A stretch of DNA of 64,000 nucleotides, from NCBI GenBank assembly GCA_018335795.1, contig JAGXRP010000082.1:1-64000 (forward strand). Reading direction: 5' to 3'. Under the pieces are notes generated by a model, which searched no databases, was not told the origin of the DNA, and saw only the letters and a program-made list of their open reading frames with translations. Source of the DNA: Desulfobulbaceae bacterium (GTDB taxonomy: Bacteria; Bacteroidota; Ignavibacteria; Kapaibacteriales; UBA2268). Positions 1-64,000 of this stretch are shown here, piece by piece. Both the position numbers and the translations under genes were made by a program. How positions within the stretch are numbered: position 1 is the stretch's first letter; the number at the start of each line of letters is the position of its first letter.

Positions 1-390
1 CGTCAGTTGTTCCAAAGTTAGTGTATCATCTTGGTTACAACTAACGACTATACTTTAGATTTATCCCTATCTGTAAATTATAACAACTGACGGGACATGA
101 AAGATAGCCTCTAAGGTGCCAAGTCTGAACTATGATTACTGTACCGTCAGTTGTTCCAAAGTTAGTGTATCATCTTGGTTACAACTAACGACTATACTTT
201 AGATTTATCCCTATCTGTAAATTATAACAACTGACGGGACATGAAAGATAGCCTCTAAGGTGCCAAGTCTGAACTATGATTACTGTACCGTCAGTTGTTC
301 CAAAGTTAGTGTATCATCTTGGTTACAACTAACGACTATACTTTAGATTTATCCCTATCCGTAAATTATAACAACTGACGGGACATGAAA
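1..390. repeat. Tandem 144-bp repeat array with 92-bp palindrome-ended elements
   Basis: The first 390 bases hold 2.7 copies of a 144-bp unit (starts at 1, 145 and 289). The copies are identical except for one T-to-C change at 360. Each unit has a 92-bp element (1-92, 145-236, 289-380) followed by a 52-bp spacer; the third copy breaks off after 390. Each element is bounded by a perfect 11-bp inverted repeat, CGTCAGTTGTT / AACAACTGACG. Inside, GTTAGT (17-22) pairs with ACTAAC (40-45), and TTTAGAT (54-60) pairs with ATCTGTAAA (69-77) if two bases bulge. The whole could fold as a closing stem with two internal hairpins. There is no credible ORF. The array begins at the window edge, so it probably continues leftward. 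It could be a mobile-element end, a structured RNA array or a REP-type element; the sequence alone does not decide. Confidence 0.9.
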
Positions 391-405
391 ATGAGTAATC
401 CGTAA

Positions 406-450
406 CACCCCCTAACCCCCTCTTGCAAGAGGGGGCAAGGCTTTTGGGGG
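406..450. repeat. G/C-run palindrome downstream of mdh
   Basis: A perfect 20-nt palindrome, CCCCCTCTTGCAAGAGGGGG (416-435), is flanked by further C runs on the left and a G run at 446-450 that could form a second, outer stem. It lies 30 bp beyond the mdh stop codon, where a terminator is expected on the minus strand, but no T-run follows the stem on that strand. It may be an intergenic palindromic repeat that also acts as a weak terminator or mRNA 3' end stabiliser. Confidence 0.6.
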
Positions 451-465
451 ATTTTCTTTTCCAAT

Positions 466-1404
466 CTATTGATTGCTGATTAATTCCATAGCTTGTTTGA
501 TTGTTGCTTTGACGTGTTCAGCTGATTTGGTGAACATTGCTTGCTCGTCGGAAGTCAATTTAAGCTGGATGATTTCTTCGATGCCATCTTTGCCGATTTT
601 AATCGGAACTCCAACGCAAACGTCGCCAATGCCGTATTCGCCGTCTAATAAGACTGTACATGGCAAAATACGCTTTTGGTCTTTGATGATTGCTTCTGCC
701 ATTTCGACTGCGGCTGTTCCGGGAGCGTAATATGCAGAACCGGTCTTCAAGAAGTTCACGATTTCGATTCCACCGTTGATAGCACGGTTTACGATTTCGT
801 CAATTTTTTCTTTCGATAACAATTCTGTGACTGGGATTCCTGCAACAGTTGTATAGCGTGGAAGCGGAACCATTGTATCGCCATGACCGCCGAGCAATAG
901 TGCTTGGATGTCGCGCATCGAGTAGCCTGTAGCCATCGAAATAAAGGAGCGATAACGTGCTGTATCTAAGATTCCTGCCATTCCGATTACTTTATGTTTG
1001 GGCAATCCTGTGACTTGAAGTGTAACGTATGTCATTACGTCAAGTGGATTTGAAACGACTATAAAATATGCATCGGGTGAGTATTTGACTGCTTGGCTTA
1101 CGCATGACGAGACGATTGCGGCATTTTTGACCAACAAGTCATCACGTGACATTCCTGGTTTGCGAGCTAATCCGGCAGTCATTATTACGATATGCGAACC
1201 GGCAGTTTCTGCGTAATCGTTCGTTCCGTGGATTCTGGCATCTGATTGCAAAATTGGCATAGATTCGTACATATCCAAAGCTTTGCCTTTGGCAATACCT
1301 TCATCAATGTCTACCATGTAGATATCGTTTGCTAATTCTTTGTTTGCAAGGATTTGAGCAACTGTTGCACCTACGTTTCCGGCGCCGATAACTGTAACTT
1401 TCAT
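466..1404 (-). CDS. mdh: Malate dehydrogenase (LDH-like, NAD-dependent)
   Basis: Catalyses malate/oxaloacetate interconversion in the TCA cycle in the cytoplasm. The N-terminus MKVTVIGAGNVGATVAQ carries the GxGxxG NAD-binding loop. RKPGMSRDDL supplies the two Arg residues that favour malate over lactate, NPLDVMTY is the conserved NAD-site segment, and GGHGDTMVPL contains the catalytic His. The length of 312 aa is normal for the LDH-like MDH class. The ATG at 1404 is chosen over the in-frame ATG at 1422 because GGAG stands 6 nt upstream and the Rossmann beta strand starts there. It lies 44 bp downstream of queD on the same strand and may be co-transcribed with queFD. Identity is firm; quaternary state is not visible. 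Confidence 0.95.
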   Translation of the reverse strand: MKVTVIGAGNVGATVAQILANKELANDIYMVDIDEGIAKGKALDMYESMPILQSDARIHGTNDYAETAGSHIVIMTAGLARKPGMSRDDLLVKNAAIVSSCVSQAVKYSPDAYFIVVSNPLDVMTYVTLQVTGLPKHKVIGMAGILDTARYRSFISMATGYSMRDIQALLLGGHGDTMVPLPRYTTVAGIPVTELLSKEKIDEIVNRAINGGIEIVNFLKTGSAYYAPGTAAVEMAEAIIKDQKRILPCTVLLDGEYGIGDVCVGVPIKIGKDGIEEIIQLKLTSDEQAMFTKSAEHVKATIKQAMELISNQ

Positions 1405-1448
1405 TTTATTCTCCAAATTCATAAAAATATATATTTAAAATACCTAAT

Positions 1449-1877
1449 TTACTTTAATTTCACTGTTCTTTCGGCATAAGCATCTTCAGTTTCGTAAACT
1501 CTTATTTTAAGCGAGTGAAGATTATCGAAGTACTTGAATTCCTTTTTTGCGATTTCGAGGAAAAATGTGACGATATTCTCGGATGTTGTCAGATAATCAA
1601 TGACAAAGAGTTTGAATCCTTGCGATTTGAGAAAATCTATAACTTCAACATCATCTTTGTCGCACAAAAAAGCATGGTCTAATTGTTGCAAAATTGGCTT
1701 GAAAATCTGGTCAATGTCGTAGTAATCAACAACCATAGCCTCGTTGACCAAAGTGCCTTCCAATTCGATAATCAATCTATATGTATGACCGTGAATATTT
1801 TTGCAAGGTCCTTCGTGGAATGGAAGCCTGTGGCTCATCTCCCACTTATATTCTTTGCCGATTTTCGTCAGTTCCAA
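1449..1877 (-). CDS. queD: 6-carboxy-5,6,7,8-tetrahydropterin synthase QueD
   Basis: Member of the PTPS/QueD family, which makes 6-carboxytetrahydropterin from 7,8-dihydroneopterin triphosphate in the queuosine (preQ1) pathway. Zinc ligands are visible as H16 (MSHRLPFHEG) and H29/H31 (IHGHTYRL), with the catalytic-type Cys25 between them. DHAF and a conserved Glu lie further on. A TTG start at 1877 is inferred: AGGAG lies 6 nt upstream inside the end of queF, and the conserved first beta strand begins just after it. The longer frame from 1970 would overlap queF by 91 bp and adds no family sequence. With this start the gene begins 2 nt after the queF stop, giving tight coupling. Length is 142 aa, within the normal short-QueD range. 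Confidence 0.9.
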   Translation of the reverse strand: MELTKIGKEYKWEMSHRLPFHEGPCKNIHGHTYRLIIELEGTLVNEAMVVDYYDIDQIFKPILQQLDHAFLCDKDDVEVIDFLKSQGFKLFVIDYLTTSENIVTFFLEIAKKEFKYFDNLHSLKIRVYETEDAYAERTVKLK

Positions 1878-1879
1878 TT

Positions 1880-2218
1880 TCAACTCCTTTTGTAATTCGC
1901 TTTTATGGTGGAAGTCATCCCACCGCGAGCCTTCCATTCCGTCACAATTTCCATCTCTTTTGGGTTGCAAGCCTCCACGAGTTCATCGAGAATGACGTTT
2001 GTGACTGCTTCGTAAAATATGCCCTTGCTTCGGAATTCGAGAAAATAGTATTTCAATGATTTCAATTCCAAACAGATAGCATCAGGAATGTATTTGATAG
2101 TAACAGTACCGAAATCCGGCAAACCAGTCTTAGGGCAAACGGAGGTAAACTCAGGGTTAACGTGAGTAATTTCGTAATTACGATTCTGGTTTGGGTTTTC
2201 GAAAGTTTCAATAGTCAT
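1880..2218 (-). CDS. queF: NADPH-dependent preQ0 reductase QueF (short form)
   Basis: Reduces the nitrile preQ0 to preQ1, the last free-base step of queuosine synthesis. The 112-aa length matches the unimodular (Bacillus-type) QueF. The active-site segment VCPKTGLPDFG holds Cys28, which forms the thioimide, and Asp35 seven residues later. ELKSLKYYF is the family NADPH-binding motif. The ATG at 2218 has TTGGAG about 7 nt upstream; the in-frame extension to 2275 encodes a hydrophobic stretch unlike QueF and is rejected. It is first in a queF-queD(-mdh) operon. queC and queE are not in the window. Confidence 0.95.
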   Translation of the reverse strand: MTIETFENPNQNRNYEITHVNPEFTSVCPKTGLPDFGTVTIKYIPDAICLELKSLKYYFLEFRSKGIFYEAVTNVILDELVEACNPKEMEIVTEWKARGGMTSTIKANYKRS

Positions 2219-2263
2219 GTAAACTCCAATAAATAAAATCTTGTTAAGCAATATTATATATAG

Positions 2264-2294
2264 CAAATTTATCACAATTTGTAGATATTAGAAA
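2264..2294 (-). promoter_or_regulatory. Candidate Bacteroidota-type promoter for queF
   Basis: On the minus strand, a -7 box TAAATTTG (2271-2264, consensus TAnnTTTG) lies 19 bp from TTTC (2294-2291), one mismatch from the -33 TTTG. The predicted start is about 40 nt before the queF ATG. This is read by eye only. Confidence 0.4.
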
Positions 2295-2312
2295 ATTATT
2301 CGGGCAGAAAAA

Positions 2313-5216
2313 TCAATTTATTACAAAGAATTTTCTAACTGCTGTGTAAGGACCTGAATTCATCGTAATAAAATACATCCCGCCGGTATATTTTGCAAGG
2401 TCAATTTGATAAGTATAGTAGCCTTTAGGGGCAATATAATCGGCTACGGTTTCTACCAACTCACCGGACGAATTGTAAATTCGTATTAGAGTAGGGCTTT
2501 CGATAGCGACTGTGTAATTCAATTCAGCTTCAGCATGATTTTTTGAAATGATTTGCTGGGTTTTTATGTCATAAACAAGTTTTGAGATGATAATGTTCCG
2601 AACGTGGCTGCCACAATAGGACATGTGCATTTGCCCATGATTAAACTTGTAAACAGCACAGGAATCTGCGGAATAGAAGCTTGCATCGTGAATTTCGACA
2701 TCAATGGTACCGGAATCACCAAGCATGACGATAAATCCGGGCTTAATGATGTCATCTCCCAAAATCAAATCATGCTCTCCCTCACCCCAAATATGCAATA
2801 AATTATAATCATCATCAAGTGGAATAAGCTCTGCTAAGAGAGTATGCCAATCAATTATACCTATTCCCGGCTCTACTTTGTCAAAATATCTTAAATCATT
2901 TTTGCGGAATTTTAGAGTAATATCAAATTTCCTAATCGCCAATTCCGGCAGATTTTCCGACACTAAAGAAATTGGGAATTCGCGGTTCATAGGCAACCTA
3001 TCAAGCATCAGTGTCAACATCCCGGGCACAACATTATTGAGAGTGTCGAGTTTGACAGCTAAATCATATCTTCGTGTTGTGGCTTTCAGTATTGCGGTTG
3101 CAGTATCAACATCAGAGAAAACACGGACAATAGCTTCGAAATTATCCTTGTAGTAAACATCCGGTTGGAAAGTAACATCAAGTTCGTAGCTATCACCTGG
3201 TTGAATTATCACGAATTCATCAATTATTTTTTCTATGTCAATTTCAAATGCATCAACATCGCCTGAAATTATTTTCATATTCATTATAAACGCTTCTTTA
3301 TCGGTACTGATATTACTAAGTTTCAATTTACCTGTAGATTCTGTGCAATGAATGACACCGGCAAATGACAGATTTTCAAATGCTAATACTTGGTTGTAGC
3401 CTTCGCCTGTCAAGTAAACTATCGTTGTATCATATCTGAGTGGATTAGTTTTACCAATATATGCATCGTGATAAATAACAACTTTAACGATTCTTTTACC
3501 CGCACCTTCAGGACGGAAAATCACGGGTAGTCGCAAATCATTATTGCTTTTGAGTACTATATCTTTTGGTAATTCATCGAGAAATATAAAATCATTAATT
3601 CCCGGGAACTCAGTTTTTTCGATTTCAATTTTTTGTATTCTAAGGTCGGCAGTTCCCGAAAAAGAGCGCAAATATACAAAACCAGTATCAGTGCTAACAT
3701 TATTTACAAGCGTTCTTTCGGCATAATTATAACCCTTTGCAAACAATTTAGGTAAGTAAGCAAAACCCCGCACATAATTAAACATTGAAACGATATTATT
3801 ACCTTGAACTTCAATCTCAAGATTTATGCGAATTTCCGAATACCCTTCTTTAACGGGCGTATATTGGACCGGAATCAACAATTCGGTTAATTTATCAGGT
3901 TGTTGAGTATTTTTAGGATAAATCCTGACAGGTTTACTTGAAGTAGGAAAAAGAGATGCCTTTTGAGTTAATATTCTAAATTCAGGCGAATGTGGATTCA
4001 TATAAACATTTGTCAAATCAATTGGTACATCACTATCATTTCTGATGACAATGAATTTTTCTAAAGTATCGCCCAATCTTAAAGAACCAAAGTTTACTGC
4101 CGTGAAATGAACTCCGGGTAAATAAGCTATTGCTCTTAATTTGCAGATGCTGTCGGGTCCTTTGGCATTACTACTGAAAACAATCTGGTCAAAAAACTCA
4201 CCTTGTTGGGTAGGTTCGAAGCAAATTGATTTGAAATGGATTTCTGATTTTGGCAATACAGAACTATTTTTGATTGGCTGAGTCATTGTTTCAATAACAT
4301 GAAATGAGCCGTTAATGTCCGGAGGTACAATATCTCCAAGAATTAATTGCCCTGTACCATCGTTATAAATTCTAACTCCGGGCTGAAATGGCGGCACATC
4401 ATTACATAATTTAGAACCAATCGGTACAGCTCCGAAATCAATATCGTCAACTTGAATGTAAGGTTCGACACCAAAACCGAGCATTTTAGCATGGAATTCG
4501 AGGCAATTAGTTTTAACTACCAAGGAATCTGTATCAAATCCATCAGATGCAGTAATCTCAATCGGTTTATATTCGATTTTGATTCTTATTGTTTCATTTG
4601 GCTGTATTAATCGAATATCCGGTTCGATAGATACAATTTTATAAATTGTAGAGTTGACCAAACGTAATTCTTTAATTTCTATAGGGAATTCGCTTACATT
4701 GGTTATCCTTGATTCTAAAATTACACTTTTTCCAAGATATACATTACCGAAGCCTAATACTGATGGAGCTAATTCTAATGAGTCCGGTACATAAAGGACT
4801 GAATCGAATTTGAAATTTTTAGCAGGAGATGCATCATCATAAACAGCAAAAAGTCCAAATGCTTTCTTGTATTTATTAATGACGGACATTCTAAATGAAA
4901 AATTTGTATTCTTTTTTCCCGGAATGAAGTCTGAGTTTAGTTGGATTCCGGAAATATTTTCGGACTTTGATGCATAAAAAATCGGCTCGTTACTAATCCC
5001 GGCGTCGAGATTGAAAGTATCTGCATTCAATTGAAAATTGCGGATTTCAGTAACTACAAAGGCAAACTCTCCGCAATGGGAATTTGGATGTATTTGGGGC
5101 GGTAGAATGTCAACTGTATCAATTTGAGACACAAGAATGGTGCTTGGCAATACGAACAAAGTTGCCAATATTTGCAGATACAAACTTTTTAACCACGATT
5201 TCAGTTTGCTAAACAT
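2313..5216 (-). CDS. Secreted choice-of-anchor-D protein with T9SS sorting domain
   Basis: A large exported protein of about 967 aa. A hydrophobic signal segment (LYLQILATLFVLPSTILVSQ) starts it. The body repeats an immunoglobulin-like pattern typical of choice-of-anchor-D / ASPM-SPD2-Hydin domains: 'LGFGNVYLGKSV', 'DIDFGAVPIGS', 'AVNFGSLRLGDT', 'NLSFAGVIHC', each followed by 'F.P' and beta-rich text. The last 80 residues resemble a type A T9SS sorting domain, with 'IRIYNSSGELVETV', 'GGMYFITMNSG' and a basic end. It is therefore probably exported and surface-attached or released by T9SS. The ATG at 5216 is preferred; a GTG at 5225 is possible. The function of the passenger is not evident; no catalytic motif was seen. 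Confidence 0.8.
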   Translation of the reverse strand: MFSKLKSWLKSLYLQILATLFVLPSTILVSQIDTVDILPPQIHPNSHCGEFAFVVTEIRNFQLNADTFNLDAGISNEPIFYASKSENISGIQLNSDFIPGKKNTNFSFRMSVINKYKKAFGLFAVYDDASPAKNFKFDSVLYVPDSLELAPSVLGFGNVYLGKSVILESRITNVSEFPIEIKELRLVNSTIYKIVSIEPDIRLIQPNETIRIKIEYKPIEITASDGFDTDSLVVKTNCLEFHAKMLGFGVEPYIQVDDIDFGAVPIGSKLCNDVPPFQPGVRIYNDGTGQLILGDIVPPDINGSFHVIETMTQPIKNSSVLPKSEIHFKSICFEPTQQGEFFDQIVFSSNAKGPDSICKLRAIAYLPGVHFTAVNFGSLRLGDTLEKFIVIRNDSDVPIDLTNVYMNPHSPEFRILTQKASLFPTSSKPVRIYPKNTQQPDKLTELLIPVQYTPVKEGYSEIRINLEIEVQGNNIVSMFNYVRGFAYLPKLFAKGYNYAERTLVNNVSTDTGFVYLRSFSGTADLRIQKIEIEKTEFPGINDFIFLDELPKDIVLKSNNDLRLPVIFRPEGAGKRIVKVVIYHDAYIGKTNPLRYDTTIVYLTGEGYNQVLAFENLSFAGVIHCTESTGKLKLSNISTDKEAFIMNMKIISGDVDAFEIDIEKIIDEFVIIQPGDSYELDVTFQPDVYYKDNFEAIVRVFSDVDTATAILKATTRRYDLAVKLDTLNNVVPGMLTLMLDRLPMNREFPISLVSENLPELAIRKFDITLKFRKNDLRYFDKVEPGIGIIDWHTLLAELIPLDDDYNLLHIWGEGEHDLILGDDIIKPGFIVMLGDSGTIDVEIHDASFYSADSCAVYKFNHGQMHMSYCGSHVRNIIISKLVYDIKTQQIISKNHAEAELNYTVAIESPTLIRIYNSSGELVETVADYIAPKGYYTYQIDLAKYTGGMYFITMNSGPYTAVRKFFVIN

Positions 5217-5288
5217 TTTTACCACTCATAATGTTATATACTGTATAAACACATGAAAGTGAAAAAAATTACAAAAAAAAGACAATCA

Positions 5289-5660
5289 TCACAAATATTT
5301 TTTCAATAATTCAATCAAATCTTGAATTTCGAATGGTTTTGATATATAATCATCACAACCGGCAGCAATCGCTTTATCTCTATCTTCCGAAAAAGCATAG
5401 GCTGTGACTGCTAATACCGGAATTTTATATCCGGCGTTACGAATAAGATGGATGGCTTCATAGCCTGTCATAACAGGCATCTTCAAATCTAATAGTAGAA
5501 CCCAAAATTGAACGTCGCTACTTACTAACTCAACAGCTTCTTTGCCATTGTATGCTCTGATGACTTGAGCTCCAAGTTTGATTAGAACACGTTCGAGAAA
5601 TTTATAATTAAAGTCTTCGTCTTCGGCTATAAGAATGGTTTTACCTTTCAAATCTATCAT
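5289..5660 (-). CDS. Stand-alone response regulator receiver domain
   Basis: A single CheY-type receiver domain of 123 aa with no output domain. The acidic pair is in ILIAEDEDFN (E13-D14-E15-D16), the phospho-acceptor is Asp58 in LLLDLKMPVMTG, Thr86 sits in VLAVTAYA, and Lys108 in YISKPF. All phosphorylation and switch residues are present, so it should be active. No histidine kinase is adjacent, so the partner is unknown. A possible -7 box (TAACTTTG, 5713-5706 on the minus strand) lies upstream of the ATG. It resembles phospho-relay receivers detached from hybrid kinases; a chemotaxis role is possible but unsupported. Confidence 0.9.
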   Translation of the reverse strand: MIDLKGKTILIAEDEDFNYKFLERVLIKLGAQVIRAYNGKEAVELVSSDVQFWVLLLDLKMPVMTGYEAIHLIRNAGYKIPVLAVTAYAFSEDRDKAIAAGCDDYISKPFEIQDLIELLKKYL

Positions 5661-5790
5661 GAGTGGCTCCCGAGTCTATTTTCCAAAATCAAATTAATTC
5701 TAATGCAAAGTTAATCAAAACTAATCTAAGAAAGACCAAAAATGTTCTTAAAAATAAAAAGTTATTAAATTAAATACATGCTTTATAAAT

Positions 5791-6771
5791 TTAATCATAT
5801 GTTTGAAGACTTGAAAATAAGTAACTCATATAAGCAATATAAATCAGTATCAGAATCGCTCCGTTTATTCTTCCTATCTTCATACCGAACAATGCCATTG
5901 GAATTATAATAGCTGAAGTGCCAATCATAACACCATAATCCAAATAGCTAATGCCACCTGTATTAATAGAATAGAATAAACCGGTCGCACCGAGAATCAT
6001 AAGTAAATTAAAAATATTCGAGCCAACGGCATTGCCTATTGAAATGTCGCCCTCATTTTTGATTGATGCGACTACTGATGTTGCCAATTCGGGCAAACTT
6101 GTTCCAAACGCAACGACCGTCAAGCCAATAATAGCATTCGATGCACCAATATATTTGGCAATTCGGATTGCACCTTCAAGAAAAGTATGAGCACCAAGCA
6201 TTAATATAACTAAGCCGGCTACAATGAGAAGTATGTCCAATATCGGTTTATCTGTTTTGGACTTTGGAATATCAAGGTCTTCTAGTTCGATTTTTTGATT
6301 ATTCTTCTTAGAAAGCCAAACATTATAGTAAATATATGCAAAAAGTGAAATCACAAGTATTACACCTTCAAATTGCGATATTTCACCGTCAATTATGAAA
6401 AAGAAAACGAGAATCGAAAAAGCAATCATAATGGTAATATCCGCTTTGATTAACTGCATTTTGACTTGTATAGGTCTGATAAGTGCCGCGAGCCCAAGGA
6501 TAAGAGCAATATTGCATATATTTGAACCGATTACATTGCCAATGGCAATTTCACTACTGCCTTGATAACCTGCAGAAAGACTGACGACTAATTCGGGACT
6601 ACTTGTGCCAAAAGCTACCACAGTCAGTCCAATTATAAGTGGAGTTATTCCGATACGAAATGCCAGCTTCACAGAACCTTTGACTAAGCCTTCCGCCCCA
6701 TAGTACAACATTACGGTACCCAAAATCAACAATGCAATTGCAAAGGGAATCGAATCTGTAGAAAAATCCAT
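5791..6771 (-). CDS. CaCA-family calcium/sodium antiporter (YrbG-like)
   Basis: Inner-membrane cation exchanger of 326 aa, the usual length for the family. It shows the diagnostic internal duplication. The first alpha repeat has GLTVVAFGTSSPELVVS followed by GNVIGSNICNIALILG. The second has GLTVVAFGTSLPELATS followed by GNAVGSNIFNLLMILG. These contain the ion-binding Glu and Ser/Asn residues. About ten hydrophobic helices are evident, with a charged loop in the middle (KKNNQKIELEDLDIPKSKTD). It would exchange Ca2+ for Na+ or H+. It is transcribed in the same direction as the M48 protease upstream and the receiver gene downstream; no functional link is clear. Confidence 0.92.
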   Translation of the reverse strand: MDFSTDSIPFAIALLILGTVMLYYGAEGLVKGSVKLAFRIGITPLIIGLTVVAFGTSSPELVVSLSAGYQGSSEIAIGNVIGSNICNIALILGLAALIRPIQVKMQLIKADITIMIAFSILVFFFIIDGEISQFEGVILVISLFAYIYYNVWLSKKNNQKIELEDLDIPKSKTDKPILDILLIVAGLVILMLGAHTFLEGAIRIAKYIGASNAIIGLTVVAFGTSLPELATSVVASIKNEGDISIGNAVGSNIFNLLMILGATGLFYSINTGGISYLDYGVMIGTSAIIIPMALFGMKIGRINGAILILIYIAYMSYLFSSLQTYD

Positions 6772-6824
6772 ATAGTTTATTTTAATTTAAATGGATATTG
6801 ACGAAGAGATGCTTAATTATTACT

Positions 6825-8057
6825 TCATTCTGCAAGTTTACGAATTCGTTCGACTACAGGAGGATGAGAATAATTTAGCATAACATAGAGTGGATGTGGA
6901 ACCGGATTTGACAAATTATCAGTGCTTAGTTTTTTCAGTGCTTTAATTAAATAATCACCTTTGCCAACCAATTTTTTAGCAAAGCTGTCTGCCGCAAATT
7001 CATTGCGTCGCGATCGTGAATTCATCATTACAGATAAGATGCTTTCGATTGGCGAAAACAAAATTCCGAAAAATATCAAACCGGCATAAATCGGCATATT
7101 TGTCATATAAAAAGCTGAATACAACATTTCAGATTGCATAATTTGTCCTAAAAGAAAAAACAAAACAAAAGTGTGAACGAATCCGATTACCATGCCTTGT
7201 GTGATATGCTTCAACTTATAGTGCCCGATTTCGTGCGCCAAAACTGCAACAAGCTCTTCCTCCGAATGATTTTGAATCAATGTATCATAAAGTGCAATTC
7301 GTTTGTTCTTGCCAAAACCCGTAAAAAATGCGTTCGATTTAGTGGAACGTTTAGAACCATCAATTACAAAAATATTTGTCAGCGGGAAATTTGCTTTTTC
7401 AGCCATAGTAATTATTTTATCACGCAAAGAACCTGCTTCAAGTGGCACAAATTTGTTGAATAGTGGCATAATCCAAGTCGGCGCGATATAAGATAAAATT
7501 AATGAAATTGTTGTAACAAGCAAGAAACCTGTCAGCCATGCATAATTACCAAGTTCGCCAAAAACCCATAATATTGCTGCGAGAATCGGCAATCCAATGA
7601 GTATAGACAACAATATGGATTTGATTAAATCTTGGATGAACGTTTTTGGCGTCATTTTGTTAAATCCATATTTAGCCTCTATCACAAACGTTGAATACAC
7701 TGAAAATGGCAACCCGATTAAAAATTGGGCAAAAACAAGAATACCGACGAAGAGCAACCCACGATAAATTTCGGAATCAGTGGTGCCGGAAACGACAGAT
7801 TCCAAATACGGAAAACCACCCATAAACCAAAAGAGTGGAAATGCAACCAAAGCAATAGCATCTGATACCGAAGACATCTTGAGCCTGTCTGAGTAGTATG
7901 ACCTAGCTTTTGTGAATTGTTCGTCCGAATATGTATCGGCTAGCTCCGCCGGCACTTTAGAAGCAAACATCTTTTTTTTATTCAGATGCTCAGAGATTAG
8001 AGAAATAAGAAAATTTACAATTAAAGTTAGTAAAATTATTGCAGCAATTATGTTCAA
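6825..8057 (-). CDS. M48 family (Ste24/CAAX protease-like) membrane metalloprotease
   Basis: An integral membrane zinc protease of 410 aa resembling Ste24 in layout: N-terminal membrane helices, a long hydrophobic middle, and HEIGHYKLKH (HExxH zinc motif) followed downstream by the third ligand region SRRNEFAADSFAKKL, with Glu in NEFAAD. In bacteria the family is linked to membrane-protein quality control. The start is taken as TTG at 8057, because GGGAG lies 7 nt upstream and the conserved 'NIIAAIILLTLIVNFL' helix begins there. The longer frame to 8159 would run through the divergent gene's leader and has low-complexity sequence unlike the family. It is divergently oriented to the FG-GAP gene. 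Confidence 0.9.
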   Translation of the reverse strand: MNIIAAIILLTLIVNFLISLISEHLNKKKMFASKVPAELADTYSDEQFTKARSYYSDRLKMSSVSDAIALVAFPLFWFMGGFPYLESVVSGTTDSEIYRGLLFVGILVFAQFLIGLPFSVYSTFVIEAKYGFNKMTPKTFIQDLIKSILLSILIGLPILAAILWVFGELGNYAWLTGFLLVTTISLILSYIAPTWIMPLFNKFVPLEAGSLRDKIITMAEKANFPLTNIFVIDGSKRSTKSNAFFTGFGKNKRIALYDTLIQNHSEEELVAVLAHEIGHYKLKHITQGMVIGFVHTFVLFFLLGQIMQSEMLYSAFYMTNMPIYAGLIFFGILFSPIESILSVMMNSRSRRNEFAADSFAKKLVGKGDYLIKALKKLSTDNLSNPVPHPLYVMLNYSHPPVVERIRKLAE

Positions 8058-8150
8058 AATCAATCTCCCTAAAAAATAAATTTGACTATTACAAAAAAAA
8101 ACGTTAAAATTAAATTCGGTACAAATGTAAAACAAAAAAAACAATTTAAA

Positions 8151-11100
8151 ATGATGCAAAAATTACCAATAATAATGTTCATACTGTTATTTACTACAAG
8201 TATTCTTACAGCCCAAACATCTGAATGGCTTGAAAACATTACAAACAAAGTTGGGCTGGAAGACGTTTCAGTATCACGTTTATGGGTAGCCGATATTGAC
8301 GGCGACAATTATCCTGATTTAGTCTTGGGTGGACCCAAAGCAACTCACAACACATTGAGAGTCTTCTTGAACCGTCCGGGTTCAGGTTCACCGAGCGACC
8401 CAAATAGGGTCTTTATCGAGTTCACGGATGAGTCAGGAATCAATCAAACGCGTGACGGAAGTAACCGCATGCGAATTTCGGATGTAGCAGCATTGGCAGA
8501 TGTAAACAACGATGGGCATATTGATATTGTAACAAGTATATATTACCATAGATTCACAGGATACAAAGGCGAAAATGACCCGGGAGACCGCACTGAAGTA
8601 TTATTAAACGACGGAACAGGCAAATTTACTCTTTACAAGTTATCGGGCTTGAATACAATTCAATTAGACCAAATTTTGCCACAAGGCTTGATAAATGCTT
8701 CGGGCATCGCATTCTTAGATTACGATTACGACGGCAACATTGATATGTATATTTCGACTTGGTTTACCGATTACTACGCAAGCACTGCAGATGTGAAACA
8801 ATTAGATGTATTATTTAAAGGCAATGGCGACGGCTCATTTACTCGAGTGAATGATGCTGCAATTAATTCTGTTCGTGAGCCAATGTATGGTGTGAATGTT
8901 ACAGATTGGAATAATGACGGATGGCAAGATATAGTCACATCCCCATATTGCAGGAGTACCGGAAGCGTATTTGCAAATAATGGCAACGGCACTTTCCGCG
9001 ATGCAACATCAGATGCAAATTACAGCGCCCAGCATTTGTTACGGCACGGTCCCGGACTATTGTGCCAATGGGAAGCCAATCCGGCAGATTTTGATAACGA
9101 CGGCGACATGGATTTACTGCAAGTTTTAGTTCATGGCGGTTATGGTGCAGGAGAAGGCAGAACGACAATTGCTGTAAATGGTGGCGAAGATAATGGTTAT
9201 AGATACGAATGGGATGTTAATCTATTAAAACGAGATGCTCCGCTTAATTCACATTTGGGAGATATGGGAGCGACATGGTTCGACATAGATAATGATGGCA
9301 AACTTGATGTTGCAATTGGTCAGATGTCTTATCCACAAGCTAATCTCGAAGGTCAAGAACGACTTTATATACTTCAACAACATGAGGACAAAAGTTTCGA
9401 GGATATTTCCAAAAAGTTGGGCATTTTCTTCAGCATGAAGGAAGGGCATTCGATGGAACCAATTGATTTTGATTTAGATGGCGACCAAGATTTAATCGTA
9501 ACGCGTCAAGCTCGGGATACATTACTTATTGATACAGTTATAAATGGTCAATCTCAAAAAGTTCAAGTGCCACGTGCTTATATGACAATAGTTTTGCTCG
9601 AGAACAAAATTGGAAATATGAACAATTGGACAGGAGTAAACCCCAAGATGCCTTTGGGTGTGAATCAATCAGGCATAGGAGCTCGAGTTACAGTTCACTC
9701 AGGCGATTTAAACCAAATACGTGAATTGCAAGCCGGATTGGGACATTTTTCTAATCAACAACCCTTCCTTCAAACAATCGGCATGGCACAAAAGAACAGG
9801 ATTGATTCAATTACTGTGCGATTGCCCGAGAAAAATTTGCTATCGGTAAAAGTCTATAATCCGCCGATGAATGTAAATTTGGATATATTGCCAAACGGAA
9901 CTTACAATATCATAAAAACATGGGCAGAACCACAAGCAATCATAGCTTTCAAACAAGCAAAACTTGATTTTGGGACAGTCAATGCAAATGAAAGCAAAAG
10001 CTCGGAATTCATTATTCAAAATATTGGCGATGCTGATTTAGTTGTGGAAAATTACACAATATCAAAGTCTTCTCCCATTTTTGAATTTACATCTAATACG
10101 GTAGGATTTACATTAGCTCCCGGCGAGGAACGCAGTATAGGAGCAATATTTAATCCCGACAAAAGAGGCTTGTTTATCGGCGAAGTAGAAATCATTTCTA
10201 ATGCGATAAATGGAAGTCGCCGTGGCTACGATTTGGAAGGATATGGATTTGCTGACCAACCAATGATTGCCATTGACCAAAATTCAATAGATTTCGGTAT
10301 AGTCCATATTGATACACCGAGAGTGAAGGAACTTATCATTGAAAATTTCGGTGAGTTAGCTTTAGAGGTTGATTATATTAATATAATCGGCAACAAAGAC
10401 GACGTCTATGAGTTACTCGACGGACAAAATTTTGTCATTGAAGCAAAAAGTCAAAAAACAATTCAAGTCAAATTTTCACCAATTGAATATATTGATTACA
10501 ATGCAAGTTTGAAAATTGGTTCAAATGCTTATAATGATAACGAAGTGTCAGTGAGTTTAAGCGGCACAGGCGACGGACCACGTCCTGATTTGGCTGCTGA
10601 GGAATCATATGACTTCGGGACTGCAGAAGTTGGCAGTTTCAAAGATATGGATGTTCAGTTAGGAAATTCCGGTGGCGGAATATTGACAATTGAGAAAATT
10701 GATATTATATTCAATAATGGAATTTTCGAATTGCTTGATTTCAATCCGCCTTATGATTTGGGAGCTAACCAAAATATGAATGTAAAAGTTCGATTCAAGC
10801 CCAAACAAACATCATCAATAAGCAAGCCTGTTGATATCACTACGACTTCATTTTTCCAAAAAGTTCGCCGAGTGTCATTCACGGGCACAGGTTATGACCC
10901 GTCGTCAGTTGAAGAGCTTTGTTGTTCGCACGAATTGAACATAGAATACTATCCAAACCCGACAGTTCAAGCAGGATTTGTCCAGATTCACAATGCAAAT
11001 CCAAATTATCCGATTGAAATCATCATAAGCGACGAAAGCGGACGTTTTGTTAGCCAATCAACGCATGATTCGATGGGATCCGGGCTGATTACGCTAAATA

Positions 11101-11186
11101 CCGAAAGCTTAAGTTCAGGAGTATATTATATCCAAATTTACAATGGCATCAAAAACGAAACATTGAGAATGGTGAAAGTGAGGTAG
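8151..11186 (+). CDS. FG-GAP/VCBS, ASPIC/UnbV and choice-of-anchor-D protein with T9SS signal
   Basis: A secreted protein of about 1011 aa. A signal peptide (MMQKLPIIMFILLFTTSILT, then AQ) precedes at least seven calcium-binding FG-GAP/VCBS blades: DIDGDNYPDLVLGG, DVNNDGHIDIVTS, DYDYDGNIDMYIS, DWNNDGWQDIVTS, DFDNDGDMDLLQV, DIDNDGKLDVAIG, DFDLDGDQDLIVT. An ASPIC/UnbV-type module follows (GIGARVTVHSGD, RELQAGLGHFSNQQP, IDSITVRLP). Three choice-of-anchor-D repeats come next (KLDFGTVNANES, SIDFGIVHIDTP, SYDFGTAEVGSF), and a type A sorting domain ends the protein (YYPNPTVQAGFVQ, SSGVYYIQIYNG). This is the CRTAC1-like secreted architecture. The start is at the ATG pair at 8151/8154; the upstream Lys-rich extension to 8082 would spoil the signal peptide. 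Confidence 0.88.
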   Translation: MMQKLPIIMFILLFTTSILTAQTSEWLENITNKVGLEDVSVSRLWVADIDGDNYPDLVLGGPKATHNTLRVFLNRPGSGSPSDPNRVFIEFTDESGINQTRDGSNRMRISDVAALADVNNDGHIDIVTSIYYHRFTGYKGENDPGDRTEVLLNDGTGKFTLYKLSGLNTIQLDQILPQGLINASGIAFLDYDYDGNIDMYISTWFTDYYASTADVKQLDVLFKGNGDGSFTRVNDAAINSVREPMYGVNVTDWNNDGWQDIVTSPYCRSTGSVFANNGNGTFRDATSDANYSAQHLLRHGPGLLCQWEANPADFDNDGDMDLLQVLVHGGYGAGEGRTTIAVNGGEDNGYRYEWDVNLLKRDAPLNSHLGDMGATWFDIDNDGKLDVAIGQMSYPQANLEGQERLYILQQHEDKSFEDISKKLGIFFSMKEGHSMEPIDFDLDGDQDLIVTRQARDTLLIDTVINGQSQKVQVPRAYMTIVLLENKIGNMNNWTGVNPKMPLGVNQSGIGARVTVHSGDLNQIRELQAGLGHFSNQQPFLQTIGMAQKNRIDSITVRLPEKNLLSVKVYNPPMNVNLDILPNGTYNIIKTWAEPQAIIAFKQAKLDFGTVNANESKSSEFIIQNIGDADLVVENYTISKSSPIFEFTSNTVGFTLAPGEERSIGAIFNPDKRGLFIGEVEIISNAINGSRRGYDLEGYGFADQPMIAIDQNSIDFGIVHIDTPRVKELIIENFGELALEVDYINIIGNKDDVYELLDGQNFVIEAKSQKTIQVKFSPIEYIDYNASLKIGSNAYNDNEVSVSLSGTGDGPRPDLAAEESYDFGTAEVGSFKDMDVQLGNSGGGILTIEKIDIIFNNGIFELLDFNPPYDLGANQNMNVKVRFKPKQTSSISKPVDITTTSFFQKVRRVSFTGTGYDPSSVEELCCSHELNIEYYPNPTVQAGFVQIHNANPNYPIEIIISDESGRFVSQSTHDSMGSGLITLNTESLSSGVYYIQIYNGIKNETLRMVKVR

Positions 11187-11279
11187 TGGGTGAAGCTGTA
11201 GTAAAGAAATTACATGTAAATTTTAAGACATTTAAACTTAGTTCATTCGTCTATCATAATGATAATTACAAGGATATTT

Positions 11280-11495
11280 ATGCAAACTATAAGAATTGAC
11301 ATAGTAAATCCCAAGGCATTAAATCTGTTGAAAGAATTAGCAGATATGGACCTGATTCGGATTAAATCTGATGATTCTCAGTTAGAATTAGAAAAAATAC
11401 TCAAAAAAATGAGAACGAGGAACAAAGTTGTCCCTACACTTGATGAAATAACGAAAGAAGTGGAAACAGTTAGGAATTCGAGGTATGACGCCTAG
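11280..11495 (+). CDS. Putative antitoxin of a PIN toxin pair
   Basis: A 71-aa charged protein. The N-terminal half, MQTIRIDIVNPKALNLLKEL, looks like a small beta-alpha unit seen in antitoxins paired with COG1569/TIGR00305 PIN toxins. The C-terminal half is Lys/Glu-rich and could wrap the toxin. The ATG at 11280 has AAGGA upstream and is preferred over 11259. The gene overlaps the toxin by 11 nt, a classic antitoxin-toxin arrangement. Family assignment rests mainly on size, order and overlap, not on a sharp motif. Confidence 0.65.
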   Translation: MQTIRIDIVNPKALNLLKELADMDLIRIKSDDSQLELEKILKKMRTRNKVVPTLDEITKEVETVRNSRYDA

Positions 11496-11895
11496 GAAAG
11501 TCATTCTTGATACAAATTTATGGATAAGTTTTCTAATATCTGACAAATTTCAGCAAATTGACAAATATTTACTAAATGATAAAATTAAACTAATCTTCTC
11601 GAAGGAGTTACTCGATGAATTTATCGAAGTAGCTCTAAGACCAAAATTCTCTAAATATTTCAAGAGCCAAGATATTGAAGCTCTTTTAAGAAATTTTGAT
11701 AAATTTGGACAATTAGTCAAAGTCGAAACGAATGTTCACATTTGTCGTGATGCAAAAGACAATTTCTTGCTTAACTTAGCATTAGATAGTAAAGCAGATT
11801 ATTTAGTCACAGGCGATGCCGACCTATTGGATTTAAAAACTATTGGTCAGACACAGATTATCACTATGACTGAATTTGTAAAAATCCGACAATAA
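11485..11895 (+). CDS. PIN-domain toxin (COG1569/VapC-like ribonuclease)
   Basis: A PIN domain of 136 aa, expected to cleave RNA with Mg2+/Mn2+. Acidic residues fall where the fold needs them: Asp9 in VILDTNLWISFL, Glu45 in SKELLDEFIEV, Asp92 in RDAKDNFLLNLA, and Asp111/Asp113 in LVTGDADLLDL. The wording fits the 'putative toxin-antitoxin component, PIN family' (TIGR00305). It starts inside the last codons of the antitoxin gene. No operator repeat was recognised upstream. It ends 21 bp from the convergent prkA gene. Confidence 0.88.
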   Translation: MTPRKVILDTNLWISFLISDKFQQIDKYLLNDKIKLIFSKELLDEFIEVALRPKFSKYFKSQDIEALLRNFDKFGQLVKVETNVHICRDAKDNFLLNLALDSKADYLVTGDADLLDLKTIGQTQIITMTEFVKIRQ

Positions 11896-11916
11896 TTTGC
11901 TACAATCCGCCAACAA

Positions 11917-14202
11917 TCAATACTTATTCGGCAAATCTTTGTCTAACACATAGATGCTGACTTGTGTAGCGCCAATTTCGTTATAGCCGAATTTCGATTG
12001 CAAATTCTCAATCATGTAACTGACGTCGCGTTTTAGACGCTCGTCGTATGTTTGGAATTGACTTGTCCCGTAATCCAAAATTGCTCGACGGAAATTCTCA
12101 TTCTTAGCATATGGAGCGAGTGCATTTTCTTTCAAATTGCGAGTATATTTATCGAATAAGGCTTTGAACAATTTTGTATCGAAGACTTTCTTCCCTTCAA
12201 GTCTAATCTCTTGCGAAAGTGTATCGGACACATATTCGTTGAATGTTTCTCTCCGCAAAGCTTTTTGTGTAGTAGGAGTGTTTGATTTGCCCAAAATTCT
12301 TGCTTCAAAAGTCTCAAGATATTCCTCAGTTACAACTATTACGTCTCCGGTAGTTTCGTTCCTCTTTGTGTCACCAATTTCGAAGTTAATTGCAAATAGG
12401 TAATTTGCAATATCATCGGAAATGTGCTTTTTGTTGAAGAAATAAATAGCATCTTTGACTTGCTGCAGTACATCATAATCGTATAAATCAATGAGCTTTT
12501 CGATGAAATCATCCGGTACGTCAACGTCGGCATCATCTTTTTTGTTCTCGAAATATTTTTTTACGTCATCCATCGTAATCAATCTATTGGTGTTTCGGTG
12601 CAAAGAGTAGAATTCGTTGAATACCCAAAGTGAGCGTCTGCCGGAAATCCCTTTCCTACCTTCCATTTCAGATTGTGCCAAAACATCTTTACGCATTGCT
12701 TTGTTGAAGCGTTTGATATCATCTTCGCTGAGCCACTCCGGAATTTTGCCATTATAAATTTCCATTTTTAACAATAATAGGTTCTTGTCAAGATATTTTG
12801 AATATTTATCAGGTTTATTTATCCATTTTTTCAAAGCAGGAGCATCGTTTTCTAAGCGTGTTGCAATAATAATTTTTGCAAAATTGGACAATACACCGGG
12901 CAAAAAAGTATGCAAAATTGATTCGTTGAATTTCTCGGTATAAATGGCAACTTCGGTATTATAATCAAGAACATACGGGATGATGACACTTATGATTCTA
13001 TCTTGGAAAGATTTAATATCAACATAATGAATTTTATCTTCGGGATTGACTAATCCGATGAATAGTGTCCTAATATACTCTTCCGTCAAATCAACTTTGT
13101 GAACACCGTCGCTTATAATGCCATGATATGCTTTTAGACGCTCGACATTATACTCCTTAATATCCATCAATGCCAAAACTCCATTGTTTGTTTTCGCTAG
13201 ATACGAAAATGAGTAGTTTACTTCGTCATTTTTGAGCAAGTCATTTATCATGTATTGCAATGATGGTTTGGATAAATTTTCTCTGCAAAGTGGATCGCCC
13301 GGATTGAAAACGCTAATTCCCTCGCCCAACTGACGATTATAATAATTTTTACGAGCATTAATCATACTGAAGACTGCGAGCGGGTCGCCAAGTCTGTCCA
13401 TAAGTGTTTTGGCAATTGAACTACATATTGAGCAAGGTACATCCTTGAAAATCCATTCATATTCCCTATCGTTGAACATTTTCTGTTTAAATTCCCCTTC
13501 AGGTATTAATTCCTCAAGGAATTGTCTTCTGAATGGCTTTGGTATTTGAAGAACGGGGTGGTCATGATTCGGACATGAAAATTCGAGATATTTTTCGGGG
13601 AAGTTCAATATCGAAGTATTAGCAGCTTCTTTTTTTTCTTTATGTTTTTCCTCTTCGATTCTATACTTTTGCATTTCCTTTGATTGGAATCCGCCCAGCT
13701 TTTCGATGTCGAGTCTCCAATATGTTTTGTAGGACACACCTTCGGGTTTTTTGGTATATTCTTCAAATTTGTGAAGCAAATTATTTAGGAAAGTGCTTTT
13801 GCCACTTCCGGGAGGACCCTCGAAAATATATATTCGATTAGTATTTGAGCCTTTGCGGAAGTCATTTATAAGGTTCATAAAGCGATTTGCAAATAATCTA
13901 TCTGAAAAAAATGGGTCGTCGCAATCTTGAGATAGCAATACTGAAGTATCATAATCAACAAAGCCAATATGCTCGTTGTCACGAGAGAATTCGTCCTTTC
14001 CTTCTGGTACATAATGATGCACCATATCATGAAATAATTGATATATATTTCGGAAGACTAATTCGGGATTTTTAGAAGATAAATACAAGAAATCATTGAA
14101 TGGAATCGGCATTCTCTTTTCCTTTTCCATTATGTTATTGCTCAAATGTATTAGAGCTTCGAGTCTTTTAGCTTTAGATTGAATTTCGAGAAAGGTTTCC
14201 AT
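11917..14202 (-). CDS. prkA: PrkA-type serine kinase/AAA ATPase (YeaG homologue, long form)
   Basis: Related to PrkA/YeaG, an AAA+ ATPase-type protein with reported Ser/Thr kinase activity. Residues 129-137 are a Walker A (GPPGSGKST). A cysteine pair region, CPNHDHPVLQIPK and later PCSICSS, matches the conserved PrkA Cys/His segments, and EGRKGISGRRSLWVF corresponds to the family's 'GISTR' block before the C-terminal kinase-like region. At 761 aa it is about 120 aa longer than Escherichia coli YeaG (around 640 aa), mostly through insertions and a longer C-terminus, and is divergent. It is the last gene of yeaH-spoVR-prkA, 6 nt after the spoVR stop. In E. coli this set is linked to stationary phase and nitrogen stress; that role here is inference. 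Confidence 0.85.
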   Translation of the reverse strand: METFLEIQSKAKRLEALIHLSNNIMEKEKRMPIPFNDFLYLSSKNPELVFRNIYQLFHDMVHHYVPEGKDEFSRDNEHIGFVDYDTSVLLSQDCDDPFFSDRLFANRFMNLINDFRKGSNTNRIYIFEGPPGSGKSTFLNNLLHKFEEYTKKPEGVSYKTYWRLDIEKLGGFQSKEMQKYRIEEEKHKEKKEAANTSILNFPEKYLEFSCPNHDHPVLQIPKPFRRQFLEELIPEGEFKQKMFNDREYEWIFKDVPCSICSSIAKTLMDRLGDPLAVFSMINARKNYYNRQLGEGISVFNPGDPLCRENLSKPSLQYMINDLLKNDEVNYSFSYLAKTNNGVLALMDIKEYNVERLKAYHGIISDGVHKVDLTEEYIRTLFIGLVNPEDKIHYVDIKSFQDRIISVIIPYVLDYNTEVAIYTEKFNESILHTFLPGVLSNFAKIIIATRLENDAPALKKWINKPDKYSKYLDKNLLLLKMEIYNGKIPEWLSEDDIKRFNKAMRKDVLAQSEMEGRKGISGRRSLWVFNEFYSLHRNTNRLITMDDVKKYFENKKDDADVDVPDDFIEKLIDLYDYDVLQQVKDAIYFFNKKHISDDIANYLFAINFEIGDTKRNETTGDVIVVTEEYLETFEARILGKSNTPTTQKALRRETFNEYVSDTLSQEIRLEGKKVFDTKLFKALFDKYTRNLKENALAPYAKNENFRRAILDYGTSQFQTYDERLKRDVSYMIENLQSKFGYNEIGATQVSIYVLDKDLPNKY

Positions 14203-14208
14203 ATTATT

Positions 14209-15831
14209 TTAAAGATTTCTTTTGGATAATTTTTTATTTTTCATTGTATAAACAACGGGACGGAACTCAAATTTATCATCTAAGTCTGCGTCTTCAGTTT
14301 TTTTATAGATATCTGTAGTTTCGAGTATTACTGAGCCTTCGTACATCCCACCTGTCCAAAGATATTCGATTCCTAACAATGTATCTGCGATATAAGGTTT
14401 ATAAAGCTGCTTTCCTTCAAAGGCATGTCTTAGGTACAAAGTTTTGTCATTTGTTTTGTCTTGAACAACTGATATTATTGGCGGATGGTACATATTGTCA
14501 ATGAGCATCTGTTTGTAATCGGCAGCCTTTCGGCTTTTGACGTAATACTCATATGTACCGCGACTTTTATTCAATCGTTTCCCGACAACAAAGAGGTCAT
14601 ATTCATCAACAAATTCTTGGTCAACGAAGGTATTAATCAGCATAAAATCAGTGAAATTCTTTCTAATCTCAAATAATACTTTTTTACCGGAATTTGTCTG
14701 TAAGTCATAATTTTCACGTTGCTCGGAATCTTTTATCAGTTGATAGTTGTATTTCAATTTTCCACGATTTGCAGATTGTTCGATGTGTTGAAACAATCTC
14801 AGCCCTATAGCATAAGGGTTATAGCCGATACGACTGATTGAAGTAACTTTGGCATTAATTACGGCATATTCGGATTCATGACCTTTGATTCTGTCATCTT
14901 TCATAAATAGTTCGTCATGCCAATAACTCGCCCAACCTTCGTTAATCGTTTTGGTACGAATTTGCGGTGCAAAGTAAACTGATGTGCTCCGAACGATATT
15001 CATTATAGCCTTCATCCATTCATTTTCATCACGATTCAAATAAGGCGAGTTATCGCGGATGAATTCGAGAATATCTATGGGCCTTTGCTTATCAATCTTT
15101 TGAGATTTTTCATATTTGCTGTCAAATTCGGGATATTTGGATTTGATACCCGAGAAGAAGAGCGATTCTGCAAGGTCGGGATTTTTATCAAAAATATCAT
15201 TATAACGCTTCACTTCCGAATAAACTTCCCCTGTTGAAACCTTAACTTCGGATTGCAAAAAGTCTTCGAAATAATAGTTCAATTTGGAGGATAATTCCAT
15301 ATTAGCCGGGAAGTTTTGATGAGATAAATCTGAGAAATATCCCGATAAATTGTCAATACCCCTGCAAAATTCTATGATATAATCCACCCAACGTCCATGA
15401 TTGCTACGCAAAGTTGCAATCAATCTTTTCTCGGCGAGAGCTTGACCAACGAAATCATCATTCCAAGTGTGTTCGAAAAAAATATTATTTTGAAAAAAAT
15501 CAACGTGACCGAGTACATGATAAAAAATCATTATATTCAGCCAATCGGGGTTGTTGTCATTATAATAAGAAATCGCCGGGCGAGAGTTAATCACAGTCTC
15601 ATACGGGTTATGCGGGTATAATTTATACTGACCCTTTCCCTTGAGCACTTCCACATCGTTCACCCAGTAATCGTAAAGCGTCGGAATCATGCCTTTGGGC
15701 GAAAGTTCAATCAAATCTTGGTTTGTGACTATATATTCGAGTGTTTCACTTTGGAAATTCAAACCGGCATCTTGGGCGCGAGATTTGCACTCTTCCATGA
15801 TTTTTTTCGTATTTTGGTCTATTAATTTCAT
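14209..15831 (-). CDS. spoVR: SpoVR family protein (YcgB homologue)
   Basis: A SpoVR-family protein of 540 aa, near the family's usual size. The typical early block is seen as GMIPTLYDYWVNDVEVL and YETVINSRPAISYY, followed by FYHVLGHVDFFQNN, which matches the conserved 'H.YGH.DFF.N' signature. Further on, TKTINEGWASYWHDELF corresponds to the conserved 'NEGWA.YWH' block. The His-rich motifs suggest a metal site, but the biochemical function of the family is not established. It overlaps the yeaH stop by one base (TAATG), so the two are translationally coupled, and prkA follows after 6 nt. Confidence 0.92.
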   Translation of the reverse strand: MKLIDQNTKKIMEECKSRAQDAGLNFQSETLEYIVTNQDLIELSPKGMIPTLYDYWVNDVEVLKGKGQYKLYPHNPYETVINSRPAISYYNDNNPDWLNIMIFYHVLGHVDFFQNNIFFEHTWNDDFVGQALAEKRLIATLRSNHGRWVDYIIEFCRGIDNLSGYFSDLSHQNFPANMELSSKLNYYFEDFLQSEVKVSTGEVYSEVKRYNDIFDKNPDLAESLFFSGIKSKYPEFDSKYEKSQKIDKQRPIDILEFIRDNSPYLNRDENEWMKAIMNIVRSTSVYFAPQIRTKTINEGWASYWHDELFMKDDRIKGHESEYAVINAKVTSISRIGYNPYAIGLRLFQHIEQSANRGKLKYNYQLIKDSEQRENYDLQTNSGKKVLFEIRKNFTDFMLINTFVDQEFVDEYDLFVVGKRLNKSRGTYEYYVKSRKAADYKQMLIDNMYHPPIISVVQDKTNDKTLYLRHAFEGKQLYKPYIADTLLGIEYLWTGGMYEGSVILETTDIYKKTEDADLDDKFEFRPVVYTMKNKKLSKRNL

Positions 15832-17237
15832 TAATGTGTTACTCCTTGCTCGACTAATCTCTTAATTCCGTCCATAATTCTATTTTCGTCGGCATCAGTA
15901 GCCGAGAAGCCATCCATTTTGAATATTTCGGGGTGCTGTTTTAGCAAACCTGACGATTCGAGATATTTTTCAACCGTTGTTGTTGATGCACCACCCCAAG
16001 AATTTCTTGAAACTGTAATACCTACACGGTTAGTGGTCGTAATCATCTTTTGCAACTCCGCTATGGCTAGTTTGCCATCACTATCCCAATCATCGCCATC
16101 AGTCCCGTAAAAGACATAAATGTTGTAATCACGAACTAATTGCTCCTTTTCAATAATTTGATTTACAAGTTCAAATGCCGGAAAAACATTAGTACCACCT
16201 GCTACAGAAGAATTGTGATAAGTATAAAAATCCGGTACTTCCTTGGCAGCTTGGTCATGGAGAATAAATCGAGTTTCTACATTTTCGTTATATTGGTACA
16301 TAAGCCAACTATATATGAGCAAATGCTGTGTGGTCACTACCTCTGTCGGTTTTCCCTGCATCGAACCTGAGTAATCACGCAGAAAGAATACAATTGCCTG
16401 AGTTTCGAAATCTTTTTCGGCTGAAAGGATTCTATAAATTTCATCATTTGGATTTAGCATAAGTTTATCGGGAGAAAAATCCTCGTCAGGGTCAATATTT
16501 CCAAGCATAATATTCGTTTTGATCACATTTTTCAGAGTAGCTTTTTTGTCTAAAATTTGCCCGAATCGCTTGTTTTTATCAGTCAAATCATAAGTATATT
16601 TTGTAAACGACCTCTTTTTGCCTTTCACTTTCAAATTTGGAAGTTGGAATTTCTCGGTCAAAATTCTCCCTAAATCGAAAGCATCAGAAATGACGTCATG
16701 CCCTTCTCCTCCGCCTTTGCCGGCACCTTGCCCTTCACCTTCACCGGGTTGCCCTTCGGCTGAATCTTCGCCGATTACTTCGCCTTCTTCTCCGTCGCCG
16801 GTGCCACCAGTTGTTTCTTCTTCAGTTGTAATCGAATCGTCATGATAGAATTTTGGCTCGGTAGTAGTCGGGACAACTATTACTTGCTGCTTGTTTTTGC
16901 CGGGCTTTACAAGTTTACCCAACTTGATTCTTCGTGGAAAGCCATCTTTGTCACGCTGGTCATCGCGATTCAAAAGCTCGTCCAATGTTTGCAATGACAT
17001 ATTATAACTCAATGATTCGGGTATTAGCCCGATAGCTTCCGAGAACATATTATTTGGCTTGTCCTCCACAGATTGGATTACGATTTCGTGGCTTCCGCCA
17101 ATTTTCTTTTCCCATTCGATATAATCTTTGCTGTTTGATGCAATATTATCGAAGTATCTTTCGTTTTCAGGTTCTTTTTTCATAGCTTCTATGCCGTTAT
17201 TCCGTTTTTTATTACGACGTGATATAAAAATACACAT
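15831..17237 (-). CDS. yeaH: DUF444 von Willebrand A protein (YeaH family)
   Basis: A 468-aa YeaH-type protein, partner of PrkA and SpoVR. The C-terminal half is a VWA domain with a MIDAS-type motif DYSGSMQG (DxSxS), then SSVAGGTNVFPAF with the conserved Thr and FYGTDGDDWDSDG with the distal Asp. A Gly/Glu-rich low-complexity linker covers roughly residues 130-170, as in other DUF444 proteins. The full start at 17237 is kept because MCIFISRRNKKRNNG resembles the E. coli YeaH opening ('FIDRR..GKN'); an internal ATG at 17183 is the alternative. It is the first gene of the operon and probably scaffolds a complex through VWA contacts. Confidence 0.9.
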   Translation of the reverse strand: MCIFISRRNKKRNNGIEAMKKEPENERYFDNIASNSKDYIEWEKKIGGSHEIVIQSVEDKPNNMFSEAIGLIPESLSYNMSLQTLDELLNRDDQRDKDGFPRRIKLGKLVKPGKNKQQVIVVPTTTEPKFYHDDSITTEEETTGGTGDGEEGEVIGEDSAEGQPGEGEGQGAGKGGGEGHDVISDAFDLGRILTEKFQLPNLKVKGKKRSFTKYTYDLTDKNKRFGQILDKKATLKNVIKTNIMLGNIDPDEDFSPDKLMLNPNDEIYRILSAEKDFETQAIVFFLRDYSGSMQGKPTEVVTTQHLLIYSWLMYQYNENVETRFILHDQAAKEVPDFYTYHNSSVAGGTNVFPAFELVNQIIEKEQLVRDYNIYVFYGTDGDDWDSDGKLAIAELQKMITTTNRVGITVSRNSWGGASTTTVEKYLESSGLLKQHPEIFKMDGFSATDADENRIMDGIKRLVEQGVTH

Positions 17238-17346
17238 TTTTTGTCTATGGCAATAAACTTTATCTATTTTATTTTGGAGTGTAGTTTAATGAATTTGATT
17301 TGGTAAATTTGCTTGATATATTTAGACAATTTTAAAAAGAATAGAT

Positions 17347-17778
17347 TTGGAAGAACCAAAAATTTACGCCGCAGGAATATTATTGTTTTCCTTAGAGCCG
17401 AAACTTCGGTTTTTGTTATTGCGGCACCGCACACGTTGGGATTTGCCTAAGGGACATATGGAACACAGCGAATCGCTGAAAGAGTGTGCATTTAGAGAAT
17501 TTTACGAGGAGACCGGCATTTACCCTGATTTGATTAGACTTATAGATGGTTTTCAGTACCAAACTCAGTATTATACCAAAACGCGAAAATTTCAGTCGCA
17601 ACCGATGCTCAAGGAATTAAACATTTTTTTGGGGCTGATTGACCATACGCCCGATGTTAAGTTGACCGAGCATAGCCATTTTGAGTGGATTGATTGGGCT
17701 CCGCCACATAAAATTCAGTTTGAAACTATTGACCCATTGCTCGAATCAGTTGAAAAATTCTGGAAATCATACCTTTAG
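17347..17778 (+). CDS. NUDIX hydrolase, diadenosine-tetraphosphatase-like
   Basis: A NUDIX protein of 143 aa. The Nudix box is complete: GHMEHSESLKECAFRE continuing to FYEETGI fits Gx5Ex7REUxEExGU. The opening AAGILLFSLEP, the LLLRHRTRWDLPKGH segment and the small size resemble Ap4A hydrolases of the NUDT2 type, so it may clear dinucleoside polyphosphates. Substrate choice cannot be proven from sequence. The start is a TTG at 17347 with only a weak purine stretch before it; no ATG lies near the conserved start. Its 3' end overlaps the convergent ABC transporter gene by 12 nt. A lone -7-like TAAATTTG (17304-17311) precedes it. Confidence 0.85.
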   Translation: MEEPKIYAAGILLFSLEPKLRFLLLRHRTRWDLPKGHMEHSESLKECAFREFYEETGIYPDLIRLIDGFQYQTQYYTKTRKFQSQPMLKELNIFLGLIDHTPDVKLTEHSHFEWIDWAPPHKIQFETIDPLLESVEKFWKSYL

Positions 17779-19644
17779 AGCAGCTTGAGTAAATTGCAAG
17801 TCGTATAACATCTTGTATATGCCTGTTTGTGCGATTAATTCTTTGTGAGTGCCACTTTCGGCGATTTTGCCTTTGTCGAACACGTAAATCATGTCGCAAT
17901 CAATAATTGTAGCCAATCGGTGAGCTACGATTATAGCTGTTTTGTCGGCAAGCGATTTGTTGATTGCAGCTTGAACAATTTTTTCGGATTCGGCATCGAG
18001 AGCAGAAGTTGCTTCATCGAATATTAGTATCTGCGGTCCGCGAATCAGTGCCCGAGCAATAGCAATACGTTGCCTTTCGCCACCGGATAGAGTTACTCCT
18101 CGGTCGCCCACAACAGTATCGAAGCCATTTTTCGTATTCATAATGAAATCGTAGGCATTAGATTTTTTTGCAGCGTTGATAATTTGCTCTTCCGTTGCGG
18201 ATTTGAATCCATATTTGATATTATTTCGAATGGTATCATTGAAGAGCATGTTTTCCTGACCTACAATTCCAAATAGAGAGCGATAAGATTTGGTATCGAG
18301 CATTTTGATGTCCTGCCCGTCAATTTCAATCTTGCCACTGTTTGGGTCATAGAATCGGATTATCAAATCGAGCATTGTTGATTTGCCGCTTCCGCTTGAA
18401 CCAACAAAAGCTATTTTTCGAGACTTTGGCAGCACTAATGAAACACCATCAATCACAGGCGAATTATCGTATGAAAATACGAGGTCTTTGATTTCGATTT
18501 GAGCATTAAAATCGCTTATTTTCTCAATCCCGGGCATCACCTTTGGCTCATAATCAAGCACACTGAATACTCTTTCTGCAGCAACCAGACCATGTTGGAA
18601 TCTCGAAATTGAGTTCACAATAGTGGCAACGGGCGACATAATTGAAAACAAAGCGAATAAAAAAAGCATCAATTTCTCAGGTTCCATTTGCCCGTTTAAC
18701 ACTTCGCCACCACCTACAAAAAGCACAACACACAAAGCGAGTATAGCGAAAAATTCATTTGAAGTGGGAATCAACTCGATAATTTTGCGGTGCTTGACTG
18801 CCGATTGCACATACTTTCCGGTTTCTGAGGTGAATTTTTCATTTGCGGTGTCTTCAGCATTGTAAGCTTTGATTACTCGAATTCCTGTGATTGTCTCTGA
18901 AAGAGTTGAAGTATATTCACCCATAGCGGCTTGCATTCTGCCTGCATAACGACGAAGGAACTTCATGGCTGCGCGAACTAAGAAAAAGCTGATTATGCTG
19001 GTGCTGAAAGCTATCAGAGTTAGAATTGGCGAAATTGAGAGCAGGAGCATCAAAAACAATAATACTTGGATGATTTCACGAAGAAAGACTGTTATCGAAT
19101 TTAGAGTTGAGGAATTGATTACTTGAACGTCGTTTGTGAGTATGGAAATCAGATTGCCTTGGCGATTAGCTGAAAAAAAGTCAACCGACAAATCAGTCAG
19201 CTTAGCAAAAACTCTATCCCGAATGGATTTGATTATGCCCTCTTCCAATTTAGTTGAGACAATACCTGCCACGTATTTGAAAATATTTTTCAGAGCAAAC
19301 ACAACGATAATCAGAGCACTAATTTTATAAAGCACATCTCCCCCTTCGTCTCTCAGTCCAATCAGGCTGTACATGAAATCGAAGAAAGAATCTGTAATAT
19401 TATTCAAAGGGTTAGTACTTTCAACAGGCTCGGTATTCACTTTTCCATCGGAAAAAATTAGTTCTAGTATCGGAAGAATCAAAGTAACAGAGACTGTATT
19501 AAGAAAAGAAAAGATGGTATTTAAGACAATTTGCAGAGCCATTAGCCACTTAAACGGGACAACGTACTTTGCTATTCGGAGCAAATTACTGAACGAATTC
19601 GTTTTCTTTTGATTTTTTGTTTTATCTTTCAAATCATTTATCAT
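17767..19644 (-). CDS. MsbA-like ABC exporter (fused membrane and ATPase domains)
   Basis: A half-transporter of 625 aa with an N-terminal six-helix exporter domain and a C-terminal ATPase. The ATPase shows Walker A GSSGSGKST, a Q-loop in FGIVGQENMLF, the signature LSGGERQRIAIARAL, Walker B ILIFDEATSALD and the switch His in IIVAHRLATI. It should act as a homodimer in the inner membrane. The family includes MsbA, the lipid A-core flippase; with lpxB/lpxK about 10 kb away that role is plausible but unproven, and multidrug or peptide export is possible. The ATG at 19644 (GGA upstream) is chosen over 19680 because the added 12 residues match nothing typical. Confidence 0.9.
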   Translation of the reverse strand: MINDLKDKTKNQKKTNSFSNLLRIAKYVVPFKWLMALQIVLNTIFSFLNTVSVTLILPILELIFSDGKVNTEPVESTNPLNNITDSFFDFMYSLIGLRDEGGDVLYKISALIIVVFALKNIFKYVAGIVSTKLEEGIIKSIRDRVFAKLTDLSVDFFSANRQGNLISILTNDVQVINSSTLNSITVFLREIIQVLLFLMLLLSISPILTLIAFSTSIISFFLVRAAMKFLRRYAGRMQAAMGEYTSTLSETITGIRVIKAYNAEDTANEKFTSETGKYVQSAVKHRKIIELIPTSNEFFAILALCVVLFVGGGEVLNGQMEPEKLMLFLFALFSIMSPVATIVNSISRFQHGLVAAERVFSVLDYEPKVMPGIEKISDFNAQIEIKDLVFSYDNSPVIDGVSLVLPKSRKIAFVGSSGSGKSTMLDLIIRFYDPNSGKIEIDGQDIKMLDTKSYRSLFGIVGQENMLFNDTIRNNIKYGFKSATEEQIINAAKKSNAYDFIMNTKNGFDTVVGDRGVTLSGGERQRIAIARALIRGPQILIFDEATSALDAESEKIVQAAINKSLADKTAIIVAHRLATIIDCDMIYVFDKGKIAESGTHKELIAQTGIYKMLYDLQFTQAALKV

Positions 19645-19783
19645 TTTATTCCAATGCAAAAATAAGAAAATTGAGTTCAACCACTAAAATATAATGCTAA
19701 TATCATCTTTATATTGTTTATTGGATAAATCGTAGTTTATTTGTAATTAACAAAATTTTGAAGTTTAGAAATCAGAAATAGAA

Positions 19784-21838
19784 ATGCTCGAAAAAAGAAG
19801 TATTGCATACAAAACATCATTTTTGATACTATCGGCTTTGTCTGTGATATTTTTCATCATATTCGGAGCAAACTACATACTATCGCGGGATTCGGCTATA
19901 TCATCAGTTCGCGAGAAAGCGGAATTGATTACTACAAAAACATTGACCGAAATTGATATAAATCTCAAAAATGTAGAAAAAATTGCCCAAACATCAGCAG
20001 TATTCATATCATCACAAAAGTTAGATTCAGCGGCAATATGTGTTTTCCTACGTTCAGTAGTCGAATCGAATGATGAAATTTACGGCTCAACAATTTCGCT
20101 GGAGCCATATTTGATAGATTCAACGCTGAAGTATTTTGCCCCTTATTTCTTTAGAAGTAATGAAAATGTGCTTTACGGAGATTTATCCCATACATCTTAT
20201 AACTATTTGGTATGGGATTGGTATAAAATGCCGAAAGAAAAAGGTGTTCCTTTATGGAGCGAACCATACTTTGATGAAGGCGGAGGAAACATTTACATGT
20301 CCACTTTCTCATTTCCAATATTCAAGAAGATTGGCGAATATGAGCGTTTTGTAGGTGTTGTTACATGCGACATTGCATTAGATGCATTGAAAGATTATGT
20401 TTCGACTATAAAGGTTTATAATACAGGCTACGCATTTTTAATTTCCAAAACAGGCAAAATCATTGCACATCCTTTTGCAAATTATGAACGAGATACATCA
20501 GTTTCCCATATGGCAGAAAGAACCAACAACCCGAATTTAATTGTTGTAGGCAAAAAAATGACGAGCGGGGCATCTGAATTTTTGGAGTACTCCAGTCCAT
20601 TTGCTAAATCAGATGGTTTCTTATATTATGCCCCATTACCAACAAGCGGATGGGCTTTGGGTTTGTTTTTCCCACGTCAAGAAATTATGGAAGAAGTTAA
20701 TTCGCGAAGCATTTTGATTTTGTTCATTGGATTAGCCGGATTTATTTTCCTTTTCATTATTATCATTCTCATTTCGAAAAATATTTCTAAACCAATTTCA
20801 AAAGCAGTTGAACTTGGAGAATTTCTTGCAGCAGGAGATTTTCATGAAGCACAAATTCTGATTGAAGATTTGAGAAGCGATTACGAAAAGAAAGGAATCA
20901 TGACTAATAACGATACATTTCTGAACTCCAAGAACGAGGTTGTGCGATTGGTTCGGACTGCATTGATTATGACATCTAATCTAAGTTCTTTGATAGGTAA
21001 AGTGCAACAATCATCGCTCGAAGTCAGAAGCGCAGTCAATGAAATTAATGCTTCCGCGAGAGATATGGAAACAAGTGCTACCGAGCAAGCTGCATCATCG
21101 CATGAAGTTACTGCTTCGAGTACAGAAATAGCATCTACATCCAATAAACTTGTTAAGACTATGGATGAAATTAGTAGCAGAATACAAGTTTCAGCACAAA
21201 ACACTCAGGAAGGCAAACTGAAACTTGATGAAATGGAAAGCCATGTACAGGGCTTTGTTAATTCGACAAAATTGTTTTACGATAAATTTTCCATCGTAGA
21301 AGATAAGGCAAAGAAAATCTCAGGAATCGTCACAACTATAAACAAAATTTCTGACCAAACAGGCTTACTTGCACTCAATGCGGCAATCGAAGCAGAACGA
21401 GCCGGCGAATATGGCAAGGGTTTTTCGATTGTAGCACGAGAAATCAGCAGATTATCTGACCAAACGAAAATTGCAGCAAAAGATATTGCTTATATGGTTA
21501 AGGAAATGCAAAATTCAGTCAAAACAGGAATCGGTGAAATTACGAAATTTACAGATAATGTTAATATGACAATTACCGAAGTTATAGACATTAGCCGCCA
21601 CCTAAGTTCAATCATTGACGAAGTACAAGAGTTAGAACCTGAATTCAGAGTGGTTAATTCAGGTATGAAGAATCAAAATTCATCCGCAAACCAAATAAAT
21701 CAAGCTATGAAGCAATTGAACATCACAATAGACCAAACAAAAAATTCATTGACCGAATTTCAAAAGGCTACAAATCAGTTAGTTCAATCAATGCATGATT
21801 TGACTGCTGAGATTTCGTTATTTAAATTGAAGAATTAG
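19784..21838 (+). CDS. Methyl-accepting chemotaxis protein with Cache sensor
   Basis: A transmembrane chemoreceptor of 684 aa. The first membrane helix is near residues 12-33 (FLILSALSVIFFIIFGANYI). A periplasmic double-Cache-type sensor follows to about residue 305, with phrases such as VWDWYKMPKEKGVPLWSEPY, GVVTCDIALDALKDYV and GYAFLISKTGKIIAHP. The second helix is near 309-331, then a HAMP region (ISKPISKAVELGEFLAAGDF). The signalling tip DQTGLLALNAAIEAERAGE lies around residue 525, where it contacts CheA/CheW. No CheB/CheR-docking pentapeptide ends the protein. The ligand is unknown; this Cache type often binds amino or carboxylic acids. No che genes are in the window. Confidence 0.93.
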   Translation: MLEKRSIAYKTSFLILSALSVIFFIIFGANYILSRDSAISSVREKAELITTKTLTEIDINLKNVEKIAQTSAVFISSQKLDSAAICVFLRSVVESNDEIYGSTISLEPYLIDSTLKYFAPYFFRSNENVLYGDLSHTSYNYLVWDWYKMPKEKGVPLWSEPYFDEGGGNIYMSTFSFPIFKKIGEYERFVGVVTCDIALDALKDYVSTIKVYNTGYAFLISKTGKIIAHPFANYERDTSVSHMAERTNNPNLIVVGKKMTSGASEFLEYSSPFAKSDGFLYYAPLPTSGWALGLFFPRQEIMEEVNSRSILILFIGLAGFIFLFIIIILISKNISKPISKAVELGEFLAAGDFHEAQILIEDLRSDYEKKGIMTNNDTFLNSKNEVVRLVRTALIMTSNLSSLIGKVQQSSLEVRSAVNEINASARDMETSATEQAASSHEVTASSTEIASTSNKLVKTMDEISSRIQVSAQNTQEGKLKLDEMESHVQGFVNSTKLFYDKFSIVEDKAKKISGIVTTINKISDQTGLLALNAAIEAERAGEYGKGFSIVAREISRLSDQTKIAAKDIAYMVKEMQNSVKTGIGEITKFTDNVNMTITEVIDISRHLSSIIDEVQELEPEFRVVNSGMKNQNSSANQINQAMKQLNITIDQTKNSLTEFQKATNQLVQSMHDLTAEISLFKLKN

Positions 21839-21844
21839 TAATTG

Positions 21845-22243
21845 CTATTGACCGCTCAATAATGTGGGAACGACTAAATAAAATCTGGGAATTTCTACTT
21901 GGAAAAACACGCCTTCGTCAGTGATGAAAGTGTATTCGCCTTCCATAGTCCCCCACTCTGTATCCATCGGGCAATTGCTTGTGTATGTAAATGATTGTCC
22001 CGGTAATAATTTTGGAGTAAATCCAACTACTCCATCGCCTCTGACCTCTTCGCGAATACCGTCTGCGTTAATTATAATCCAATGTCGGGACAATAGCTGA
22101 ACTTGCTTTTGACCTAAATTGGTTAATGTTACGGTATAAGCAAAGAAATTGCGTGAATCTCCTTGAACTCTTTCAGGTGAAATGTATTCCGGAACCACTT
22201 CAACCATTACATCATTTGATATTTTTTTATTATTTGTATTCAT
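21845..22243 (-). CDS. apaG: ApaG protein (Co2+/Mg2+ efflux-associated)
   Basis: An ApaG-family protein of 132 aa. Nearly the full family pattern is visible: YTVTLTNLGQKQVQLLSRHW, the nucleotide-loop-like EVRGDGVVGFTP, LLPGQSFTYTSNCPMDTEWG and GTMEGEYTF. The fold is a fibronectin-III-like beta sandwich. ApaG has been linked to cobalt resistance and magnesium efflux in enterobacteria, but its molecular role is unclear. The apaH partner is absent here; a NUDIX Ap4A-hydrolase-like gene sits 4 kb away. It is convergent with the chemoreceptor gene, with 6 bp between stops. Confidence 0.93.
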   Translation of the reverse strand: MNTNNKKISNDVMVEVVPEYISPERVQGDSRNFFAYTVTLTNLGQKQVQLLSRHWIIINADGIREEVRGDGVVGFTPKLLPGQSFTYTSNCPMDTEWGTMEGEYTFITDEGVFFQVEIPRFYLVVPTLLSGQ

Positions 22244-22358
22244 ATAGTAAATTTTTAAGTTAATAAACCAAGAATCTTTCGTAATATTGTATTGTAAAAT
22301 AAATAAAAATAGAAAAGAACATTTATTAAATTACTATTTTAGAGAATAGGTTAAAATT

Positions 22359-24860
22359 ATGAAACGTATAATACTTTTAGTCTCGGGAATCATTCTGCTT
22401 TTTACCAACAATTCATATTCACAAAAGAGCTTCACCACTTATTACGAAATGCGTGATTTTATGCAATCATCATCAGGGGCATTCAAATTTGGATTATATG
22501 GATTCGACAATCCGGCAATCTTGAATTACAACCAGAGTAGTTTAGATATGTTGGGTATTATTTCAAGTCAAGAAAATATCATTGGATTCAAACGCTGGGG
22601 ATTGTTTACAGGGCTGGGCGGAACAGGATTTGGTGTAATGTCTCGTTTTTACGATGGCAAACCCGCTTATGATTATCGAATTTCACAAAGTTTTGGCAGC
22701 CGAACTTTCGGGATGGGAATTTCATATGGATGGTCAAACAGTCATGGTTTGAAATACGGTTTTGGAGACATGATGCAAGTCGGTATGCTAATTCGTCCAA
22801 ACGGAAATTTATCCTTAGCATTCAATCATGCTTTTTCATTGATGAATTCTAATGCAGAAACAGTTGCAGAAATTGCAATTAGACCATTTACCGATTACCC
22901 TATGACTTTTTTTGTAGATGCATCTTTATTTGATGATAAGAATTTGTCCGATTTAAATTATAGCGGTGGCTTGTCATGGGAATTTGCACCCGGGGTCAGA
23001 GCCAATGGACGTTATTTCAGGGATGAAATATATTCATTAGGTGTGGATATTAGTTTTGGAAGATATGGAGTTGGTTATAATCAAGTTTCAAATTCATCAG
23101 ATGGATTCGCTCAATCTGCAGTTGGGTTGAGAATGTTTGGTAATGACAGAACTTTTACTGATGATGTTTTGAGCGATGATATGTTCGTAGCTTTGGATTT
23201 ATCAGGCTCGATAAAATATCAACGGAATCGTTGGTTTGATGATTCGATGACATTAATTGATTTGTTATACCTTATTGATGAATCAATCAAAGATGAGTTT
23301 ATCAAAGGCATGGTAGTAAATTTGACAAATTTTTCTGCAAATAAATCTATGACTTGGGAAATCAGAAACAAATTACTCGAATTTAAAAATTCGGGCAAAA
23401 CAATTGTAGCATATATTGACAGAGCCTCTATTGATTTATACCACTTAGCATCGGTTGCCGATAAAATCATCATTGATGAAATGGGATATCTCAGTATCAA
23501 AGGTTATGCTTCGGGTAGAAGTTATTATAAACGCATGTTTGATAATTTGGGTGTAGGGTTTGAGGAACTGAGATATTTCAAATATAAATCTGCTTTCGAG
23601 GACTACACACGCACAGAAATGTCCGAAGGTGAACGAGAACAACGTCAAGCATTGATAGATTCTTGGTATGAAAGTACTCGCGAAGAAATTTGCTCTTCTC
23701 GCAAAATAAGCATTAGCGATTTTGACAGGATTGTTGACTCGAAAATCGGATATTTCCCGAGTGATGCAATTGCAGAAAAATTGGCAGATGAAATGGGACG
23801 TTGGATGGATATGGAAAAGAAAATATCAAAAGATTATCGAATAGCCGGAGTTGTTCCAATCGGATACAGACAATATCTCGAAGAACCTATAGACGACCAA
23901 TGGGGTGCACCCAAGAAGCGCATTGCGATTTATTATCTGACCGGCGTTTGCGATATGGACGAAGGAATCAAAGCTCGTGAAGCAGCCGAAACAATCAAAT
24001 GGATTTTAGAAAGCCCATATTATTCGGCTTTGATTTTAAGAGTGGATTCGCCGGGCGGTGATGCAATGGCTTCAGATTATATTTCAAAATTACTCAGTGA
24101 AAGAAAAGACAAAATTAAAATTGTCAATGTAAAAAATTTTAGATTAGATCACTCTATATGGGCATCATTTTTTTCCTTTGAAAAGGATGTAAAACCTGTA
24201 ATTGTAACACAAGGAATGGTTGCTGCTTCAGGTGGATATTGGCTTTCGATGAATGCAGATGAAATTGTGGCTTCGCCTTTTACCGTTACCGGTTCGATTG
24301 GCGTAATTGGAGCATGGATTTACGACAAAGGCTTGCAAGATACACTCGGCATAGGTTACGATATGATAAAAAGAGGTAAATATTCCGATATGGGTCAATC
24401 TTATACGCTGCCGATTATTCCAATTGGGTTGCCGCTAAGAAATTTGACACCCGATGAATTAGACCAAAGGACAATCGAAATCATGGCATTGTATGACAAG
24501 TTTATCACTCTTGTGACTGAAGGAAGGGAGATATCAAAAGATAATGTCGAAGTAGTCGCTCAAGGTAGAATATGGACCGGCGTTGATGCTAAGAAAATCG
24601 GTTTGGTGGACAAAATTGGCGGTTTGGATGATGCAATAAAAGTAGCTAAGGAAAAAGCCGGCATAAAAGAAGGCGAACGATACACAATTGACGAATTTCC
24701 TGCACCTAAGATGTTCGACCTAATCCCCTTTATTTCAAACATGGTGGGAATCAACGTAGAAAAAACGAAGCAAGAAATCAATACTTTAGATTTCTTGCTT
24801 CAAAATAACGGCAAACCAATGCCAATGCTTTCTATAGATTATTGGGATATAATCAAATAA
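22359..24860 (+). CDS. sppA: SppA-like S49 signal peptide peptidase fused to an N-terminal beta-barrel-like domain
   Basis: An 833-aa protein in two parts. After a signal peptide (MKRIILLVSGIILLFTNNSYS), residues about 25-270 are aromatic, alternating beta strands, with GFDNPAILNYN resembling the N-terminal plug/hatch wording of PorV-type barrels. From about 285 it is a double S49 protease of the 67K type. Lys410 in FKYKSAFEDYTRTEMS matches the catalytic Lys of E. coli SppA, and Ser624 in MVAASGGYWLS is the nucleophile; GSIGVIGAW follows. An insertion of about 25 residues (around KIVNVKNFRLDHSIWASF) precedes the Ser block. Normal SppA is about 600 aa and inner-membrane bound, so the extra domain is unusual. 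It probably degrades signal peptides or envelope proteins. Confidence 0.88.
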   Translation: MKRIILLVSGIILLFTNNSYSQKSFTTYYEMRDFMQSSSGAFKFGLYGFDNPAILNYNQSSLDMLGIISSQENIIGFKRWGLFTGLGGTGFGVMSRFYDGKPAYDYRISQSFGSRTFGMGISYGWSNSHGLKYGFGDMMQVGMLIRPNGNLSLAFNHAFSLMNSNAETVAEIAIRPFTDYPMTFFVDASLFDDKNLSDLNYSGGLSWEFAPGVRANGRYFRDEIYSLGVDISFGRYGVGYNQVSNSSDGFAQSAVGLRMFGNDRTFTDDVLSDDMFVALDLSGSIKYQRNRWFDDSMTLIDLLYLIDESIKDEFIKGMVVNLTNFSANKSMTWEIRNKLLEFKNSGKTIVAYIDRASIDLYHLASVADKIIIDEMGYLSIKGYASGRSYYKRMFDNLGVGFEELRYFKYKSAFEDYTRTEMSEGEREQRQALIDSWYESTREEICSSRKISISDFDRIVDSKIGYFPSDAIAEKLADEMGRWMDMEKKISKDYRIAGVVPIGYRQYLEEPIDDQWGAPKKRIAIYYLTGVCDMDEGIKAREAAETIKWILESPYYSALILRVDSPGGDAMASDYISKLLSERKDKIKIVNVKNFRLDHSIWASFFSFEKDVKPVIVTQGMVAASGGYWLSMNADEIVASPFTVTGSIGVIGAWIYDKGLQDTLGIGYDMIKRGKYSDMGQSYTLPIIPIGLPLRNLTPDELDQRTIEIMALYDKFITLVTEGREISKDNVEVVAQGRIWTGVDAKKIGLVDKIGGLDDAIKVAKEKAGIKEGERYTIDEFPAPKMFDLIPFISNMVGINVEKTKQEINTLDFLLQNNGKPMPMLSIDYWDIIK

Positions 24861-25760
24861 TTATCTACCCTGTTGAGCTTCGTCGTAAATTTGAGAATTT
24901 GAAGGGTCTAAATACATCAAATCGCGAAAAACACCCGGGTGCTTTTTGTATCCTTTGAACATATCAGCTAATTCCGGCGCTTTTGCATCGAAAAAAGCTT
25001 GTATCAAAATCGAAGGACTTGAGAGTTTTTTGTTTTTGAAATCCGCCATTTCTTGGATTACAAATGCTAGATTCGAAAGTCCTTGTTCGCGGTCTTCTGC
25101 CATAACGTCTAAGCCGTCATAATAATAGCTGAAGACTAACTTACGTAAAGGTTCAAATTTCATATCAGTCATTTCGGAAATAAGTGTATAGCGAGTAAAT
25201 TCACCCGGGGTTGCAGTAGTTTGCCATCCATCGGCACCAAAAGCAGCCCCCATTGTAACTATAGTACGAGCTAATTCATACACACGACTACCGCTAAGTG
25301 CTTCATATGTATCAAGGTCAAATCCAATGATAAGTAGCATGTAAAAATCGAGTAAAGAAGTAAATTCATTATATCGCGAAGGGTTGTAGGAAAGCATTGC
25401 CCCACGATTGTATTCAAAGACCCAAGTGCGGTCAATCAATTTCAAAGTTACCGACATGCCACCTTCTTGCCCGTAAATATAGCGTTTAGCTGCGATAAAC
25501 AATTGCGCCGAATAATGATTCTGCATACCACCTGTTACTGCAATATTTACCTCAATAGGGATTTTGGGTCCCTCCCAATCAATACTTGTAAATCTTTGGT
25601 TGTTGAGATATGTTTCGACATCGCCTTGTAGCGAAAGTATATTTGTCCGATATTCTTCAGGGATGGGTTCCATATTTACCGAAACAGTAGCTTCAATTTC
25701 TTGAGCTTTGATAGCAATGCTTGCTAAAACAAATACAACAAGTATTTTCAAATAATTCAT
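24861..25760 (-). CDS. porD: PorD-like T9SS-associated protein (DUF4835)
   Basis: A 299-aa exported protein. The signal peptide MNYLKILVVFVLASIAIKAQ starts at the ATG at 25760 with TTGGA upstream; the 43-residue extension to 25889 is rejected as it overlaps the divergent gene. The text matches the DUF4835 family, annotated in Bacteroidota as T9SS protein PorD: EIEATVSVNMEPIPEE, a segment on fibre-like IDWEGPKIPIEVNIAV, and LLDFYMLLIIGFDLDTYEALSG. Its role in secretion is not well defined. It is consistent with the many T9SS cargo genes here. It ends directly at the sppA stop codon, tail to tail. Confidence 0.85.
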   Translation of the reverse strand: MNYLKILVVFVLASIAIKAQEIEATVSVNMEPIPEEYRTNILSLQGDVETYLNNQRFTSIDWEGPKIPIEVNIAVTGGMQNHYSAQLFIAAKRYIYGQEGGMSVTLKLIDRTWVFEYNRGAMLSYNPSRYNEFTSLLDFYMLLIIGFDLDTYEALSGSRVYELARTIVTMGAAFGADGWQTTATPGEFTRYTLISEMTDMKFEPLRKLVFSYYYDGLDVMAEDREQGLSNLAFVIQEMADFKNKKLSSPSILIQAFFDAKAPELADMFKGYKKHPGVFRDLMYLDPSNSQIYDEAQQGR

Positions 25761-25874
25761 GATATTTCCAATTTTGTTCTTGATTATATTACTAAAAATA
25801 AGTAATTTCACACAAAGTACTAAAACTAAAACGAAATAATTGACTAATAGTTTAGATTTGTCGGAAAATCTTTC

Positions 25875-26690
25875 ATGAATCCGTGCCAATTTTTCAAAAT
25901 CCTGTTTCTGATTTTTTTACTTACAACGGAAATCTTGTTATCGCAGATTTTCGGTAAATATATTTTGGACCCTATTCCTTCGGCAACTGCGAATGCATCA
26001 TTGTTCAAGCATTCAAAAAATCCTGCGACAGAATTATACGACAAATCTTTCAATTCAGATTTAAGAATTTCGCCGTATAGGTTCGGTATCAAAGAGCTTA
26101 CTCCGGCAGAAATTAATTTTCAGTTCGGACTGTCGGAGAATCATTTTATCAATTCAAATTTTTTCTATATCGGCAATAATTTATACAATGAATATTCTGC
26201 CGAATTGGGCTATAGCACCAAATTATCCGATAAAATACTCGTGGGCGTTGCAGCCGATTACAGCACAATCAGCATAGATAGATTCTCGTCGCAATCAGCA
26301 TTTTCGGTTCATATTGGGAGTAAATTATCAATCACTGACAATTTGGATGCCGGATTTTACATGCGTAATTTGCTCAAATCATCTTACGGGAGCGACTCGC
26401 TTTATATTTGGCAAACGGCTGTGGTTGGAGTTTCTTACAAAATTATGGAGGACGCTCAAATTGACGCAGATGCAATAATTGATATAACACACAAATCAGC
26501 CATAGCTTTAGCATTTAAATATTCGGTTTTAGAATTCGCAGATTTGAGAATTGCATGGAGAAACTCCCCCTCATTCATTGAAGCAGGAATTTTGTTAAAA
26601 GATATTTACTCTATTGATTTCGTTTTATTAACTCAATACAACAGCATTTTGGGTATTTCGCCAATGCTCGGGATATCCTCGTCATTCTGA
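25875..26690 (+). CDS. Outer-membrane beta-barrel protein, unrecognised
   Basis: A 271-aa exported protein. The signal peptide (FFKILFLIFLLTTEILLSQ) is followed by NASLFKHSKNPATEL, reminiscent of the opening of PorV/UPF0164-type barrels, and then by alternating aromatic beta strands (INFQFGLSENHF, YSAELGYSTKLS, ILVGVAADYS) ending in Phe, the usual outer-membrane barrel terminus. I cannot assign it to a named family. It is 7 nt upstream of the helix-hairpin-helix barrel gene, so the two are likely one transcript and may work together. A -7-like TAGATTTG at 25853-25860 is too close to the ATG to be a safe promoter call. Confidence 0.7.
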   Translation: MNPCQFFKILFLIFLLTTEILLSQIFGKYILDPIPSATANASLFKHSKNPATELYDKSFNSDLRISPYRFGIKELTPAEINFQFGLSENHFINSNFFYIGNNLYNEYSAELGYSTKLSDKILVGVAADYSTISIDRFSSQSAFSVHIGSKLSITDNLDAGFYMRNLLKSSYGSDSLYIWQTAVVGVSYKIMEDAQIDADAIIDITHKSAIALAFKYSVLEFADLRIAWRNSPSFIEAGILLKDIYSIDFVLLTQYNSILGISPMLGISSSF

Positions 26691-26697
26691 TTGATAC

Positions 26698-28659
26698 ATG
26701 ATAATCAAATTAAAATATTGTTCCTTATGTCTAATTCTGTGTATATTATGCACAAGCAACTTAAAAGCACAGGAATATGATGAAGAGAAATATTTCGAAG
26801 AAATTGCAATCGAAACCAATGAAAACCCTGATTTAACCATGCTCGAATATCTTCGCGAAAACAGGATGAATCTCCGAAATGTAACTAATGCTGATTTGTC
26901 CCGAATTCCCGGTATAGATTTGATGATGGCAGATAACATTATATCACTTGTGGATAATAACCCGGAAATATCAGTCGAGGAAATTTGCAATATGCTCGAA
27001 ATTCCTCATGAAATTGAATTGATTCTGAAAGAGACGACATTTATTCGCGGGAAATCAAAAGGAAAGAGCATTCAGTTCAGAAGCCGATTCAGAGAGCGAT
27101 TGCAAGAAACCCGAGGTATTGCAGAAGAAATTTACGCAGGTCCTTCTTATGATTTATATAATAGACTTTTATTGAGCCAAGAAACTGAAATTGCCGACTT
27201 CTACGGAGGCGTTTTAGTCAAAAAAGAGCCGGGAGAAATTCATTCCGAAAGTTTCACAAGTTTCCATTTAGGGTTGCATTCCCGAAATGCAAAATTAATA
27301 ATTGGCGATTTCAGCTTTAATAGCGGAATGGGTTTGCTAACTTGGGCACCATTCAGCCAAAATAAATCATGGGACGCAATTGATGCGGCATTTCAACGGG
27401 GCAATGGCTTCAATCCTTGGCGCTCATCACTTCAATATGGCAATTTCAGAGGTTGGGGCGGAACTTCAAATATTTTTCTTGGCAAAAATACAAATTTGAA
27501 TATCAGAGCCTTTTATTCATACAAAAACCTTGCAGGTAGTTTGGACGAAGAAAGTGGCGAAATTGCATCAATTTATATCAACGGATTATATCGCACTGAA
27601 AATGAAATTGCCAAGCAAAATGCTGTGGTAGAAGAAATCGGCGGATTGAATCTCGAAATCGTCCGCACGAATTTCACTTTGGGATTTAACAGTATGTATG
27701 TGGAATTTTCCAAACCGATTAATTCACAATCAATTTCAACATTTAAGGGCAAGGAAGGCTTGTTGGGTTCCGTCTATTCATTTTATAGATATTATGATTT
27801 CATGTTGGGTGGGGAATTTGGTTTCGATGCAAAACAAAATCTCGGAGCAAAATTTGCAGCTATATACAAGCTTAAATATATTGAATTCGCAATGCATTAT
27901 CGCAACTATGATAAAAATTTCAGAAGTCCCTACGGCAATAATTTCGGAGAATTTTATAGCCCTGCAAACGAGAGTGGTTTATATTTCGGGTCGCGTATCC
28001 GAGCGTCAAATTCAGTTGTTTTGAACACATATATTGACTTATTCCGAAGTCATGGCAGAACATATACTATCCCGGGCACAATCAAGGGTACGGACAAGAT
28101 GTTGGAATTGCAATATACTGGGCTGGAACGAATTCTCATAACTTTCAAAGGGCGACACAAGGAAATCACTTCCTCTGTGACAGATTCAGACAAGTTGAGG
28201 CACTTAGTCCAAAAAGATAAATATCAATTGAGGGCTGATTGGGCTTACAAACCTAACCCGCGATTGATGTTCAGGTGCAGAGTTGAATATGTCTACCTTG
28301 AGTATGAAAGCAAAATCCCGAATGAAAGCGGTGTCGGGGCGTTTTTTGAATTTAAAGCTGATGCCTCTGTTTATTTGACTTTTGGTGGTCGAATTTCATT
28401 ATTTGATACAGATTCGTATAATTCATCAATTTGGCAATACGAATCAGTTATGCCCGGATATTCAAATTCTCCGGCTTTATTTGGGGCGGGCAATAGGAGT
28501 TTCGTCTATGTTAATCTGAAGCCAATCGAGCAAGTGACCTTGCGTTTGAGATATGCAGATACATCTAAAAATTACGTCAAATCGGTCAGTTCCGCTTACG
28601 ATGAAATAGCGGGAAATGCTGAAAGCAGAGTGTTTGTCACTTTAGAATTTACTTTGTAA
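26698..28659 (+). CDS. Helix-hairpin-helix plus outer-membrane barrel protein (ComEA-related)
   Basis: A 653-aa exported protein. After the signal peptide (MIIKLKYCSLCLILCILCTS), residues about 45-110 are helical with a helix-hairpin-helix near 66-86 (LSRIPGIDLMMADNIISLV), a DNA-binding type motif seen in ComEA. From about 120 the protein is a long run of amphipathic beta strands with many Tyr/Phe/Arg (LIIGDFSFNSGMGLL, GWGGTSNIFLGKNTNLNI, VEYVYLEYESK) ending FVTLEFTL, as in an outer-membrane barrel of 16 or more strands. Related proteins in Bacteroidota are annotated only as helix-hairpin-helix proteins. A role in DNA uptake is possible but not shown. Its 3' end overlaps the convergent C26 gene by 11 nt. 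Confidence 0.8.
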   Translation: MIIKLKYCSLCLILCILCTSNLKAQEYDEEKYFEEIAIETNENPDLTMLEYLRENRMNLRNVTNADLSRIPGIDLMMADNIISLVDNNPEISVEEICNMLEIPHEIELILKETTFIRGKSKGKSIQFRSRFRERLQETRGIAEEIYAGPSYDLYNRLLLSQETEIADFYGGVLVKKEPGEIHSESFTSFHLGLHSRNAKLIIGDFSFNSGMGLLTWAPFSQNKSWDAIDAAFQRGNGFNPWRSSLQYGNFRGWGGTSNIFLGKNTNLNIRAFYSYKNLAGSLDEESGEIASIYINGLYRTENEIAKQNAVVEEIGGLNLEIVRTNFTLGFNSMYVEFSKPINSQSISTFKGKEGLLGSVYSFYRYYDFMLGGEFGFDAKQNLGAKFAAIYKLKYIEFAMHYRNYDKNFRSPYGNNFGEFYSPANESGLYFGSRIRASNSVVLNTYIDLFRSHGRTYTIPGTIKGTDKMLELQYTGLERILITFKGRHKEITSSVTDSDKLRHLVQKDKYQLRADWAYKPNPRLMFRCRVEYVYLEYESKIPNESGVGAFFEFKADASVYLTFGGRISLFDTDSYNSSIWQYESVMPGYSNSPALFGAGNRSFVYVNLKPIEQVTLRLRYADTSKNYVKSVSSAYDEIAGNAESRVFVTLEFTL

Positions 28660-29428
28660 GCGATTTCTTTTCTCTGAATTTTTCGGAATGATGCAGAAAT
28701 TCCTTTGCAATGCTCATTGACAAAGTATCAGAACTACCCATTCTTTCGGGATGCCACTGAACAGCAATCAAGAAGTCGTTTTTTTGGTTCTTATATTCAA
28801 ATGCTTCTACAATTCCGTCAGCAGCGCGAGCCGATGCTTTCAGTCCTTTGGCAAGAACGTCAACAGCTTGATGATGATTACTATTTACATTCACTGTCCT
28901 GACGCCGGAAATTTTTGAAAGATAGCTATCTACGATAATAATTTCATGCATGGCATCACCCTCTTCAACTTGGTGAATCACCTCTGAATCTGTATCTTCG
29001 GGAATATCTACAATCAAACTACCGCCAAGGGCAACATTAATAATTTGTGCACCGCGACAAACTCCAAGCATGGGAATACCTTTTTCTTTAGCAATTTTTA
29101 TAATATCGAATTCGAGAGTGTCACGAACTAAGTCAATTTCGCAACGAATAGTATCGAAATCCTTACCATAATGAAAAGGATGAACATCGGGTCCACCGGT
29201 TAGAACGACACCGTCCGCTTTTTCGAGAATTTCCAATGCTTCGTCTCTATCAATAAAAAATAAATCAATACATTCTATATTCGGATTTGAGCTTTTGAGC
29301 CATGATTCATATTTCTCGTAACTTTCAGAGCCTGCACCCTTAGAAAGTGCAATGATTAGTGGCTTTTCCTTGGGAGCACATGCCACACAAATGATAAGAA
29401 GCAATGTGAAAATCAAGAATTTTCTCAT
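28649..29428 (-). CDS. Exported class I glutamine amidotransferase-like (peptidase C26) protein
   Basis: A 259-aa member of the PuuD-like gamma-glutamyl hydrolase group. LTGGPDVHP marks the oxyanion region, MLGVCRGAQIINVALGG holds the nucleophile Cys, NSNHHQAVD is the typical family stretch, and AVQWHPERM carries the catalytic His-x-Glu. Unusually it begins with a lipoprotein-like signal, RKFLIFTLLLIICVAC, with Cys17 as candidate lipid site (position -3 is Cys, so the lipobox is imperfect). That would place it in the envelope, whereas PuuD is cytoplasmic. It overlaps lpxK by 4 nt (ATGA), making it the last gene of the lipid A operon. The substrate may be a gamma-glutamyl bond, for instance in peptidoglycan fragments, but this is inference. 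Confidence 0.85.
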   Translation of the reverse strand: MRKFLIFTLLLIICVACAPKEKPLIIALSKGAGSESYEKYESWLKSSNPNIECIDLFFIDRDEALEILEKADGVVLTGGPDVHPFHYGKDFDTIRCEIDLVRDTLEFDIIKIAKEKGIPMLGVCRGAQIINVALGGSLIVDIPEDTDSEVIHQVEEGDAMHEIIIVDSYLSKISGVRTVNVNSNHHQAVDVLAKGLKASARAADGIVEAFEYKNQKNDFLIAVQWHPERMGSSDTLSMSIAKEFLHHSEKFREKKSLTK

Positions 29429-30450
29429 TTTTTTACCTTAATGACTGAGTTTAAAAGTTTAAAAAACTGATTTTTGCCATCCCAAATTGTAAGTGCAATC
29501 GGGAATACATAGCAAGTGATGTTTGCAGAATCTAATAAATCTTTGAATTCGCTTAACTTAGTTGCATCTTTTTCGGTCGTTGCCAAAAATTTTGTACCTG
29601 CTTTTGTAGCTAATGATATTAATTTTTGAATATCTGAAGCACTATATTTATGATGGTCAGAGAATTCTTTTGTGCTCGCAAACTTGTAATTCATTCCGAC
29701 TAACATATCGAAGAATCGGTCGGGTTTTGCTATTCCTGCAAATGGAAGAACTGATTCCTGAATTTCCTTAATTTTTGAATATTTCAGAGGGACTTTATTA
29801 CCAAGTTCGTATGGATTGGCGTTGATAGGCTTGACTTTGATAATTATTGATTCGGGTGTGATAAATTTTGATGTTGAATTGTCCAAATCTGAAATTCCTG
29901 CAAGACAAATTACATCAGCACGCGCCATAGAATCCAAAGGCTCTCTCAATTTTCCCTTGGGGATTAATTCGGGATTTTCGACAGTTTCCCTATCGAGCAA
30001 CAAAATATCAATATCGCGATGTAAATTACGATGTTGGAAGCCATCGTCAACAATTATAATATTAACATCAAATTTTTCTTCCATACTTTTCGCAGCAAGA
30101 TACTTTTTTTCATGGGCTATCACGGGAACTTTCAGTGTTTGTGCTAATAGTAGCATTTCGTCGCCACCCTCTTCAGCAGTTGCAAGAATGTTTTCCCCAT
30201 CACTCACAATGACTTCGCCTTTTAGGTCTTTTTTATAACCTCTGCCAATGATACCGACTTTGATATTTTTGCTTAGGAAAAATTTGGTCAACATTTGCAC
30301 AAACGGAGTCTTGCCTGTACCACCAACAGTCAAATTGCCAACACTGATTACAGGCACTTTGCATTGGTACATAGGTTCGTTATCGTCGTGCTTCTTATTA
30401 ATCGAGCCGACAACCTTTCCATATATTTTTGAAGCTAAGGTTTTAATCAT
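29425..30450 (-). CDS. lpxK: Tetraacyldisaccharide 4'-kinase LpxK
   Basis: Phosphorylates the 4' position of the lipid A disaccharide precursor at the inner face of the cytoplasmic membrane. The Walker A region VISVGNLTVGGTGKTP, the IIGRGYKKDLKG segment and the Walker B-like IIIVDDGFQHRNLHRDID are all family hallmarks. Length (341 aa) is standard. The ATG at 30450 is chosen; an in-frame TTG at 30462 is the alternative and neither has a clear ribosome site. It follows the DUF374 acyltransferase gene by 39 bp and overlaps the C26 lipoprotein gene by 4 nt. Confidence 0.95.
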   Translation of the reverse strand: MIKTLASKIYGKVVGSINKKHDDNEPMYQCKVPVISVGNLTVGGTGKTPFVQMLTKFFLSKNIKVGIIGRGYKKDLKGEVIVSDGENILATAEEGGDEMLLLAQTLKVPVIAHEKKYLAAKSMEEKFDVNIIIVDDGFQHRNLHRDIDILLLDRETVENPELIPKGKLREPLDSMARADVICLAGISDLDNSTSKFITPESIIIKVKPINANPYELGNKVPLKYSKIKEIQESVLPFAGIAKPDRFFDMLVGMNYKFASTKEFSDHHKYSASDIQKLISLATKAGTKFLATTEKDATKLSEFKDLLDSANITCYVFPIALTIWDGKNQFFKLLNSVIKVKK

Positions 30451-30489
30451 ATCATTTTTCAAACAATCAAAAACAAAATTAACAAAATA

Positions 30490-31086
30490 TCACTTTAGTA
30501 AATATAACAATTTTGAGTTTAATACCTGAATAAAAGATGAAATTTCTTCACGATTTGATGATTGAGGAAATAAATAAGGACCATCGAAAGTGAGTTCGAT
30601 TTTGCTGAATGGAAGTGGCAGTTCAAATTTGTCCCAACTTTTTTTGAATGTAATTTTCTTGGCAATTTTGATTCCGCATAGATAAATCGGTACTTGCGAT
30701 TTGACGGAAGTCACGACAGCGCCTGCCTTCATCTCTTGCGATGGACCTCTGGGACCGTCGGGTGTGATGAGTAAAAATCCTTCGGGGGCAAGAGCTATCA
30801 TCTGCTCGAGGGCTTCTTTGCCTTGCTGCGAAGATGAGCCACGAAGCACATTGAAACCCCATAATTGGAGTATGTTTGTCAGTAATTCGCCATCTTTGCT
30901 TGTGCTGACGAGCGCATTTGCATCTCTCCCCTCGTAAAATTTCCAACCCGGCAACATCAATCCATGCCAAAAAAGTATGATAGCCGGCTTGGTGGGCATA
31001 TTGTCGTTGACATGAAAACGCCAAGTTTTACTCAATAAATTGACAAGTTTAATGAAAATCCTGTATTTGAAGTTCAATTTCGTCAT
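30490..31086 (-). CDS. DUF374 lysophospholipid acyltransferase-family protein
   Basis: A 198-aa protein of the DUF374 class within the acyltransferase superfamily. FWHGLMLPGWKF, VSTSKDGELLTNIL, LRGSSSQQGKEAL and the strongly conserved LITPDGPRGPSQEMKAG all match. The family is commonly found with lipid A genes and is thought to transfer an acyl group in outer-membrane lipid synthesis; the precise acceptor is unknown. The active HxxxxD-type motif is not obvious, as is normal for this subgroup, where the Asp of SKDGE may serve. It overlaps lpxB by 4 nt (ATGA). Confidence 0.88.
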   Translation of the reverse strand: MTKLNFKYRIFIKLVNLLSKTWRFHVNDNMPTKPAIILFWHGLMLPGWKFYEGRDANALVSTSKDGELLTNILQLWGFNVLRGSSSQQGKEALEQMIALAPEGFLLITPDGPRGPSQEMKAGAVVTSVKSQVPIYLCGIKIAKKITFKKSWDKFELPLPFSKIELTFDGPYLFPQSSNREEISSFIQVLNSKLLYLLK

Positions 31087-32177
31087 CTGAATTCGCTTAT
31101 GATTTTTGCTGCACGGTGCGAAGCGCCCGGTCCGCCGAGATATTGTCTGATTTCTCTAAATTCTTCAATCATGACCTTGCGTTTAACGTCATCAGTCATC
31201 AATTGCCGGAGGTGCTTGGCGACGGTTTTGGGTTCTATGTCATTTTGGACAAATTCTCGGATTGTATTTCGTTTAGTCAAAATATTTACGATTGAAATAT
31301 GCTCCAAATTCACAAGTTTTTTGGCAATAATATACGAAAGAAATGAAGTTTTGTAGTACATCGCAAAAGGCAGTTCAGCTAAGCAAGCCTCTAAATTTGA
31401 AGTCCCGGTTTTGATGAAACCTGCTTTTGCAGTTCTGAGTAAATTTGCAGAATCATATTCAAAATTTATGTTTTGAAAGTGAGAGGCAAATGAATCATAA
31501 ACAGTATTCGGCACATTTTTAGCTTTTGCGACCGAAATCGGGAATTCATTTTGAATACCTGTTTCTTGTAAAATTTTTGTGAAAAGATTCAAATGTTTAA
31601 CCACTTCTTGCTCACGGCTTCCCGGGAAAAAAGCCAATTTATCTTCCCTTTCGAGCTGAGAAATATTCTCAAAATCGGGATTATCAAGCAATGGATGACC
31701 AACGAAATCGGTATTAATGCTAAATCGAGCAAAAAATTCGGTCTCGAATGGAAAAACCGTGAGGAGTTTGTCAACATTGCCAACGAGTTGTTTTGCCCTG
31801 TCTTTTCCCCAAGCCCAAAGCTGCGGAGCGATGTAATAAATTACGGGAATATTTATTGATTTGGCGTATTTTGCCATTCGGATATTGAAACCCGGGTAAT
31901 CAATTGGTATGAAAGCATCGGGTTTGTCGTTGCGTAAAATAGCTTGGCAACGATTAAGCAAATTTTTGAAGAATGAATATTTTTTTAGGACTTCCCAGAA
32001 TCCGACCACAGAAACACTGCTTTGAGGAATGATGGAATCAAATCCTTCGGCGAGCATCGCCGAACCACCGATGCCATAAAAGCGGCTTTGGGGTTCGATT
32101 TTAAGAATTTCGCGAATTAACAAGGCTCCATGTGAATCCCCTGAAGGGTCACCGGCAATAATAAAGTAGCGTTTCAA
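31083..32177 (-). CDS. lpxB: Lipid-A-disaccharide synthase LpxB
   Basis: Condenses UDP-2,3-diacylglucosamine with lipid X in lipid A synthesis, a peripheral inner-membrane GT19 glycosyltransferase. Conserved blocks: FIIAGDPSGDSHGA at the N-terminus, IDYPGFNIRMAKYAK, YYIAPQLWAWGKDRAKQL, FVGHPLLD, FFPGSREQEV and FIKTGTSNLEACL. Length (364 aa) is usual. The start codon appears to be TTG at 32177, with an AGGGA about 8 nt upstream; the next residues KRYFIIAGDPSGD begin the family sequence, and no ATG lies in reach. It opens the lpxB-DUF374-lpxK-C26 operon, 11 nt after the upstream barrel gene. Confidence 0.95.
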   Translation of the reverse strand: MKRYFIIAGDPSGDSHGALLIREILKIEPQSRFYGIGGSAMLAEGFDSIIPQSSVSVVGFWEVLKKYSFFKNLLNRCQAILRNDKPDAFIPIDYPGFNIRMAKYAKSINIPVIYYIAPQLWAWGKDRAKQLVGNVDKLLTVFPFETEFFARFSINTDFVGHPLLDNPDFENISQLEREDKLAFFPGSREQEVVKHLNLFTKILQETGIQNEFPISVAKAKNVPNTVYDSFASHFQNINFEYDSANLLRTAKAGFIKTGTSNLEACLAELPFAMYYKTSFLSYIIAKKLVNLEHISIVNILTKRNTIREFVQNDIEPKTVAKHLRQLMTDDVKRKVMIEEFREIRQYLGGPGASHRAAKIISEFR

Positions 32178-32188
32178 AAAAGAATCCC

Positions 32189-33487
32189 TTATAATTCGTA
32201 AACTAACCCGAAACTAAGGACATTAAATTTGCTCAAACTATAATCCAAAATTGTCCTGAAATTACCAAATTTAGCCGTCATCCCTATTGTCCACTTGATA
32301 TTTGTGTCCGTAAAGGTCAGGTCTGTGCTTTGCGGATTTTGGTCGCCAGGATAACCCGGTGTAGTTTCATGCATTCCTTGTTCGAGCAGACCGAGTTGCC
32401 ACTGAATTTCGACAGGTAAAAAATAGGTGTATGTAGAATTTATTGTTATTTGTTCGTAACCCAATCCGGTATAAGCTTCAAATCCTTGACCAAAATTGTA
32501 GCTACCATGTATATTTGCGTTATAAATCGTAGCGTTTGCTTTCAGGTCTGCCTTGGTTATACCGACTGTATTTTTGAGTGAAGTACCTTGATAAACTACT
32601 TGAACCGCTATATCATAAGGATTTATAGGCTCGTCAAAATTTGCTGCTACTTTGTGATTGTTATGCAAATACTGGGATATACTATGTTTCAAGCCAAGCC
32701 CCCAAAATGCAAAATCTCCGACTGTTTCGCCAAGGTCAACAGGGGGAATAAGCCTTATCAGCAGTTCAGTTCCGTAAAGCGAACCGATTTCGATTTGAGG
32801 AACAGCTGCAAAAATAGTTGATAAATCATTTCCGCCATAGAGAGTGAATTCTGTTGGGAATTGATAAATTGCTGAGTTTATAGAATCTTTGAGAAATTGC
32901 GGAATTTGAGGAAAAGAATATAAAGGATGAGCCTTGAAAAGCGAATCCAGACTCTCATGGGGTAAAATAAATTTAGTATTGCCAGTACCCATTGCAGTCG
33001 AGGCAGCGTTTGGAGTTTTGATTAATCCCTTGTTTTTGCCGTGTATGCCGTCATGCATCATATTCAAGAATATATAATGAATCAATTTGGCAGTATCAAG
33101 TCTTGTTATTTCGCCGTTCAAAATATTGAAACCAATGAATTCGCCTAAATCTGTAAAATTATATTCCCGAGAAGGCATAACCGGTGTGAACGAACGCAAA
33201 TCGTTGGTTACAAATCCAAGCATTGATTGGACGCCGATGCGGTAATATGGCTTTTCAACTTTCTGTGGAATATAGGCTGAACTGAAAAATCTGGAATTGG
33301 AAGTGGCATTTATCATTTTTACAACAGGCTGCATAAATAGAATGCCATTGCTTTCAAATAAGTCTTGCGAAAAAAGTCGAGCCAATTCTAATGTATAATC
33401 CTGTGATGTTTGTTGGGCTTTTGTCTGCGAAGGTATAATGATTGCAATACAAAAAATTGCAACGCAAAAGGAGGCGAATGTTTTCAA
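32189..33487 (-). CDS. Exported outer-membrane barrel-like protein, possibly DUF6588-like
   Basis: A 432-aa exported protein. The N-terminus from TTG at 33487, KTFASFCVAIFCIAIIIPSQ then TKAQQ, is a clean signal peptide, and GAGGAA lies about 6 nt before the TTG; the longer frame to 33520 runs into the preceding gene's stop. The mature part begins with LARLFSQDLFESNGILFMQPVVKMINA and contains beta-rich barrel-like segments such as AYTGLGYEQITINSTYTYFL. The layout recalls DUF6588 outer-membrane proteins, but I am not certain. Its position between a small membrane protein and lpxB suggests an envelope role; function unknown. Confidence 0.7.
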   Translation of the reverse strand: MKTFASFCVAIFCIAIIIPSQTKAQQTSQDYTLELARLFSQDLFESNGILFMQPVVKMINATSNSRFFSSAYIPQKVEKPYYRIGVQSMLGFVTNDLRSFTPVMPSREYNFTDLGEFIGFNILNGEITRLDTAKLIHYIFLNMMHDGIHGKNKGLIKTPNAASTAMGTGNTKFILPHESLDSLFKAHPLYSFPQIPQFLKDSINSAIYQFPTEFTLYGGNDLSTIFAAVPQIEIGSLYGTELLIRLIPPVDLGETVGDFAFWGLGLKHSISQYLHNNHKVAANFDEPINPYDIAVQVVYQGTSLKNTVGITKADLKANATIYNANIHGSYNFGQGFEAYTGLGYEQITINSTYTYFLPVEIQWQLGLLEQGMHETTPGYPGDQNPQSTDLTFTDTNIKWTIGMTAKFGNFRTILDYSLSKFNVLSFGLVYEL

Positions 33488-33488
33488 A

Positions 33489-33683
33489 TTATTTCCTCGA
33501 AAAAAGTTTTTTTCTGACAATTACATATATCGGTAATGCAAATACAGCCAACAAAGCTACAAAAACAATCGTAACAAAAGAAAATACCATAATATCGAAA
33601 GTAACTTTTAACACAAAGAAAATCAATTTTGCAAATATATATGCAACGAAAATTGCAATTGCCCAGGATATAATTTTTTTCAT
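33489..33683 (-). CDS. Small two-helix membrane protein
   Basis: A 64-aa hydrophobic protein. From the ATG at 33683 (AAAGG about 8 nt upstream) it reads MKKIISWAIAIFVAYIFAKL, then a second hydrophobic stretch IMVFSFVTIVFVALLAVFAL and a basic tail VRKKLFSRK. Two membrane helices are likely. I recognise no family. The TTG start of the next gene lies one base after this stop codon, so the two are coupled. The frame could be extended to 33725, but the added residues are charged and lack a ribosome site. Confidence 0.65.
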   Translation of the reverse strand: MKKIISWAIAIFVAYIFAKLIFFVLKVTFDIMVFSFVTIVFVALLAVFALPIYVIVRKKLFSRK

Positions 33684-33748
33684 TTTCAAACCTTTTATTT
33701 TTGTATCAAAAACTTCAGTAAACAAACGAAAAACCTATAAATTGAGTG

Positions 33749-36700
33749 TTATTTCAGCTCAAATCTAACATTATGACTGCCAAGCAAATCACAAAGTTTC
33801 ATAATAGTTTCAACATCATACTTAGCTTGAAAACCATAAACTGAATATGTTTTGCTCAAGCTATTATCCATGTTTTCTACATTAAATGTTATTTTGATAT
33901 CATTACCGAAATCACGAGATAACAGTTGCTTGATTTCTTTGATGATTCTTACTTCATGCTTTTCAACCAATATTCGGATAATTAATCCTTTGGTATATTT
34001 TGTCATAGCTTCATACAGACTATAAATCTCCTCAACACCTACCTTGAATTTGTCTTCAGTTTCTGTTAGTTTTCCTCGAAAAACCATCACAGAATTATCA
34101 TTGAGCAAATGCCCATAGCTATCGTAAGTTCTGCTCCATATTTGCATTTCCGCTTTATATTGCAAATTCTCAACTTCGCAAAAAGCGAAAGTATTGTTTT
34201 TAGAATCGTTTCTGCGACGAATGTCGCTCACCGAACCGCAAAAACTAATACTTGAACCTGTGGGAAGAACTACTTCATTATATTCCAATTTTGACGAAAA
34301 AGCACGAATAAATGGTTCGTATGAATTAAGCGGATGACCCGTGATATAATAGTTCATCACTTCAAATTCGTGTTTGAGCCTTTCACGTTCAGACCATTCC
34401 TCAAGGTCCGGTAGAGTAGGCTCTACAATGTCAACTTCTACCACATCAGCGCCGAACAAACTCTCAGTTTCATCCGGTCCTCCACTAATGCGTTTTGAAA
34501 ATTCGAGAGCCAATTCTATTGAATCAAATAAAGCACGCCTCTTATTATTTTCGACAGAATCGAATGCACCACTACAAATGAGAGATTCTAGCCCTCTTTT
34601 GTTGATATTTTTAGAGTCAACTCGCCGGACAAAATCGAAAAATGACGCAAATGGCTTTTCTTTCCTTGTTTCAACTATATGTTGGACAGCTGAAACTCCA
34701 ACATTTTTCAAAGCCGATAAGGCAAAGTAAATTTTATTATCGGATACGACAAAGATAGAATCAGATTTATTAATGTCGGGTGGAACCACTCGTATACCAA
34801 ATTTCTCTGCTTCTTCTACGAGTCTGACAATTTGGGATAATGTATTCAGTTTGGAAGTCATATTTGCAGCGAAAAACTCTGCTCTATAATGTGCCTTAAG
34901 CCATGCAGTTTGAAATGCGAGATACGAATAAGCTAATGAGTGCGATTTGTTGAATCCGTAATCGGCAAATTTATTAATCAATTCCCATATTTCTAAGGTT
35001 GTTTCCTTATCTATTCCTTTTTCTGCGGCTCCTTTGACAAAATCGGGCTTCATGGCTTCCATTTCTTTGACTTTTTTCTTGCCCATTGCTCGGCGTAGAA
35101 TATCGGCTTGACCTAGTGAAAAGCCTGCAATGACTTGCACCAACTGCATAACCTGCTCTTGATAAACAATGATACCATAAGTCGTTTTGAGTACTTTTTC
35201 CATTATTGGATGAAGGAGTGCAATTGGCTTCCGACCGTGCTTTCTGTCGATAAATAGTGGAATATTTTCCATCGGACCCGGACGGTACAAAGCGTTCATA
35301 GCAGTTAGTTCTTCAAGATTATGAGGCTTAAGTCGCTTTAAGTATTCTTGCATTCCGTCGGATTCAAATTGGAATATTGCTAATGTATCTCCTGCCGAAA
35401 GCATATCATATGTCTTTTTGTCCTCGAAATCAATCTTTTCTATATCAATCCTTATCCCGAAATTCACTTCAATCATATCGAGAGTGTGGTCAATAATTGA
35501 TAATGTCTTAAGCCCAAGGAAGTCCATTTTTAATAGTCCGACATCCTCCAATTCGCCCATGCTATATTGAGTAGCCACATCAACAACAGTTTCTTCTGTT
35601 TCCTTAGGCTTGTAAACCGGCACATAATCAGTAATTTCTCCTTTCGTAATTACGATTCCGGCAGCATGAATACCGGTATGACGATTTTTATTTTCGAGCA
35701 ACAAGGAATATTCAATCAAATCTTTTATTTTTTGGTCTTTTGATTCTTTAACCCATAGTAATTCCTTTAGTTCAAGAGCTTTTTTGAGTTCGGTTACTTT
35801 ACCCAAATTTACAGGGATTAGCTTAGTAATTTTCCGAATGGTACCTAAGTCAACACCTAAAACGCGGCCCACATCTGTAATAACGGCTTTAGTTGTTAAT
35901 TTCCCGAATGTAACGATTTGTGCAACAGCTTTTTCGCCATATTTATTCTTAACGTAATCAATGACCAAACCGCGTTTCTCGTCGTTGAAATCAATGTCAA
36001 TATCAGGCATGGTGAAGCGTTCCGGATTCAGAAATCTTTCGAAAAGCAAATCATATGGCAATGGGTCAACAAGAGTAATATCTAAAGCGTAAGCAACGAC
36101 ACTACCTACAACAGAACCACGACCGGGACCGACTCGGACGCCAAGTTTGTTGGCTGCCATTATGAAATCCCACACAATCAAAAAGTATCCCGAAAAGCCC
36201 ATTTCAATAATTACTTTCAGCTCGTATTCTACTCTTTGGCGGATTTCATCCGTAACTGGGTTGTATTTCTTTGTTAAACCATCGTAAACAAGTTCGCGTA
36301 AATAATCATCTAAATTAGTGGACTTAGTTTCCTTAGGCAATGGGAAATCAGGGAAAACACGTGTTTTATCTATTTCAAAATTGCATTTGTCGGCTATTTC
36401 AACCGTATTAGCAATTGCATCAGGGAAGTCTTTGAATAATTCTTGCATTTGCTTTGTTGTCTTGAAATAAAACTCAGGTTTGCCATAACGTAGCTCAAGA
36501 ATATTCATATACTTACCGTTAGATGGATTAGCATCTTTGATACTAAGCAAAACGTTATGAGCAATAGCATGTTCGGGTTTGAGGTAATGAATATCATTGC
36601 TGACTGTCATTTTAATGTCTAATTCTCGAGCCATTCGAGGTACATTTTCAAGAATTAGTGGATCGTTTTCGAGTCCGTGATTTTGAATTTCGAGGTAAAA

Positions 36701-37219
36701 ATCATCTCCGAACATATCTTTGTAATATTTGGCTTCCGAATAGGCTTTTTCGTAGTTGCCATCCAAAATCCAAGCGTTGACCATGCTCCCCATACAAGCA
36801 GAAGTACAAATCAGCCCTTCATGATATTTTTCTATCAATTCTTTGTCAATTCTTGGGCGATAGTAAAAGCCTTCAGTATATGCTAAAGATGATAACTTTA
36901 TCAAATTTTTGTAGCCTTGTTGGTCTTTTGCGAGCAAGAGTATATGAAAATAGTTGCGGATTTTTTCGTTTTTATTTGTGGCAATTCTTTCAAAGCGAGA
37001 ACCGACTGAGATATAGCCTTCCATTCCGATAATCGGCTTGATTGATTTTTTTTTGGCATAGTTGAAGAACTCAACTGCTCCGAACATATTGCCATGGTCA
37101 GTCAATGCAATTGCCGTTTGTCCGTCTGTAATTGCTGCGTCAATCAACTCGGAAGGAGTCGAAGCAGCATCTAATAATGAATAATGAGTGTGATTATGTA
37201 AATGAACGAAAGATGACAT
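33749..37219 (-). CDS. dnaE: DNA polymerase III alpha subunit
   Basis: The replicative polymerase catalytic subunit of 1156 aa, a normal DnaE length. The N-terminal PHP domain starts FVHLHNHTHYSLLDAASTP, with the metal-binding His residues retained. The polymerase active site PDIDIDFNDEKRG carries the catalytic Asp pair, preceded by GVRVGPGRGSVVGSVVAYAL. YGIIVYQEQVMQLVQVIAGF and ADYGFNKSHSLAYSYLAFQT are further DnaE blocks. The C-terminus carries a helix-hairpin-helix (NINKRGLESLICSGAFD) and an OB-fold region (SISFCGSVSDIRRRNDSKN). DnaE synthesises both strands with the clamp and needs a separate proofreading exonuclease unless PHP supplies it. It is divergent from folD, with 159 bp between. 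Confidence 0.97.
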   Translation of the reverse strand: MSSFVHLHNHTHYSLLDAASTPSELIDAAITDGQTAIALTDHGNMFGAVEFFNYAKKKSIKPIIGMEGYISVGSRFERIATNKNEKIRNYFHILLLAKDQQGYKNLIKLSSLAYTEGFYYRPRIDKELIEKYHEGLICTSACMGSMVNAWILDGNYEKAYSEAKYYKDMFGDDFYLEIQNHGLENDPLILENVPRMARELDIKMTVSNDIHYLKPEHAIAHNVLLSIKDANPSNGKYMNILELRYGKPEFYFKTTKQMQELFKDFPDAIANTVEIADKCNFEIDKTRVFPDFPLPKETKSTNLDDYLRELVYDGLTKKYNPVTDEIRQRVEYELKVIIEMGFSGYFLIVWDFIMAANKLGVRVGPGRGSVVGSVVAYALDITLVDPLPYDLLFERFLNPERFTMPDIDIDFNDEKRGLVIDYVKNKYGEKAVAQIVTFGKLTTKAVITDVGRVLGVDLGTIRKITKLIPVNLGKVTELKKALELKELLWVKESKDQKIKDLIEYSLLLENKNRHTGIHAAGIVITKGEITDYVPVYKPKETEETVVDVATQYSMGELEDVGLLKMDFLGLKTLSIIDHTLDMIEVNFGIRIDIEKIDFEDKKTYDMLSAGDTLAIFQFESDGMQEYLKRLKPHNLEELTAMNALYRPGPMENIPLFIDRKHGRKPIALLHPIMEKVLKTTYGIIVYQEQVMQLVQVIAGFSLGQADILRRAMGKKKVKEMEAMKPDFVKGAAEKGIDKETTLEIWELINKFADYGFNKSHSLAYSYLAFQTAWLKAHYRAEFFAANMTSKLNTLSQIVRLVEEAEKFGIRVVPPDINKSDSIFVVSDNKIYFALSALKNVGVSAVQHIVETRKEKPFASFFDFVRRVDSKNINKRGLESLICSGAFDSVENNKRRALFDSIELALEFSKRISGGPDETESLFGADVVEVDIVEPTLPDLEEWSERERLKHEFEVMNYYITGHPLNSYEPFIRAFSSKLEYNEVVLPTGSSISFCGSVSDIRRRNDSKNNTFAFCEVENLQYKAEMQIWSRTYDSYGHLLNDNSVMVFRGKLTETEDKFKVGVEEIYSLYEAMTKYTKGLIIRILVEKHEVRIIKEIKQLLSRDFGNDIKITFNVENMDNSLSKTYSVYGFQAKYDVETIMKLCDLLGSHNVRFELK

Positions 37220-37378
37220 TTTTTGACTCGAAACTTAATTTTGATTAGTAATTTTTTCAAGTACAAGATATTGATTTAAGATGAAAAGTTTTCAACAAAT
37301 TTTTCTAAACAGTCAAAGTTAGAGCGAAAAATCGTATTTTGGATTTTGTAAAAGTCTTATATTAAAGCAAATTGAAAT

Positions 37379-38260
37379 ATGGAAAAAATTATTGACGGGA
37401 AGATAATTTCCCAAAACATCAGAGAAGAAATCTTTTCAAAAGCATCTGCATTTAAGGCAAGTACAGGGATAATTCCCGGACTTGCATTGATGATTGTGGG
37501 TAATGACCCTGCATCGGAAGTTTACGTGGGAATGAAAGCAAAAACGTGCGAAAAACTTGGGTTTTATTCGCTAATTGAGCGATTACCTGAAACTACAAGT
37601 CAAGAGCAGGTCTTAGCAATGATTGATGAGTGGAACAATCGCCCGGATATTCACGGAATACTTGTGCAAATGCCGCTGCCGAAGCACGTCAGCGATATGG
37701 AAGTCATCAAACGGATCAATCCCGACAAAGACGTGGATGGATTTCATCCTGTAAATGTCGGTAAATTAGTTGCCGGAATACCTTGCTTGCAAGCATGCAC
37801 TCCCGCCGGAATCATGGAATTATTGAAGCGGAGTAATGTATCGCTCAAAGGCAAACATGCAGTAGTATTGGGCAGAAGCAATATTGTGGGCAAACCAATT
37901 GCAAATTTGTTGTACCAAAAAAACAAAGACGCAAATGCGATAGTCACAATTTGTCATACTGCCGCTCCTGATATAGCCTATTATACTCGCCAAGCGGATG
38001 TCTTGATTGCCGCCGCAGGAGCTGCTGAAATTATAAAAAGAGATATGATTAAAGAGGGTGTTGTGATTATTGATGTCGGTACAAATAGAGTTGAAGCTCC
38101 CGACACCGAAAAAGGCTATCGTTTGACGGGCGATGTTGATTTCAATGATGTTTATGACAAAGTGTCGCTGATAACACCTGTTCCGGGTGGCGTTGGACCA
38201 ATGACAATTACAATGTTGATGTACAATACGCTCGAAGCCGCAATAATGCAATCGCGATGA
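37379..38260 (+). CDS. folD: Bifunctional methylenetetrahydrofolate dehydrogenase/cyclohydrolase
   Basis: Interconverts 5,10-methylene-, 5,10-methenyl- and 10-formyl-tetrahydrofolate in the cytoplasm, with NADP+ as typical cofactor. The active region SEVYVGMKAKTCEKLGF contains Tyr49 and the catalytic Lys53. GILVQMPLPKHV, DKDVDGFHPVNVGKL, VVLGRSNIVGKP and the C-terminal TPVPGGVGPMTITML are all hallmark FolD blocks. Length (293 aa) is standard. The stop overlaps the next start by 4 nt (ATGA), coupling it to the pseudouridine synthase gene. Confidence 0.97.
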   Translation: MEKIIDGKIISQNIREEIFSKASAFKASTGIIPGLALMIVGNDPASEVYVGMKAKTCEKLGFYSLIERLPETTSQEQVLAMIDEWNNRPDIHGILVQMPLPKHVSDMEVIKRINPDKDVDGFHPVNVGKLVAGIPCLQACTPAGIMELLKRSNVSLKGKHAVVLGRSNIVGKPIANLLYQKNKDANAIVTICHTAAPDIAYYTRQADVLIAAAGAAEIIKRDMIKEGVVIIDVGTNRVEAPDTEKGYRLTGDVDFNDVYDKVSLITPVPGGVGPMTITMLMYNTLEAAIMQSR

Positions 38261-38982
38261 ACAACCTTGAAAGCACAATATTATTCGAAGACGAGGAGAT
38301 TATCGTAATTGACAAACCGGCAGGATTGCTTTCAATTCCTGACCGATTCAACAAATTGTTGCCAAATGCTTTAGATTTCTTGGGTAGCATTTATGGAGAA
38401 GTTTATACTGTTCACAGATTAGACCGCGATACCGGCGGAGTTATGGTATTTGCGAGAACGGCAATAAGCCATAAATCGCTAAATGACCAGTTCGAGAACC
38501 GCGAAGTGACAAAACTTTACCATGCCGTTATTTCCGGCAAATTAATGAAAGATGATTTGTCTATCGATATTCCACTACTAACAGACCCTGCCGGAAAAGG
38601 CGGGGTCATACCTTCTGCGAGAGGCAAAGAATCTTTAACTGAAGTAAGGGTTTTGGAACGATATAGAATAGCAACACTACTTGAATGCAACCTTGTAACA
38701 GGGAGACAACACCAATTGCGAGCACACGTTGCGGCAATCGGGCATCCTTTGTTGGTTGACCCTCATTACGGCAAAGCGGACGCTTTCTACCTTTCGATGC
38801 TTAAACGTCGGTACAATATTCCAAAAGACGTAGCTGAAAAGCCGATTATTAAGAGAATCACTATGCAATCCAAATCAATCGAATTCACTCATCCTACTAA
38901 AAATGAAAGAGTTCGCTTCGATACCGAATATCCCATTGATTTCGAGGTTTTGCTCAAATCCTTGCGGAAATATGGCTCCTAA
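38257..38982 (+). CDS. RluA-family RNA pseudouridine synthase
   Basis: Isomerises uridine to pseudouridine in rRNA or tRNA. The catalytic block VHRLDRDTGGVMVFAR carries Asp56. Other family blocks are IDKPAGLLSIPD near the N-terminus and VTGRQHQLRAHVAAIGHPL. At 241 aa it lacks an N-terminal S4 domain, so it resembles RluA or a YciL/TruC-type short enzyme; the target site cannot be told from sequence. It is co-transcribed with folD and followed by a strong terminator. Confidence 0.9.
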   Translation: MNNLESTILFEDEEIIVIDKPAGLLSIPDRFNKLLPNALDFLGSIYGEVYTVHRLDRDTGGVMVFARTAISHKSLNDQFENREVTKLYHAVISGKLMKDDLSIDIPLLTDPAGKGGVIPSARGKESLTEVRVLERYRIATLLECNLVTGRQHQLRAHVAAIGHPLLVDPHYGKADAFYLSMLKRRYNIPKDVAEKPIIKRITMQSKSIEFTHPTKNERVRFDTEYPIDFEVLLKSLRKYGS

Positions 38983-38985
38983 ATG

Positions 38986-39021
38986 AAAACAATCGGTATA
39001 AAATTATACCGATTGTTTTTT
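38986..39021. terminator. Bidirectional intrinsic terminator
   Basis: A perfect 15-bp stem, AAAACAATCGGTATA (38986-39000) and TATACCGATTGTTTT (39005-39019), with loop AAAT and a T-run on the plus strand and A-run on the left. It lies between the pseudouridine synthase stop (plus) and the end of the convergent ASST-like gene (minus), and can serve both. Confidence 0.9.
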
Positions 39022-39040
39022 AAATACATTATTTTAAATG

Positions 39041-42000
39041 CTAGTCTCGTTTAATAAACATCGAACGGTACTCGTTTTGATTTACGATTATAAAATAAAC
39101 TCCATTTGGAATTGTAGAAACATCAACACGCACTTCGTCGCGCAAGTCCAGTTGTTGTTGAATTACAACATTACCTAACACATCAACTATCTTGAGGTAT
39201 TTGATTCCCGATGCTAACACTTGCACGAAGTCTGAAGCAGGATTGGGGAATACAGCTATGCCGTAATTGTGCAAAATGTCGTAAACGTTCGTTGTATTGC
39301 CTGTTGTAAAGCTTATTGGGTCGCTCCAAACACTTCGGTTGAAGAAACTATATGTGCGAATTCTCATGAAATAGCTCTGATTTGCTTCGAGCACATAATC
39401 GTGACTGAATTGTCGGATACTGTCGAGGTCGAGTACGATGTTGGCATCGTTGAATTCGATATTTTTAGAAATTTGAATTCTAAAGTAATTATTAGTATCA
39501 TTATGATTCCACGCAAGTTTGCCGTCATAAGGAATTCCGATTGCTTTGTCAATGGGATAAACAATTTCAGGAACTTCCAAAAATGTATAAAAACTCCTTG
39601 TGCTCGACCAAGCGCTCTGAGTTTTGGAGTTAATCGCCGATACACGCCAATAGTAAAAATTGCTGTGTTCAAAATTTGAAAAAATGAAAGTAGTATCACT
39701 CAATAAATCAGTTTTGATTATAAGTTTGTCGAATCCCCTATTATCTGATATTGAGATTACATAATGTTCGGCATCGGGAACTTTATTCCAAACAAACATA
39801 GCGCCATCGGGTGGATTTATAGCTCCATACTCCGACGGTGATATTGGAATCGGGCGAGACAAGGAATCCTCAGTGAAAGTTCTAAAAGTCCAAACATTAG
39901 ACCAATCACTGATTTCGCCATCACGATTGAAATTGACTCTCCAGAAATATTGAGTGTTGTGTTTAAGGTCTGAGTAGTTATACCACCAAATATCCTTTAT
40001 TACAGTATCGGTAAGCAACTGGCTAAAGTTTTCATATTCGGAAATCTGAATTGAGTATGATTCGATAGCAGGAACCGAGTACCAATATAGACGCCCGGAA
40101 ATAGGCAATTGCAACATATCATTAGTTGGTCTAAAAAGTGTCGGTTTATAAACTTTAGCATTACATGTAAATCTTGAAGTTGTTGACCAATTGCTACTGT
40201 CAGATTCATTATAGGATTTCACCCTCCAAAAATATAATTTTTCGTAATCCAAACCTGAATACCAATAAATTGTATCATTAGACAAATACAGGTCAATACT
40301 ACTACTATTAAAGTCCATATCTTTCGAGACTTGTAAACGATATTTTTGAGCTGAATCAACCTTATTCCAAATTAAGAACCCTTCAACATTAGTAGAGAAA
40401 TAGTTCCGTGGATAAATGAGTTTTGGAGCCATCAATTCATAGTATTTTGAAATCGTGAATTTCCAAGAATCAGACCAAGCACTTTGTCTTTCATTATTGA
40501 TAGATTTCACTCTCCAATAATAAGTAGTGTTCAGTTCAAGCGACTTTAATGAAAGCGAATTATTACCGAATATTAGTGTATCAATTATCAAATCAGTGAA
40601 ATTGGTAGATTTTGATACTTGAATTGCGTATTGAAAATTAAGCTCAGTCAATTCCCATGTTAAACTAGAACTTAATTGAATATCATCCTCGTTGTCTAAT
40701 GGCGAGATTAAATTTGGAGTTTTTAACTGAGTACTAAACTCAAATGCTCGAGTCCAATCACTAAATATATTATCTTTTTTAGCCCTGATTCTCCAAAAAT
40801 ACTTCAAACCATAGTCCAAACCATCAACAACAAAGCCATTAAAAATTACACCATCATTGGAATAGATGAGATTTTTGAAGTCCTTTGAGTCAGAAACTTC
40901 AATTGTATAAGAGTCAACATCTACAGCTGATGACCATTTAAAAACAACGGGCATAATGGCATTCAAGAGATTGTTGGCAGGTGAAACTAAAATTGGGGTA
41001 TCAAATGTCGTTTTGAAACTCCTGACACTTGACCAATCACTTGCACCATCCTTATCATTGATTAAAATACGCCAAAAATACTGAGTGTTGAATTCCAAAT
41101 CATCCAAAGCGAATTTTGTGTCGGTATAGGAAGGTGAATTGACGACAAGCTCCTTAAAATCCATTGATTTTGAAACTTGAACATGGTAAGTATCCATATC
41201 GGATTGCTCACTCCAAACCAAGGATTCCGACAAAGCAATTCCAACGGCACCATCATCGGGATATAATAGCTGGGTATTAATGTTGACAGTTTTAAAAGAA
41301 TAAACTGTTGACCAAGAGGTAGTGTCCTTGTCATTGTATGCCCTAACTCGCCAATAATAATTCTTATTTGCTTTAAGTTTGTCATAATTCGATGAATTGC
41401 TTTGAACAATTTTACTGCTCACAGGTTTAGTAAAGTTAATCAAAGTATCAAGTTGTATCTGATAGTTTTTAGCTCCATTAACGAGTTGCCATTCCAATTG
41501 ACCGCTTATATTAGCATTGCTATTATTTTTCGGTGTAGTTAAAATTGGTTTTTCCAAAGCATTTGATACTAAAACAAACTCACCAAAACCCTGAAAATCA
41601 CCAATAATCTCTCCTGTTGCAGAATTATAAGTAGTCTTAATCGCATAAAATTCACCTACTGTTTCTTTGTCACGTTTGTAAATCGTTGTTTTAGCAGGAT
41701 TTACAATCCCGGGGATTGTTGCTGCGGAAATCTTGAATTTTCCTGAAATATTCGAGGCATTACTCCTCGAAAACACCCATCTATAGGGGAAAATCTGCGA
41801 GAATAATGAATCTTTGAAATGCCCTGAATGGGGAGGATAATTATGTTTTTGGATATTTGTTTCGTTGCTACTTGAAATGTTTGCGACAGTGACAATAACA
41901 CCTGTGTTATTTCCTTGAGAATTGAAATTATATTCTCCGGGTGAATTAATAAGGCGAGATGTAGTATTAGCTATCGCGGTTACTTTGTAAGCTCTATAAA

Positions 42001-43051
42001 TATAACCATCATAGTATGTTATTTCAAATGCTATGGATTTATCAGGCTTGACTTCGGTAATTTTACCTCCACCCCAATTAATTAAAGTATTACCATTTGG
42101 TAATCGAGTAACACCACCCATGAAATGTTGGTATATATCAGGATTATAACGAAATTCCCAAACTTTGGTCGCTGTCATGCTGACATCGTCTATCGCATAC
42201 TCAACTACTCTTGAATACTGTGGTGACTTCAGATTACCATTATCATATAGCAATAGATTCCCGTTTGCTAAAATTGAAGCAGTATGTTGGTGAGAAAATC
42301 CAAAAAAACCGTTATCATTATCGTTAATAAACTGGAACTGATTTTTCTTACATTTAGAACCACCCATTCGCCATATGAAATTGCCCGTTGATTTGTTTAT
42401 TAATGAAACTTCGTCATAATGTCGGATTGAGACTAAGATATTCCCTTCATCAGTCTCTTGCAATGAGTTTATATGGACTAAATCAATAACTTTGTTTTTA
42501 AGATTAACACCTTCAGTTGCATCGGCAACGTTCATATGTTCAGAAGAGTGCCACTCCCAATATATTCTTCCTGTTATATCTGTTTCTACAATGACGTTAT
42601 AGACTAATATAGCATTAGTGAAACCACCATCAACTTCTTTGCTCAAATCCTTAACTATTTCTTCTGTACAAAGAAGTAAATAATTACCATTTTTGAGAAC
42701 GATAATATCATGAAAATCCAATCTGTATTGAAGTGGTGGTGACAATGAATCAACTAAAGTCAAGTTTGTATCGTAAAGATAGAATTTGTCTCCGCTTTTA
42801 ACAGCCCACAGTCCGTTGGATAAAAGTTTGAAATATGACGTTTTATATCCGTTTGACGGTGTTTTTTTTAAAACGCTATATCCATAGTTATCTACGGCAA
42901 AAAAACTATTGGCAGAAAGCCAATCAAAAATCAAATAGCCGGGAGCAGGATTATCCAACTGAGTAACAAAAAAATCAGGCTTTGCCAAACTTTGCTTATG
43001 ATGTATAAATAAAGCTAAAAGTATTGTCAAAAATATTTTATAGGTTTTCAT
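39041..43051 (-). CDS. T9SS-exported ASST-propeller protein with eight FnIII-like repeats (paralogue 1)
   Basis: A 1336-aa secreted protein. The signal peptide begins MKTYKIFLTILLALFI at the ATG at 43051 (GAGG 7 nt upstream; a TTG at 43063 is less likely). Residues about 25-480 are an arylsulfotransferase (ASST)-type propeller: DFHDIIVLKNGNYLLL, LVHINSLQETDEGNIL, STGNFIWRMGGSKC, FGFSHQHTASILANGNLL, LPNGNTLINWGG. FH, H and HQH mark candidate catalytic His residues. Eight repeats of about 95 aa follow, each with 'P.N....' then 'W.R..A' and 'W.....F.T', of fibronectin-III type. A sorting domain ends it (VFPNPASDFVQV, NGVYFIIVNQNE). Its CTD differs from those of its neighbours. It may act on sulfated phenols or polymers; unproven. 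Confidence 0.82.
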   Translation of the reverse strand: MKTYKIFLTILLALFIHHKQSLAKPDFFVTQLDNPAPGYLIFDWLSANSFFAVDNYGYSVLKKTPSNGYKTSYFKLLSNGLWAVKSGDKFYLYDTNLTLVDSLSPPLQYRLDFHDIIVLKNGNYLLLCTEEIVKDLSKEVDGGFTNAILVYNVIVETDITGRIYWEWHSSEHMNVADATEGVNLKNKVIDLVHINSLQETDEGNILVSIRHYDEVSLINKSTGNFIWRMGGSKCKKNQFQFINDNDNGFFGFSHQHTASILANGNLLLYDNGNLKSPQYSRVVEYAIDDVSMTATKVWEFRYNPDIYQHFMGGVTRLPNGNTLINWGGGKITEVKPDKSIAFEITYYDGYIYRAYKVTAIANTTSRLINSPGEYNFNSQGNNTGVIVTVANISSSNETNIQKHNYPPHSGHFKDSLFSQIFPYRWVFSRSNASNISGKFKISAATIPGIVNPAKTTIYKRDKETVGEFYAIKTTYNSATGEIIGDFQGFGEFVLVSNALEKPILTTPKNNSNANISGQLEWQLVNGAKNYQIQLDTLINFTKPVSSKIVQSNSSNYDKLKANKNYYWRVRAYNDKDTTSWSTVYSFKTVNINTQLLYPDDGAVGIALSESLVWSEQSDMDTYHVQVSKSMDFKELVVNSPSYTDTKFALDDLEFNTQYFWRILINDKDGASDWSSVRSFKTTFDTPILVSPANNLLNAIMPVVFKWSSAVDVDSYTIEVSDSKDFKNLIYSNDGVIFNGFVVDGLDYGLKYFWRIRAKKDNIFSDWTRAFEFSTQLKTPNLISPLDNEDDIQLSSSLTWELTELNFQYAIQVSKSTNFTDLIIDTLIFGNNSLSLKSLELNTTYYWRVKSINNERQSAWSDSWKFTISKYYELMAPKLIYPRNYFSTNVEGFLIWNKVDSAQKYRLQVSKDMDFNSSSIDLYLSNDTIYWYSGLDYEKLYFWRVKSYNESDSSNWSTTSRFTCNAKVYKPTLFRPTNDMLQLPISGRLYWYSVPAIESYSIQISEYENFSQLLTDTVIKDIWWYNYSDLKHNTQYFWRVNFNRDGEISDWSNVWTFRTFTEDSLSRPIPISPSEYGAINPPDGAMFVWNKVPDAEHYVISISDNRGFDKLIIKTDLLSDTTFIFSNFEHSNFYYWRVSAINSKTQSAWSSTRSFYTFLEVPEIVYPIDKAIGIPYDGKLAWNHNDTNNYFRIQISKNIEFNDANIVLDLDSIRQFSHDYVLEANQSYFMRIRTYSFFNRSVWSDPISFTTGNTTNVYDILHNYGIAVFPNPASDFVQVLASGIKYLKIVDVLGNVVIQQQLDLRDEVRVDVSTIPNGVYFIIVNQNEYRSMFIKRD

Positions 43052-43059
43052 GTTAAACC

Positions 43060-46000
43060 TCAATTAATAATTATTAAATTTCCGTATTTTATATTATTTC
43101 CAAATAGCAAGCGATAGTAATATAGACCTGAATTTAGATTGCCGGTGTTCCATTTTATATTATGTGTGCCACCTTCGAAGAAGGCTGAGAAAATTGTTGC
43201 AATTTGATTGCCGTAAATATCGAATAGTTCAAGTGTAGTTAACCCGTCTTCATTGTTAGAATATGTAAAAGTAGTTGAACCTGAAAAGGGATTTGGATAA
43301 TTGGAAATAGTAACTGCATCAGTGCAAATTCTTGATTCGGATGCTGACATAGTGTTTGATGTTGTGAATGATGAAATATTACTCCAACGACTCTCGTTTG
43401 TATCATTGAAGTTTCTTATCCTAACAAAGTATTTTGTATATGAATTCAATTCACAATCCAAGTAATTATTTTCCAAATCCGATTTATCCAGAACAGTATT
43501 TTCGAAATTATCGTCCAATGAGATTTGAACGTGGTATTTTGAAACTGTATTAGTCAAATCCCAAATTAGACGAGGATTCATAGGTATATCCTTCGAACCG
43601 TTTACGGGATATGTCAAATTGGGTGCTTCTAATTCGGTCAAGAATGTTGAAACCGATGACCATAAGCTACTTGAAGAATCATTAAAAGCTGCAACACGCC
43701 AAAAATAATTTACACCATACTCAAGATTACAACAATTCACATTTGATTCGGTACTATTTGGATATTCGAGTATGATTTGGTTGAATTTGGCATCTTTCGA
43801 CAAGATAAAATGATATTTTGTTGCTCCTTCGATTTCTTCCCATTCAAAACCACCTTTTATGCTTATGTTTCTTGAATTTGGAAGAGGCAGAATTATGTTG
43901 GGAGTTTCTAAAGTGAACTCCGTAAGTGTGGAAAACTGCCATACACTTGACCAACCACTATATTGAATGTTCTTAGTATATCGAACACGCCAATAATAAG
44001 TGTGATTTGGGCTAAGGTTTTCGTAATCAAATGTTGGTATAGTAAGAGTGCTATTATCAATTAATGGATTTAAAAAATCGGGTTTAGTATCTATTTGTAT
44101 TCGGTAAAAGTCCGCATCGTCTATCAATTTCCATGTCAGTTGCCCATTAAGTGCAACTTGTGTTTCATTGTTCAAAGGTGCGATTAGCTTTACTGATTTA
44201 TAAGGGTCGTGTGTGTAGAATGAAGAATTTTGCATCCAATCACTTTGAGTCCACTTATTAATTGCTCTAACTCGCCAGAAATATTGCTTATTGTATTCTA
44301 AATCACTTAGTGTGAAATAATTTTCTTTAATGACCTCTGTATCAATAATTATTTGACTGAAAGATTCTGAATTTGCTATTTGCAAATGATAGCTTTCGGC
44401 ATTAAATATTTTTGACCAAACCAAACAAGCGTTAACATAAATTTCACTATTCGACAAAGGAGTGATAAGTGTAGGTGTAGCAATACTGACACCGGATTCT
44501 GTAGTAAAACTACGAATTCGAGACCAATCTCCAAATTGCGGACCTCGAGTAGCTTTTACCCTCCAAAAATATTTAGTTTTAGGCATCATATCTATGATTA
44601 GAAATTTATTCATAGAAATATCTGAAGAATCCACCACAAGATTCTGAAACGCAAAGTCCGTCGCTAATTGAATTGAATATTTATCAGATTCATTATTCTT
44701 CTCCCAAGATAATGCGGAATAAATTGGGACTTCGGTTGCAGCATCTGCCGGCAATAATAGCTTTGGTTGTGGTAATATCGAATTGAATTCGAAAATTGAA
44801 GACCAATCACTTGAATCAATTTCTCGAACTGCTTTAACTCTCCAAAAATATTTTTTATCGTATAGCAATTCTGAAACGTTCCATTTTGTTTGATGTATAT
44901 TATAGTAGCTGAAAGCTACATTTTCAAAGTCTCTGGTTTCAGATATTTCAATTGAATACGAGGATGCACCTTTGCTTGGTGTCCAAGAAAATACAAAAGA
45001 TGTTGAAATATTAACAGCGTTATTTGCTGGGGCTGATAAAAAAGGCGGGTTCATTGCCGTTTTAAATGCGAACACCTCGGAATAGTAACTTATATAAGTA
45101 TCTCTGATTGCACGTACTCGCCAATAGTATTGCTTATCGGGTTCTAAATAATACGGGATAAGTACTGCATTGCTTGAGGTGATAGTATCAAGTCTTAAAT
45201 TTAAGAATTTTGCATCATCACTGATTTCAACTTGATATTTAATCAAACCATTTATCTCTGTCCAAACAAGTGAATCAGATTTCTTAACAGAAATCTGGTT
45301 GTTTTCGGGGGCAATCAATTTGGGCGCCGACACACCTGTCAAAAACCAAAAAATACTCGACCACGCAGTTGTATCATTTAGACTCAAGGCTCTGACTCTC
45401 CAAAAATACTTGGTATTTTCGTGTAGAGATTCCAATTTATTAATGTTTGTTTCAGAAAAAAAGTTAATCACCGGATTAAGGAAACTGATATTTGTATCTA
45501 ATTGGATTTGATATAATGATGCGCCTTTAACTTGTTCATTTTTGAGTTCAACATTTGTAAAAGTTCCCGAACCGGAAATAGGTGAAATCAAAAAGGGAGT
45601 TTTAAGTTTAATTGATACAACAACAAACTCACCTTTGCCCTCAAAATCTGCAAACAATTCATTTTTGATTGGATCATAATTAGTATTGAGTGGAGTGAAT
45701 ATACCCTCAGTTTCTTTATCTCGTTTATATATTATCGCCATCTTGGGGTCGCCCATACCTATTACAGATGCGGTATTAATTCTAATTTTACCCGAAATTG
45801 AATTTATACCTTTATGAGTAAAAACCCACCTGACCGGGTAAACATGACTAAAAGCCGAATCGGAAAAAATACCGTTATGTGGAGCATACTTGTGTCTCTG
45901 AAAATGTGATTGACCTGAACCTGAAATGTTCGATACAGTTAACTTAATTCCTGTATTGTAGTTTTGGTTATTGAAGTCATAATCTCCAATGCCTGATATA

Positions 46001-47094
46001 TTTTGATAGACTGCGTCAGTATTGTATAATACTTTATAGGCACGATAGTTAATACCAAACCCATATTCAATCTCAAATGCAATGGTTTTGTCATTTCTTA
46101 CCTCAGTAATTATATCCTTTCCCCAATTAATCAAAGTATTGCCATTTGGAAGTCGGAAAGCACTACCCATCAATGATTGATAAATATCAGGGACCTTACG
46201 ATACTCCCAAACTTTTGTGGCTGTCATATTCACTTCGTCAATGCTGTATTCAACAGCACGTGAATACTGTGGCTCTTTCAAATTTCCATTATCGTAAAGC
46301 AAAACATTCCCATTACTCAAAAACATTGCAGTATGTTGGTGCGAAAATCCGAAAAAACCGTTAACATTGTCGTTAATGAAAGTGAACTGATTCCCCTTAC
46401 TTTGGGAACCTCCCATTTTCCAAATAATTTCTGATGTTTGTCTGTTTATTTTAATGATTTGGTCGTAATGTCTGACAGAAATCAATATGTTTCCGTCTTT
46501 ATCTTCATCCATAGAATTAATATGAGTCAAATCTATGTTCTTTTGGGTCAAATCAATTCTTGATGTAACATCGGTGATATTCAAATGGTCAAGAACATCC
46601 CATTTCCAATAAATTTGGCCCGTTTTATCAGTTTCAACTAATACATTTGTCATTAAATTAGCATCTTCTCGCCCACCGGGAACGATTTTGCTCATATCTT
46701 TTTTGACATTATCTCTTAACAACATAAGAATTCTGCCATTTTTCAAGAGAAGCATATCGTGAAAATCTATACTTATTGAGGTCGGATTTACGACAGTATC
46801 AAGCAATTCAAACTGAAAGTTGTAAATATAAACAACATCCCTATTGAAGGAAATCCAATATTTATCATTAATAGGTTTCAACCCTGTGCTGCTGGTGATA
46901 TTATCGTTATTAAAAATTCGATAACCGTAATTGTCGGTAACACCAAAATATTCTTTGTTATTATCTTTAAAAATCAAATAGCCGGGAGCTGGTTCATTAA
47001 GAGTATTGACATTATAGTCAGGCTCAGCATTTGTGTTTGCAAAACTAAATAACATTATTGTTAAAATCAATATTTTTATAATACTAATTCTCAT
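43060..47094 (-). CDS. T9SS-exported ASST-propeller protein with eight FnIII-like repeats (paralogue 2)
   Basis: A 1344-aa protein with the same layout as its downstream neighbour: signal peptide (IIKILILTIMLFSFANTNA), opening EPAPGYLIF, and an ASST-type propeller with IDFHDMLLLKNGRIL, DLTHINSMDEDKDGNIL, SEIIWKMGGSQSKG and FGFSHQHTAMFLSNG, so the same His positions are kept. Eight FnIII-like repeats follow (for example PKLIAPENNQISVKKSDSLVW). The C-terminal sorting domain, SNYPNPFSGSTTFTYS to YYYRLLFGNNIKY, is of the FlgD-like type and resembles those of the two upstream paralogues more than that of paralogue 1. The ATG lies 6 nt after the upstream stop. Function as for paralogue 1. Confidence 0.82.
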   Translation of the reverse strand: MRISIIKILILTIMLFSFANTNAEPDYNVNTLNEPAPGYLIFKDNNKEYFGVTDNYGYRIFNNDNITSSTGLKPINDKYWISFNRDVVYIYNFQFELLDTVVNPTSISIDFHDMLLLKNGRILMLLRDNVKKDMSKIVPGGREDANLMTNVLVETDKTGQIYWKWDVLDHLNITDVTSRIDLTQKNIDLTHINSMDEDKDGNILISVRHYDQIIKINRQTSEIIWKMGGSQSKGNQFTFINDNVNGFFGFSHQHTAMFLSNGNVLLYDNGNLKEPQYSRAVEYSIDEVNMTATKVWEYRKVPDIYQSLMGSAFRLPNGNTLINWGKDIITEVRNDKTIAFEIEYGFGINYRAYKVLYNTDAVYQNISGIGDYDFNNQNYNTGIKLTVSNISGSGQSHFQRHKYAPHNGIFSDSAFSHVYPVRWVFTHKGINSISGKIRINTASVIGMGDPKMAIIYKRDKETEGIFTPLNTNYDPIKNELFADFEGKGEFVVVSIKLKTPFLISPISGSGTFTNVELKNEQVKGASLYQIQLDTNISFLNPVINFFSETNINKLESLHENTKYFWRVRALSLNDTTAWSSIFWFLTGVSAPKLIAPENNQISVKKSDSLVWTEINGLIKYQVEISDDAKFLNLRLDTITSSNAVLIPYYLEPDKQYYWRVRAIRDTYISYYSEVFAFKTAMNPPFLSAPANNAVNISTSFVFSWTPSKGASSYSIEISETRDFENVAFSYYNIHQTKWNVSELLYDKKYFWRVKAVREIDSSDWSSIFEFNSILPQPKLLLPADAATEVPIYSALSWEKNNESDKYSIQLATDFAFQNLVVDSSDISMNKFLIIDMMPKTKYFWRVKATRGPQFGDWSRIRSFTTESGVSIATPTLITPLSNSEIYVNACLVWSKIFNAESYHLQIANSESFSQIIIDTEVIKENYFTLSDLEYNKQYFWRVRAINKWTQSDWMQNSSFYTHDPYKSVKLIAPLNNETQVALNGQLTWKLIDDADFYRIQIDTKPDFLNPLIDNSTLTIPTFDYENLSPNHTYYWRVRYTKNIQYSGWSSVWQFSTLTEFTLETPNIILPLPNSRNISIKGGFEWEEIEGATKYHFILSKDAKFNQIILEYPNSTESNVNCCNLEYGVNYFWRVAAFNDSSSSLWSSVSTFLTELEAPNLTYPVNGSKDIPMNPRLIWDLTNTVSKYHVQISLDDNFENTVLDKSDLENNYLDCELNSYTKYFVRIRNFNDTNESRWSNISSFTTSNTMSASESRICTDAVTISNYPNPFSGSTTFTYSNNEDGLTTLELFDIYGNQIATIFSAFFEGGTHNIKWNTGNLNSGLYYYRLLFGNNIKYGNLIIIN

Positions 47095-47100
47095 CTAAAT

Positions 47101-49566
47101 TTACCTGCTTATAACCATTTTTTTTGTGATAGAATTACTGCCAACGTTGAGTTTGTAAACATATATGCCGGGCGTCAAGTTGCCCGAATCCCATTTGAAA
47201 TTGTGATTGCCGGCTTCAACATAGCTTGAGTATATAACAAGTTCAGGCTGCCCGAGTATATTATAAATTGAAATGCTTGCATTTCCAGGTACTTGAGTGG
47301 AAAATTCAAATGTTGTAGAATTGTTTACCGGATTCGGATTATTTATAATCGCAAGTTTATATTGGTCGGCGTCTTCAACACTTGTTGTACCATCAATTCT
47401 GAAAACTTCATCACTAATAGTCGTCAATTCGGGATTAAGAAGACTTGTAATTCTGACGCGATAATTAGAATCTGCCAAAATGTCTTCGCTAACAATCCAA
47501 GCAAAAGCGCCTGTATAACTAACGATTGAATCAATAATTGAAGTAACGACGTTACCTTCGAGTAAAAGCTCTATCTTGACAGGGTCATTAATATTTTTGT
47601 TCCAACGTATGAAATGTCTTTTGCCATCTTTTAGCCATTTTTCTCCACCGACCGGTGTTGTTATATCCAAAAATGATGGTTTAGTAGTGAAACTTCTTGT
47701 TTCTGACCAATCGCCTTCGCCATATTCATTAGATATCATGACACGCCAAAAGAATTCTGTCCCTTTCGCAAGTTCATCTATAATAGCAAAAGTTGGTTTA
47801 GCAATTTTGTCAATTACAACGTTTTCAAACTCTATATCAGTAGCAATCTGAAGACGACAATCATTGTAGTAGCCTTGTGGACTCCATTTAAAAGTGACAG
47901 GAACATCTTCATTTAGTATTTCTAATGCTTCAGGAGAATTTAAAATAGGTTTATTTGGCAATTGCTCAGTAGCCGGAATCCCGAAAATAAATTCACCGAA
48001 TTCGTTTGTTTCAACGATTAGTTCATTAGTCGAAGCATTGTATGTGGTAACAAGTTGAGTGAAAACACCTTCGTTAACAGTAGTTCTGTGATAAACAGCC
48101 CATCTTTCCGGCTCAACTAACCAAGGAAGTTCAGAAATGTTAAATTTTAATTCAGCTGTGAAGCTATTTATACTTGTCTTTTCGATTACAAACTTATATG
48201 GTGCAACCCAAGGGGCTCTTTCATCAAATCGTGGGTAACGTGGAGAGTATTCATACTTTTTGACGTTGACTCTATTATAAGGTGATGCATTATTCAGTGC
48301 AGAAAATATGACTGTAACACCGGTTTGAATTTCACCGCTATTGAATCTATATGTATTTAAAGGCAACAATTCTTCTAAAGTCACATTTGCAGCTACTTGA
48401 TTTAGGGGCCAAGGAGTTTTGAGCCAACGAAAGCTTCCAACATTTGCCGGGAGTTCCATTTCGAGTGCAATGCTACCATCTGGTCTTACTTCGGTCAAAT
48501 CTTTCTTATACTGCGATGCAACCCAGCCCCAACCAATCAATGAATTACCATTAGGTAATCTTCTCATCGAACCATTGGCTGAAGTAAAGATATCAATATC
48601 ATTTCTGAAATCCCAAACCATTGTTGCGCTCTTCCCTACTTGGTCAAGTTTATACTCAACGCCCCGAGAATATTTCGGGTTATGCTGAAAGCCATTATCA
48701 AATAAAGTAATATTTCCATTAGGTAAACAACGAATATCATGTTGCCAAGAGAAATAATAAGGGGCATTTTCTTCGTGTTCGTTAATGAAATTAAATTCAT
48801 TGTTATCGCCGCCTAAACGCCAAATTAGTTCACCGGACTTCCTATCAATTTTAATTATTTCCGAACTTAATCTGCTTGAAATTAATATATTGCCCTCGTA
48901 GTCGAAATCCATCGAATTATATAGGACATGATAAAAGTATTTGAGAGTGACATCGGAATAGGTTTCCAATATCGGAAAGTGATTCCAAGCATTATACTGA
49001 AAGACTACATTTTTGTCGGCATCAAATTCTTGAACTACAGAACTTCGCACGACTGCATTTGGGTCTCCGTTTGGTGTATGAAGGCTCATATCAATGTGCT
49101 TTAGTTCAAAAGCCAACATCAAATAATGCCCGTTTGGCATCATTACAAATTCATGACCGCCGGTAGGTAAACCGTTTCCGGCTACAAATCTATCAACTTC
49201 TTCCAAATCGTCATTAAAGATGGATACATATGTTTCAGCGAAGCCACCCGGGTCAAAGGCTACAACTGAAGTTGTTGTCATCATACCATTTGGTTGGGCA
49301 ACAAAGTTCCAATTTTCATATTCCATTGCTTTATATTTATATGATTCTCCGTCATTGGTTAAAACCGCGATATAATATGGATAAAGGGTTCCTCGGTTTG
49401 ACATGAAGATGGCTCCTGGAGAGGGATTATCGGTCTTTGTTATCAATAACGGCGGAAAACCTTCAGGTAATTCGGCGCTTTTTAAAACCGGCGAACTTAG
49501 TAAAAAAGCTACTATATATATGAATGCAAATTGTGGCACAAGGTATTTGGAATCAAATCTCATCAT
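47101..49566 (-). CDS. T9SS-exported ASST-propeller protein, short repeat form (paralogue 3)
   Basis: An 821-aa secreted protein. After the signal peptide (FAFIYIVAFLLSSPVLKSA) the opening DNPSPGAIFMSNRG parallels the other paralogues. The ASST-type propeller shows FYHVLYNSMDFDYEGNILIS, SGELIWRLGGDNNEF, FSWQHDIRCLPNGNITLFDN and RRLPNGNSLIGWG. The first FHD motif of the others is here GHEFVMMPNGHY, so one His position differs. Only one FnIII-like repeat (PVTFKWSPQGYYND) plus an Ig/Kre9-type module (TTPVGGEKWLKDGKRHFIRW) precede the sorting domain (NNPNPVNNSTTFEFS, PGIYVYKLNVGS). GGGGA precedes an ATG pair; 49563 is an equally good start. It lies within the same operon. Confidence 0.8.
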   Translation of the reverse strand: MMRFDSKYLVPQFAFIYIVAFLLSSPVLKSAELPEGFPPLLITKTDNPSPGAIFMSNRGTLYPYYIAVLTNDGESYKYKAMEYENWNFVAQPNGMMTTTSVVAFDPGGFAETYVSIFNDDLEEVDRFVAGNGLPTGGHEFVMMPNGHYLMLAFELKHIDMSLHTPNGDPNAVVRSSVVQEFDADKNVVFQYNAWNHFPILETYSDVTLKYFYHVLYNSMDFDYEGNILISSRLSSEIIKIDRKSGELIWRLGGDNNEFNFINEHEENAPYYFSWQHDIRCLPNGNITLFDNGFQHNPKYSRGVEYKLDQVGKSATMVWDFRNDIDIFTSANGSMRRLPNGNSLIGWGWVASQYKKDLTEVRPDGSIALEMELPANVGSFRWLKTPWPLNQVAANVTLEELLPLNTYRFNSGEIQTGVTVIFSALNNASPYNRVNVKKYEYSPRYPRFDERAPWVAPYKFVIEKTSINSFTAELKFNISELPWLVEPERWAVYHRTTVNEGVFTQLVTTYNASTNELIVETNEFGEFIFGIPATEQLPNKPILNSPEALEILNEDVPVTFKWSPQGYYNDCRLQIATDIEFENVVIDKIAKPTFAIIDELAKGTEFFWRVMISNEYGEGDWSETRSFTTKPSFLDITTPVGGEKWLKDGKRHFIRWNKNINDPVKIELLLEGNVVTSIIDSIVSYTGAFAWIVSEDILADSNYRVRITSLLNPELTTISDEVFRIDGTTSVEDADQYKLAIINNPNPVNNSTTFEFSTQVPGNASISIYNILGQPELVIYSSYVEAGNHNFKWDSGNLTPGIYVYKLNVGSNSITKKMVISR

Positions 49567-49647
49567 TTCCCCTATTTAATTTTTTTTTTTCAATAACTTA
49601 TAAAAAATAAACACAAAAAATCATAAAAAGTTACATTTTGTTCATAA

Positions 49648-50919
49648 TTATTTTTTAATAACCATTTTAGATGTTTTTGAGTGATCTCCGACAATAATTT
49701 TGTACAAATACATTCCGGAAGTAAATCCTTCAGAATCCCAATCAAAGCTGTAAACACCCGGCTCAACAAACGATGAGTAAATAACATCACCTAATTGTCC
49801 GTACATATTATAAATTGAGATAGTTGCCATCCCTGATACTTCTGTTGAAAATTCAAAAATAGTTGAACTATTGAATGGATTCGGGCTATTTGAAATCGAA
49901 AGAGGAGATGAAATTGATGGCATGTCCTCGATACTTGTTGTAGGGTCAACGATTTTGAAAACTTCGTCGCTGATTGATGCCAATTGAGGATTCTTGAGAT
50001 TAGTTATTTTTATTTTATAAGTTGAATCAGGTATAATCTCCTTATCCACAATCCATGCGAATGCACCTGTAAAGCTCAATATTGAATCAGAAATAGATGC
50101 AACAACTACATCATCACGCAAAAGTTCAATTTTAACAGCTTCGTCAATATTTTTTTCCCACCGAATGAAATTATGTGTAGTATCTTTATTCCAAACCTCG
50201 CCTCCAATAGGAGTAATCAAATCCATATATGCTTCCGAAATTGTAAAAGTATAGGTTTCTGACCATTCACCTTGTTCTAAATCATTTGTAACAGCAACTT
50301 TCCAAAAATACTCAGTGTTAGGTTGCAAAATGTCAGTTGTCAATGATGTTTCGATTAAACTATCTTCTTCAATAACTATATTTTCGAAATTAGCATCTTC
50401 AGCCACAAGAATTGCTGAATGTCTAAAATATCCTTTTGGGCTCCATGAAAATTTTACATTTTTGTCGTTCAAAACTCTTTCGCCGTAAAGAGGTGTAGTC
50501 ATAAATGGTTGGGGAGGAGTGACTTGTTCGTAAGATTTAGCTAATATAAATTCACCAAATGAATTGGTCTGTACTATTAATTCACCGCTTCTTCCATCAA
50601 AACCTGTCTCTAACTTTCTGAAATACCCGGCACCATAGGTGATTAAACCATTTGGTTGTACTGCAAAATTTGAAGTATTACCTGTCATTTTTTTAAACTT
50701 AAGTACATTCCCTGCACTATCAGCTATAATTGTATAAGCACCATAGCCTTGACCACGAGCAGAAAAAAGCATTACACCCGGAGATGGATTATTGACTGTT
50801 AATATTTCAAATGGCGGAAAGTCTCCCGGCAATTCGTCCGCAAATGTGGTTGAAACTGCTGGTGTCATGAGAAATATGATAAATAATAAAATTAAGACTT
50901 TAGTTGAAAAAGAGATCAT
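49648..50919 (-). CDS. Propeller-deleted T9SS paralogue (paralogue 4)
   Basis: A 423-aa secreted protein that matches the two ends of paralogue 3 but lacks its middle. The N-terminus (signal, PGDFPPFEILTVNNPSPGVM, FAVQPNGLI) aligns with FAQPNGM-type text of paralogue 3. It then jumps at about 50590-50650 to KLETGFDGRSGELIVQTNSF, the counterpart of QLVTTYNASTNELIVETNEF, so about 390 residues of ASST propeller are absent. The frame remains open and the FnIII-like repeat, Ig-like module (TPIGGEVWNKDTTHNFIRW) and sorting domain (NSPNPFNSSTIFEFS) are intact. GGATAAGC lies just before the ATG. It is the first gene of the four-gene cluster. It cannot be an ASST enzyme; it may be a surface scaffold or a decaying copy. 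Confidence 0.8.
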   Translation of the reverse strand: MISFSTKVLILLFIIFLMTPAVSTTFADELPGDFPPFEILTVNNPSPGVMLFSARGQGYGAYTIIADSAGNVLKFKKMTGNTSNFAVQPNGLITYGAGYFRKLETGFDGRSGELIVQTNSFGEFILAKSYEQVTPPQPFMTTPLYGERVLNDKNVKFSWSPKGYFRHSAILVAEDANFENIVIEEDSLIETSLTTDILQPNTEYFWKVAVTNDLEQGEWSETYTFTISEAYMDLITPIGGEVWNKDTTHNFIRWEKNIDEAVKIELLRDDVVVASISDSILSFTGAFAWIVDKEIIPDSTYKIKITNLKNPQLASISDEVFKIVDPTTSIEDMPSISSPLSISNSPNPFNSSTIFEFSTEVSGMATISIYNMYGQLGDVIYSSFVEPGVYSFDWDSEGFTSGMYLYKIIVGDHSKTSKMVIKK

Positions 50920-51461
50920 AAAGCTTATCCATATGAAATTATTTTAATTTTGCAAAAATCATTTGTGAAAGTTAAGTAATTTTTTGTTCATTTTCAAATT
51001 ATTTTTTTGCATGGTTATAGTTCATATTATTTTCATTTTCGGTTCATTATTTGAAATATAAACTACACGTTGAATTGTAATAAATTTTGTAAACAAAACA
51101 AGACCCAAAAATTTAAAAACATAACACACTTTAACGCATTGACCTGAAGGGAGACTACCTCATATAGGAATCTTTATTATTTCATGACAGTTCACCTCAC
51201 TCCGCCTCTTTCAAAGTTTAGTGCGAAAGAAAGATTAAAATCCCCTTATCGTTAGCTCACTTTCTTTTCCCAAAGTGGGACTAAGGTGGATTTGACAACA
51301 TAAGGCAGGACGAGAGAAAAACAATCTTTCCGGTCCGCTTTGCAAACTATACTCATGAGGCGAATTTAAGAATTATGTCTCATCTTTAAAACAAAAAAGC
51401 TGTCCATATGGGACAGCCTCGCGAGGTGAAGTTTCTTGGTCTTGTTCTTAATCAGATTGAT
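50920..51461. other. Long gene-free region between the ASST cluster and the trans-sulfuration gene
   Basis: No ORF of note occurs here. 50920-51120 is very AT-rich and should contain the minus-strand promoter of the ASST cluster, though I saw no good TAnnTTTG box. 51130-51360 is richer in G+C, with an imperfect hairpin CACTTT/AAAGTG (51258-51277) and phrases such as AAAGTGGGACTAAGGTGGATT that resemble decayed intergenic repeat text; similar G-run/GGATT wording occurs near 446. The right end holds a terminator, annotated separately. Confidence 0.6.
51393..51417 (-). terminator. Terminator of the trans-sulfuration gene
   Basis: On the minus strand a stem GCTGTCC / GGACAGC (51399-51405 with 51411-51417, loop of 5) is followed by a T-run (six A on the plus strand just before 51399). 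It lies 45 bp after the stop codon of the gene at 51462. Confidence 0.85.
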
Positions 51462-52649
51462 TTATGGAATCATCGCTAAAGCGTTATCTAATGCTGAAAG
51501 CAAATCGTTTACATCTTCAATTCCAACCGAAATACGAATCAGTCCGTCATAAATGTGAGCTTTTTCGCGTGATTCCTTACCCATACCGGCATGAGTCATT
51601 GATGCCGGGTGTTGGATAAGTGATTCGACTCCGCCAAGGCTGACTGCGAGTTGAAAAAGTTCGATATTGTTCATAACGGTAATCCCGGCTTCAATTCCAC
51701 CAAGCAATTCTGCGGCTATCATAGAGCCCGGACCGGTCATCTGTTTCAATCCGAGTTCATATTGTGGGTGAGATTTAAGCCCGGGATAATTGACCCATTT
51801 TACTTTTGGGTGATTTTCGAGGAATTCGGCGATAATCATAGCATTTTCAGCTTGCTGTTTGACTCTTATCGAAAGAGTTTTTAAGCCTCGGTGTACGAGG
51901 AATGAATTGAATGGGTCTATCACACCGCCAATAAGATTGAGTGATTTGCGGAACGACTTGTATTCGGATTCATCTTTGAGTATAATAATTCCTGCAACAA
52001 CGTCAGCGTGACCATTCAGATATTTTGTCATGCTATGGACAACATAATCTGCTCCGAAAAGTATTGGCTTTTGATATATAGGGCTCATGAAAGTATTGTC
52101 CACGGCGAGTTTAGCACCTGCCTTGTGGGCGATTAGAGCTATGGCGGCAATATCAGCCATAACGACTGAAGGATTGCCCGGAGTTTCGATAAAAATTAAT
52201 TTTGTGTTTGATTGGACTGCCTTTTGAACAGCTTCGGAATTGCAAGTATCAACAAATGTAGTTTCGACACCAAATCTGGTGAAGAAATCATGTAATATTG
52301 TGTATGTTGGACCGTAAACGGCTTCACTGCAAATTACATGGTCGCCATGGCTCAGAACGGTAGCAAATAAGGTGTGGATTGCAGCCATTCCGCTGGCGCA
52401 TCCAAGTGCTTTTGCTCCCATTTCGAGAGCAGCAATGGCATCTTCCATTGCTTCGACTGTTGGGTTGCGCATTCTGGTGTAGATATAACCATCGGATTCT
52501 CCCTTAAATAGTGAAGCTCCGTGATTTACATCTTTGAATTTGAATGTTGAAGTTTGATAAATCGGTGTTACGATAGAACCTTCGGGGGTTTCTTTAGTTC
52601 CGGCGTGAACACATATTGTTTCTTGCTTATAATTACGAATGTCTTTCAT
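51462..52649 (-). CDS. Cys/Met-metabolism PLP enzyme (cystathionine gamma-synthase / methionine gamma-lyase type)
   Basis: A 395-aa fold-type I PLP enzyme of the trans-sulfuration family. Lys209 in VVHSMTKYLNGHADVVAG is the PLP Schiff base; YTRMRNPTVEAMED binds the phosphate of the neighbouring subunit; ETPGNPSVVMADI and LAVDNTFMSPIYQKP are family blocks; GGVESLIQHPASMTH closes the active site. Whether it is cystathionine gamma-synthase, a gamma-lyase or O-acetylhomoserine sulfhydrylase cannot be settled from the sequence; the Cys that marks methionine gamma-lyases is not clear (the corresponding segment reads YGPTYTILHDF). The ATG at 52649 has GGAG 5 nt upstream. A hairpin with a T-run sits just before the ribosome site. 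Confidence 0.88.
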   Translation of the reverse strand: MKDIRNYKQETICVHAGTKETPEGSIVTPIYQTSTFKFKDVNHGASLFKGESDGYIYTRMRNPTVEAMEDAIAALEMGAKALGCASGMAAIHTLFATVLSHGDHVICSEAVYGPTYTILHDFFTRFGVETTFVDTCNSEAVQKAVQSNTKLIFIETPGNPSVVMADIAAIALIAHKAGAKLAVDNTFMSPIYQKPILFGADYVVHSMTKYLNGHADVVAGIIILKDESEYKSFRKSLNLIGGVIDPFNSFLVHRGLKTLSIRVKQQAENAMIIAEFLENHPKVKWVNYPGLKSHPQYELGLKQMTGPGSMIAAELLGGIEAGITVMNNIELFQLAVSLGGVESLIQHPASMTHAGMGKESREKAHIYDGLIRISVGIEDVNDLLSALDNALAMIP

Positions 52650-52665
52650 TGTGTCTCCATGAAAT

Positions 52666-52697
52666 AAAAAATGTCGGTTATTGTAAAAATAACCGAC
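52666..52697 (-). terminator. Strong hairpin with T-run in the leader of the PLP gene
   Basis: Stem GTCGGTTATT / AATAACCGAC (52673-52682 with 52688-52697, loop GTAAA) followed on the minus strand by a T-run (52672-52667) that ends about 13 nt before the GGAG of the PLP gene. It can terminate read-through from the FKBP gene, or act as an attenuator if transcription starts in the 60 bp upstream. Confidence 0.8.
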
Positions 52698-52733
52698 ACA
52701 AAATTAACTATAATTCACATGCAATAAAAACTA

Positions 52734-52752
52734 TGAGCAAATTTTATGCTCA
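52734..52752 (-). terminator. Weak hairpin after the FKBP gene
   Basis: Stem TGAGCA / TGCTCA (52734-52739 with 52747-52752, loop of 7) followed on the minus strand by TAGTTTTTA. It lies 9 bp beyond the FKBP stop and may be that gene's own, weaker terminator. Confidence 0.5.
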
Positions 52753-52760
52753 AAATGAAT

Positions 52761-53492
52761 TTAATCTATGACATCGAGTAATTCAACATCAAAAATCAAA
52801 ACTTGATTTGGCCCGATTGATGGATGAGCATTTTCGCCATATGCCAATTCAGAAGGAATATAGAACTGCATTTTACCACCAACTTTCATAAGTTGCAAAC
52901 CTTCAGTCCAACCTTTGATAACGCCCGACAAAGGAAATTCGATCGGTTCGCCTCTTTTGTATGAACTGTCAAATTCCTCTCCATTGATAAAGGTACCTTT
53001 GTAATGTACTTTAACTTTACTTGTAGCTTTAGGTGCTTTACCTGTGCCCGGAGTAATTTCTTTATATTGCAAACCTGATGCAGTAACTTTTACACCGGGT
53101 TTAGTTTTGTTTTGTTCAAGGAATTCTTTTCCTTTTTGCAAATTCACACCAGCCATTTTATTTGTCTCCTCTTGTTTTATAGCTTCGCCTTGTTGGCGTC
53201 TTACGTTGATTTCAGCTACAAGTGCTTGCATCATTGCGTCAACTTTAGCTTGGTCCATTTCAATTTGATTGCCGCTTAGTGCATCTACAATACCCTGCTT
53301 GAGGGCGTCAATATTTACTTTAACGGAATCCATAGCCAAAGAACCACCCCATTGTGTTCCAATTATGTAGGAAATTGAATCCTGCGCATTTTTGAGTTCA
53401 ATCGGCTTAGTCTGTTCTTTTTTGTTTTGTGCTTCAGCACCACATGATACTAATAAAAAAAGCGAGATTGTTATAGAAAAAATCTTATACAT
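52761..53492 (-). CDS. FKBP-type peptidyl-prolyl isomerase lipoprotein (FkpA/Mip-like)
   Basis: A 243-aa periplasmic or outer-membrane folding factor. The signal ends in a lipobox LVSC with Cys17 as the lipid site. An N-terminal helical dimerisation domain follows (DSISYIIGTQWGGSLAMDSV, then charged helices), and the C-terminal FKBP domain has KVKVHYKGTFINGEEFDSSY, PIEFPLSGVIKGWTEGLQLM and MQFYIPSELAYGENAHP, with the Trp and Tyr of the active pocket present. This is the FkpA/Mip domain order. It would speed proline isomerisation in exported proteins. It is divergent from ribH. Confidence 0.93.
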   Translation of the reverse strand: MYKIFSITISLFLLVSCGAEAQNKKEQTKPIELKNAQDSISYIIGTQWGGSLAMDSVKVNIDALKQGIVDALSGNQIEMDQAKVDAMMQALVAEINVRRQQGEAIKQEETNKMAGVNLQKGKEFLEQNKTKPGVKVTASGLQYKEITPGTGKAPKATSKVKVHYKGTFINGEEFDSSYKRGEPIEFPLSGVIKGWTEGLQLMKVGGKMQFYIPSELAYGENAHPSIGPNQVLIFDVELLDVID

Positions 53493-53584
53493 TTGGTAAA
53501 TACTCCAATAAATTATAAAAAATTATAAATTTCAAATTATTTTTACTAAAATAACGTCTTCACAGCAAACATTTACGATTCATT

Positions 53585-53617
53585 ATTGTAAAAATTGGAA
53601 TTTTATTGTTAAATTTG
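53585..53617 (+). promoter_or_regulatory. Candidate Bacteroidota-type promoter for ribH
   Basis: ATTG (53585-53588) and TAAATTTG (53610-53617, fits TAnnTTTG) are 21 bp apart. The predicted start lies about 20 nt before the ribH ATG at 53646. Confidence 0.5.
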
Positions 53618-53645
53618 AAAATTGTATAAAGAAAAAGAGAAATTA

Positions 53646-54110
53646 ATGCCGCAAATAATTGAAGGAATTTTTGATGCAAAAGGCAAATCATTTGCCATTG
53701 TAGTGTCACGTTGGAATCAGTTTGTGGTTTCAAAGCTGCTTGATGGTGCCTTAGACGGACTCCGCAGAAACCAAGCTGATGACGCTAAAATCACTATAGC
53801 TTATTGCCCCGGTGCTTTTGAATTACCGCTGATTGTCAAGAAAATGGCTGAATCGAAAAAGTATGATGCTATTATTGCACTTGGTGCTGTTATTCGTGGC
53901 TCAACGCCTCATTTCGACTATATCGCCTCCGAAGTAAGCAAAGGCATTGCTCGAGTTTCACTCGATTCCGGAGTACCATGTATTTTGGGAGTATTGACAA
54001 CAGATACTATTGAACAAGCTATTGAAAGGTCGGGAGCTAAACAGGGCAACAAAGGTTTTGAATCTGCCATTACGGCAATCGAAATGATTTCATTAATTAA
54101 TGCCTTGTAA
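53646..54110 (+). CDS. ribH: 6,7-dimethyl-8-ribityllumazine synthase
   Basis: Penultimate enzyme of riboflavin synthesis, forming lumazine from the pyrimidinedione and dihydroxybutanone phosphate; usually a 60-mer or pentamer. [17 protein letters not shown] holds the ribityl-binding Trp23, [15 protein letters not shown] is the substrate strand, and [14 protein letters not shown] contains the catalytic His89. Length (154 aa) is typical. The ATG at 53646 is preferred to an upstream TTG at 53622, whose added residues are Lys/Glu-rich and not family-like. No other rib genes are present. The PorZ-like gene follows 54 bp later on the same strand. Confidence 0.96.
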
Positions 54111-54164
54111 AGGAGATTGTATCGCAGTTGTTACCTTTTTGTCAAAATTATTTGTGGTAAAGCG

Positions 54165-56423
54165 ATGAAATTATTCTTTATATTCTCGGCTTGTTTCATA
54201 CTCACTTTAACGACTGCAATCTCTACAGATTTTCGTGTAGATAATTGGAAATCACATACATCGCTTTTGGATGTCATCACAGTCGCTGTTGACCATAAAG
54301 ATAGAATTTGGGCCGGTTCATCAGGCGGAGCATTCGTCTATGGTAAAAATGACGGCTCATATAAAAAATTTGATAATATTAATGCATTCCTTAGTAGTCA
54401 AATTACAGTGATAAAAGCCAATAAAGATCGAGAAATTATCATGCTCGGAACTTATGAGGGTAATATTGAAATATTCAATCCTGAAGAAAAATGGATACAC
54501 ATAACAGATATCTACAACCAACAATTTTCTAACTCAATCATCTATGACATTCAATTCCTTGGTGATAAAGCGTATATTGCCGGCGGATTCGGACTAGCTG
54601 TTTTCGACCTGAATAATAATGTTTTTATCGAAACCATTAAAAGATATGGCGATTTCCCCAATCTAACCCCAACCAACAAGATACTAATCGAAAATAACAC
54701 AATTTGGCTTGCTACTGATGTGGGCGTTGCTAAAGCTCGGCTTGATGACCAATTAGCTAATCCGGCAGTATGGACAAATTATGACCAACAAGATGGTCTT
54801 TATGATAAGAAAATTCTGAATCTAACATCAGTCAATAATACTATTTATGCGATGTCGGAGAAAACTGTAAAGATGTTTAAAGAAGATTTCTTTGAAGAAT
54901 TTATCGAATCCCCTGACCAGCTTACATGTATCAATGAATTTGAGAACAATCTTGTTTTAACAAACCAATTCAACTTGCGTATCGGAACAAATATCATTGA
55001 CATTCAGCATCCGGCATTAATTCGTGGGTTTGAAATTGCTCATAATTCTACAGCTGAACCATATTTTATCTTTTATTACCGTGATGCAGGAATCGGGATT
55101 TTCCAGAACGATACATTAATCCACTATAAACCTAATAGTCCAATAACAAATAGCTTCAGAAGTATGAGCGTTGACGAAGATGGTGATTTATGGATATCCA
55201 CGACATTTGGAGGTGCTTCGAGAGGTTTCGCCAGCTATGATGGAGAAAATTGGAATAATTATACATCCCCAATTTATCCGGTATTGAAAACAAACGAATA
55301 CCACAAAATAACCGCTAAAAATGGCAAAGTTTACGCCAGCAACTACGGAGCAGGCATTTATATTTTCAATAAAAATGATACAATAACCAATGGTAAATTA
55401 TATGACAGGAGCAATTCTGCCCTTAATGGATTAGCTGATGCACCTGATTTTGTAATAGTTGGAGAAACTGAGGTTGACAACAAGGGTTGGGTTTGGATGG
55501 CGTGCTTAGGTACTGTTTCACCGGGTCCATCATTAGTCGCCATTACTCCTGATGGCGATTCTTACGGCTTTATCAACAAACAAAGTCCAAATTCAAGGCA
55601 ATTCATGACAATAGGCATTGATTTTTACGGTACTAAGTGGGTAGGCGGCACACCTGTACATGGTTTAGGCTTGATGTATTATAATGAAAATGGTACTCCT
55701 GACGATTTGACCGATGACGTGAGTGAAATGTTGACTTCGTCTCAAATTCCCAATTTGTTGGAAAATGTTCATAATTGTATTACGGTTGATAGATTGGGTA
55801 CTGTATGGATTGGCACTGCTAAAGGGGTTTCAGTTATTATAAATCCGTCAGCAGTTCTTAATAACAGAAGCAATCTGATTGTAAGGTCTTTATCAAGATT
55901 GTTGGGTGAGATTAATGTAAACGATATTGTGGTTGATGCGCAGAATAACAAATGGATTGCAACAAGTGATGGTGTGTGGGTTGTAGATTCTGACGGTGCT
56001 GAAGTTTTGGCATTTATTAACTCCTCTAATTCGCCCTTACCAACAAATGAAGTTTTTGCATTGGGGTATGATGGCAAATTCGGGAAAATGTTTTTCAGTA
56101 CAAGATTTGGAGTTTACGAAGCAACTACTCTCTCAGTCATTCCTGCCGATAAATATGAAATTGTTTGTTATCCGCAACCATACGACCCAAATGTGGATTC
56201 TGAAATGGTAATTGACGGGCTTGTAGAATATTCGGAACTGAAAATCCTAACGACCGATGGTTCTTTTGTTAGGAGCATTGTAACGGGAAGCAAGAAGACA
56301 GTCTGGGACGGAAAAGATGAAAATGGTAATTTTGTTAATAGTGGGATATTTTTAGTTGTAGCGACATCGTTAACAACTAAAGAAACTGCTGTTCAGAAGA
56401 TTGCAGTAGTCCGAAAAAACTAA
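54165..56423 (+). CDS. porZ: PorZ-like propeller protein of the type IX secretion system
   Basis: A 752-aa exported protein. The signal peptide MKLFFIFSACFILTLTTAIS starts at the ATG at 54165; the 16-residue extension from 54117 is rejected. The mature N-terminus NWKSHTSLLDVITVAVDHKD starts a set of two-component-regulator-type propeller blades (RIWAGSSGGAFVYGKNDGSY, TIWLATDVGVAKARL, TVWIGTAKGVSVI, KWIATSDGVWVVD). The opening and the two-propeller length match PorZ, a surface protein that feeds A-LPS to the T9SS sortase PorU. A C-terminal FlgD-like sorting domain is present (CYPQPYDPN, KKTVWDGKDENGNFVNSG). It could be another Reg_prop protein; the order of blades favours PorZ. Confidence 0.78.
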   Translation: MKLFFIFSACFILTLTTAISTDFRVDNWKSHTSLLDVITVAVDHKDRIWAGSSGGAFVYGKNDGSYKKFDNINAFLSSQITVIKANKDREIIMLGTYEGNIEIFNPEEKWIHITDIYNQQFSNSIIYDIQFLGDKAYIAGGFGLAVFDLNNNVFIETIKRYGDFPNLTPTNKILIENNTIWLATDVGVAKARLDDQLANPAVWTNYDQQDGLYDKKILNLTSVNNTIYAMSEKTVKMFKEDFFEEFIESPDQLTCINEFENNLVLTNQFNLRIGTNIIDIQHPALIRGFEIAHNSTAEPYFIFYYRDAGIGIFQNDTLIHYKPNSPITNSFRSMSVDEDGDLWISTTFGGASRGFASYDGENWNNYTSPIYPVLKTNEYHKITAKNGKVYASNYGAGIYIFNKNDTITNGKLYDRSNSALNGLADAPDFVIVGETEVDNKGWVWMACLGTVSPGPSLVAITPDGDSYGFINKQSPNSRQFMTIGIDFYGTKWVGGTPVHGLGLMYYNENGTPDDLTDDVSEMLTSSQIPNLLENVHNCITVDRLGTVWIGTAKGVSVIINPSAVLNNRSNLIVRSLSRLLGEINVNDIVVDAQNNKWIATSDGVWVVDSDGAEVLAFINSSNSPLPTNEVFALGYDGKFGKMFFSTRFGVYEATTLSVIPADKYEIVCYPQPYDPNVDSEMVIDGLVEYSELKILTTDGSFVRSIVTGSKKTVWDGKDENGNFVNSGIFLVVATSLTTKETAVQKIAVVRKN

Positions 56424-56434
56424 TTTCAAATATT

Positions 56435-57157
56435 TTAAAAATCAATCCTAAGGTGAAATGAAAATGCGAATCTTTTTGCAGGATTATTAAAATCAATAAC
56501 TTCACCTTGGAAATACAAAGTCACGCTTTTGATTTCGCCTTCTTCAACAACGCGCTTACTAACGCCGAAAATGCCGTTGATTTTGTCAGCTTCATAGTCA
56601 AAATTGACATAATCGGTCGTCGTAAATGTAAGTTTGAAGTTTCCACCCAATTTTTTGAGCTCGGCTAAGGGAATCGGTTGGTCACTGATAATAAACATTT
56701 CCGGTATTTTGATGTAACCATATCTTATAACTCCGGGAAATCCCTTGTTTTTTACTACTTGCAAATCATGATTAGTAGTAACCGACAGAATCAAATCCAA
56801 TTTCGGGGTCAAATAATTATAGTCCAAAGTTGAATTATAGCTGAATTGGTCAAACTCTGAAGTCAATTCACGTATATCTCCGCCTTGACCGTGACGCTGG
56901 AAAATTTGTAAGTAACTTTTGCCGGAAGTGACAATAGGTTGCTTTACATAAGAAGTATCATAGATAGTATCGCGTTTTGCAACAATTTCGCGTATCACTA
57001 CTTTTTTATAATTTATCATAGTTGTATCAACACTGATTGTATCGCCCGAAATCATTTCCTTGATGTAATCAGTACCGTTGACCCCGAGAGAATCTTCGCA
57101 TGAAAATAGTCCCAATGTCAATAATGTTGCGATAAGTACAAGATAAATTTGATTCAT
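56435..57157 (-). CDS. Lipoprotein of the ECF sigma operon, unrecognised
   Basis: A 240-aa lipoprotein with a clean lipobox LFSC (Cys20). The mature part is beta-rich, starting with short Asp/Thr-rich text and later YNYLTPKLDLILSVTTNHDLQ and NFKLTFTTTDYVNFDYEAD. No family was recognised. It is 11 nt downstream of the anti-sigma/barrel gene and therefore likely part of the sigma operon, perhaps as a stress-sensing or target lipoprotein. It is convergent with the PorZ-like gene, 11 bp between stops. Confidence 0.75.
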   Translation of the reverse strand: MNQIYLVLIATLLTLGLFSCEDSLGVNGTDYIKEMISGDTISVDTTMINYKKVVIREIVAKRDTIYDTSYVKQPIVTSGKSYLQIFQRHGQGGDIRELTSEFDQFSYNSTLDYNYLTPKLDLILSVTTNHDLQVVKNKGFPGVIRYGYIKIPEMFIISDQPIPLAELKKLGGNFKLTFTTTDYVNFDYEADKINGIFGVSKRVVEEGEIKSVTLYFQGEVIDFNNPAKRFAFSFHLRIDF

Positions 57158-57168
57158 TTCGATTTTTC

Positions 57169-58470
57169 CTAAAATTTAAACCCAAATCCGATTTGCAAAC
57201 CGGTTTTACCGGAATCAAACCAATTCCCACCATGTTTAAATCTCAAGTGATTATATCCATAAGCGACAACGAATTTTGAAGTATTATCCATTGAAAATTC
57301 GAGACCAAGCATACCTCTAAAAACTGGTCCCACTGTCGAATAACCTCCATTTAATTGAACGAAAGGAGCGAAAAAACTAATTTTTGCAAAATCAGGATGG
57401 TAACGTACTAGAGCTCCGTAAGTTTCGATGTTTGGATTTTGGTGATAAGTGTATAATATACCCTCTTCAACACCTGTAAAAGTTTGGTAGAAATTTTCCC
57501 TGTGATAGTCAAGCCCAACATTCAACTCATTAAACAATGAATATGTTGCGGAAATACCAAAGTTAGCCATGTCATATTTTGCGGGGTCAATTTTGACGCC
57601 TTCCCCATGATTATAAATCGAACCTCGGAACTCCAATGCAAAATTTTCATTGCCTTCGTTGCCAATAAAAGCTGTTTCAATCATCGGATTTCTAATGTCA
57701 TTTGCTCCGTAAGGACTTCTGAGTAAACTCAAAGGTGCATCAGTAACTCTAAATTGTTTGTTCAGAGATGCTAAATTAGCTTTGCTCAAAGCTACTTCCG
57801 AAGGTGAAAAGATGCTATTATTCGCTTCATTTCTGAGCAATTCAGTATTGTCTTGGTTTGCATCAATTTTTTGATTTTCATTAGTTCTCGAATCATCTTT
57901 TGTTACATAGATATACTTATAAACAACTTTGGGTTCGGTATTTGATTGATTAGCTACATTTGATTTACTTGCAATATTTGATTCTACAGCTTCGAAATCG
58001 TTTGACTTTGCCAAATCTGCTTCCGAAGTCATTACCGGAATCGCAGATTCATTGATATTGTTGATAGTAACATTGTTACCATATTTGGCAAGCAAAACTC
58101 CATCAAAAGTACCAAAATTATAAAGCATGAAGATAACGACTGCAGTAGCAGCAGCTGTAGCTAATCCTGTCATGAAGAACGGAGACAGGCTACTAAGTTT
58201 ATGAGCGATCACCGAGAAAAAGCCCGGATTTGGTATAGGAGCTATTCCCGGAGGAGGAGTCAGACCAATCGTATTGAAAATATTCATAGTAGATTGGGCT
58301 TTGGGAGTAAAAGCAACAACATCGGATTTGACCGCACTTTTAATCGCCATCTGACTTTTGAGTTCTGCCCGCAAATCTTCATTGGCTGTGAGCATTTGGA
58401 ATAGCTCTAGTTCTTTTTCAGGCGGTAAAACTCCTTCGATGTAATCGTATATTATTTGTTCTTGTTCCAT
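57169..58470 (-). CDS. Anti-sigma-like membrane protein with C-terminal outer-membrane-type beta-barrel
   Basis: A 433-aa protein in four parts. Residues 1-60 look like an anti-sigma domain (YDYIEGVLPPEKELELFQML) but lack the HxxxCxxC zinc motif. A single membrane helix lies near 97-118 (FFMTGLATAAATAVVIFMLY). Residues about 120-265 are a low-complexity, Asn/Ser/Glu-rich linker. From about 268 to the end the sequence is alternating beta strands with aromatic girdles (FALEFRGSIYNHGEG, FGISATYSLFNELNVGLDYH, FVVAYGYNHLRFKHGGNWF) ending in GFGFKF, the Phe terminus used by the Bam complex. It follows the sigma gene by 19 bp. An inner-membrane anchor joined to an outer-membrane barrel is unusual; the barrel might stay periplasmic and act as a folding sensor. 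Confidence 0.78.
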   Translation of the reverse strand: MEQEQIIYDYIEGVLPPEKELELFQMLTANEDLRAELKSQMAIKSAVKSDVVAFTPKAQSTMNIFNTIGLTPPPGIAPIPNPGFFSVIAHKLSSLSPFFMTGLATAAATAVVIFMLYNFGTFDGVLLAKYGNNVTINNINESAIPVMTSEADLAKSNDFEAVESNIASKSNVANQSNTEPKVVYKYIYVTKDDSRTNENQKIDANQDNTELLRNEANNSIFSPSEVALSKANLASLNKQFRVTDAPLSLLRSPYGANDIRNPMIETAFIGNEGNENFALEFRGSIYNHGEGVKIDPAKYDMANFGISATYSLFNELNVGLDYHRENFYQTFTGVEEGILYTYHQNPNIETYGALVRYHPDFAKISFFAPFVQLNGGYSTVGPVFRGMLGLEFSMDNTSKFVVAYGYNHLRFKHGGNWFDSGKTGLQIGFGFKF

Positions 58471-58489
58471 ATTCGGACCATTTATTATA

Positions 58490-59056
58490 TTATTTCATAC
58501 TAATGTCTTTCAAATAAGGGTTAAGTATCGATTTAATCTTTTGCTTAGCCCTAAAAACTCTTGATTTTGCATTGCCGAGAGATATGCCCGTCACTTCGGC
58601 AATCTCCTCATAGCTCAAACCGCTATATTCTCTCAACACAAACGCTTCCCGGTAGTCGTCTTCAAGCAAATCAAGCGAGCGTGTTATCAAATCTAACAGT
58701 TCCTTTTGTTCGTAATTTGTACCTATGCTAACGTAGTAATCAACTTCGTCAATTTCAACTGTGTTTTTTTTGTCTCTTTTTGCATTCAAACACAAATTTC
58801 GAGCGATTTTCATCAAAAAGCCCGGAATATTTGTATTTTCCATGTCCGGTTGTACTTTTTGATAAAATTTTATGAAGGTATCTTGGAAAATATCATCAGC
58901 TTTGTCCTCGTCGCCTGTCACCCTGACGCAATAAGCATGAACAATCGAAGAATATCTGTCGTAAAGCACACGGAAAGCTTCCGATGCATCGGCTTTATCG
59001 CCACTAAGCATCGAAACGAGTTCCACATCTGACAGACTTCTAAAGTTCTTAGCCAT
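58490..59056 (-). CDS. ECF-type RNA polymerase sigma factor (RpoE-like)
   Basis: A 188-aa ECF sigma factor. Region 2 is seen as AFRVLYDRYSSIVHAYCVRV and DEDKADDIFQDTFIKFYQKV, with the -10-recognition part PGFLMKIARNLCLNAKRDKK. Region 4 is the helix-turn-helix LSYEEIAEVTGISLGNAKSRVF. A linker typical of ECF factors separates them. It is the first gene of an operon with the anti-sigma/barrel gene and a lipoprotein. TATATTTG (59084-59077, minus strand) may be its -7 box, though no matching -33 was found, so autoregulation by its own promoter type is possible. Confidence 0.95.
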   Translation of the reverse strand: MAKNFRSLSDVELVSMLSGDKADASEAFRVLYDRYSSIVHAYCVRVTGDEDKADDIFQDTFIKFYQKVQPDMENTNIPGFLMKIARNLCLNAKRDKKNTVEIDEVDYYVSIGTNYEQKELLDLITRSLDLLEDDYREAFVLREYSGLSYEEIAEVTGISLGNAKSRVFRAKQKIKSILNPYLKDISMK

Positions 59057-59272
59057 TTACCGCTCAAATTTACAATCAAATATAAATACACTTATCGAAT
59101 AAATTAGTTGCAAATAATTGTAACTTTTTTGCTTTACTGAACATTTATAAGTTTAAATATTGTCCAAAACAGAATTTTTATTTTTTGATTGCTTTTTGAT
59201 AGCATGACCCGTTTTTTTTCAGTACTTTAGTTTTTGCATTTTATGAAATATTATCAATTGGAAACATACTCG

Positions 59273-60253
59273 ATGAAATCACTTTACGGAACAGTACTTT
59301 TCACTATATTTACAATGATTTTGATGTTTACTTCTATTTCTGACCTACAAGCACAAAAAAGCCCCTATAACGTAGTCGCTAAAGAGGAAGAAAAACGAAG
59401 GAAGGAAGAATTAGAGCAGCTTGAAACTGAAAAAGTGGGTCTAAGGTTTATGCTTAAGTATATTTCTTCTAATTCATCTTCATTTTATGATGGCAATGGT
59501 GACAATTTGACTCTTTATGCAGATACAAAAATAGTCCCCGGTGATACAATCGCATATAATTTCAACGACGTCACTCATAATATTGACCTTTTCGTTGGCT
59601 ACGAATTTTACAAAAATCTGACTGTCGGGATTGGATTACCACTTTCTCTGATTTATTACGATGAAAATTATCTCGATTATTCCAACACAGGTAGCGTAAC
59701 CAACAAAGTACTTAAGTATGAAGACAACATTTTCCAGTTAGATTTCATAAGTCTGGCGGCAAACTATATATATACTTACGAATCATTTTTTTCGGATTTC
59801 CAACTCAATGTAGCGATTCCGACTGCCGCCGAACCAAAGTTTGGAGATTCGAGCAGTTTCTCCAGATACTTCCCGTTCGAAATCACACCACAAATCTCAT
59901 CCGGTATTAAAGGTGCGAAATATGCAATTCTGACAGAACTCGGCTATCGAATAAGAGGCGGAGATTACTCCGACATGTTGATTGCGAATTTGAATTTGAT
60001 GCTGACATCAGTACCGGATACAGAAATGAGAGCATTCGTCCAATCCGGTTACTCATTCGATACGATTGCTGATAATGCTTTACTCGATGCTCGGCACAAT
60101 CCGTATAGCGAAATTTACATGAGATTTGGATTTGCGTTCAAGATTTTGATTGAAAAAACATTTCATGCAGAATTTATATATCGGGTTACACTACTGGGAA
60201 TTACTACCCGAAATACAGCCGGATACACAATTGTTTTAGGTCTTAACCTTTAG
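59273..60253 (+). CDS. Outer-membrane beta-barrel protein, unrecognised
   Basis: A 326-aa exported protein divergent from the sigma operon. The signal peptide (SLYGTVLFTIFTMILMFTSI) begins at the ATG at 59273 with GGAA upstream; the in-frame start at 59234 is less likely. A charged coil (KEEEKRRKEELEQLETEK) precedes the barrel, which shows regular strands such as NIDLFVGYEFYKNLTVGIGL and YAILTELGYRIRGG and ends GYTIVLGLNL. The layout is of a transport or outer-membrane beta-barrel of about 12-14 strands. Its position opposite the sigma gene makes it a candidate target of that sigma factor. Confidence 0.72.
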   Translation: MKSLYGTVLFTIFTMILMFTSISDLQAQKSPYNVVAKEEEKRRKEELEQLETEKVGLRFMLKYISSNSSSFYDGNGDNLTLYADTKIVPGDTIAYNFNDVTHNIDLFVGYEFYKNLTVGIGLPLSLIYYDENYLDYSNTGSVTNKVLKYEDNIFQLDFISLAANYIYTYESFFSDFQLNVAIPTAAEPKFGDSSSFSRYFPFEITPQISSGIKGAKYAILTELGYRIRGGDYSDMLIANLNLMLTSVPDTEMRAFVQSGYSFDTIADNALLDARHNPYSEIYMRFGFAFKILIEKTFHAEFIYRVTLLGITTRNTAGYTIVLGLNL

Positions 60254-60422
60254 TTAAGTAGCCTGAAATCATATCATTATAAGGAAATCTACAATTATAA
60301 AACTAAGTATTCGTTTTTGTACTTTCAAATAATGCATTTTGTTTTTTACTTTTTTAATATTTTAAATATGAAATAATTTTACTTGATTTAGGTTATGTTT
60401 CACAATAGGAGTACAACTCCGA

Positions 60423-61214
60423 ATGCCTTTAATATCTTTTATACGGAAGCAGATGTATATTTTTGCAGCTCCTGCATTAATAACTGTCATATTGCTTTCG
60501 ATACACATTTTAGTAAGCGCGAAAGAGCCAAATCGGGAAACCCTCCGTTCCGAGATAGAAGCCATAGCTGATACTGCCAAAGTTGACGTTGCAGAACTTG
60601 ACGTAGCATCAGACTTCCTACTTACTGTAAATGGTACAGCGTCTCATTATGGGAAACGTTTCCACAACAGACGCACTGCGAGTGGCGAAAAGTACGATAT
60701 GTACGAATACTCAGCTGCTCATAAGAAACTCCCCTTTGGGACAATCTTGAAAGTTACAAATACTATAAATGGACTTTCGACACTTGTTAGAATCAACGAC
60801 CGCGGACCATACGTAGGCAAAAGAGTCATTGACCTTTCCTACAAATCAGCACAAGCTATAAATGGTATGGGATTGCCCAAAGTCTCTTTTGAAGGATTCA
60901 TCCCGGGGAAAATTGACATTCCTGATGACGGAAAATACTTTTTTGCGTATTCATTGACAGAGAGCCCTGTATGTTTGCCGTCTGATAAAGTTGAAATCAT
61001 AAACCAATTTGACGGATTCCATACTACAGTGACAGAATACAAATCACTTTTAGCCAATGGAGCGGACAGTACGGAATTGTTCATCTTGGTAGATGCTGAC
61101 GAATATACCGAAAAGCAAACTGCCAGAGACAACGACTCCTATTTTATAGGCAAACTTTCGACGCCAAAGCAGCGCAAAATACCTTTCATGATGGCAGAAA
61201 AGGTTTATCCTTAA
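60423..61214 (+). CDS. RlpA-like septal ring / lytic transglycosylase protein
   Basis: A 263-aa exported protein. After a signal/membrane segment (YIFAAPALITVILLSIHILV), residues about 66-150 are a double-psi beta-barrel RlpA domain: VNGTASHYGKRFHNRRTASG, AAHKKLPFGTILKVTN, VRINDRGPYVGKRVIDLSYK. The Asp/Arg of NDRGP and the preceding His are the conserved transglycosylase-type residues. The C-terminal 100 residues are beta-rich and contain no SPOR domain, which many RlpA proteins carry. It would cleave peptidoglycan glycan strands at division sites. An internal ATG (MYIFAA) is an alternative start. Confidence 0.88.
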   Translation: MPLISFIRKQMYIFAAPALITVILLSIHILVSAKEPNRETLRSEIEAIADTAKVDVAELDVASDFLLTVNGTASHYGKRFHNRRTASGEKYDMYEYSAAHKKLPFGTILKVTNTINGLSTLVRINDRGPYVGKRVIDLSYKSAQAINGMGLPKVSFEGFIPGKIDIPDDGKYFFAYSLTESPVCLPSDKVEIINQFDGFHTTVTEYKSLLANGADSTELFILVDADEYTEKQTARDNDSYFIGKLSTPKQRKIPFMMAEKVYP

Positions 61215-61243
61215 AATTTGCTACGAGCATGAATAAAAATTTT

Positions 61244-61274
61244 AGAGGCTGATTAATTTCAGCCTCTTTTTTTT
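61244..61274 (+). terminator. Intrinsic terminator after the RlpA-like gene
   Basis: Stem AGAGGCTG / CAGCCTCT (61244-61251 with 61260-61267, loop of 8) followed directly by a T-run to about 61275. It separates the RlpA-like gene from the umuD operon. Confidence 0.92.
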
Positions 61275-61343
61275 TATATATTTGCAGAACATTTATCGAA
61301 AATATGTAGATAAGTGTGAAGCGACAATTTTTGAGGAATTATA

Positions 61344-61796
61344 GTGGCATTATTAAAACTACATAGTAGCCCAACATTGGAAATTTACTCCGCAAACACA
61401 GCTACGGAGCTTGAATTGCCTTTGCTCCCCTTTACTTTTAGTGCTGGTTTCCCATCGCCGGCTTTAGATTTTGTGGACTTAAATATTGACTTGAACAAGC
61501 ATTTAATCGAACATCCGGCTGCGACTTTCTATGGCAGAGTGCAAGGCGAATCTATGCGTGGTGCAGGTATAAATAATGGCGACCTATTAATCATAGACAA
61601 AAGCATCGAACCCGCCGATGGTAAAATCGCAGTTTGCTACATTGACGGAGAATTTACATTGAAACGTATAAAAATTGACAAAAGCGGAATTTGGCTAATG
61701 CCCGAAAACGATTCATACAAACCCATCAAAGTCGAGGAACACCACAACCTCGAAGTTTGGGGCGTCGTAACATTTATCATCAAAAAGCCACTGTAA
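61344..61796 (+). CDS. umuD: UmuD-like S24 self-cleaving subunit
   Basis: A 150-aa S24 peptidase of UmuD size with no DNA-binding domain. The cleavage site is Ala34-Gly35 ([10 protein letters not shown]), the nucleophile Ser70 ([10 protein letters not shown]) and the general base Lys107 (EFTLKRIK); the spacing equals that of E. coli UmuD (24/60/97) with an offset of 10. After RecA-stimulated cleavage it should form UmuD' for a Pol V-like complex. The start is a GTG at 61344 with GAGGA upstream. A -7-like TATATTTG lies at 61277-61284, without a clear -33. The stop overlaps the umuC ATG (TAATG). Confidence 0.94.
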
Positions 61797-63055
61797 TGTT
61801 TGCTCTCATTGACTGTAATAATTTTTATGCTTCCTGCGAGCGAGTTTTCCGACCCGACCTCGTAGGCAAGCCCGTTGTAGTGCTTTCCAACAACGACGGC
61901 TGTGTGATTGCTCGTAGTAACGAAGCCAAGGCAGTCGGCATACCGATGGGTGCACCACTTTTTGAATACGAAGAATTGCTCAACAAACACAATGTCCAAG
62001 TCTTCTCGGCAAATTTTGCTTTGTATGGCGACATGAGCCAACGAGTGATGAGTATTTTAGAGCAATACAGCCCCGAGATGGAAATTTACAGCATTGACGA
62101 GGCTTTCTTGAAGTTCGATGGATTGGAGCATCTCAATTTGCATAGTTATTCCAAAGAATTACGAATCAAAGTGCAAAAATGGACAGGAATTCCCATAAGC
62201 GTAGGTGTTGCACCCACCAAAGCATTAGCAAAAGTAGCAAATCGAATTGCGAAAAAATTCCCCAAAGAAACCGAAGGCGCCTACATCATAGACACCGATG
62301 AAAAAAGAATCAAAGCACTAAAATGGCTCAAAATCGAAGACGTCTGGGGAATCGGACGCCAACACAGCAAAAGACTAATCTCGGTTGGGGTAATGACGGC
62401 ACACGACTTTGTCCAACTTGACGATGCATGGGTAAAAAAACATTTGGCAGTTGTTGGCTTGCGTCTGAAACACGATTTGCAGGGCATACCCACATTAGGC
62501 TTAGATTCAGTGCAATCCAAAAAAAGCATCGCAACTACGCGTTCATTTGAAGAAAATTACACCAAGTTGGAGCAACTGCAAGAACGCATTTCGACATTTG
62601 CCGTTTCTTGTGCAGAAAAATTGCGTCATCAAAAGTCCTGTTGCAATTCGCTCATGGTGTTTGTGCATACCAACGGACACCGCAAGGACTTGCCCCAATA
62701 CAGCCGAAACATAGTTATCAAATTGCCCTTTGCAACCAATTCCAGCATCGAATTAAGCCGATTTGCACTATTTGCTTTATCAAAAATATTCAAAGATGGT
62801 TATCACTACAAAAAAGCCGGCGTAATCGTGCAAGATTTTACACCCGAAGACAGCACACAAATCCACCTGTTTGAAAACAGAGACGAAAGACATATTCCGC
62901 TAATGAAAGCTGTGGACGCACTCAACAAAAGCTACGGACAGCAAAAAATTCGCTTGGCAACTCAAGACCAAAAACGCGTTTGGAAAATGAAACAAGAAAA
63001 ATTATCACCACGATACACAACCAAACTTTCTGACATCATTAAAATTCATTGCTGA
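61796..63055 (+). CDS. umuC: Y-family DNA polymerase UmuC
   Basis: The catalytic subunit of a Pol V-like translesion polymerase, 419 aa. [20 protein letters not shown] starts the family sequence, with the metal-binding Asp6; [13 protein letters not shown] carries the second catalytic acid pair; [22 protein letters not shown] is a fingers motif whose Tyr/Phe gate is in [24 protein letters not shown] is the helix-hairpin-helix, and a little-finger region follows to the end. Its ATG overlaps the umuD stop, so the two are coupled. The longer in-frame ORF starting at 61691 lies inside umuD and is not used. Confidence 0.96.
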
Positions 63056-63056
63056 T

Positions 63057-63659
63057 ATGTGCTTCCATTCCCAACAATCGAAATCGGCTCAAGAGCTAAA
63101 ACACCGTTTCAAAGCAAAATTTGAGGACGAAGAAGAATTCCGCCCCGAAGTTTACAACGGTTTCCGATTCCCCAAAACACCCGTAATCACAAGAAGCGAT
63201 GTGGGCAATATCCAACTATTCTCTTGGGGATTAATTCCGCATTGGGCAAAAGACAACAGCATCAGGAAGAGCACGCTGAATGCCAGAATTGAAACCATAC
63301 ACGAAAAACCCTCATTCAGAAACGTAGTCCATAACCGTTGTTTGGTACTCGCCGATGGCTTTTTTGAATGGAAATGGTTAGACGAAGCGGGCAAGAAAAA
63401 GCAGAAATACCTCATCACAATGCCGGACAACGACGCCTTTGCCTTTGCGGGGCTCTATAGCCACTGGACCGACCGCAACACAGGCGAAATCATCAGCACC
63501 TACACAATTCTCACTACCGAAGCAATCGGATTGATGCGCGAAATTCATAATTCCAAAAAACGTATGCCCGTAATCTTAGACCGCGCAAACGAACAATTAT
63601 GGCTATCCGGACAAACAGACACACTTCACGAAATAGAATTGATAGCAATTGAAGTTTGA
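63057..63659 (+). CDS. SRAP/HMCES-family abasic-site protein (YedK-like)
   Basis: A 200-aa SRAP protein that shields abasic sites in single-stranded DNA by forming a covalent link through its N-terminal Cys2. MCFHSQ at the start provides Cys2; WGLIPHWAK, then STLNARIET (Asn75), FRNVVHNRCLVLADGFFEW (Glu104) and EIHNSKKRMPVIL (His164) match the catalytic set of E. coli YedK (Cys2, Asn75, Glu105, His160). It begins one base after the umuC stop, so it forms umuD-umuC-SRAP, a damage-tolerance operon in which abasic-site protection and bypass are expressed together. Confidence 0.95.
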   Translation: MCFHSQQSKSAQELKHRFKAKFEDEEEFRPEVYNGFRFPKTPVITRSDVGNIQLFSWGLIPHWAKDNSIRKSTLNARIETIHEKPSFRNVVHNRCLVLADGFFEWKWLDEAGKKKQKYLITMPDNDAFAFAGLYSHWTDRNTGEIISTYTILTTEAIGLMREIHNSKKRMPVILDRANEQLWLSGQTDTLHEIELIAIEV

Positions 63660-63685
63660 GAGCATCTTAGCCCCCACTAAAATAT

Positions 63686-63716
63686 TTTGTTAGTTTTCAT
63701 AAATCTTATATATTTG
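63686..63716 (+). promoter_or_regulatory. Bacteroidota-type promoter for the secreted protein at the right edge
   Basis: TTTG (63686-63689) and TATATTTG (63709-63716) stand exactly 19 bp apart, a full match to the TTTG-N19-TAnnTTTG consensus of Bacteroidota primary promoters. The ATG of the next gene is 28 bp downstream. Confidence 0.75.
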
Positions 63717-63743
63717 TAAGATATTCATATATGGGATTAAAAA

Positions 63744-64000
63744 ATGAGAACTATCCGCCTGAAAATATGTGCATTTTTATTGCTTTGTTTCAGCATTGTC
63801 AATGCAAACGCAATTAGTCCTGTTTTCAATTGGGCTAAATCATTTGGCAGCAATGATAGAGATTATTTCACAAGTTTCGCTATTGATAAGGCAGATAATG
63901 TTTATCTGACCGGTAATTTCATGCTTACCATGGAATTTGGCGCCGGCAATGAATCATTCGATTTGATTTCAAATGGGAAGTATGATTTTTTTGTCGCAAA
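63744..64000 (+). CDS. Secreted propeller-type protein, truncated by the window edge
   Basis: An open frame of at least 85 codons running off the window. It starts MRTIRLKICAFLLLCFSIVN, a signal peptide, and continues with NWAKSFGSNDRDYFTSFAID and DNVYLTGNF, text typical of SBBP-type beta-propeller repeats found in T9SS cargo. The promoter just upstream supports the start at 63744. The C-terminus is not visible, so the sorting domain is a guess. Confidence 0.75.
   Translation, partial: MRTIRLKICAFLLLCFSIVNANAISPVFNWAKSFGSNDRDYFTSFAIDKADNVYLTGNFMLTMEFGAGNESFDLISNGKYDFFVA

Follow-up and report, generated by a model that had tools for sequence, protein, structure and literature searches.

The window analyzed here, i.e., the whole stretch of 64,000 nucleotides from a Kapaibacteriales genome of 3.53 Mb, carries on its minus strand three consecutive genes coding for an ECF sigma factor, a 433-aa protein combining a predicted anti-sigma domain with a C-terminal barrel (hereinafter the anti-sigma-barrel protein) and a lipoprotein, with intergenic gaps of 19 and 11 bases. 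NCBI taxonomy places Kapaibacterium in Bacteroidota and Ignavibacteriae bacterium HGW-Ignavibacteriae-1 in Ignavibacteriota. The three genes are:

58490..59056, minus strand: ECF sigma factor, 188 aa, with Pfam Sigma70_r2 and Sigma70_r4_2 above cut-off.
57169..58470, minus strand: anti-sigma-barrel protein, 433 aa, in a single frame, recognized from the ORF, its congener homologues, the AlphaFold2 (AF2) model and order-wide profile matches.
56435..57157, minus strand: lipoprotein, 240 aa, third gene of the operon, with Cys20 after a hydrophobic N-terminus and homologues downstream at related loci.

On the plus strand lies a 768-aa frame with the PorZ N-terminal propeller domain of type IX secretion (54117-56423), its end and that of the lipoprotein gene being 11 bases apart. 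This porZ gene, a divergent barrel gene, rlpA and an FKBP gene were found as neighbors at congener loci only, among 47 loci examined with flanks of 1.5-4 kb. Thus, porZ and the other tested neighbors were rejected as operon partners, and the genes for the sigma factor, the anti-sigma-barrel protein and the lipoprotein travel as a unit. At 61344-63659 (plus strand), consecutive genes for a Peptidase S24 (UmuD-like) protein, a UmuC-type polymerase and an SRAP protein form an SOS mutagenesis cassette. A search against Rfam at gathering scores gave no matches in positions 52000-64000.

The frame of the central gene (57169-58470, minus strand) is free of internal stops and both congeners keep it as a single frame at 81-82% identity; therefore, it is not a frameshift artefact, and the joining of two genes by a frameshift, against which the preliminary description had cautioned, did not occur. 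The possibility that the 433-aa frame joins two genes artefactually draws on nothing at the window locus itself, its one point of support being a relative (L109, one of 17 from named genomes) that is split in the linker. Full-length single frames in the congeners and throughout the order, i.e., in independent genomes, refute it, and its probability is negligible. In L109 (3986-5135, plus strand), the anti-sigma-barrel gene comprises two frames with the break in the linker, whereas the sigma and lipoprotein genes are whole; this could be an assembly error or a separated protein.

An AF2 model of the 433-aa protein, built with 16 sequences and having a mean pLDDT of 57.5, together with conservation across the family, delineates the following parts:

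58237..58470, minus strand: predicted anti-sigma domain (residues 1-78), helical and without a zinc motif; helices in the AF2 model, the best-conserved region, co-varying with the sigma factor and weakly matched by an NCBIfam anti-sigma model in 7 of 24 members.
58117..58185, minus strand: membrane helix (residues 96-118), an AF2 helix and the single hydrophobic segment at threshold in most members.
57658..58116, minus strand: predicted disordered, Asn/Ser-rich tether (residues 119-271), by its pLDDT below 50, its composition and its bounded length with unconserved sequence.
57904..57927, minus strand: VVYKYIYV island in the tether (residues 182-189), a possible docking or cleavage site, with a similar island in some other tethers.
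57172..57657, minus strand: predicted C-terminal outer-membrane-type barrel (residues 272-433), from the AF2 strands and superposition on OprF and OmpA.

The model places helices at 2-11, 17-29, 31-54, 58-67 and 96-118, and strands from 277 to 432. Its confidence is middling over the anti-sigma helices (pLDDT blocks of 47-74), falls below 50 over residues 89-273, takes values of 68, 79 and 50 in the three blocks spanning 271-300 at the start of the barrel, and is 81-94 in the ten-residue blocks from 301 onward. The barrel superposes on OprF (4rlc) with a Z-score of 16.9 at 2.9 A over 121 residues, and on OmpA (1qjp) with a Z-score of 15.9; Foldseek likewise places outer-membrane barrels first for this domain. 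The C-terminus is thus modeled as a closed 8-stranded up-and-down barrel of the OmpA/OprF type, a likeness at the level of the fold.

In sequence searches, the 433-aa protein has no Pfam match at E <= 1, and a PDB sequence search with the 24-row family alignment (A1) returned two weak neurexin matches and nothing else. Scans of 24 relatives recovered the OMP_b-brl family in five (best E 4e-5), the NCBIfam anti-sigma model weakly in seven (best E 0.011), zf-HC2 in two and RseA_N in one, the latter two at E 0.06-0.15. The C-terminal domain might instead be a soluble periplasmic barrel of the lipocalin- or avidin-like kind, given that avidin-like proteins also superpose on it (Z 11-12), as does one soluble barrel of designed sequence (13.1). 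However, the higher rank of the outer-membrane barrels (Z 15-17), the OMP_b-brl matches in the relatives and the terminal F, L, Y or W of 85 of the 96 family members (see below) make this very improbable.

The preliminary description had read the locus as a sigma factor paired with an anti-sigma protein ending in an outer-membrane-type barrel, and the Pfam sigma regions, the AF2 strands and the OprF superposition bear this out, the closed barrel whose absence it had regarded as fatal being present in the model. Its zinc-less N-terminus is likewise upheld: residues 1-95 contain no Cys and one His, and none of the 96 distinct members has the HxxxCxxC motif of the zinc-binding anti-sigma domains (ZAS, zf-HC2) within its first 100 residues. 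The one membrane helix it had noted recurs as a single hydrophobic segment passing the threshold in 90 of the 96 (none in two, two in four). A long Asn/Ser-rich linker and a barrel ending in Phe were also seen correctly, whereas their lengths need adjustment, the linker (119-271) having 153 residues, with 22 Asn and 15 Ser, and the barrel (272-433) 162, instead of about 145 and 165.

Homologues are widespread in the order. A protein search gave matches in 37 of 40 genomes, the own genome counted, and a profile search found homologues in 119 of the 123 genomes of the order. Across a sample of the phylum 60 of 296 genomes were matched; 25 of these are the own genome or belong to its family or order, and among the matches listed for the other 35, most cover the N-terminus only and lie in short frames. 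The own genome encodes eight full-length copies, each adjoining a sigma gene and six accompanied by a lipoprotein recognized by its HMM. A family HMM run on 90 loci (L009-L098, the window's own locus being included twice) yielded 92 frames: the sigma gene is adjacent in 90 of them, the exceptions being one contig end and one fragment at the edge of a fetched stretch, and a homologue of the lipoprotein is present at 69. At the 17 loci from named genomes, the sigma gene is found in all, the lipoprotein in 16, and a whole anti-sigma frame in 15, with the frame split in L109 and truncated by a contig end in L111. The recurrence in 119 of 123 genomes and the near-invariant sigma neighbor therefore show that the protein is not a chance fusion. 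The same domain order, which the preliminary description had proposed to seek in related genomes, hence recurs, with tethers of at least 108 residues in the 95 members measured; the lipoprotein, to which it had assigned a possible part, begins 11 bp downstream of the anti-sigma-barrel gene and holds its place both by this conservation and by co-variation with the barrel.

For quantitative comparison, 96 distinct members were assembled: from the 92 frames, one duplicate locus and two fragments were removed, 8 members from named loci were added, and one of an identical pair was dropped. Pairwise identity averages 0.318 over the anti-sigma domain, 0.264 over the barrel and 0.138 over the tether. 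The last residue is F in 56, L in 22, Y in 6, W in 1 and another residue in 11, as compared to 6 of 88 sigma proteins ending in F, Y or W. A terminal aromatic residue is typical of outer-membrane assembly substrates. In the 95 members in which the helix could be placed, the tether ranges from 108 to 192 residues, with a median of 139. The comparison thus supplies a quantitative argument for spanning: the sequence of the tether is free and its length bounded, as would be expected of a spacer that needs to reach the other membrane. A KYIYI-like island about 54 residues past the helix occurs in 20 of the 95 tethers, against 1.05 expected in shuffles; the pattern having been picked after viewing the alignment, this enrichment is a lead only.

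Co-variation was assessed from distance matrices for 88 sigma/anti-sigma pairs and for 64 complete trios that include the lipoprotein. Over the 88 pairs, sigma distances correlate with those of the anti-sigma domain at r 0.68, as against 0.35 for 75 random barrel columns and 0.32 for the tether; among distant pairs, the correlation of the anti-sigma domain with sigma exceeds that of the full barrel by 0.39 (bootstrap 0.28-0.50). Conversely, in distant pairs of the 64 trios the lipoprotein follows the barrel (0.45) more than the anti-sigma domain (0.34) or sigma (0.19). Partial correlations sharpen this picture, being 0.60 (0.52-0.67) for sigma and the anti-sigma domain, 0.38 (0.30-0.48) for lipoprotein and barrel and -0.06 (-0.13 to 0.03) for lipoprotein and sigma, with a control of permuted pairing at 0.00 (sd 0.03). 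On the basis of adjacency and co-variation, the sigma factor and the anti-sigma protein are probably cognate. The pattern is compatible with sigma docking on the N-terminus and the lipoprotein acting with the barrel, with shared selection as an alternative to contact. A lipobox-like pattern, narrowly defined, is found in 45 of the 64 third genes. The fold of the lipoprotein has no Foldseek match at E <= 0.001, and a YceI-like assignment (best VIA Z 6.3) was considered and not adopted.

Upstream of the sigma gene lies a candidate promoter:

59084..59114, minus strand: predicted autoregulatory promoter of the sigma operon, TTTGCAACT-N14-GTGTATTT, an exact match to a motif found at constant spacing upstream of orthologous sigma genes.

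The consensus of this motif is TTTGCAACY-N14-GTGTAWTT. In relaxed form it is present in 14 of 89 sigma upstream regions (13 distinct loci), against 0.19 expected after shuffling, and 13 of the 14 keep the 14-base spacer. The remaining 75 lack it and, therefore, other sequences must serve most of the paralogues. In the own genome, the strict pattern matches exactly at three sites, namely that of the sigma operon (matched by construction), C44:20542 and C69:21384. A genome-wide pattern search also located the motif at the congener locus L011, and the same three gene sets lie downstream of three exact sites in one congener (G002) and of two exact sites and one with a single mismatch in the other (G001). 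When up to two mismatches were allowed, the three congeneric genomes gave 32 sites as compared to 13 for the reversed pattern, so the weaker sites are individually untrustworthy. An earlier claim that the box alone, as opposed to its flanks, is conserved among the congeners was dropped, the flanks being partly conserved too.

The C44 site precedes a gene for a lipoprotein with LTDEQ and LDEEQ segments, followed by a barrel gene of the OMP_b-brl_2 family (E 5e-16); the C69 site precedes that of an 801-aa protein in which carboxypeptidase-regulatory domains are combined with a tail for type IX sorting (E 9e-9). Searching six other genera with a related pattern, at no more than one mismatch, returned 24 sites versus 2 for the control: 5 are located ahead of the sigma operon; another 14 have a long frame no more than about 125 bases away, and many of these frames show by eye signal-peptide or lipoprotein-like N-termini; the other 5 have no clear target. 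Homologues of both targets recur among these sites. Among the LTxxQ lipoproteins, that of G020 gives 124 bits with the protein of the own genome and 47 with that of G023; for the large surface protein of the own genome, the scores are 251 bits with its counterpart in G020, 136 in G014 and 93 in G023. Against the Spy/CpxP LTXXQ family (PF07813, cut-off 24.3 bits), the G020 protein reaches 21.5 and the own protein 10.1, and that of G023 has no match; being below the family cut-off, the target is therefore called Spy-like as a lead only and is not assigned to the family. Over nine genomes, PF07813 scores above its cut-off in just one, at a different gene. Hence, the predicted regulon comprises the sigma operon itself, the LTxxQ lipoprotein/outer-membrane protein pair and the type IX-sorted protein, and appears partly conserved across genera.

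Related sites were encountered elsewhere. At L293:1404-4108 (minus strand), a promoter-like site with two mismatches, shared by all three congeners, lies ahead of a lipoprotein gene, whose product has a propeller-like match, and of a gene for a GAF-SpoIIE phosphatase; a paralogous trio is found nearby on the same contig and the site may belong to another sigma factor. In G014 (C33:10944-11030) and G023 (C36:55531-55615), represented by L306, L311, L318 and L321, the box is doubled back to back, with one copy facing the sigma operon and the other the gene for the large surface protein.

The barrel could be a test substrate that competes for the outer-membrane assembly machinery and is cut when unfolded, so that it would report assembly capacity and not a stable position. 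The terminal aromatic residue and the inclusion of an LTxxQ lipoprotein and an outer-membrane barrel among the predicted targets are in keeping with this, but the barrel sequence is conserved in detail, with invariant residues in alignment A1, and its distances track those of the lipoprotein, properties that would not be required of a mere test substrate; we consider this reading rather unlikely. Alternatively, the barrel could be a surface receptor for a specific ligand or partner, which would be bound by its outer loops or by the lipoprotein in the manner of cell-surface signalling, with each paralogue serving a different input. The eight copies in one genome with their own sigma genes, the barrel following sigma only loosely, as though diversification of the input end were unconstrained, and the many predicted targets that are secreted or surface proteins would all suit a receptor. 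Nevertheless, no TonB-dependent receptor or ligand-binding domain was recognized and the LTxxQ-type target points to general envelope stress, leaving this a decidedly improbable option.

Our preferred interpretation, that of a trans-envelope anti-sigma factor, may be placed against known systems. In the RseA/DegS/RseB system of Escherichia coli, stress on outer-membrane proteins leads to the release of a membrane anti-sigma factor, RseA, whose periplasmic domain is small; RseA lacks a barrel, whereas the Kapaibacteriales protein ends in one. The closest design is Dma2, which combines an N-terminal anti-sigma domain, one membrane helix, a long disordered tether and a C-terminal barrel, and adjoins an ECF21 sigma factor in a three-gene operon whose third gene codes for a DUF4943 protein (PMC13088901). 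The same source calls the Dma class new and confined to Bacteroidota, and reports that loss of Dma2 increases vesicle formation, acting through its sigma factor. In Phocaeicola vulgatus, the anti-sigma factor M0N98_03760, beside an ECF sigma, is predicted to reach across the periplasm to a barrel in the outer membrane; the pair is induced by an outer-membrane-targeting toxin directed at the lipid A-core, probably through envelope stress, its loss results in longer O-antigen, and its regulon includes O-antigen length and nigD-type genes, with EcfO/Reo of Bacteroides fragilis being a similar sigma/anti-sigma pair (PMC9308784). A further ECF sigma/anti-sigma pair of P. vulgatus, CirYZ, is tied to a Spy-like periplasmic protein (PMC13114119).

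The order of parts, the adjacent ECF sigma and the three-gene operon are all shared with Dma2 as described in that source. Unlike in the operon of Dma2, the third gene here gives no DUF4943 match (16 proteins, E <= 1), DUF4943 being a trait of one Dma operon, and the targets predicted here are the LTxxQ lipoprotein, the outer-membrane barrel encoded after it and the type IX-sorted protein. M0N98_03760 and EcfO/Reo resemble our system in joining an ECF sigma to an anti-sigma with a predicted barrel, a likeness by their published description. A Spy-like link is common to CirYZ and the present system; however, the spy gene lies within the CirYZ operon, whereas the LTxxQ gene here lies elsewhere and shares the predicted promoter. 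The design as such is hence already in print for Bacteroides and Phocaeicola (Dma2, PMC13088901; M0N98_03760, PMC9308784). New are a lineage whose anti-sigma domain has no detectable similarity to those of 13 Bacteroidia proteins sharing the layout, the co-variation that links sigma to this domain and the lipoprotein to the barrel, and a candidate promoter with predicted targets; no literature naming both Kapabacteria and anti-sigma was found.

To set the lineage beside its Bacteroidia counterparts, 13 Bacteroidia proteins of the same layout, each adjoining a sigma gene, were compiled, their relation to Dma1/2 being one of layout. The sigma alignment A5 led to the Bacteroidia loci L203 and L205; the sigma family NF058625, tried as another route to Bacteroidia Dma genes, was discarded, the downstream genes at its best loci being mostly short (about 140-264 aa). 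Among the 13, Pfam recognizes OMP_b-brl_2 in five and OMP_b-brl in two, the barrels of the rest being assigned by position and alignment. The anti-sigma part is short, with a PPxxxW motif seen by eye, and the hydrophobic helix falls at 39-80 in eleven and at 99-117 in a twelfth, whereas the search for it in the remaining protein gave nothing. Profile comparison of the anti-sigma domains with this set detected no similarity (E 0.22; shuffled controls 0.2-0.76), that of the barrels a weak one (E 4e-4, probability 34%), and full-length profiles reached a probability of 42% over barrel columns only. In contrast, a match over the whole length is obtained at E 7e-25 with seven rows drawn from other orders within the class, and at 8e-38 once three distant rows of the same order join them. 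Run against 61 genomes of the order, the Bacteroidia alignment (A6) found matches in nine, eight in the barrel half only and one (G038) N-terminal. The dissimilarity of the anti-sigma domains may thus reflect either an exchange of domains, or a design built twice, or divergence that has erased the signal.

Several Bacteroidia loci display further variations next to ECF sigma genes. Genes immediately following the sigma gene at L180:2061-3182 (plus strand), L191:242-1489 (minus strand) and L201:2049-3290 (plus strand) code for anti-sigma-like proteins with an early membrane helix and, instead of a barrel, a C-terminal CHU_C domain (a type IX secretion signal), a possible secretion tail. L206:2520-4190 (minus strand) codes for a 556-aa protein adjoining an ECF sigma; it has a single membrane helix and terminates in a barrel of the PorP/SprF type (Pfam E 4e-21, obtained with the cut frame L183), i.e., the same layout with a different class of barrel; the next frame, of 327 aa, resembles PorP/SprF by eye. 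At L202:2034-3519 (plus strand), the frame after the sigma gene combines an early membrane helix with von Willebrand factor A domains.

Computation thus provides the single frame, the architecture, the barrel fold, the conserved operon, the co-variation and the promoter motif with its predicted targets. The protein is most likely a trans-envelope sentinel of the state of the outer membrane that would keep its sigma factor off. More specifically, we favor, at a probability of roughly 0.6, an anti-sigma factor of the Dma design, for which there is precedent both in the loss of Dma2, which acts through its sigma (PMC13088901), and in the toxin-induced P. vulgatus pair (PMC9308784). We infer that the helical N-terminus would contact the adjacent ECF sigma and hold it at the inner membrane, with one helix crossing this membrane and the disordered tether crossing the periplasm, that the OmpA-like barrel would insert into the outer membrane, and that the co-encoded lipoprotein would act beside and in contact with this barrel. 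The signal would be a barrel left unassembled or a disturbance of the barrel/lipoprotein unit, upon which the tether would be open to proteolysis and the sigma factor released. The freed sigma would transcribe its own operon, thereby refilling the sensor, and also envelope and surface genes, including that of the LTxxQ (Spy-like) lipoprotein.

More broadly, we tentatively suggest, at odds somewhat short of even, that the trans-envelope anti-sigma factor came about on at least two occasions within Bacteroidota, whether through independent origins or through exchange of the anti-sigma domain, that an outer-membrane lipoprotein and the barrel form the sensing unit of a three-part device, and that the several copies per genome serve separate envelope inputs. 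An anti-sigma factor joining both membranes would be the shortest route from the state of the outer membrane to transcription. The printed cases found come from gut Bacteroides and Phocaeicola, and the Kapaibacteriales design differs from these in its inner domain and its conserved lipoprotein partner; with a promoter motif whose targets can be listed, both the sensing unit and its regulon become testable.
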